A DNA stretch of 26,050 nt, taken from a virus. The stretch spans positions 1-26,050 of IMG/VR virus record IMGVR_UViG_3300006641_000155; one strand, 5' to 3'. Positions 1 through 26,050 of the stretch are shown here, one piece after another; position 1 is the stretch's first letter, and each line of letters starts with the position of its first letter. The notes beneath the pieces are model-generated. The model was not told the origin of the DNA. It made no database searches and worked only from the letters and a program-made list of their open reading frames with translations. The position numbers were made by a program, and so were the translations under genes.

Positions 1-488
1 TAAGCATTACCAGAAGCACCTACGACATTTGCATAAGCATTACCAGAGATACTTACAGTATTGGCATAGCCATTAGAACTATTAGCCATAAGACCAGAAT
101 AGTTATTTGAAGATAGACTCACTAAGTTAGCGTAAGAGTTACCAGAGATACCAACAAGATTAGCGTAAGAGTTACCGGAAATGCCTACAAGGTTAGCATA
201 AGAGTTGCCAGAGATACCAACAAGATTAGCGTAAGAGTTGCCTGAGATACCCACTGTGTTTGCGTAGGCATTAACACTGTTAGACATAAAACCAGAATAG
301 TTATTTGAAGAGACAAACCCTACATTTGCGTTATTATATGCTGCATTTGCAACACCAAAAGCAGAATTAGTAGTGTTAAACGTAAGATTTAACAATAGAT
401 TCTGTTCATTTAAATAAAGAATAGATTGATTGATTTTGATTCTTTGTTGATCAAAGGTGTCGTTAAGACTTACGTTTGCTAATCCCAT
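1..488 (-). CDS. Repeat-rich putative tail fibre / virion protein (3' end outside window)
   Basis: An open minus-strand frame starts at the ATG at 488-486, one base after the stop of the upstream small gene, and stays open to the window edge, giving 162 visible codons. The N-terminus (MGLANVSLNDTFDQQRIKIN) is followed by a Leu/Asn-rich, probably helical stretch. From about residue 45 the protein becomes an 11-residue tandem repeat of the type NSYANLVGISG, rich in N, S, A, G and Y. Two copies of an SNNYSG element lie 66 residues apart. Such low-complexity repeats are common in fibre or connector proteins of marine T4-like phages. The position after gp8 and the DUF4815 protein fits an appendage gene. 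No receptor-binding domain is visible, so fibre is an inference from composition and position. A late promoter box lies inside the upstream small gene. Confidence 0.7.
   Translation of the reverse strand, partial: MGLANVSLNDTFDQQRIKINQSILYLNEQNLLLNLTFNTTNSAFGVANAAYNNANVGFVSSNNYSGFMSNSVNAYANTVGISGNSYANLVGISGNSYANLVGISGNSYANLVGISGNSYANLVSLSSNNYSGLMANSSNGYANTVSISGNAYANVVGASGNA
25..321 (-). repeat. 33-bp tandem coding repeats (11-residue period)
   Basis: Successive 33-base units follow one another in frame within the fibre-like gene. The four cleanest copies are at 124-156, 157-189, 190-222 and 223-255, and diverged copies extend on both sides. The segment at 58-123 (SNNYSG plus a YANTV-type unit) is closely repeated at 256-321, which gives a higher-order period of six units (198 bases). 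The period is an exact multiple of three and the open frame is kept throughout, so the array is coding. Confidence 0.85.
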
Positions 489-489
489 G

Positions 490-684
490 TTACTTTAAGA
501 CCTTTTTTAGCATTTCTTTAATTTCTTGCATGTCGGTTTTGAGTGAAGAAACGTCCTCTTTCATTCTCTCAAATTCTCTATTTTTAGTTCTTTGCTTTTT
601 ATATGCCTGTAGGGCATCCTTATCTGTATTTATAAGAACACCCTCAGACACTTTACTTATTCCAGGAACATCTGTTTTAATCAT
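490..684 (-). CDS. Small coiled-coil protein between the DUF4815 and fibre-like genes
   Basis: This is a 64-residue gene. The start at 684 has a good Shine-Dalgarno (AGGAA, about 6 bases upstream) that lies just after the stop of the upstream giant gene, and its stop lies one base before the next start, so the packing is operon-like. The C-terminal half (about residues 33-64) is charged and helical, with heptad-like spacing (REFERMKEDVSSLKTDMQEI), and suggests a short coiled coil. I do not recognise a T4 homologue. Its place between two virion genes suggests a small structural or assembly protein. The plus-strand frame over the same bases has low-complexity hydrophobic content and no such context, so I take the minus frame as real. 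Confidence 0.7.
   Translation of the reverse strand: MIKTDVPGISKVSEGVLINTDKDALQAYKKQRTKNREFERMKEDVSSLKTDMQEIKEMLKKVLK
627..634 (-). promoter_or_regulatory. T4-type late promoter box (TATAAATA)
   Basis: This is an exact match to the T4 late promoter -10 octamer on the minus strand, inside the 64-residue gene. Initiation about 6 bases downstream would give a leader of roughly 130 bases before the fibre-like gene at 488. It lies within coding sequence, and chance matches are possible in AT-rich DNA, so confidence is moderate. Confidence 0.45.
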
Positions 685-696
685 TATCTATTCCTA

Positions 697-3600
697 TTAC
701 TTTTGTAGGGCCACCACTCTCAAATCTGCAACTCTTGGAACGATAGCACTGTTCTGTCCGAGCAATCCGACCTTTATCTGATAATACTTAAATCCAGAGA
801 ATTGAATACCCTGACTGTTTGTGTATTGAATGACACCATCCTGATCACCGATAGTTCCTGTTAGATATGAATCCGGAACCTTAAAGGTAAACTCTTTGAA
901 ATCATTTCTATTAGAAGCAGATGAATACAAATCACTTCCAACTTTCTCTAGTTCAATCCAGGTAACAGTTGGGAATGTATCAGAATCTTCGGCATGTTGA
1001 ATCTTCATCCATACCTTAACATCTGATGTTGGTGGACGATAAGCAGTCAATATTACTTGAACGTCTTCTGCGTCCTGCTGATCATCTAATACAGCCTGTT
1101 TTGAAATATACTTGTTAAGCAGATTACCACCATATGGATTGTGAGTGGTAAACAAATTATCAATAGTTGCTGTATAAGTAGAAGCACCATTACCGAATGT
1201 TACAGTCTCTCCATCAATAAACTCGGCATTCTGCACCTCAATACGGCATGTATTGGCATCCACAGATAGTATGGTAGAGTTGGCACTACTTAACGATCCT
1301 TCAATAAAGTTGCCCACATTTAGATATTGTCCGTTTGCGGTGACGGTGATTTCGGCAGATGTATAAGTTTCACCTACAGTATTTGAATTGATCTTATTAT
1401 CAATCAAGAGAGTATGTGTTCTTTCTAGGTCCAAAATTGGTGTCATGTATTCAGATTCAGTTAACATTGTAACTTCAATCTGAGATGATCTTTCAGTTGA
1501 ACCCAAAGCAGCAATTTCATTAGGTCTAGACATAATCTTTAATTCAGAATCATAGTAATAATTTACATTCTCTTTGACTGAGATATAGTCTAATAAAGAT
1601 CCACTGTATGCATAGGGTCTAAATCTAAATGTGATATCGGTTTTGTTAAAATCTAGATAAGAAGGTTCAAAATCAACAACCGAATAACGGTAGTCTAGAA
1701 TAGCATTTACAGTTGCCACGGCTCCAGTAACAACACCTGTTATGGTGTCATTAGCCTGAATGATAGAATTTACAAAATTAGGAATAGAAAACTCACCTCT
1801 ATTATTGAAAGGTCTATTTTTCCAGTCACCAAATCCTCCAGAATTGATATCAATAGGATTAACTGTTTTGAATCTATTGACCTTACCTTGAGGACGACGA
1901 ATTGTTGAAATGATTGACGTAATACCCTTAGGAGAGTTTGATGAGTTGTAAACATCCACAGTTTCATTGTTCACGAACTTATTATTAGCAACAAAGAATA
2001 TGTTTGAATCTTTGCGTGAAACCGCAGAGTTCGCACCAGATGTTCTGCCTCTAAGTCTGTCACCAACTACAATACTTCCGGTATTACCAACTAGTGTCAT
2101 AGCAGGATTGCCGACAAAAGATTCACCAATTGTTGTAATTGAAGTTGTAGTAGTACCTCCCACTACAGAAGAAACATCTTTAAGATCCATTCTCATATAA
2201 GGCTTGTTGCCTAATACCGCTGTTCCTATGTTTGCTGTACCTGTAGCAAAACTTGCACGATTAAACTTAATCTTCAGGTCTAGTCCTTCAACAGGAATCC
2301 AGTTTAGATTATTGTTAGTTGTAAAGAATGTTCCTGATAGTGGACGACTAGTGTATTGCTGTGTAGTTGAACCGAATATATACTCACCCTTACGAGCAAC
2401 CCATAGGTTATATCCAGGATTAATACCTTCTGTGTGAATAACAAAAGCGTATTGAACATCACTATACAAGAATATTGGCATAGAAAACTTAATGTTTGTG
2501 GCTACTGTGCCATTTGAACTGACATTAACTTCCCCAGTTTTTTTCCATACAACGGAGAATGGCACTGTGTTACGTGTGATGCCGCCGTCGGGTGACATTT
2601 CACGAACCTCAAACCATATGCCTAATGTAGGATGCTTTGCTTGGAAATAGACATCAACAGAAGACAAGAACAATCCTTCATCGCCTGGAGGTGCTTTTGG
2701 TAAGAATGAATACGCCGAGCAAGACACCAAATCTTTAAAGGTATTTGATGTGGTTGACGTGGAGGTGGTATATGTCTCACTCAATGCCTGAGTAGTAGAT
2801 ACAATTCTTCTTGTTGTAAGAACAGTATTTTGTTTCTTAGCTATTATACCAGATGATGTAAAGTAATCCTTAGCAAATGTTGTAGCATCTACTTCCGAAT
2901 TTGTTGGACTATCAATTACTCTAACCTCTTTGGTACCTATTGTCCATTTGCTAGGAGCAATTCTTAACAAGAAATACAGAGAGCCATCGGTATTAACTTT
3001 TAGATTTGATCCTTCGGCAGACACATTTGTCCAAAGACTTGGTGTAATAGTTCCGTCATCATAATCTTGAAACTGTGTAGTTGTTATTGGAGTGCAGAAT
3101 GAATCAACAGACTCACCATCAAAGAATGGATACACTCGTGAATTTGGAAGCAATCCTAATACAGATACTCTAATAACCTGAGGTCTGATATAGGCAGGAT
3201 ACTCAATACCAACAACTCTTTCACCTAGAGAAACCGAGCTACTTTCTAGAGAATAGTTAGTTTGTGTTCCTGTTCTGCTGTTTTGTGTTGTAGTTGTCGT
3301 GGTTGTAGTGTTCATCAACCAGCGATCATTATATCCACCAAAACCTAATATTCCACCTTCGGGCTGTAGTTTATATCCATATTGACTTGTTGGACCAGGT
3401 CCTTTTGAAGTTCCCCATCTTGATCCATATGCATATACTTCTTGTGATGTTGTTGATGATGATGTTCCCACAATCTGTGACTGCCATTGATTCCAGGTAA
3501 TCATCGTTGCAGGCACATCCTCTTGGGCCGGACCAGTAACAATCTGATTATCTGGTAACACATCAGAGTCTACCCAAACATCTGTATCTGGATATAGCGT

Positions 3601-6600
3601 CATCTTTCCATTAAAACGATATGACGAAACTTCAACGTTTCTATATGATGTTGCTATAGGCTGTTCTAGCAGCACCTTTTCGGTGAATGGCAGATGTAGA
3701 AGTCCATTACTAATGTTAACTTTGGTGTTAGAGATAACATCATACTTAAATGATTTAATATCATAGTATGGACGAATTGATCTTTCTAGAGGATCTACAA
3801 CTATCTTATAATTAGGATTGTTAGTATCACCAAGACTATGATCATTAAATGTATCTACAAAATAACCATTCTTGAATCTTGACAATCCGTTTTCATCTAG
3901 AATTTGTAAATCTGTCGCTGCTTTTTCAAGCAAGTTCAAAGCATTATAGTATTCAAGATTTTCAATTCTATCTTTAAGAACACCAATGTCTCTCATAGTA
4001 AAGCGAACATTTGAAATCTTGGATATACGACATGCTAAGTCTGGACGACCAATTGCGTTTGCGTAAAATGGTGATAGTGAAGGAAACGGCGAAACATATA
4101 TCTGAGATAGAGGCATTGAATTTTCATTTGCCTCTGGTCTAAATGGAATTGCCGCAGGTGTTCCTTTAAGAACCTTAATGCTTCCGTCTTTATCAAGAGC
4201 AATGATATCTTGTCTGGCAAGATAATAAGAGTAGTCATAGGTAAACTGAGATGCAGGAATAGGCATTCTGAGTCCATTAGTTTCAAACAAGAATGCACCA
4301 GTTCGGGCAGGATTGGTTGAAGCAGTTCCTACAGTTGTCGTATCAGTTGCAGTTGATGACTTAACTGGTCTAAAATCGATACTGTTTCTAAGATTATAAC
4401 CGATACCAGTTGTTGGTGAAATATAGTATGGAATGTCTTCTGTTCTAATATATCCTGAAGGAAGAGTCGCAGAATCGTCATCAATTGGATAAGAATTGAC
4501 AGAAAAATATCCACGTCCAGATGTGAATGATGGACTAAAATAATCAAGAGACACTAGAAAATAATCGGTCGCACCACAGTTAATACCACTAGGTCTAATA
4601 GATGCGTGTTCGTAGTGTGTATCTCTTTGTCCATCATCAAAGATAAAATACTGAGTTACATCTGTTCCGTCAGTTAATGATGACGGTGCAGAACCAGTTT
4701 TCTTAACAATTTTATTAATGCGATATACATCTGAGAAACCAAGATTAAATGGACCTAGTCTAGATGCTTGTGTACCCACATTAATTATTACTAAACGATT
4801 CTGTCTTAATGACTTTGTAATTTCTCTAGCATAAGGAGATGATGTTGCTGTTCTTGCTACAGGATATGTAATCTTTGAACCTGCCAAGTCGCCAACAAAC
4901 GATTCATTGAGGTTAATAGTTAACTGAGTTGGTGTTGCTGTAACTACTCTTCTAGATCCGTCATTAGATCCTTTTGATGTCAAATCAATCAAATCGCCTG
5001 CTTTGTAAGCCTTATAAAATACCGCACTGGTTACAGTAGATGGCAGATTTTCTGTTAATGTCAGACTTGTGTCGCTTGTAATAGTCTTAATAAAGAATGT
5101 GTTTGAAACTCCGGCAAATTCAATTTTATCACCTACGTTAAGGCGATTAAATTTAGTACCTACACCTGTTACAGCGTCTGTTCCTGAGGTTCCGCTAACA
5201 ATACCCGTCATGACAATATTAGAACTAACACCCACAGACAACATGATTTCTTTCTTGTCGCTGTCACTTAAAGTTGTGGTGCCATAAGGAAAGATTTCAC
5301 TTGCATCAGATGTGAACGATACAGTGGCGGTTCCTGTAGATTGAATAGAAATTGTTGATGTTCTTAAAAAGTTGAAGTTCATCTTTGGATTGCCGTCAGA
5401 ACCTCTTAGAGTTCTTGTGGAATCAGATCCAACATTATAGATTAGTGTGCTTAAACCAGGTTCGTTCAATACAGCCTTACCTGAAATGGTGTCAAGAACA
5501 ACGTCTGCACCGAATGATGATGATGTATTTGCTACATGTTTAACACTTGAGAATGGATTAGTTCCGCTCATTTTAACATCAAACAGATAAACTCTTATCT
5601 GCCCGTCTGGTGCACCCAACAGACCGCTTTCATACTGCACAGATTGAATCTTGGCAGTACCGATATTAGCTCCAGATGGAGAACCAGCCGTCCATGTTTT
5701 ATTAGTTAGTCGTCTTGACGTTTGATTATAAAGAGTTACCTGAGCACCAATGTCGGCAGTTATCATACCAACAGCCTGATTACAGGTTACATACGAACCC
5801 ATTGTGGCAGTGGCAATCTGACCACTAACATTGCTGTAAGTGTTTGCTTTATCAATTGTTATATATTCAGTAACTAGTTTATTTACCTCATAACCTTTGA
5901 CATATCCTGTTCCAGGTTCAACACCAATTGATAATCTTGAACTGCTTCCGCTGGCATCAAAACCACCGTTAATGCCCGTATCAAGATTTTCTCTAACTCT
6001 AACTCCAAGACCTCTAACGTAGTAATCTCCAGACTCGTCAAATGTTCTCTTGGCTATTTCGTCGCCAATAATATTATACTGAGAACGATCAAAACGTTCG
6101 GTAACAATACCATTATCAATTGAAAATAGTTCAATAAAATCTTTTGGATTTTGCTGGTCAAATGCAATTACTTGTAGTTCGGGAGACAGTTTAAATCTAT
6201 CAGCACCTGGTGCAGAGAAGTTAGATGCTTCCTGTGCCGGATCAAGTAGACTTGAATCGGTCAATGATGTAATAATTTCTTCTGTAATATAGAAGCCAAC
6301 CTTACAACTTGGGTTATTACTATATCTTGAAAGAACAATAGACTGAGCAGGAAAATAAATGAAATGTTCTTTAGCAAAGATAACGCCTTCACGAATAATA
6401 AATCTGGCACCTGTTCCTGATGGACTGCTATCTACAACGACTAGTGTCTTACCATCGGATGTTGTAAGACTTTCACCTTGCTGAAAAGTCTTGACCGTCG
6501 GATCGGTAGCCGAGATACTTGTATATCCGACATAAATTGTTTTTGTATTTGAAGATGACTGAGTGCCATCAACCACATCAACAATTGTACCTACAACACC

Positions 6601-6954
6601 ACTTGAAACACCGGTTACTTCCAAATTTTTATATGTAGAAATAGTAACCTCATTAGAGGCCGCATCTAAGTCTTTAACTTTTACATAAGGAGATTTGAGG
6701 TCAAGAATGAACTCACCTGGAATTACAATAGAACCTTCCTTGAAAATGTTTCTACCAAACAAGTCAACCTGTTTCTGTATGATTGACTGCATTTGTGTCA
6801 ATTCTCTAGCCTGCACTGCATATCCGGGCTTAAACAGAATACGATAAAACTGCTTCTTAATATCGTAATCATCATAATAAGGTGTTACGTTAAAGTCGGT
6901 GGACAGTGTAGTTGAATTGGCGCTAAAGATTTCATTGTTGGCAAGGTCTACCAT
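697..6954 (-). CDS. Giant DUF4815-type baseplate / fibre-connector structural protein (2085 aa)
   Basis: The N-terminus carries the signature I associate with the DUF4815 family of phage structural proteins: FNVTPYYDDYDIKKQFYRIL, then FKPGYAVQARELTQMQSIIQ and a DLFGRNIFKEGS segment (about residues 20-75). DUF4815-like sequence seems to continue to about residue 1050, where a helical ENLEYYNALNLLEKAATDL segment occurs. The rest is beta-rich, with an eight-threonine run near residue 1218 and several diverged modules of the form GD-x-I-x-G-x-x-(S/T)-G-A. In T4-like phages this position, after gp8, holds gp9/gp10-type wedge-pin and fibre-attachment proteins, so a baseplate periphery role is inferred. 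It is far longer than T4 gp10 (about 600 aa). The start at 6954 is preceded by AAGGAAAG. Confidence 0.8.
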   Translation of the reverse strand: MVDLANNEIFSANSTTLSTDFNVTPYYDDYDIKKQFYRILFKPGYAVQARELTQMQSIIQKQVDLFGRNIFKEGSIVIPGEFILDLKSPYVKVKDLDAASNEVTISTYKNLEVTGVSSGVVGTIVDVVDGTQSSSNTKTIYVGYTSISATDPTVKTFQQGESLTTSDGKTLVVVDSSPSGTGARFIIREGVIFAKEHFIYFPAQSIVLSRYSNNPSCKVGFYITEEIITSLTDSSLLDPAQEASNFSAPGADRFKLSPELQVIAFDQQNPKDFIELFSIDNGIVTERFDRSQYNIIGDEIAKRTFDESGDYYVRGLGVRVRENLDTGINGGFDASGSSSRLSIGVEPGTGYVKGYEVNKLVTEYITIDKANTYSNVSGQIATATMGSYVTCNQAVGMITADIGAQVTLYNQTSRRLTNKTWTAGSPSGANIGTAKIQSVQYESGLLGAPDGQIRVYLFDVKMSGTNPFSSVKHVANTSSSFGADVVLDTISGKAVLNEPGLSTLIYNVGSDSTRTLRGSDGNPKMNFNFLRTSTISIQSTGTATVSFTSDASEIFPYGTTTLSDSDKKEIMLSVGVSSNIVMTGIVSGTSGTDAVTGVGTKFNRLNVGDKIEFAGVSNTFFIKTITSDTSLTLTENLPSTVTSAVFYKAYKAGDLIDLTSKGSNDGSRRVVTATPTQLTINLNESFVGDLAGSKITYPVARTATSSPYAREITKSLRQNRLVIINVGTQASRLGPFNLGFSDVYRINKIVKKTGSAPSSLTDGTDVTQYFIFDDGQRDTHYEHASIRPSGINCGATDYFLVSLDYFSPSFTSGRGYFSVNSYPIDDDSATLPSGYIRTEDIPYYISPTTGIGYNLRNSIDFRPVKSSTATDTTTVGTASTNPARTGAFLFETNGLRMPIPASQFTYDYSYYLARQDIIALDKDGSIKVLKGTPAAIPFRPEANENSMPLSQIYVSPFPSLSPFYANAIGRPDLACRISKISNVRFTMRDIGVLKDRIENLEYYNALNLLEKAATDLQILDENGLSRFKNGYFVDTFNDHSLGDTNNPNYKIVVDPLERSIRPYYDIKSFKYDVISNTKVNISNGLLHLPFTEKVLLEQPIATSYRNVEVSSYRFNGKMTLYPDTDVWVDSDVLPDNQIVTGPAQEDVPATMITWNQWQSQIVGTSSSTTSQEVYAYGSRWGTSKGPGPTSQYGYKLQPEGGILGFGGYNDRWLMNTTTTTTTTQNSRTGTQTNYSLESSSVSLGERVVGIEYPAYIRPQVIRVSVLGLLPNSRVYPFFDGESVDSFCTPITTTQFQDYDDGTITPSLWTNVSAEGSNLKVNTDGSLYFLLRIAPSKWTIGTKEVRVIDSPTNSEVDATTFAKDYFTSSGIIAKKQNTVLTTRRIVSTTQALSETYTTSTSTTSNTFKDLVSCSAYSFLPKAPPGDEGLFLSSVDVYFQAKHPTLGIWFEVREMSPDGGITRNTVPFSVVWKKTGEVNVSSNGTVATNIKFSMPIFLYSDVQYAFVIHTEGINPGYNLWVARKGEYIFGSTTQQYTSRPLSGTFFTTNNNLNWIPVEGLDLKIKFNRASFATGTANIGTAVLGNKPYMRMDLKDVSSVVGGTTTTSITTIGESFVGNPAMTLVGNTGSIVVGDRLRGRTSGANSAVSRKDSNIFFVANNKFVNNETVDVYNSSNSPKGITSIISTIRRPQGKVNRFKTVNPIDINSGGFGDWKNRPFNNRGEFSIPNFVNSIIQANDTITGVVTGAVATVNAILDYRYSVVDFEPSYLDFNKTDITFRFRPYAYSGSLLDYISVKENVNYYYDSELKIMSRPNEIAALGSTERSSQIEVTMLTESEYMTPILDLERTHTLLIDNKINSNTVGETYTSAEITVTANGQYLNVGNFIEGSLSSANSTILSVDANTCRIEVQNAEFIDGETVTFGNGASTYTATIDNLFTTHNPYGGNLLNKYISKQAVLDDQQDAEDVQVILTAYRPPTSDVKVWMKIQHAEDSDTFPTVTWIELEKVGSDLYSSASNRNDFKEFTFKVPDSYLTGTIGDQDGVIQYTNSQGIQFSGFKYYQIKVGLLGQNSAIVPRVADLRVVALQK

Positions 6955-6969
6955 TTTTATTCTTTCCTT

Positions 6970-8301
6970 TTAGAAACTTAGTAGAATTTTAAATTCTTCG
7001 TTCTGGTCTATAGAACGTTCGATTGGTGTTATATGATCTATATATAAAAGTTTTCCTGAATACGGCTTCATATCAGGATCGAGAACAGAACTAACATATC
7101 TAGTTGTGGTCGTTGTATTGCCGGTAATCAAGTCAGATGTTGGCGTTCCTTGAACGTTTGAAAGTTTCAAACTATTATTAGAGAAATCCCATTCAACTAC
7201 AAGACCTCTGAAAGTTGAATTGGCCAAATTTTTACCTTGATAAACCCATTCATCTTCCTGATAATTTGTGGTTGCAGAACTCTGAGCCATAGACAAAACT
7301 GTTAACTGAGAAACAGCAGCGTTTGAAATGACATTCGCCTCATTGAATACCAGTGGGTCTTCAATAATTGCAATCTGTCTATAATCATTAGCAACCGATA
7401 AAACGCCGCCCTCAAAATTATTAATCTTGGTATCAATCATAAGATAAGAACCACCTAGTTCATATAGTGGGTCTGATCCGTGTCCACCAGGTGGACTGAT
7501 AACTGCTTGTGCTGTTGCACCAGTGCCTGTGTTAGACCTAATAGCAACATTAGCAAAAGTGAATTTAGATCCTTTGTTATCAACAATAATACTTTCAATT
7601 TGAAATGTGGTAGCATTTCTTCTGGCTACTGCATTGGCGAACAATCCATCACCGGTAATGTTTACTGTGATATTATTAGATGTGTATCCTGTGCCACGAT
7701 TGACCACAATAATATCATGAATTGCACCGTCAACAGCGTTATCTTGAACTTGATACTGTAATGTATTATCATTATTTAAAAGTGTTCTGACTGGCATAAA
7801 AGAGTCTGTTAAAAATCTTTCTTGATCTTCAGCAGAGATAGAATACATATACTTCCAAATATACTTATCGGAAGTTTGAAAGTTGCCTACAGGGTTTGTT
7901 GATGTTGGTTTAGATATAGAAGCGTTTCCATAATTGTTACCTAAACACTTATAAACATTGAACTCATCTGTTAGAACATAGAAGGCTGTATTGGCATTTT
8001 TATAATCTTTAGAGTCAGCAAATTGATTATATGCGAAATAAACCGAATTGTTTGTCCAGTTAAAACGAGGAATGACGTGACGCATATCATTGCCAGTAAT
8101 GCGTTTACCACCTATCATGTTATTCCAAACATCAATAACAGATGCCACCGAGGTATTTGCTTGAGGAGGATTGATATCATTCACCCAAGAATATGCTCTA
8201 CCAAATGTTAGATAAAGATTGGAACTGGAAGGCTCAGAAACAGATTCACGAAACTGTTTTGCTAAGAATACTCCAAGGTCTTTAGAACGAACTGATGACA
8301 T
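6970..8301 (-). CDS. gp8: Baseplate wedge protein gp8
   Basis: This 443-residue protein resembles T4-like gp8, a structural subunit of the baseplate wedge that binds gp7 and gp10. The N-terminal part is characteristic: a conserved wedge-type start, then FYVLTDEFNVYKCLGNNYG (about residues 107-125) and a KYIWKYMYSI segment (about residues 146-155). It is about 110 residues longer than T4 gp8 (334 aa). Some of the extra length lies in two tandem beta modules (about residues 195-225 and 235-267) of the form GTGY...GDG..A.A, which also occur in the gp6 and gp7 proteins here. The gene follows the gp7-like gene after about 20 bases that include a late promoter box. Confidence 0.88.
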   Translation of the reverse strand: MSSVRSKDLGVFLAKQFRESVSEPSSSNLYLTFGRAYSWVNDINPPQANTSVASVIDVWNNMIGGKRITGNDMRHVIPRFNWTNNSVYFAYNQFADSKDYKNANTAFYVLTDEFNVYKCLGNNYGNASISKPTSTNPVGNFQTSDKYIWKYMYSISAEDQERFLTDSFMPVRTLLNNDNTLQYQVQDNAVDGAIHDIIVVNRGTGYTSNNITVNITGDGLFANAVARRNATTFQIESIIVDNKGSKFTFANVAIRSNTGTGATAQAVISPPGGHGSDPLYELGGSYLMIDTKINNFEGGVLSVANDYRQIAIIEDPLVFNEANVISNAAVSQLTVLSMAQSSATTNYQEDEWVYQGKNLANSTFRGLVVEWDFSNNSLKLSNVQGTPTSDLITGNTTTTTRYVSSVLDPDMKPYSGKLLYIDHITPIERSIDQNEEFKILLSF

Positions 8302-8319
8302 TATTTTCTCTCTTTAGTC

Positions 8320-8327
8320 TATTTATA
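8320..8327 (-). promoter_or_regulatory. T4-type late promoter box before gp8
   Basis: This is an exact TATAAATA on the minus strand that overlaps the TAA stop of the gp7-like gene. With the usual 5-base spacer, transcription would start near 8314 and leave a 13-base leader containing a GA-rich ribosome binding segment before the gp8 ATG at 8301. Placement immediately upstream of a start codon supports a real promoter. Confidence 0.7.
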
Positions 8328-11244
8328 TACCAAATCTTCTACGGTAAGCATTAAATTCTCTGAGGATTTCTGTATTGGACAATCTCTTGTTATAGATTTG
8401 AGCCATTGCAATCTTTCCTTGAAACGTATTAGGCTTAAAGCCGTTTGTGGTTCCGAGATATAGATCACCTGAAGAGTCTGTGTTAGCATTTGAAACACCG
8501 GTACTAACAACTTTAAACTCACCATTCATATATCCACGAATGTTAATACCTTCAAAGGTAAAGGCTGCCTGATACCACGCATTACTATTGACCGTGCCAA
8601 TGGTTATAATATTGGATGTAGTAGAATCACCGACACTAACTTTGAGGCTACTATCCTGAATGAACATTCGGAAGCCTCTATTATTAGCACCATTTACTTT
8701 ACTTGCTATGTATTTATTACCGTTTGTATTAGATGAATTAAACCAAGTGACAAACGTCATTACAGAAGCGGTGTTTATAGCATTGCCATGGGTTAGTGTT
8801 ACGGAGTCATTGGCATAAACACCATTAAACTGAACACCACTGGCTCTGAAGTGTGCATTATTAGTTAATGTTGCAAAACTATTTGCATTGACAGAATTGT
8901 ACCAAACATTAGTTCTATCATAATAAACATTACCAACATTTGCCGCTGTATTTGAAGTTCCTGTTCTGGCATCATATGTGAACACATTAAAGTTTCCACT
9001 AGGAATATAACTTGCACTATTAGCAACGTCAAAATACAGAACCAGATTAGCAAAGGCGTCTGTGGTAAATGGTATTGTATTAACAACGTTAGCAAAAACA
9101 TTGTTCTGACTGTCATCACTATAAACATGCTGTCCAAATAGTAACATACCAGCAGGATGTGACAGTTCTTTAATAGACTTTCTATATCTACTAAGTGACA
9201 CATCTGATTTGATAACATAAGAATATGGCTGATAATAATCTCTGTCCTGAATGAAGTTATAGCCAGATAGATGACCGTCATCATTAATATATCTACCAGG
9301 ATATGTGTAAATACCGGTAACAATGTTAGCAAATGCCTGTGCGGTACCATCGCCTTGTGACTTTAGATTAATTGTAGGATTGGTTAGATAACCAGCACCA
9401 CCAGAAAGAACTCTGAGTCTTTCAATAGAACCGATAACATTGGATGTTGCTTCTAGTAATTCACCGTCTCCAATAATAGCGGTGACCATAACATTAGCAT
9501 TAGATCCAGTAGTTGTTACAACATTTGCTATTGGTAGCGAAAGCATAGAGTATCCTGCACCACCAGTATTAAATCCATCTCTTGGATAGAATGCTACTTG
9601 TTGAATGGTTCCGTTAGCATCAACCACGGTGACAACGCCATTTGCACCTTCACCATAGTCTCCATACTGATTAATAAACTCAATGATGTCACCTGTCTGA
9701 TATCCTATACCACCATCTATAATTTCCATACGTCCAAGAATACCAAAAGAACGAACGAAGTTATTTGATAGAACATCTAAAGTAGGAAGTTCAAAATAAT
9801 TTGAACCTGGATTTGTTATTGCTGTAGCAACGATTGGGCCGCAAGGACCATAAGTCCAATACACCATAGAATTTGACAAAGTTGTATTGGCATTTGGTTT
9901 CTTTCTGATATCAAAGGATAAATTGGTCTGACTACCTGGTAGTCCAGGTGGTGAAATTTTTAGATAGGTAGAATCACGAGCAGATTCTACGATAGTGTAA
10001 TCGGTTCCCGAAACAACGATGATATCACCAGTTTCAAAATACACGTTAGAGTTAGCACCCCAATGAGACAAAGTTACCTCTGTGATACCGCTGCCTGGTA
10101 TGGTGCTTATTGTTAGATTACTAGTATTTGTCCACAGCGTAGCAAGATTGGTGTATGAAAAACTTTCGTTGAGGTCTATAGTATTAGCGATTTGAACATT
10201 AGCCACATCAGATATTCTGGAACCCACAACGTTATATGAAGAAGGATGAAATGATTCGTCGTCATTAACAGATGAAATGATGGCCGCCGCATTTTTACCA
10301 CCGCCGCCAGTGAATAGTAGTTGATCATTAACTCTGAAGCCAGCGCCGGGTAATGTAACTGTGACAGATTTAATTTTACCTTCGAGATTGGCTTTGGCAA
10401 CCTTGGAAATAATAATGATACCACCAGAGCCAGAATTGCTTTCAATAGGAACACCTGCTCCTTGAATGTATCCTGAACCTGCCGATGTTACTGTGGCAGA
10501 GATAATAATACCAGAGAATAGATTACAAGATAGATGCTTAACTTCACCTTCTTCTTCAAAGAAAGTAAATAGTTTTTCACCGTTTTCAAAGTCTTGTTCA
10601 ACAGCAGAAACTTTAAGTTCTGTTACTAATACACCATTATCATAATACTGATCGGCGGCTTCTACGGTACATGTTGAATTAGAGTTAGCACCACGAATGG
10701 ATCGCCCTCTAAACAAAGTATAGGCTGACGCATTAGCGACATTATTAACAGCAAAGTCTTTAACGTTTAACGACTTTTCAACAAACCACTTACCATCGGA
10801 AGCACGTAGAATGTCGTTCTTTGGATAATAGAACTCTACTTCCTCATTATATAATGCTCGCATAAGAAAGCGAATAGACTTTTCTGAACCACGAGAACGA
10901 TAAAACTCTTTGGCATGTTTTAAAAGCAGAACTTTGTCAGCAAGAATACTGTCAGGAATTAATGCTGTAAAATTGTCATACAGTTTTTGAAGAAAGGCAT
11001 GATAATCATTTTCTTCGTGTAGACTATGAGGCTCACCCACAAGAGCATCATGATCAATATCTTGCTTGATTTCATCAATATCAAGAAATCTAGGAAAGTT
11101 TTTGGTTACATAGTTTAACTGTCCGTCTCGTTCCAGGAACTTATAGTAATACTCCATGAACTCAACAAAGCGTTCATGTTCATCTCTGACGAATGCCGGA
11201 ACTTGTGACTTTATTAATAATGAGGTTTTATTGTTACTACTCAT
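8323..11244 (-). CDS. gp7: gp7-like baseplate wedge protein with C-terminal LamG-type domain
   Basis: This 973-residue protein occupies the gp7 slot between gp6 and gp8 and is close to T4 gp7 in length (1032 aa). The N-terminal 150 residues are helical (FVEFMEYYYKFLERDGQLNY; RSRGSEKSIRFLMRALYNEE). Residues 247-642 contain at least five beta modules with a G-(S/A/I)-G-(Y/F) core, as in gp6 and gp8. Residues 735-973 look like a laminin-G/concanavalin-type jelly roll: TFVTWFNSS, a YMNGEF segment, GDLYLGTTNG, and FQGKIAMAQIYNKRLSNTEI near the end. Such domains usually bind glycans, so a surface-binding role is inferred. The start overlaps the gp6 stop as ATGA, which implies translational coupling. 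The gp7 assignment rests mainly on order and size. Confidence 0.75.
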   Translation of the reverse strand: MSSNNKTSLLIKSQVPAFVRDEHERFVEFMEYYYKFLERDGQLNYVTKNFPRFLDIDEIKQDIDHDALVGEPHSLHEENDYHAFLQKLYDNFTALIPDSILADKVLLLKHAKEFYRSRGSEKSIRFLMRALYNEEVEFYYPKNDILRASDGKWFVEKSLNVKDFAVNNVANASAYTLFRGRSIRGANSNSTCTVEAADQYYDNGVLVTELKVSAVEQDFENGEKLFTFFEEEGEVKHLSCNLFSGIIISATVTSAGSGYIQGAGVPIESNSGSGGIIIISKVAKANLEGKIKSVTVTLPGAGFRVNDQLLFTGGGGKNAAAIISSVNDDESFHPSSYNVVGSRISDVANVQIANTIDLNESFSYTNLATLWTNTSNLTISTIPGSGITEVTLSHWGANSNVYFETGDIIVVSGTDYTIVESARDSTYLKISPPGLPGSQTNLSFDIRKKPNANTTLSNSMVYWTYGPCGPIVATAITNPGSNYFELPTLDVLSNNFVRSFGILGRMEIIDGGIGYQTGDIIEFINQYGDYGEGANGVVTVVDANGTIQQVAFYPRDGFNTGGAGYSMLSLPIANVVTTTGSNANVMVTAIIGDGELLEATSNVIGSIERLRVLSGGAGYLTNPTINLKSQGDGTAQAFANIVTGIYTYPGRYINDDGHLSGYNFIQDRDYYQPYSYVIKSDVSLSRYRKSIKELSHPAGMLLFGQHVYSDDSQNNVFANVVNTIPFTTDAFANLVLYFDVANSASYIPSGNFNVFTYDARTGTSNTAANVGNVYYDRTNVWYNSVNANSFATLTNNAHFRASGVQFNGVYANDSVTLTHGNAINTASVMTFVTWFNSSNTNGNKYIASKVNGANNRGFRMFIQDSSLKVSVGDSTTSNIITIGTVNSNAWYQAAFTFEGINIRGYMNGEFKVVSTGVSNANTDSSGDLYLGTTNGFKPNTFQGKIAMAQIYNKRLSNTEILREFNAYRRRFGI

Positions 11245-13325
11245 GCCGTTTCTGGAACCATTTCTAATTGAATAGCCTGAATGTTATTAGTATCAATAGC
11301 AAGAATACGATTTCTCAAAGGTTCAATAACGCCTTGCTCAGGAATGACATTGATAGTCAAAACATCTTGATCATAAAAATCATTTGAAACAACCGACACA
11401 GGATTCAATGAGGATAGAATTACCTGACCAGTAGAATAGTCAATTGTTCCTGCGTTATCATTAATGATAACTTTTTCACCATTTGTTTTATAGTAGTATG
11501 ATCTTAGAATTCCTAAAGACGATTTCAATTTAACATTTAGAACTGCACCTGTTCCGTCAGCATCATTAATGGTAATGAATGCTCGGCTATAATTGATACC
11601 TGGATTAGTAACAGTTACTTTAACAAATCTTCCATTGACAATAGTTGCCTCGGCTGCTGCACCTGTTCCGTCACCTGTGATAGTCAAGGTTGAACCAGAA
11701 GCATAGTTAATACCAGGCGCTAAAATTTGAATTGAATCAATACCTGTATAAGACTCGGGAACTTCTTCGTATAATATTTCACGCTTAATCGCCGAAGAGT
11801 CAGTGACACCTACAGTAGGATAACTATACAACTTAAAGTTATAGTCGCCTTTTCTCAAAGATGTATTGAAGTTTACAACGTAATTGTTGTTGTCGCCTAT
11901 TTCTAGTTTAATTCGTCTCTGCAAGAAGATATCAATATCAGAAGATGTTATTGATGCTTCCGACTGCTCTATATAATTTTGTAGTTTGGACAACTTAAAA
12001 GTTGACTTGAATGTGTATAGTTCCGTCTGAGCATAATTAAAAATTGATTCTTTAATGATATTAAGAATCTGACCTTGTGTTCGGGTTGTTAGATTTGGAT
12101 TATATCTAACCTTTCCACGAACAAGAACAAAGATATATTCAGGATCTATGATGACAGGTTCAACTGTCATAACGTTACGATTGGCAATTAGTGTTTTGGT
12201 GATTTCTTCTTTTTCAAGGTTTGTTAATGTAAAGTACCCTTTTGTCTTCAAAGACATGAACACTTTACCATAAACAGGAGGATTGTTTTCTTCTCCGCCC
12301 CATACAACGGCTGACTCAATGTTCGGATAATCTTTTGTTACCAACGCTTCATAGTCATTCTTTGTAACCGCACGGTTCTGAGAGGTATAATAATTTGGTG
12401 CACGAAATCTTATCTGATCTACGGTTTCTTTATCGCTACCTTTTGTTGCTGAATCAACCACAGTGATTTTAACATTATTCTTAAATCCTGCAATACCCTG
12501 ACCGTCCGCTAAGCCGAACTTTGAAATATTGTTTGCTTTAGATCCGGCAGTATCAAGATAAGTGACCTGAATAATATTTCCGTTTGCAGGGCGCTTACCT
12601 ATAATATTATCACCAAAGTAAATTGTATAGTTGGTGTCGTGATCTTCTTCTAGAAAGAATACCGCAGAATTGCTTCTCAGTTCGATAAAGTCATCTGCCA
12701 GCGAATACTGTGTTGTTTGAGTATTTGAAGATGACTCCTGCACGGTAACCGTCAATGTAGATGTATCTACGTTGGAAGAAGGAATCTGAAATCTTCTGGA
12801 TGTGTTATTTGATGTTACGGCAAACTGTCTTGTGACAGCCTCGCCTTGTTTGATAATGACATTACTAAAAACAAACGATCCATTAGACTTATGCGCCGTA
12901 TTAGAGTTCATTGCTACAAAAGGATAGTTTATCTGATCTTTATCGGCACCTAAAAAGTTTGTCCATTTATCAAGAGTAATATATGCGATGCCTTGATCTT
13001 CTATAGGTCCAGGAGTTACAGTAATATTAACTCTTGCCTCGGCACCACGCTTTGATGTAGGCACATAGTTAATCAACTTAGCATGTGACAGAACATTATT
13101 ACGAATTTGTGCGGTATCAAGAAATGATTCGTTAGCGGCCATATTCAGATAATAAGCATTGTAATAGGTATTGTATGCCAGAACGTCTAGCATAACTGAC
13201 ATACCAGAACCTTCAAAGTCATAATCTTGAAAAGTAGACTGACTTTTTAGATAGTTCTTCAGATTATTACGAATAGAGAAAAAGTCTAGGTCCGCAACTC
13301 TAAGGGAATTATTGGAAGTTGCCAT
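11241..13325 (-). CDS. gp6: Baseplate wedge protein gp6
   Basis: This 694-residue protein matches gp6 (T4: 660 aa), the member of the J/gp6 family that forms the ring joining the wedges around the hub. The N-terminus is typical of the family: DLDFFSIRNNLKNYLKSQS, then a DVLAYNTYYNAYYLNMAANE segment with ESFLDTA and RNNVLSHAKLINY (residues 11-88). The middle keeps the family pattern APNYYTSQNRAVTKNDYEAL (309-328). Residues 530-598 hold two tandem PGINY...GTGA beta modules that recur in gp7 and gp8. It follows gp25 by 5 bases, as expected for a wedge-core operon. The partner wedge proteins gp25, gp53, gp7 and gp8 are all in this block. Confidence 0.93.
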   Translation of the reverse strand: MATSNNSLRVADLDFFSIRNNLKNYLKSQSTFQDYDFEGSGMSVMLDVLAYNTYYNAYYLNMAANESFLDTAQIRNNVLSHAKLINYVPTSKRGAEARVNITVTPGPIEDQGIAYITLDKWTNFLGADKDQINYPFVAMNSNTAHKSNGSFVFSNVIIKQGEAVTRQFAVTSNNTSRRFQIPSSNVDTSTLTVTVQESSSNTQTTQYSLADDFIELRSNSAVFFLEEDHDTNYTIYFGDNIIGKRPANGNIIQVTYLDTAGSKANNISKFGLADGQGIAGFKNNVKITVVDSATKGSDKETVDQIRFRAPNYYTSQNRAVTKNDYEALVTKDYPNIESAVVWGGEENNPPVYGKVFMSLKTKGYFTLTNLEKEEITKTLIANRNVMTVEPVIIDPEYIFVLVRGKVRYNPNLTTRTQGQILNIIKESIFNYAQTELYTFKSTFKLSKLQNYIEQSEASITSSDIDIFLQRRIKLEIGDNNNYVVNFNTSLRKGDYNFKLYSYPTVGVTDSSAIKREILYEEVPESYTGIDSIQILAPGINYASGSTLTITGDGTGAAAEATIVNGRFVKVTVTNPGINYSRAFITINDADGTGAVLNVKLKSSLGILRSYYYKTNGEKVIINDNAGTIDYSTGQVILSSLNPVSVVSNDFYDQDVLTINVIPEQGVIEPLRNRILAIDTNNIQAIQLEMVPETA

Positions 13326-13330
13326 GGCTA

Positions 13331-13735
13331 TTAACGAATCCTTTCGAGAAACAATGTAGATACTACAGGTAGATTTTTATTTAAAATAACATACTCTAGA
13401 CGAACATTAAAACCATACTCATCAGGATTATAAGATACCTTAACAGTCTGTAAACTAACTCGTGGTTCAAAGTTTTCAATACACAATCTGATGGCTTTTT
13501 CCAATTGAATCTGTGTAATTGATGTAGTAGGCTCAAATAATAGTCTAGGAATATCAGAACCAATATTAGATTGAAATGGTCTTTCATAATAATTTGTAAG
13601 CATCAGATTTCTAATAGAACGCTTCACTGAAGCCTCTCCCTTTAAGATTTTTACATCATTAGTGGATGGATTCATTATGAAATCCAGGTCTAAATCTGAA
13701 TAATCTGGGTCTCTATTAATTTGTCTGATTGGCAT
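13331..13735 (-). CDS. gp25: Baseplate wedge protein gp25
   Basis: This 134-residue protein belongs to the gp25 / GPW_gp25 / TssE family (T4 gp25: 132 aa). This small wedge-core subunit contacts the sheath and primes its assembly. Family hallmarks are the early NPSTNDVKILKGEASVKRSI, the NLMLTNYYERPFQSNIGSDI segment containing the conserved ERPF motif, the following LLFEP, and a C-terminal beta region. The start at 13735 has AGGAAA 5 bases upstream, and a late-promoter-like box lies just before that. Confidence 0.95.
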   Translation of the reverse strand: MPIRQINRDPDYSDLDLDFIMNPSTNDVKILKGEASVKRSIRNLMLTNYYERPFQSNIGSDIPRLLFEPTTSITQIQLEKAIRLCIENFEPRVSLQTVKVSYNPDEYGFNVRLEYVILNKNLPVVSTLFLERIR

Positions 13736-13754
13736 AAAAGTTTCCTATTTTAGT

Positions 13755-13762
13755 TATTTATG
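13755..13762 (-). promoter_or_regulatory. Late promoter-like box before gp25 (CATAAATA)
   Basis: A 7/8 match to the TATAAATA late box lies on the minus strand over the stop codon of the spike gene. With a 5-base spacer the transcript would start near 13749 and leave a 14-base leader with an AGGAAA ribosome binding site correctly placed before gp25. The geometry matches the box before gp8. Confidence 0.55.
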
Positions 13763-14978
13763 CTCTATCTAATTGTTGAATCCAAGGATCGTCTTGTTCT
13801 TCTTGTGGCTGATCGGCTCTTGTTGCCTGGCGATCACCAACGCCCTCGGCTTGTGTGCCTGTTAGGAAGTCAAAGGCCATCTGTAGATTTAGGCCGCCGA
13901 ATTGCTGACCCATACCACCAGCAAGATTAACATTACCAGCACCCGGATCGACATGAACATCCGATCCTACAATATGTGTGGTACCAGACAGACCGCCAAC
14001 GTGAGTAGTTGAACCATCAAGAGCAGCAGTACCTTGTGCCTTAACATGAGTGTCTTGTTGAGATTTGATTTCAACGTTTTGCTGTGCGGTTTGAGAAATG
14101 TTTTGCTGAGCCTCGGACGAAATACTACCAGCATCTGCTTTTAGTTTAATGCCGCCGCTCTTTGTTTTGGTACTAATATCTTTTTCAGCAGTAGTGGTAA
14201 TACCATTATTTTTTGACTCTGTAGTAATCTCTTCATCGGCTGTGTGATCGGTCTTACCACTTTCATGTTTAATAGTAACTTTCTTACCATCTTTTTCATA
14301 TGACTGATCTGACTTACCGTCTTTAGTCTGCTGAAACATGTCACCCTTTTCATTATAGAGAGACATATCACCTTCATTAGGAACAGCGCCGTGCCAGCCA
14401 GCAGCACCACCAGTGAATAGTTTATCACTCTGAGATGCGACTGTCGTGGCACCTTTTGACGTATATGCAGCGGCTCCATGTGCTTGATAGTTGATAGATC
14501 CTTCAACTTTCTTATTAATGTTCTTGGCCTGTGTATCCATGTTACCACGAACATGTCTGTTCATGTTCTTAGCAACAACATTCATGTCACCCATCACGGT
14601 GAGATTATAATTCTTATGACAGGTAACATTGTAATCACCGAAGACACGTAACGAGGCATCACCTTTTACGGTAATATCTTGAGCACCAGAAATTGTAATA
14701 CGATTTTCACCAAATGTAACTTCATATCTGGAATTGTGTGAGGTCATATGAACCGCACCATCTGGAAAGAACTCAAATCCAGAACCTGAACGGTGCTGAA
14801 TGAAAAGAGATTCGTGTCCTTCAGTAGCATCCATACCGATGTTATTACCAGAACGATCTTTCATTGTCCAGTAATTAGGATATTCACCAGCACCTTGACC
14901 CTTTCGTGGTGTTTCACGAATGTCATATGGATCTTCTGGTGTTTCTTTTGCTTTGTTATTATTACTTTTCGCTGCCAT
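13758..14978 (-). CDS. gp5-like beta-helical baseplate spike without lysozyme domain
   Basis: This 406-residue protein resembles the C-terminal half of T4 gp5 and VgrG-type spikes. About residues 85-170 and 225-350 are runs of short beta repeats with alternating polar residues and glycines (ITVKGDASLRVFGDYNVT; NLTVMGDMNVVAKNMN; THVGGLSGTTHIVGSDVHVD), the pattern that winds into a trimeric needle. About residues 35-80 (YPNYWTMKDRSGNNIGMDA, GSGFEFFPDGAVHM) resemble a beta-helix entry cap. No T4-lysozyme-like domain is present, unlike T4 gp5 (575 aa). The C-terminus is acidic and Gln-rich. Position next to the hub gene and before gp25 supports a central spike role. The likely start is the ATG at 14978, with a GGAA upstream. 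Confidence 0.8.
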   Translation of the reverse strand: MAAKSNNNKAKETPEDPYDIRETPRKGQGAGEYPNYWTMKDRSGNNIGMDATEGHESLFIQHRSGSGFEFFPDGAVHMTSHNSRYEVTFGENRITISGAQDITVKGDASLRVFGDYNVTCHKNYNLTVMGDMNVVAKNMNRHVRGNMDTQAKNINKKVEGSINYQAHGAAAYTSKGATTVASQSDKLFTGGAAGWHGAVPNEGDMSLYNEKGDMFQQTKDGKSDQSYEKDGKKVTIKHESGKTDHTADEEITTESKNNGITTTAEKDISTKTKSGGIKLKADAGSISSEAQQNISQTAQQNVEIKSQQDTHVKAQGTAALDGSTTHVGGLSGTTHIVGSDVHVDPGAGNVNLAGGMGQQFGGLNLQMAFDFLTGTQAEGVGDRQATRADQPQEEQDDPWIQQLDRA

Positions 14979-14983
14979 GATTA

Positions 14984-16426
14984 TTATTCCAAAAATTGAA
15001 GGTTAAACTGGTCTGTACCGACACCAACACCACTTTCATAGTGTTCTTTTTTCAAAGGCTCTCCACCTTCAGCCGTTTCTTTAAATATAGTATGTAACTT
15101 TTTGGCCGTTTCACTTTGATTCAATTTCTGATGCATTTTCTTTGCTTCTTTTTCTTGCTTGGGTGACAGTCTCTTAAACATTTCCTGCATAATCTGAGAT
15201 GACTTGCCAAACATTTGCTGCATCATCGAGCCCATTTGACCACCCTGGCCGCCTCCTGCTCCAGAACTTGGTGCTTGTGAGCCTGCTCCACCGGGTGATT
15301 GCGCCGGGTCACTAATGACGTTTGCCCAATTATTCATATTATTCATGGTATTTCCGGTGTATATCGTGTCTATAGTACCGTCAAAACCAACAACCTGCTT
15401 GGCTACACCATGTGCGGTATCAAATGTATATTCTGTAGGCTTTAATTTTTCTTGACCAAATAAAGAAGTATCCCATTGAAGTCTCTGCATAACATTCATT
15501 AGGTCAGAAAGAGTTGTGACTTGTGATAATAAATCGGCCGCATTTCCTAAGTAAGTGTCCTCATCAACAACCGAACCAGTAACGAACTCTATACCACCAC
15601 TTGTGTCAAGACCTTGAACTAACTTAGATAGACTATTAATCGCCGTACCTATATTAGGATCAACCTTACCCATAATATCTTGCATATAGGTGTTGCCTGT
15701 TGATGTTCCGCCGCCAGTAGCAGGAGGTGCTCCTCCACCTCCACCGCCTTTACCCTTACCTGCCAATCCTTGAAACATTTGTGCCATTGACATAACCTGA
15801 CCAGCAAGTTGCTGCATCATTTGATTAGTCATCATCTTATCATTTTTAGTTTTAGCAGTAGGAACTTTCTTGACTTCAGGTTGATGAAAACCTGTCATCT
15901 GAAATAAAGCACCATGAATAGGCAGACCGTCTAGCAAGTCTAAAGAATGCTGCTCACCTTTTTCTTGTATCTTTCTAATCTTGGCGCCACGTTCTGTGGT
16001 CTCTTGAATTTTTGGTGGTATCTTTACAGGAATCTTTTCAGACTTCAACTGTTGCATGATAGGACCGTTCATAATATCATAACCACCGCCACCACCAGAA
16101 CCGTCACCACCCTTACGAACTGTATTAGACATACCAAGGATGATGCCACCGGCTTCGCCAGCCTGTTTAAGAACATATACAATAGCACCTGGGTCAGGTG
16201 GTGACATTGACGTTATTTGACCAAATGAGGTAGGATTGACAGACAGTCCAGAGAACCACAAATCTTCTATGTTAACGTCCTGTTGAGAATGACGCATGGG
16301 ATCAAAGATTGGTGAGGCGCCGTCTTGTCTTTCTGATGGACCTGTGGCACTATTCTTATTACCACCGGCGACAACCATTGGAGTAATTTGTCCATGTGGA
16401 TGTGAAGGTGTAGAAACTTTTCCCAT
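14984..16426 (-). CDS. Gly/Met-rich hub-associated protein with OB-like segment (possible gp5 N-part)
   Basis: This 480-residue protein starts one base after the stop of the hub gene and ends 5 bases before the spike gene. About residues 55-105 read like the last strands of the gp5/VgrG OB-fold (FGQITSMSPPDPGAIVYVLK, then EAGGIILGMSNT, comparable with the nGIVLGtyG ending of gp5 OB domains). The rest contains poly-glycine linkers (near 108-116 and 226-232), Met/Gln-rich helices (MMTNQMMQQLAGQVMSMAQM) and a basic, helical C-terminus. I infer that it connects the gp27-like hub to the beta-helical spike, so that gp5 is encoded as two genes. The assignment is tentative. Only the OB-like stretch and the order support it. 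Confidence 0.5.
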   Translation of the reverse strand: MGKVSTPSHPHGQITPMVVAGGNKNSATGPSERQDGASPIFDPMRHSQQDVNIEDLWFSGLSVNPTSFGQITSMSPPDPGAIVYVLKQAGEAGGIILGMSNTVRKGGDGSGGGGGYDIMNGPIMQQLKSEKIPVKIPPKIQETTERGAKIRKIQEKGEQHSLDLLDGLPIHGALFQMTGFHQPEVKKVPTAKTKNDKMMTNQMMQQLAGQVMSMAQMFQGLAGKGKGGGGGGAPPATGGGTSTGNTYMQDIMGKVDPNIGTAINSLSKLVQGLDTSGGIEFVTGSVVDEDTYLGNAADLLSQVTTLSDLMNVMQRLQWDTSLFGQEKLKPTEYTFDTAHGVAKQVVGFDGTIDTIYTGNTMNNMNNWANVISDPAQSPGGAGSQAPSSGAGGGQGGQMGSMMQQMFGKSSQIMQEMFKRLSPKQEKEAKKMHQKLNQSETAKKLHTIFKETAEGGEPLKKEHYESGVGVGTDQFNLQFLE

Positions 16427-16427
16427 T

Positions 16428-17672
16428 TTATACTATTCCTCGTCCTACTGTTGATGATACGCAATCAAAGGTGGTTGTCGCATAACCACCCATTTGAATC
16501 CTGTGTGTTAGAGATGCAATTAGATATGTGCCTGATCCATATAGACGCCCTCCACCTGATTTATCTTTCCATTCAAAATTAATAACATCACCGGCATGTA
16601 GATTAGGATTCCATGGTGCTATCAATCTAAATGCAATCTTATCTTTTTCTAACAAACCCATTCTAGCCTGTCTTCTTAATAGATGCTTTTCAACATCGGT
16701 GTCACAACCATTTTGTTGTTGGGACGTGCCTTTGTTAGTCAATGACTGCTTAAAGTTACCGTTACGAATACAAGCCTGCATACTTCCGTTTAAAAAGTTA
16801 CCTGTAGCATCTGATGGATTTATAAATGAACCTGCGTTGATATTATTACCGTTTTCATCTAGACCATTTAATAGGTCAGAAAGCAAATCATAATCACAAG
16901 GAAACATAAAATGAATTGCTTTATATTGTGAGGTAGGATCGTTATATGCTGCCCCACCTCTTACACCTGTTTCGCTGTGATAATATTTGTTAGGATTAGG
17001 TGCCTGTGAGCATAAACTCTTTAATGATCTAAAATGGTGAGTGGGCTGCCAGTTGCCACCTACTCCATATGTCATGTAGTGAATGAACGATGGATCATCA
17101 CCGTCTAGTGCCATGTTACACTGTTGATTGACTACCTGAAAAGGATGAATGCATTCTGCAATATAGTCTCTTCCCGGACTAGAACTTTGTATATCTGGAT
17201 TAGTTGCTCCTACGCATGTAGTGAGAACATATCTAACAACCTCTGATGGAGTGGTACAGTTCCAGGATTTACTGACCAGGTGTTGTGCATCTTCTAATAG
17301 AGATTTATCGCAGGCATGAAAGGTCATTTCTTCTGTCTGACCGATATTGATGGGCTGAAACTCTCTATTGTCTAGACGATATATCTTTTGATTAATAGAC
17401 ATACTATTACCTAGAGCATCATTCATGGTGAGTGTTAGGTCTTTACCCTTGGTATCTTCCCAATTTTTAAAAGTAACATTGTTATAAATCTGAGACTGAA
17501 ATGTAGCGGATGTTTGTAGTCCAGGAGTCAATAGACTTTCGGTGCAAGTAACTTCTTTACAGTTTACCTGCGTATATTTGACGCCGCCTAACTCACCGCT
17601 CAATCTTACTAAACGAGCGTCGTCGTTAATAGCACCTCTAGATTGATTAGGATTAACGTCCAAGAATGCCAT
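16428..17672 (-). CDS. gp27: Baseplate central hub protein, gp27-like
   Basis: This 414-residue protein is close in length to T4 gp27 (391 aa), the trimeric hub ring related to Mu gp44 and P2 gpD. Visible hub features are an N-terminal beta domain with a SMSINQKIYRLDNREFQPIN stretch, a central part ending in a Cys-containing QACIRNGNFKQSL segment, and a typical C-terminus in which a small beta-barrel ends as LHAGDVINFEWKDKSGG then GSGTYLIASLTHRIQMGGYA, the pattern hub proteins use for their last tube-like domain. It is cysteine-rich for a baseplate protein. It overlaps the gp53 stop by one base (TAATG) and is followed by the OB-like and spike genes, which is the expected hub-spike order. The family call rests on the C-terminal pattern and context. 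Confidence 0.68.
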   Translation of the reverse strand: MAFLDVNPNQSRGAINDDARLVRLSGELGGVKYTQVNCKEVTCTESLLTPGLQTSATFQSQIYNNVTFKNWEDTKGKDLTLTMNDALGNSMSINQKIYRLDNREFQPINIGQTEEMTFHACDKSLLEDAQHLVSKSWNCTTPSEVVRYVLTTCVGATNPDIQSSSPGRDYIAECIHPFQVVNQQCNMALDGDDPSFIHYMTYGVGGNWQPTHHFRSLKSLCSQAPNPNKYYHSETGVRGGAAYNDPTSQYKAIHFMFPCDYDLLSDLLNGLDENGNNINAGSFINPSDATGNFLNGSMQACIRNGNFKQSLTNKGTSQQQNGCDTDVEKHLLRRQARMGLLEKDKIAFRLIAPWNPNLHAGDVINFEWKDKSGGGRLYGSGTYLIASLTHRIQMGGYATTTFDCVSSTVGRGIV

Positions 17673-18502
17673 TAAACAAGCCTTCTAAGAAAAGTCTCAG
17701 GAACATTGTAAAGAATAACTTTCAACTCGTCTTGTATCTTGGCATAGTATTCTGCTTTAATAACCTTAATTGAACGCTTCTCATCATTTAGTCTTTTTTC
17801 ATGTTCGTAACAAAACACTTTTTCACCTTTGATACTAACCTCAATAGGTTCTCCGTTGATAGTATATATTTCTGGTTGAATAAGTTCGCCTGTGATAGCC
17901 AGATTACCACGATCTAGTGATGCTCCAAACGCTTCACCATTATCCAAGTCAGCAAGCAAGTCTAAGGTTTCGTTGTCAGCATCATATTCGGTTGAGTCGG
18001 CCGTTCTATAGGTGGTTGATACCCAAGGCTCAAAGTAGCTGAATGGAATATCATCAGGCATATTTTCTGTCAGTCTCTCCTCATTAACTATAAATCTGGT
18101 AACAGACTCAAAACCTGTTCTGGTGTTTCGTCTTGTTATTACTTTTTCGTAATGATGTGGTGTTGTCAATGCGGCTTCAACTGATCCATATTTTCTTATG
18201 ATGTATTGTGTGAAAGTAGAATAGTCTAATGGCCAATCAAACTGCGGATCAAAGATGTCATTTGCTAATAGTATCAGCCATGCACCGCCAGGATCTTTAT
18301 AAAACTTTTCTGCTAGTATTTCTGGTGTGTCGCCTTCTTCTATATCATATACCATATAAGATGACAAGTTATTGACAGTTTCTTTGACAACAGCCAGACG
18401 CTGGAAGATGTTAGTAACCTCATCATACTTCGGCTGTAGTCTGTTATTGTTTATGTCATATTTGATTTTAGGAAATATGTCGTAGAAACTGCTTACAATC
18501 AT
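17672..18502 (-). CDS. gp53: Baseplate wedge protein gp53
   Basis: This 276-residue protein contains the gp53 signature: an N-terminal SFYDIFPKIKYDI, then the LysM-like region YMVYDIEEGDTPEILAEKFY followed by a DPGGAWLILLANDI motif and FDWPLDYSTFTQYI (about residues 49-100). In T4, gp53 (196 aa) clamps the inner baseplate wedges together. The protein here is about 80 residues longer, with the extra length in an acidic, beta-rich C-terminal part. The order gp4, unknown, gp53, hub echoes T4 gene order 4-53-5. It starts 3 bases after the preceding stop and its stop overlaps the next start, so it is probably translationally coupled. Confidence 0.88.
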   Translation of the reverse strand: MIVSSFYDIFPKIKYDINNNRLQPKYDEVTNIFQRLAVVKETVNNLSSYMVYDIEEGDTPEILAEKFYKDPGGAWLILLANDIFDPQFDWPLDYSTFTQYIIRKYGSVEAALTTPHHYEKVITRRNTRTGFESVTRFIVNEERLTENMPDDIPFSYFEPWVSTTYRTADSTEYDADNETLDLLADLDNGEAFGASLDRGNLAITGELIQPEIYTINGEPIEVSIKGEKVFCYEHEKRLNDEKRSIKVIKAEYYAKIQDELKVILYNVPETFLRRLV

Positions 18503-18505
18503 TTC

Positions 18506-19009
18506 TTATCCCTTGATTACCCATTCGTCAATTTTTAGTTGAACTGCCTTTTCGTATTCTTCTGGCAATATCTGTATTATCTTAGACCTGACATGTGCAA
18601 ATAAGTACCTGTGAACCGCCTTGGGCATCATGTCGTATATTCTCTTTGACTTTTCTAATTGAATGAACAGTTCTGCATTGATAGTGGATCTAGCAGAATC
18701 ACTGGTTGTCCTAAATTCATTCACAGTCTTGATAAATTCTTTTCGTTCACCTGTAGGTAAATAGTGCATATTGACACCTAGAAATCCGTCTTTATACATC
18801 TTAATAGGAAACGTCATAGGATACTTGTCATATATTGTTAGTATCTCTTTAAGTTTCGGATCATACTTATAGAAATACAAACTGCCTATTGTTGGTGTTC
18901 CTGCTGCTCTGTCACTATTTAAAAGTCTTTTCTTAACCGTACCTGAAGTAAGGTCTATGGCCTTTTCATTAATCCATTTCGTTAATTCGTTTTGGGTATA
19001 GTCTGCCAT
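18506..19009 (-). CDS. Conserved T4-like protein of unknown function (167 aa)
   Basis: I recognise no firm family. The recognisable core is YFYKYDPKLKEILTIYDKYP followed by MTFPIKMYKDGFLGVNMHYL (about residues 46-85). It resembles a block I associate with conserved virion proteins of T4-like phages, but I cannot name the gene with confidence. A gp2-like DNA end protector is one possibility, since T4 gp2 is beside gp4, but the length is short (T4 gp2 is about 274 aa). The C-terminal third is helical and basic. It sits between gp4 and gp53. No Shine-Dalgarno precedes the ATG at 19009. Instead a TATAAATA late box ends 5 bases before it. Confidence 0.75.
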   Translation of the reverse strand: MADYTQNELTKWINEKAIDLTSGTVKKRLLNSDRAAGTPTIGSLYFYKYDPKLKEILTIYDKYPMTFPIKMYKDGFLGVNMHYLPTGERKEFIKTVNEFRTTSDSARSTINAELFIQLEKSKRIYDMMPKAVHRYLFAHVRSKIIQILPEEYEKAVQLKIDEWVIKG

Positions 19010-19014
19010 GGTAT

Positions 19015-19022
19015 TATTTATA
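19015..19022 (-). promoter_or_regulatory. T4-type late promoter box placed 5 bases before an ATG
   Basis: This is an exact TATAAATA on the minus strand, immediately after the gp4 stop codon. The spacer ATACC (19014-19010) is followed directly by the ATG of the 167-residue gene. With T4 late promoter spacing (box at about -13 to -6) the first transcribed base would be the A of that ATG, giving a leaderless message. Confidence 0.6.
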
Positions 19023-19469
19023 TCACTTTTTGAATAGATCCGCTTCTGTAATCAGCCTGAAAGTCCATCCTTTGTTGTTACAATACTCTTCGGCTGCTTT
19101 CCATTTTGCTTGATTGACACCCCAGGTAAAGACTTCGTTGATGTAACGTTTGGTCTTTCGTTTAGATGGCACAGGTTCTTGTGTCTGCCCTTTCGGCTTG
19201 ACCTCTAATAAATATACCTGTTTCTTGCCGCTATTGTCATATGCTTCAACATAGAAATCTACAAAGTAACGATGCATACGGTTGTCTATAGGCGAAACAT
19301 ACGGTATTACTACCTCTTCGCTGCCCCAAGATATGACACTTTTATTTGTGTCGCACCAATCCATAACTCTTTTCTCCCAGCCAGATCGATATACAATGTT
19401 ATTAGGATCACCTCTATACTTTTCAGGGTGTTTGGGTTTATAAAATCCTTGTTTGTAGTTTGCAGCCAT
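19023..19469 (-). CDS. gp4: Head completion protein gp4 (TnsA-like nuclease fold)
   Basis: This 148-residue protein is almost the same length as T4 gp4 (150 aa), which completes filled heads before tail joining. The N-terminus is typical of the family (YKQGFYKPKHPEKYRG). The PD-(D/E)XK-type residues expected of a TnsA-like endonuclease fold are visible: E32 in SGWEKRVMDW, D71 in HRYFVDFYVE, and E89/K91 in YLLEVKPKGQ, followed by basic and helical segments. I chose the ATG at 19469 rather than the GTG at 19481 because AGGT lies 7 bases before it and the family begins near MAA-x-YK. It is the first gene of the leftward block, divergent from gp48 across only 43 bases. Confidence 0.88.
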   Translation of the reverse strand: MAANYKQGFYKPKHPEKYRGDPNNIVYRSGWEKRVMDWCDTNKSVISWGSEEVVIPYVSPIDNRMHRYFVDFYVEAYDNSGKKQVYLLEVKPKGQTQEPVPSKRKTKRYINEVFTWGVNQAKWKAAEEYCNNKGWTFRLITEADLFKK

Positions 19470-19512
19470 AATGTACCTCACTAAATAATATGTAGTATTT
19501 TTGGAGTTATCA
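19470..19512. promoter_or_regulatory. Divergent intergenic region between gp4 and gp48
   Basis: The 43 bases between the two divergent start codons must hold initiation signals for both blocks unless transcripts enter from outside. Rightward, ACTAAATA at 19480-19487 matches the late box at 6 of 8 positions, and GGAG at 19503-19506 is the ribosome binding site for gp48. Leftward, AGGT before the gp4 ATG serves as ribosome binding site, but no clear late box is seen. Promoter assignment is weak. Confidence 0.4.
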
Positions 19513-20331
19513 ATGGGAACATATACATTTCCGACAGATATGCTTAATACAGGTGACTACGGTCATATGATAGTATTCAGTGCATATTCGCCGCAGTCCG
19601 CAAGAGCCGCCGCCCTCATAGAAGCAGGTACTACTCCTATTATACCTGGTGTTAATAACGGACAACCATTAGTCACTCCGCAACGTTCACTTCTTGATCA
19701 ATTCTATTTGTATGTTCCTGGTGGTGGACAAGGCAGTAATCTGACATGGGCCCAAGAACACGAATATGATGAAGTTAAAATGTCCAGACTAGGAACAGGT
19801 GCCGCATCGGGCGCTATGTCTGCTATTCTAGGTATTGGTGCTTCTACTATAGGAAAAGCAGCAGCAGATGCCGCAGGTCTTTTTAGAGTAACAATCAATC
19901 CATATGTCGAGGTTCTTTATAGAGGCACAAAACTTAGACAGTATATGTTTTCGTTTATGTTTGCCCCTCAAAGTGAAGCAGACTCTAAAGAATTATATGG
20001 CACTGGTCCGGGAACAGGTTTACTAAACCGATTTAGATTTCATGCTGCACCTGACGCTGGTCCGTCAGGAGATTCTTTATTATTCAGCAGCCCGTCAGAA
20101 TGGGAAGTAGACTTTTTATATAAAGTACCGGGTCCTAGTGGAGGGACGTGGGCAGAAAACAATAAACTGCCTAAGATGGCAAAAGGAATTATAAACCGAG
20201 TTGACGTAGACTATAGCCCTGATTCAGAATTTAGTACCTTTGAACAAGGCGATGCCACATCATCTCGTCTGTCCTTTACATTTACCGAGATGGAAATCAT
20301 AGACAAAACAAGAATTGGACAAGGATTTTAA
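19513..20331 (+). CDS. gp48: Baseplate tail tube cap gp48
   Basis: This 272-residue protein is shorter than T4 gp48 (364 aa). gp48 sits on the central hub under gp54 and starts the tail tube. Features are an Ala/Gly-rich hydrophobic segment in the middle (GAASGAMSAILGIGASTIGK, about residues 93-112) and the tube-like motif NPYVEVLYRGTKLRQYMFSF with FMFAPQSEAD after it (about residues 128-155), typical of gp48 and tube-initiator relatives. The C-terminus alternates beta strands (SRLSFTFTEMEIIDKTRIGQ). I prefer the ATG at 19513, which has GGAG 6 bases upstream, to a TTG four codons earlier. Its stop abuts the gp54 ATG, matching the 48-54 pair in T4. Confidence 0.85.
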   Translation: MGTYTFPTDMLNTGDYGHMIVFSAYSPQSARAAALIEAGTTPIIPGVNNGQPLVTPQRSLLDQFYLYVPGGGQGSNLTWAQEHEYDEVKMSRLGTGAASGAMSAILGIGASTIGKAAADAAGLFRVTINPYVEVLYRGTKLRQYMFSFMFAPQSEADSKELYGTGPGTGLLNRFRFHAAPDAGPSGDSLLFSSPSEWEVDFLYKVPGPSGGTWAENNKLPKMAKGIINRVDVDYSPDSEFSTFEQGDATSSRLSFTFTEMEIIDKTRIGQGF

Positions 20332-21027
20332 ATGGCATATCAAGGTCCTAATCCTCCTACACAATTAGACATGGATAAAATGTTTAGTTCGCTTAATGCG
20401 AATGATAGTGTGGCCAAGGGTTGTAGATTTATAGTTAGAATTAATTTATCCGCACCACTGTTGCAACAGTTAAGATATCAAGATCAGGTAACGAATCATT
20501 TGTTATATGCCTGTGAATCCACTGAATTTCCTGGTCGTGGATTTCAAACAACAGAAGTTCGTTACTATGGTCCTAAGCAATTGATGCCTACCAACACAAT
20601 ATACGGTGAAGGTATTAATATGTCTTTTATATGCCGTAGCACATCATTAGAAAGACAGTTCTTTGATGACTGGATGGACATTATTAACCCGCCAACCAGC
20701 TATCACTTCAAGTATCCAAATCAATACTACACAGACATAGAGATATTTCACTTTGCTGAATACGGATCTCTGAGAGAGGCATTAGTAGGAGAGTCTGTTC
20801 GTGGCATACCGAGAACAGCTAATCCGCAAAACAAATATACACCAGAACCTATATACGGTTTTAAATTATTGAAGGCCTGGCCATCTTTAGTGGCGCCACA
20901 ACAGGTTACATGGGTTGATGCGGATATTTTGAGATTACAAGTCACTTTCTCATATAAAAATTGGACCAGACAAGGCGACTCCGAGAAAGTTGCTGACAGA
21001 GTTTCAAGGAACTATGCTACTGAATAA
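20332..21027 (+). CDS. gp54: Baseplate tail tube initiator gp54
   Basis: This 231-residue protein (T4 gp54: 320 aa) is related to the tail tube protein gp19. The tube-protein pattern is clear: ACESTEFPGRGFQTTEVRYYG and the following PTNTIYGEGINMSFICRST (about residues 61-104), a DDWMDIINPPTSYHFKYPNQ motif (110-129), then YGFKLLKAWPSLVAPQQVTW and LRLQVTFSYKNWTRQGD near the end. gp54 polymerises on gp48 and nucleates the gp19 tube. The start directly follows the gp48 stop and has AAGGA upstream. The reduced length is shared with gp48 here, so the pair looks like a compact version of the T4 complex. Confidence 0.87.
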   Translation: MAYQGPNPPTQLDMDKMFSSLNANDSVAKGCRFIVRINLSAPLLQQLRYQDQVTNHLLYACESTEFPGRGFQTTEVRYYGPKQLMPTNTIYGEGINMSFICRSTSLERQFFDDWMDIINPPTSYHFKYPNQYYTDIEIFHFAEYGSLREALVGESVRGIPRTANPQNKYTPEPIYGFKLLKAWPSLVAPQQVTWVDADILRLQVTFSYKNWTRQGDSEKVADRVSRNYATE

Positions 21028-21039
21028 TGGAGTTATAAT

Positions 21040-21762
21040 ATGGCACTACCTAAGATTGATGTACCGACATATGATTTGTTTTTACCAACAAGAGAAGAGG
21101 CCCTCAAGGTTCGTCCGTTCAATGTGAGAGAAGAAAAACTATTGTTGATGGCCTTAGAGTCTAAGGACCAGAACGAAATAACAAACACCGTTAAGCAAGT
21201 TGTGAATAACTGTATTGTAAGCGGTAAGTTTGATGTTAATAAGTCGCCGTTCTTTGAGGTAGACTTTATCTTTATCTTCCTCAGAGCAAAGAGCATAGGT
21301 GAAAAGGTTGCAGTTAAACTAACCTGTAATAACGTTGTTGAAGATAACAAATGTGGCAATATTTTTGCTGCCGAACTAGATGTTAGTAACTGTGAACTTG
21401 TGAATGATAATCCTGTTCCTGACCTTATTGACTTAGGTGGTGGCAAAGGTGTCAAGATGAAATATCCAGGCTATGGTGCAATGAAGAAGATTGATGGTGG
21501 CCTTGATATCGACAGAACTGTTAACATTGTGGTCAATAGTATTGATTACATATATGACAATGAAGAGGTCTATTCAGCAAAAGATTATGGTAAAGAAGAG
21601 TTAAATGAGTTTGTTATGGGCCTGACAGAAGAAAACTTTAGAAAGTTGGAGGAGTTTATCGATAACTTTCCAACATTCGCTGTTAGAGTCGAAGCAACCT
21701 GTAATAAATGTGGATTTGAACATAAAGTGAGGTACACTAATTTCGCTGATTTTTTTCTCTGA
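21040..21762 (+). CDS. gp26: gp26-like baseplate hub / tail assembly chaperone
   Basis: This 240-residue protein fits the T4_baseplate family that contains T4 gp26 (208 aa). The N-terminus MALPKIDVPTYDLFLPTREE, the VRPFNVREEKLLLMA motif (about 24-38) and FVMGLTEENFRKLEEFIDNF near 191-210 are typical. Four cysteines (C96, C105, C221, C224, the last two as CNKCG) could bind zinc. gp26 is needed for hub assembly and is not a major virion protein. The ribosome binding site GGAG lies 8 bases before the ATG. The gene ends in a run of seven T's followed by a hairpin, and a -1 shift there would fuse it to the next gene, as in the two-part chaperones that precede tape measure genes in other tailed phages. 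Confidence 0.82.
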   Translation: MALPKIDVPTYDLFLPTREEALKVRPFNVREEKLLLMALESKDQNEITNTVKQVVNNCIVSGKFDVNKSPFFEVDFIFIFLRAKSIGEKVAVKLTCNNVVEDNKCGNIFAAELDVSNCELVNDNPVPDLIDLGGGKGVKMKYPGYGAMKKIDGGLDIDRTVNIVVNSIDYIYDNEEVYSAKDYGKEELNEFVMGLTEENFRKLEEFIDNFPTFAVRVEATCNKCGFEHKVRYTNFADFFL

Positions 21763-21983
21763 TAATGTCCTATGAAGGTCTAGTAGGGCATTTTAAAAAT
21801 AACTTTTCGCTAATGCATCATCATAAGTGGCCGCTATCAGATGTAGAAAACATGATACCATGGGAAAGACAAATCTATATTGAAATGCTTGCTCAGTTCT
21901 TGAAAGAACAAGAGCAGAAGATGAAAGACCTAGAGAATGAACAAAAGGCGCAACTTCAAGCAATGCTAAGAAAAAAGATGTAG
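21040..21983 (+). CDS. Predicted gp26-gp51 frameshift fusion (314 aa)
   Basis: If ribosomes shift -1 on the T run at 21750-21756, translation continues from F239 of gp26 into S-L-I-M and then through all of the gp51 frame to the TAG at 21981, giving 314 residues. The shifted frame is open without interruption across the junction. The product would be the analogue of lambda gpG-T. This is a prediction from sequence geometry and has not been observed as a protein here. Confidence 0.5.
21750..21756 (+). promoter_or_regulatory. -1 ribosomal slippery heptamer T_TTT_TTT
   Basis: The zero frame reads GAT TTT TTT CTC TGA, so the last seven T's form the X_XXY_YYZ pattern in which both tRNAs can re-pair after a -1 slip. 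The zero-frame stop follows one codon later. A stem-loop begins 7 bases downstream. No ribosome binding site for the separate gp51 ATG exists in this T-rich stretch. Confidence 0.65.
21764..21792 (+). promoter_or_regulatory. Stem-loop after slippery site, covering the gp51 start codon
   Basis: AATGTCCTA (21764-21772) pairs with TAGGGCATT (21784-21792) to form nine pairs, one of them G-U, around an 11-base loop. The spacer from the slippery heptamer is 7 bases, within the range used by known -1 stimulators. The gp51 ATG (21765-21767) lies inside the stem, which would hinder independent initiation. Confidence 0.55.
21765..21983 (+). CDS. gp51: gp51-like small hub assembly protein (72 aa)
   Basis: This 72-residue protein follows gp26 as gene 51 does in T4, but it is much shorter than T4 gp51 (249 aa). 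It is helical. The N-terminal half contains HHHKWPLSDVENMIPWERQI, and the C-terminal half is a Glu/Lys/Gln-rich probable coiled coil (LKEQEQKMKDLENEQKAQLQ). The W-P-x-x-D-(V/I) followed by P-W-E motif looks like the T-part of tail assembly chaperones. The ATG lacks a ribosome binding site and is buried in a hairpin, so the protein is probably made mainly as the C-terminal part of a gp26 fusion. It ends at TAG, followed by CAA and a second in-frame TAG before the next ATG. The gp51 name rests on position. Confidence 0.7.
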   Translation: MSYEGLVGHFKNNFSLMHHHKWPLSDVENMIPWERQIYIEMLAQFLKEQEQKMKDLENEQKAQLQAMLRKKM

Positions 21984-21989
21984 CAATAG

Positions 21990-24900
21990 ATGGCAAAAAA
22001 ATCAAACTTCAACAAACTCGCACAAATGAGAGAATCGGAAAGAGCAAGAGCCTTACAAGGCAATCCTGGTCTTCTTTCTGGTTTAACACCTACACAAATT
22101 GCAGAACTCTTTCCTGATTACTTTAAACGTGGCACACCTGACGTTGGTGGATTCTATGCTGCTATCTCTAAGGAGTCGGCAAAGAAACAACAAACTTGGC
22201 AAGGTAGTGTTGATTCACGTTTAGATCAGCAAGGTGGTATGCTGTCAAGAATGCGTAAAGAATATGCCGGTGAAGGTGGCGAAGGAAAAATCCGAAACAT
22301 GGTCAAAGCACAAGAGGTTTATAACTATCTTCGTGCTAAGGGTGTAGATCATATTCATGCTGTTGGTATGTTAAATAACATAGAACATGAATCCGGATTT
22401 AATGCAGCAAGTAAGCATTATGACGTTAATGGACCTTCGGCAGGTTTATTTCAACACCATGATGTTGATGGCAAAGGAGGTAGATTTTCACAACTTAAAG
22501 CATTCACCAATGGTGACTGGAGTGACTGGAGAAAACAAGTCGATTTTGCTTTACAAGAAGGTGTTACAAAAAGATATCTAGCACAAAAATTTAACAGTGC
22601 AGAAGATGCTTCTGTATATTTTACACATAATTTTGAAAATCCTGCTAATAAAGAACAAGTTGCTGCTGACAGATTGAAAACTATTAAGACATTTGATAAA
22701 TTTACTCAAACTGGTGAAACCACACCACAAGGTGCACAAGGCGACCAAAGAAAAGGACAAACACCTCAGCAACAAGCAGGAGCACCTACTACACCAGGTG
22801 CACCAGCAGGTGATACAACATCGCAAGCAGGTAAAGTTGTAGAAGGTACCAAGTTTAATGTTGTATCTGGTTACATCGTGCCTCAAGATAAATCTCTATA
22901 TGATCCACGAAATGCTTCACAGTGCGCCACACTAGGTAAAGCATTTAATCCTGCTGTTGGTAGATCATCAGGATGGTCTATTGTTGATGGTGATATCAAA
23001 GCAGGACAAGTTGTAGCAACAAAACAATATAACAATCCTGGTGCTGATAGAGTTGGCGCAGGATATCACACAGGTGTTGCACTAACAGCACCAAACGAAA
23101 AGGGTGACTTTCTACTACTAGAACAATACAATGGATCTGGTGGTGCTAAAACAAGATGGGTAAACAAGAATAGTTATCCTATCGGCCACACAGGTCAAAC
23201 AACATCGTGGGGATTAATCTCTTCTGGTGGTAAAGTTCATGATGAAATATCACAAGAGGCACTAGCGTATGGTGAGAAACTAGGTGGTCCTAATAAAGCG
23301 GCCGTTGGCACCAATTCAGGAACACCGGGTCAAGGTGGAGAAACTGCACCAGGTGTTGAAGGACAGGTTGAGTATGCGGGTGAGACTGGTCAAATAGGAG
23401 GAACTACTGTTGGTGAAGGAGAACAACAATCTGCATCATTAATGCAGCCTGTAGCAATGATGCAAAATCTAATGGGTATGATGGGCGGCATGGGCGGAGC
23501 AACCGCAATACCTCTAGGTCTAATCACAACAGCAATGGGATTTATTATGCCATTGATTGGTTCTATAGCAGGCGAAAGACTAACTGGTGAAGGTATGGGT
23601 GGTCCTGGTGCTTCAAAATTGCCTCATATCAATGTCAATCGTGCTACAATGGGACATAGAGGGCATCGTGGTCATAGAGGCAGCAGATCATCCACACAAA
23701 CTACACAGACTACGGCTAAAACAACTACACAATCGGTACCTGCACAACCTGTAGATAATACACCTATAAGTCATAGAGCAGATATAGGTCATATGTCTGT
23801 CAAATATGAATCAGGTGGTAGGGGTGTTGAATCTATCTCTAGTGGAAGAAAAGACCCAGGCGGCGTATCATATGGCGAACATCAACTTGCTTCAAAAACA
23901 GGAACAATGGGAAAATATTTAAGATCAGCAGAATCAAAAGGATATTCTGAAAAGTTTGCTGGACTTAAACCAGGGTCAGCAGAGTTCAATAAAGTTTATA
24001 GACAGATAGCAAAGGAAGATCCAAAAGGATTCGCTAAGTCTCAACAAGACTACATTACGAGAACACATTATGAACCGGTATATCGTCACGCTAAAGCATT
24101 AGGATATAATGTGAATGATCCACGTGTGCAAGAGGCACTGTATAGTATATCGGTGCAGCACGGTGGTGCTAAAAAAGTTGTCAGTATGGCAAAATCTTCT
24201 GTTGATGCTGATCCTCAAAAGCAAGTTGAATCCTTGTTTGGTGCCCGCCGTCAATATGTGGCATCTAAAGGTATGAACTTTGATACAAGATACAAGTCAG
24301 AGAAGCGTGAAATTTTGGCTATGGATGTTACGAAGTATAAGCAAGACGAAATGCCAACACAATTTGCCGGCGCTCGACCAGAAACAACAACAGCGCAAGT
24401 AGGACCTGGTGCCACTACTCCTGCCGCAGCACCTATGATGCCTACACAAATGGCATCACAGCAAAAAGAAGAGAAGGGACTATTTCAACAAGCAAAAGAA
24501 TTTGCTGGAATAGGTTCCACACAACCGGTAGCACAACCATCGGTGGGTACTACAGGCACACCCACAACACCGGCAGCACAACCATCGGTTACTACACCAA
24601 CTTATGTTGCTCCTGGCACGCCTAGTGTTTCGACTAGTATATCAAATGCAGCAGCACCTGCTGCTCCGATTTCTAAGGCAGCAAGAACGCCTTTTGGAAT
24701 TTATGCTAATCCATCAAAGACTGATATTATGAATCAATTCGGATATAGAAAAGAATTGAGTGCAACGCCAGTAACAAGCACATCTAATGTGCCTGCCGCA
24801 CCTGCAACACCACCTACTGTGCTTGCACCAACAAAAGGTGCAATGATGCAAGCACCAGGGCCAGCGCCAGATACAACAGCAATGCAAATGAGAACACAAA

Positions 24901-25130
24901 TGCAGACTGTTGCTATGGCACAAGCAGGTGAAGCACAAAGACCAATGCCTCAAATGCAACAAGTGTCACAGGTTTCTCATGTATTAAATCATGACCAGAC
25001 GATGAAGATGATACAGAATCCTGCCGACAATCCATCGGTATATCGTGCATTTGCTAGAACAGCAACAGGAGAAGAATTACCAGGCGCACTAGGACACGGT
25101 CATTTCAGTAATGGTAATTCAGTAGCATAA
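21990..25130 (+). CDS. Multidomain tail peptidoglycan hydrolase in tape-measure position (1046 aa)
   Basis: Three enzyme-like regions are joined by Pro/Thr/Gln/Ala-rich linkers. Residues about 103-235 resemble the phage tail lysozyme family (GMLNNIEHESGFNAAS with E134 as likely acid, then GPSAGLFQHH). Residues about 280-410 resemble a BPSL0067/NlpC-like amidase, with C312 in SQCATLGK, H360 in AGYHTGVAL and a LLEQYN strand. Residues about 595-780 resemble the muramidase of VgrG3-type effectors (KYESGGRGV with E607, then DPGGVSYGEHQLASKTGT). A hydrophobic, Gly/Met-rich segment at about 485-528 could cross a membrane, followed by an HRGHRGHRG run. The C-terminal 250 residues are low complexity. 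It follows gp26/gp51, where a tape measure is expected, and no other gp29 candidate is in the window. Hydrolase function is fairly sure; a tape-measure role is speculative. The ribosome binding site is weak, and translation is likely coupled to gp51. Confidence 0.78.
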   Translation: MAKKSNFNKLAQMRESERARALQGNPGLLSGLTPTQIAELFPDYFKRGTPDVGGFYAAISKESAKKQQTWQGSVDSRLDQQGGMLSRMRKEYAGEGGEGKIRNMVKAQEVYNYLRAKGVDHIHAVGMLNNIEHESGFNAASKHYDVNGPSAGLFQHHDVDGKGGRFSQLKAFTNGDWSDWRKQVDFALQEGVTKRYLAQKFNSAEDASVYFTHNFENPANKEQVAADRLKTIKTFDKFTQTGETTPQGAQGDQRKGQTPQQQAGAPTTPGAPAGDTTSQAGKVVEGTKFNVVSGYIVPQDKSLYDPRNASQCATLGKAFNPAVGRSSGWSIVDGDIKAGQVVATKQYNNPGADRVGAGYHTGVALTAPNEKGDFLLLEQYNGSGGAKTRWVNKNSYPIGHTGQTTSWGLISSGGKVHDEISQEALAYGEKLGGPNKAAVGTNSGTPGQGGETAPGVEGQVEYAGETGQIGGTTVGEGEQQSASLMQPVAMMQNLMGMMGGMGGATAIPLGLITTAMGFIMPLIGSIAGERLTGEGMGGPGASKLPHINVNRATMGHRGHRGHRGSRSSTQTTQTTAKTTTQSVPAQPVDNTPISHRADIGHMSVKYESGGRGVESISSGRKDPGGVSYGEHQLASKTGTMGKYLRSAESKGYSEKFAGLKPGSAEFNKVYRQIAKEDPKGFAKSQQDYITRTHYEPVYRHAKALGYNVNDPRVQEALYSISVQHGGAKKVVSMAKSSVDADPQKQVESLFGARRQYVASKGMNFDTRYKSEKREILAMDVTKYKQDEMPTQFAGARPETTTAQVGPGATTPAAAPMMPTQMASQQKEEKGLFQQAKEFAGIGSTQPVAQPSVGTTGTPTTPAAQPSVTTPTYVAPGTPSVSTSISNAAAPAAPISKAARTPFGIYANPSKTDIMNQFGYRKELSATPVTSTSNVPAAPATPPTVLAPTKGAMMQAPGPAPDTTAMQMRTQMQTVAMAQAGEAQRPMPQMQQVSQVSHVLNHDQTMKMIQNPADNPSVYRAFARTATGEELPGALGHGHFSNGNSVA

Positions 25131-25154
25131 AAAAGCCGGGGATTTCTCCCCGGC
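25129..25154 (-). terminator. Intrinsic terminator of gp32
   Basis: GCCGGGGA (25135-25142) and TCCCCGGC (25147-25154) form a perfect 8-bp GC-rich stem with a 4-base loop. Read leftward, it is followed by six T's (the A run at 25129-25134), giving a textbook terminator 8 bases after the gp32 stop. Rightward there is no proper T run (GATTGTCTT), so it would act only weakly on transcripts of the hydrolase gene, whose TAA overlaps the A run. Confidence 0.9.
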
Positions 25155-25161
25155 GATTGTC

Positions 25162-26050
25162 TTAGTCTTCTGCTAGTTTGCGGAACATAGCGAGGTCTTC
25201 ATCCTCATCATCTTCTACAACCGGAGCAGTTGCCTTCTTAGCAGGCTTTGAGTCTGTAAAAGGAACATCATCGTCAGTTTCATTGAATGCCTTAGGTGCG
25301 GCAGCACGATATTCATCCGTAGCAGAACGAACTGGTGCACCAGATAGACCCATAACATCATCCAAACGGCGCTTCAATTCATCATAGGTCTTAAAGTTCT
25401 TACGATCAATAATATCCTTTAATGAATACTCGCCCTTCCAGATTGACTCCAGTTCATCATCATTCTCATTCAATGGACCGGCAGTTAGAAACACCGATTC
25501 ATCATAGTTAGGGAATGAGATTGTGCGACCACCAATATTGACGTTCTGACGTGTCATCTTCAACTTGAAGTTGGCACCCTTCCACAAATCAAACGGATTG
25601 ATACGTGGCTCTGACTCAAGGTCAGGATTCATCATCTTGGTAATCTTGTCAAAAATCTTCTTACCATACTTAAACAAGAAGACCTTACCTTCGTTCTCCG
25701 GATTCTTAGGATCACTCACCACATAGATGTTAGAGACATAATGCAGACGGCGCTTCTGGTCACGGGCTTGCTTACGTTCTGGTGAGTTATCATCCTGTGT
25801 TGAGTTCCAGAGTTGTGAGTTAAATTCAGAAACAGGATCCTTTTCATCAAAAGTCGTTAGAGACTTTTCAATATACCACTTACCTGTCACCTTGTTCTGA
25901 AAACCATGGTCGAAATAGCGAACGAATGGTAGAGCATCGTCACCATCGACTGCTGGACCAGGAAGAAAGCGAATAACTGCTAGAGCATTACCAGTCTTAT
26001 CTGGTGTTGGCTTCCAATAGTTATCTGTGCTATCGTCCTTCTCGTAGGTG
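25162..26050 (-). CDS. gp32: Single-stranded DNA-binding protein gp32 (5' end outside window)
   Basis: The visible 295 residues enter in frame from the right edge. The core matches gp32: YWKPTPDKTGNALAVIRFLP, then DALPFVRYFDHGFQNKVTGKWYIEKSLT, SNIYVVSDPKNPENEGKVFL, and FKYGKKIFDKI. gp32 coats ssDNA in replication, recombination and repair. The C-terminus is acidic (VVEDDEDEDLAMFRKLAED), as expected of the tail that binds replisome partners. No cysteine occurs in any visible residue, so the zinc site of T4 gp32 is missing. A GTG at 25890 is internal and is not the start, because the homology continues upstream of it. It converges with the hydrolase gene. Confidence 0.95.
   Translation of the reverse strand, partial: TYEKDDSTDNYWKPTPDKTGNALAVIRFLPGPAVDGDDALPFVRYFDHGFQNKVTGKWYIEKSLTTFDEKDPVSEFNSQLWNSTQDDNSPERKQARDQKRRLHYVSNIYVVSDPKNPENEGKVFLFKYGKKIFDKITKMMNPDLESEPRINPFDLWKGANFKLKMTRQNVNIGGRTISFPNYDESVFLTAGPLNENDDELESIWKGEYSLKDIIDRKNFKTYDELKRRLDDVMGLSGAPVRSATDEYRAAAPKAFNETDDDVPFTDSKPAKKATAPVVEDDEDEDLAMFRKLAED

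Follow-up and report, generated by a model that had tools for sequence, protein, structure and literature searches.

The window, by which we mean the whole stretch of DNA analyzed here, is a viral sequence record 26,050 bases long in which a head completion or head closure gene (gp4) and a DNA end protector gene (gp2) lie on one strand, 13 nt apart. Read on the minus strand, the junction has the order ...TTCAAAAAG TGA TATAAATA ATACC ATG GCA GAC..., with TATAAATA-ATACC-ATG occupying 19022-19007 and the gp4 stop codon (TGA, 19025-19023) directly adjoining the box. The initial annotation had described a late promoter box, a 5-base spacer and an ATG in immediate succession without a Shine-Dalgarno sequence, and reading the window sequence confirmed this at 19022-19007: no Shine-Dalgarno motif precedes the gp2 ATG, and positions -13 to -6 are taken up by the box. 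The gene downstream of the box, to which the initial annotation gave no name, is gp2. The box thus stands before a virion (late) gene, as gp2 lies behind gp4 and among baseplate genes. The gp4 start was set at the ATG at 19469, in an ORF that opens with GTG at 19481. The longest gp2 ORF that can be drawn with ATG, GTG or TTG begins at the ATG of the junction, and therefore no in-frame start of these three kinds lies upstream; in most family members the gp2 alignment begins with the first residue of the N-terminus. A wrongly assigned gp2 start was ruled out by this alignment and by the GenBank starts in Pelagibacter phage HTVC008M. The predicted RNA folding of the gp2 message at its 5' end was unremarkable (z -0.83).

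Table 1. Coordinates of the late promoter boxes and associated genes in the window, with the gp25 loci from other contigs whose box lies at an intermediate distance.
Feature	Position	Strand	Remarks
Late promoter box TATAAATA	19015..19022	-	Exact octamer match; predicted -13 to -6 by the T4 position rule (PMC1524935, as far as its available text goes)
5-nt spacer ATACC	19010..19014	-	Predicted -5 to -1 by the same rule; C (pyrimidine) at -1
gp2 start ATG	19007..19009	-	Longest ORF begins here; by the same rule, +1 is predicted at its A (19009)
gp2, DNA end protector, 167 aa	18506..19009	-	phrog_429, E 8.6e-33
gp4, head completion / head closure	19023..19469	-	phrog_218, E 4.1e-62
Leadered late box TATAAATA, 18 nt before gp8	8320..8327	-	Leader 13 nt, purine-rich site
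Leadered late box CATAAATA, 19 nt before gp25	13755..13762	-	Leader 14 nt, purine-rich site
Leadered late box ACTAAATA, 25 nt before likely ATG 19513 of gp48 (phrog_230)	19480..19487	+	
gp25 group, box at 7-9 nt			L367, L389, L390, L396, L398, L403, L405, L407, L411, L412, L416, L420, L424, L429

Other boxes in the window are placed differently. The contrast drawn in the initial annotation with the boxes of gp8 and gp25, which leave leaders with purine-rich sites, was borne out at both genes, and the box before gp48 is of the same ordinary leadered type, with a purine-rich site. The exact octamer TATAAATA occurs three times in the window (the third copy, at 627-634, falls inside an ORF) against 2.43 occurrences expected, which is not significant alone, and its presence by itself therefore says nothing. 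This count is what would be predicted if a common A/T-rich octamer matched by chance, but the geometry is not, since the seven N[AC]TAAATA boxes of the window would be expected to lie 4-6 nt before any of its 17 gene starts only 0.007 times. We regard a chance match as scarcely credible, and conservation of the arrangement in relatives (below) refutes it.

In the available text of a comparison of T4-like genomes, TATAAATA spans positions -13 to -6, and CTAAATA, its counterpart in Aeh1, begins at -12 (PMC1524935); the late box of cyanophages is given as NATAAATA in the available part of PMC2984593. Applied to a 5-nt spacer, the T4 rule would therefore make the A of the gp2 AUG the +1 base. The leadered boxes that we collected have a purine peak, with C nearly absent, exactly at the T4 +1 place (purine frequency 0.87 in T4, RB49, Syn9 and Syn33, n=89, and 0.75 over all, n=296). 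Fifty late sites are listed in a T4 review, as far as its accessible text goes, and not all of them are proved promoters (PMC2988020). The letters at +1 and -1 are compatible with a start 6 nt past the box, a statement that rests on sequence only and on no RNA data. We take the promoter to be T4-type by its box and by the class of gene behind it, with start site and gp55 dependence inferred only; because no 5' end has been mapped, the leaderlessness of the gp2 message is likewise an inference.

The initial annotation had named disappearance of the box from close relatives as a possible refutation, but none of them has lost it: a box 5-6 nt before the ATG is kept in 10/10 close-relative loci (L003-L008 and L224-L227; four distinct sequences, the rest copies), all ten with the core ATAAATA, and the relatives carry the box variants NATAAATA/GATAAATA. 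In L003-L008 (gp2 68-69% identical; three distinct sequences), [TG]ATAAATA is followed by 5 nt and ATG, and the spacers ATAAT, ACAAT and AAAGC, compared with ATACC in the window, change in letters and keep their length. In the near copies L224-L227 (gp2 67% identical), the box is retained with a spacer of 6 nt. Three loci from the 0.95-Mb scan described below (L001, L002, and L009) were left out; L002 and L009 are one contig with the window's own gp2 (100%) and do not count as relatives.

We also scanned viral contigs with a gp2 alignment (A1), using the protein only, and inspected the best 80 of at least 600 loci, 65 of them distinct; the query held leaderless gp2 genes only, and the sample consequently leans to their kin. 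Among the distinct loci within these best 80, 37 have a box 4-6 nt before the ATG (34 at 4-5 nt and three at 6 nt), two have a farther box (26 and 31 nt), and 26 have none, two of the loci without a box (L232 and L266) being incomplete. A quick tree of 79 gp2 proteins, with SH-aLRT support only, requires six changes to account for the leaderless state (49 rows), against a mean of 24.1 for shuffled states, and the nested starred clades around the window contain 5/5, 8/8, and 23/24 leaderless rows. From these locus counts and clades it follows that box and spacing outlast protein divergence and, as far as the aligned sequences allow us to judge, they persist down to 28-41% identity. The spacing of the box in these relatives is, on the same comparison, not luck. 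In six loci (L229, L230, L234, L235, L237, and L240), CTTGTCAAG / TGTCAAGTG-like repeats lie directly upstream of the gp2 box.

A conserved box could be a real late promoter that serves the genes downstream, from gp53 on, with gp2 translated from gp4-gp2 read-through by reinitiation across the 13-nt gap. The common strand and the short gap mean that read-through from gp4 could also carry gp2 in the window, and in most of the gp2 loci without a box, again among the best 80 of at least 600, gp2 begins on the gp4 stop codon. However, a promoter for downstream genes need not stand 4-6 nt from the ATG, and it stands elsewhere in only 2/39 distinct boxed gp2 loci of that sample. Two cultured Pelagibacter phages also lack the neighboring read-through on which this explanation depends. 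In HTVC008M, gp2 (minus strand, start 18916) and gp4 (plus strand, start 18943) are divergent, with starts as in GenBank, and the gap between them (L101:18917-18942) is 26 bp or 5+8+8+5, that is, two back-to-back boxes with a 5-nt spacer each; the gap is filled by boxes and spacers and therefore leaves no room for a leader. The Mosig gp2 has an intrinsic terminator in front of it (L319, just upstream of 11670, minus strand), a hairpin of 12 bp and -20.3 kcal/mol whose T-run merges into the late box; 5 nt and the ATG follow. Upstream transcription should thus end before gp2 in Mosig, the box being the local source. T4 has a terminator-box fusion too, but there 24 nt separate the box from the ATG, which has a purine-rich site ahead of it. 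We consider it unlikely that the box serves downstream genes alone. Crude gene calls gave divergent upstream neighbors for 15/61 of the close-box starts described below, and only the HTVC008M pair was relied on. At least two of the other calls, G008 and G009, were rejected as miscalls, gp4 being on the same strand there.

Box-to-ATG distances were then collected from 28 genomes or contigs, including 19 metagenomic records with the window among them. The distances form a sharp peak at 4-6 nt and a broad class at 17-35 nt with Shine-Dalgarno-like sites. No box lies 4-6 nt before an ATG in T4, RB49, Syn9, or Syn33, which have 27, 19, 20, and 23 boxes, respectively, at 17-35 nt. Boxes at 4-6 nt number 12 in HTVC008M, six in Mosig, five in RHph_I1_18, two in P-SSM2, and none in BUCT-ZZ01; 17/19 metagenomic records have one to five, and none was found in G006 and G019. 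In the 24 records other than T4, RB49, Syn9, and Syn33, there are 58 ATG starts with a box at 4-6 nt, 36 spread over the ten distances from 7 to 16 nt, and 202 over the nineteen distances from 17 to 35 nt. The rows are not independent (G008/G009 and G002/G004/G012 are near kin); two peaks in the distances were again seen in a separate scan that covered gp4 and gp2 loci (0.95 Mb). Tetramers resembling a Shine-Dalgarno sequence accompany 5/61 close boxes, against 50/75 and 73/132 in two leadered bins. An apparent depletion at 7-16 nt was discarded, as ATAAATA occurs there 27 times against 12-28 for permuted 7-mers, which is background and not below it. The starts at 4-6 nt comprise 58 ATG, 0 GTG, and 3 TTG (gp2 of the window has ATG), and AUG-only starts were rejected as a mark of the leaderless class, since non-ATG starts are too few to separate the classes.

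Starts rich in A and T can be read without a Shine-Dalgarno site, and the A/T-rich box might accordingly work in translation, as an unstructured or S1-binding stretch before the AUG, and not as a promoter. Against this, only the promoter 7-mer peaks: ATAAATA occurs 28 times at a distance (d) of 5 nt and 20 letter permutations of it occur 0-3 times, and over 4-6 nt the counts are 45 versus 2-11, except for TAAATAA (21), a permutation that overlaps the box. At other late genes the identical box lies 17-35 nt away, and it also follows terminators, as it does in T4. A role confined to translation seems to us very improbable.

A promoter that starts transcription on the A of the ATG may be expected to leave traces in the letters around it. 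At 1722 ATGs without a box, the -1 base is A at a frequency of 0.52 and a pyrimidine at 0.40. The pyrimidine frequency rises to 0.80 at d=5 (n=74, Fisher p 6e-12), 0.93 at d=6 (n=14), 0.85 at d=7 (n=13), and 0.93 at d=8 (n=14), and is absent as a signal at d=4 (0.35, n=82), the commonest gp25 form, where G is enriched at -1. The p-values on these letters are descriptive only, because the rows are related. The letters at d=5-8 fit initiation on the A of ATG, as far as base preference can indicate; in the d=4 set, transcription may start one base away or follow a different rule. These d=4 starts, without a -1 pyrimidine and G-rich at that position, together with a group of gp25 genes at d=7-9 (see below), would suit a very short leader of 1-4 nt, with loose start choice and selection merely for a 5'-proximal AUG. 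This is quite unlikely in our estimate: at d=5-8 a pyrimidine precedes the A of ATG at any box distance, and the window itself has d=5 with C at -1. CA/AC steps in +4 to +24 average 4.64 in leaderless starts versus 3.27 in leadered starts (p 4e-5) and 2.85 in starts with no box (p 2e-9), without correction for gene families. CA repeats near the start codon are linked to strong translation of leaderless messages in the available part of a review (PMC9031893).

The predicted leaderless arrangement is not confined to gp2. Protein clustering of the 61 close-box starts assigned 16 to gp2, 11 to gp25, four to gp8, and three to gp4, the rest being a small protein (three), a tail completion protein (two), an unnamed pair (two), and 20 single genes; the gp25 cluster of 11 spans HTVC008M to a Rhizobium phage. 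By this clustering, gp2 and gp25 are the commonest putative leaderless genes found. The gp25 gene of the window is itself leadered. For a scan with gp25, the query alignment (A2) joined nine leaderless genes with the window's leadered one, so that the sample leans to kin, and the best 80 of at least 600 loci included 77 distinct ones. The box stands at 4-6 nt in 55/77 of these, at 7-9 nt in 14, at 16 nt in one, and at 17-28 nt in five, and two have no box; the loci without a box include one incomplete locus (L401). In the group at 7-9 nt, the predicted leader would be 2-4 nt long, unless the start site is shifted. In this group, T is nearly always found at -1.

The distribution of the class follows phage descent: it is strong in HTVC008M and Mosig, is present in a Rhizobium phage, and is bound to lineages. 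Among the 13 isolates that we looked at, only HTVC008M and Mosig have a leaderless gp2. The other 11 do not: S-CAM4, AG-345-P14 (a single-cell record), Yut3, V45v66, SRB7757, F372, and phiM12 (0/7), and T4, RB49, BUCT-ZZ01, and RHph_I1_18 (0/4), the last with a box at 16 nt. A rule tied to alphaproteobacterial hosts was considered and is not supported by pattern counts, with 0 matches of TAAATAN{4,6}ATG in phiM9, two in Caulobacter phage Cr30 (against seven for the reversed pattern), and 0 matches of TAAATAN{4,5}ATG in phiM12. A tblastn search detected a gp55 homolog in 3/16 records, namely HTVC008M and the near-complete G002 and G018; it was not found in the other 13 searched, all fragments or possible fragments, and the window does not extend far enough to reveal gp55.

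Taken together, we think it likely that the window box is a gp55-type late promoter that starts transcription on, or about one base from, the A of the gp2 AUG and so gives a leaderless late mRNA. The box, its spacing, its conservation, the bimodal distances, and the initiator-like letters can be read in the sequences compared here; gp55 use in the window phage, the 5' end, and translation from that end are inferred. In the proposed mechanism, a T4-like promoter of the gp55 type would direct RNA polymerase to the A of the gp2 AUG or to within about one base of it, the resulting late gp2 mRNA would be leaderless, and ribosomes would load via the 5'-terminal AUG and not via a Shine-Dalgarno site. 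Many aquatic T4-like phages would then possess two kinds of late box: leadered boxes at 17-35 nt, most of which come with a Shine-Dalgarno-like site, and leaderless boxes at 4-6 nt, which lack one. The initial annotation had read the junction as a late promoter for a leaderless mRNA, and that reading gains support from the relatives, from distant gp2 genes, from gp25, and from other late genes with promoter-like features; that the transcript begins at 19009 and is translated from there remains unproved.

Two known systems meet in this arrangement. With T4-type late promoters (gp55/gp33/gp45; TATAAATA in T4, NATAAATA in cyanophages, and CTAAATA in Aeh1, as far as the sources available to us go), the window shares the box sequence, and further likenesses are the late structural genes, the absence of any need for a -35 element, and the terminator-box fusions; unlike the gp2 box of the window, the boxes of T4, RB49, Syn9, and Syn33 are leadered, none being 4-6 nt from an ATG by the calls made in this analysis. 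With bacterial leaderless mRNAs, the shared features are a predicted start on the A of AUG, the lack of a Shine-Dalgarno site, the AUG itself, and CA-rich first codons (cf. the available part of PMC9031893); in Sinorhizobium meliloti, 171 such mRNAs have been mapped, all with AUG, according to the accessible text of PMC3616915. The difference is that the start in the window would be set by a phage late promoter box, with 5' ends unmapped. Late promoters of phiKZ consist of TATG with G as +1 (PMC4666361), and there too the start falls within a short motif containing the letters ATG; that system is unrelated, using a phage multisubunit polymerase and no -10-like box, and the available text of that paper does not call its transcripts leaderless. 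A paper on AR9 remarks in passing, in its accessible portion, that phage transcripts are often leaderless (PMC5312081), and in PMC9004378 the word "leaderless" appears only in a reference. We found no description of leaderless late mRNAs in T4-like phages among the titles and abstract openings of open-license PMC literature. We take T4 late promoters and leaderless bacterial mRNAs to be known, and a T4-type late promoter in an inferred leaderless arrangement to be new.

We lean, with some reserve, toward a wider proposal, in which one promoter type yields two translational classes of late mRNA in aquatic T4-like phages (leadered with a Shine-Dalgarno site, and truly leaderless), set only by the position of the box. 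In this proposal, the leaderless class recurs at gp2, gp25, gp8, gp4, and gp3 in distant lineages and may allow 70S ribosomes to be loaded at late stages of infection, once free subunits or initiation factors become scarce. If true, leaderless messages would belong to the regular late expression of water phages that are abundant and mostly uncultured, and would be no rarity. The rule of box, 4-6 nt, and ATG would then also allow gene starts of metagenomic phages to be corrected, and ribosome loading could be studied on a naturally occurring collection of leaderless mRNAs. HTVC008M and Mosig, being cultured, make the leaderless reading testable.

Two minor observations concern other genes. A repetitive protein encoded on the minus strand at 3-488 is truncated by the end of the window; it carries many repeats that resemble GNSYANLVGIS. 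In HTVC008M, the curli gene csgF (L101:7562-8038) likewise has its start 5 nt past a late box.

Follow-up and report, generated by a model that had tools for sequence, protein, structure and literature searches.

The main finding of this work is a predicted -1 frameshift signal at the end of gene 26 of a T4-like virus, where translating ribosomes very probably move back by one base on the T's that closely precede the stop codon. The window, that is, the whole 26,050-nt stretch of DNA analyzed here (positions 1 to 26,050 of IMG/VR record IMGVR_UViG_3300006641_000155), represents a portion of the tail and baseplate module of this virus. With high confidence, we regard gp26 as the short form and a gp26-gp51 fusion as the long form of a tail assembly chaperone, the long form arising by a -1 slip on U_UUU_UUU, at a rate probably raised by a Shine-Dalgarno-like (SD-like) element and a hairpin. 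That one gene yields both gp26 and a gp26-gp51 fusion had been proposed in a first-pass annotation of the same sequence, and the comparison with related phages strongly supports the proposal: the in-phase heptamer is near-invariant, the -1 frame is invariant, a nearby start for gp51 is mostly lacking, and T4 gp51 is colinear with the fusion.

The slippery heptamer and the gp26 and gp51 frames

The gp26 gene (21040-21762, + strand) encodes a protein of 240 aa that matches PF12322 (T4_baseplate, E 1.8e-52) and phrog_150 (E 2e-56), and its last codons are GCT GAT TTT TTT CTC TGA, the zero-frame stop TGA lying at 21760-21762 (+ strand). As first described, seven T's stand in slippery phase one sense codon ahead of this stop, T_TTT_TTT occupying positions 21750-21756 (+ strand) in the gp26 frame. 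The -1 frame opens 10 nt ahead of the gp26 stop and is bounded by a -1-frame TGA at 21747-21749 (+ strand) that directly adjoins the heptamer, as it also does in 10 of 84 clusters of related junctions; therefore, any -1 shift must fall within 21750-21762. Once entered, from position 21756, the gp51 frame runs to 21983, in agreement with the earlier observation that it is open throughout gp51, and the fusion predicted from the shift comprises 314 aa, with post-shift residues F-F-S-L-I-M-S-Y-E-G and a predicted junction peptide ..NFADFFSLIMSYEGLVGHFK.

The gp51 ORF itself (21765-21983, + strand) encodes 72 aa from its ATG and would form the C-terminal extension of the fusion. It matches phrog_634 (E 2.7e-23) over the C-terminal half of that profile, and the fusion profile aligns on to T4 gp51. 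Its ATG (21765-21767), in the -1 frame relative to gp26, lies 2 nt past the gp26 stop (TGATAATG), a point against the proposed shift, since reinitiation could also give free gp51. No purine-rich ribosome binding site was found by inspection of the 5-13 nt before this ATG, which bears out the earlier statement that gp51 lacks one.

In the mechanism that we propose, most ribosomes would terminate at TGA 21760 and release the short form. With tRNA-Phe in both the P and A sites on U_UUU_UUU (21750-21756), a fraction would slip back one base and read on in the gp51 frame to 21983, giving the 314-aa protein. The slip rate would probably be raised by pairing of the upstream GUGAGGU with 16S rRNA and, in the window's lineage, by the 10-bp hairpin that a 7-nt spacer separates from the heptamer. 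As in lambda G/GT, many copies of the short form may coat the tape measure protein and a few of the long form may recruit tail tube subunits. The heptamer, its phase, the open -1 frame, the conservation of the junction and the homology to T4 gp51 are seen directly in the sequences; the occurrence of the shift, its rate, the roles of the stimulators and the chaperone action are what we infer from them.

Directly after gp51, in a position typical of tape measure genes, the window holds a gene (21990-25130) whose 1046-aa product carries Phage_lysozyme2 and VgrG3-like domains at its C-terminus. We do not call this gene a tape measure gene because its product showed no similarity to the corresponding downstream proteins of HTVC008M and P-SSM2.

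Conservation of the junction and alternative readings

A total of 301 gp26-gp51 junctions was assembled from IMG/VR loci (several scans) and annotated phage records. An in-phase T_TTT_TTN lies zero to three codons ahead of the gp26 stop in 284 of them, with 234 distinct heptamer-bearing sequences; exactly one codon before the stop, 226 of the 284 heptamers read TTTTTTC and 46 read TTTTTTT. To reduce relatedness, 84 cluster representatives with less than 70% amino acid identity were picked. The heptamer stands at 84/84 cluster junctions, a figure that holds by construction because representatives were chosen among heptamer-bearing junctions (the unselected figure being 284/301), vs T_TTT_TTY at 7/105 Phe-Phe pairs found elsewhere in these genes (Fisher 6e-46). 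Likewise, compared with these 84/84 junctions, T_TTT_TTN occurs in phase at 21 of 19,252 other gp26 codon positions. From codon usage alone, the probability of T's at all 84 junctions is about 1e-30, assuming independent clusters, which they only partly are; since the sequences are related, such p-values overstate independence. In the 149 distinct junctions compared first, the complete ones have a -1 frame that stays open for 149-236 nt past the gp26 stop, and the +1 frame is never open for more than 70 nt. The frameshift arrangement was also found in cyanophages, pelagiphage HTVC008M, Methylophilales phages, Sinorhizobium phiM7, Otagovirus and KVP40-like phages, and the candidate signal is, at the sequence level, a conserved feature of T4-like phages other than the T4 group itself. 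In a number of public cyanophage records, gp51 is unannotated or hypothetical despite the -1 ORF present there.

The junctions without a heptamer belong to Ackermannviridae, to Vibrio phages K382 and SD25, and to contig L328, whose reading frame is apparently disrupted; all the intact ones fall in the Ackermannviridae-like group. These Ackermannviridae-type relatives keep the -1 frame without the canonical heptamer, which counts against the proposed mechanism. In the Ackermannviridae loci (L072, L073, L160-L177) and in L070 and L075, gp51 remains in the -1 frame behind a degenerate heptamer (for example, GAR ATT TTC ATT TAA); a gp51 ATG is missing from the junction of Kuttervirus, and the junction of Limestonevirus contains TAATG.

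Among alternatives to a -1 slip, the one that survives best, though very improbable, is termination at TGA 21760 followed by reinitiation at ATG 21765, which would yield a separate 72-aa gp51 and no fusion. The TGATAATG geometry in the window, the TAATG found in many relatives and the habit of annotators of calling gp51 a separate gene are all consistent with it. However, 49/83 clusters lack an ATG among the ten -1-frame codons that follow the slip point, and a separately started gp51 would therefore lose its conserved beginning. Reinitiation also leaves the heptamer unexplained (84/84 selected junctions vs 7/105 pairs elsewhere), and it fits poorly with the lack of a ribosome binding site before gp51 and with T4 gp51, which is one long polypeptide. 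To transcriptional slippage on the T run, by which mRNAs with one added base would have the two frames fused, we assign about half that weight. A homopolymer of T's is what such slippage would use, and the same product would be expected, but in most relatives the run stops at six T's and a C comes next (TTTTTTC in 226/284 at the usual position), and six T's are short for transcriptional slippage. Moreover, the phase of the run relative to the codon frame is invariant, although RNA polymerase does not read it, and the SD-like element upstream is a signal for the ribosome. The least probable reading of all, that the T run merely encodes a conserved terminal Phe-Phe and that gp51 is a separate or decayed gene, agrees with the retention of FF even in T4 gp26 (GLKEFFELL), but T_TTT_TTY is infrequent at the other Phe-Phe pairs of these genes (7/105), GAG TTC TTT is found in T4, where no shift is needed, and the gp51 domain is conserved throughout.

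Candidate stimulatory elements

Two elements may assist the proposed -1 slip. The first, GTGAGGT (21727-21733, + strand), lies about 16 nt upstream of the heptamer and is predicted to form a duplex of -7.0 kcal/mol with the anti-SD CACCUCCU. This SD-like element was absent from the first-pass annotation and is more widespread than the hairpin. SD-like sequence upstream of the heptamer exceeds a synonymous-codon null (mean z -1.30 +/- 0.17), and the excess peaks where the 8-mer and the heptamer are 7-13 nt apart. Lineages that carry a Glu-Gly (EG) motif have GGAGG-like sequences 7-13 nt upstream of the heptamer, and their Glu is encoded by GAG in 34/54 cases, compared with about 22% for these genes as a whole (Fisher 5e-11). 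The window's lineage is without the EG motif; GTG AGG is kept there, and AGG is used in 8 of the 9 clusters with Arg at the position. The SD-like element, a putative upstream stimulator, is selected beyond codon usage, a conclusion that concerns its presence and selection and not its effect. Close relatives (L013-L019 and kin) have lost GTG AGG (ATA AAG TAT or similar) and kept the heptamer; therefore, the element is not obligatory.

The second element, a possible 3' stimulator, is a predicted hairpin at 21764-21792 (+ strand) with a 10-bp stem (arms 21764-21773 and 21783-21792) and a 9-nt loop. A 7-base spacer and a 9-bp stem had been reported; the spacer (21757-21763) is as described, but the stem has 10 bp, and the gp51 ATG does lie within it, in the 5' arm. 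The 74-nt region does not stand out from dinucleotide shuffles (z -1.46); when the 40 nt around the stem are compared with synonymous-codon randomisations, z is -2.36 (P about 0.015). Averaged over clusters, structure relative to the synonymous null reaches z -0.84 +/- 0.17 at offset 6 and about zero past offset 30, unevenly among clusters. Oceanic cyanophages have an analogous stem of 11-12 bp with a 4-5 nt spacer, a 9-nt loop and very strong structure (z about -5). The hairpin of the window is weak to moderate, and the nearest relatives do not retain it in this form. An alignment of related gp26-gp51 junctions had been suggested as a check on the T run, frame and stem: the T run (284/301) and the -1 frame are kept, but the stem is not, an uninterrupted stem of at least 6 bp being absent in 104/234 distinct junctions. 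A universally conserved hairpin was rejected on this count, and we treat the hairpin as a probable lineage-specific aid and not as a defining part of the signal.

The -1 cassette of the dnaX type consists of an internal SD, a slippery heptamer and a stem. The same three-part layout is seen here, with an SD-like sequence about 7-16 nt upstream, the heptamer, and a stem in some lineages; dnaX differs in its unrelated function, and the U-rich heptamer and optional stem characterize the proposed cassette of the T4-like chaperones.

T4, the proposed chaperone function and known systems

T4 genes 26 and 51 are located on opposite strands and divergently oriented. PF12322 is present in both products, and in T4 gp51 the entire domain is joined to the gp51 extension. 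When a profile built from the predicted fusions was aligned with T4 gp51, the match ran unbroken across the shift point, and T4 gp26 ends there; therefore, T4 and its close relatives encode the short and long forms as two genes. At the corresponding place T4 gene 26 reads GAG TTC TTT and has no slippery site, which fits the view that such a site serves frameshifting alone. The statement that this T4-like phage uses a -1 shift thus holds, by comparison, for the virus of the window, whereas T4 itself is without the shift. T4-type gp51 was matched over at least 80% of its length in 1,334 phage records.

Another layout was observed in Listeria phage LIS04 (Thornevirus; L077, 2480-3439), where a PF12322 protein, placed between the tail tube and annotated tape measure genes, precedes a gp51-like ORF that lies in the +1 frame; this ORF may be reached by a +1 or -2 shift or may have its own start. 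We tentatively suggest, at somewhat less than even chances, that the chaperone pair is made in at least three ways in T4-like and related phages: by a dnaX-like cassette (internal SD, U_UUU_UUN and an optional, lineage-variable stem), by two genes (T4 and relatives), and, in Ackermannviridae, by some other -1 fusion or coupling, at GAR AUU UUC AUU UAA, where a canonical heptamer is lacking and, in Kuttervirus, a gp51 ATG as well. If true, one phage gene family has repeatedly changed how a fixed product ratio is set.

That the gp26/gp51 pair acts as a tail chaperone rests on the literature and on the listing of T4 gp26 and gp51 as hub assembly chaperones (PMC3004832). The earlier suggestion of a two-part tail chaperone agrees with work attributed to Vladimirov et al. 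(2022) in papers that cite it. An AlphaFold model (pLDDT 87) searched with Foldseek against the PDB gave the HK97 chaperone 2ob9 (prob 0.28, E 2.1) and YqbN 3klu (E 5.9), both sub-threshold, and a PDB sequence search found no relative. In the annotation of LIMEstone1, gp26 is a confirmed structural protein, which fits poorly with a lambda-like chaperone that leaves the tail; lambda G/GT is absent from virions (PMC5009743).

Previous studies place these observations among systems of a known kind. G-T frameshifting has been described as conserved in long-tailed phages except T4 (review PMC5009743). The tail chaperones of T4-like phages were identified by Vladimirov, Gautam and Davidson (Virology 2022, 566:9-15), as cited in PMC10885494 and PMC12846349. 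According to the PRFect authors citing that work (PMC10885494), some T4-like phages instead have a short gene together with a long one. The phage Adele paper, citing the same source (PMC12846349), mentions poly-T -1 slippery sequences in TAC-N genes of T4-like phages. Going by these citing papers, -1 poly-T signals in T4-like chaperone genes have been in the literature since 2022. Our finding, though correct and with strong support, therefore belongs to a known kind; what may be new is the SD-like element, the stem of the cyanophages and the exception seen in Ackermannviridae. For cyanophage and marine vibriophage, gp51 was reported without the first ~200 residues of T4-type gp51 (Sullivan et al., 2010, PMC3037559), and it would be short because the missing part is gp26, supplied by frameshift. 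Many cyanophage and marine phage records carry gp51 as a separate gene or leave it unannotated.

Judging from the papers that cite Vladimirov et al. (2022) and from homology, the gp26/gp51 chaperones reported there belong to the same protein family and likewise comprise a short and a long form; in some T4-like phages the long form comes from a second gene, whereas in the virus of the window it would come from frameshifting. This offers a natural comparison of frameshifting with gene duplication for setting a chaperone ratio. Lambda G/GT (Levin 1993; Xu 2004, 2013; PMC5009743) likewise yields a short protein and a -1 extended form from one gene of the tail module, but its heptamer differs from U_UUU_UUU, and the likeness seen here is one of gene layout. 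In the TAC genes of Vandenendeviridae and Andersonviridae (PMC12846349), a poly-T site likewise stands at the end of the short chaperone gene and the -1 frame is conserved, although these are other virus families and the motif is GTTTTT.
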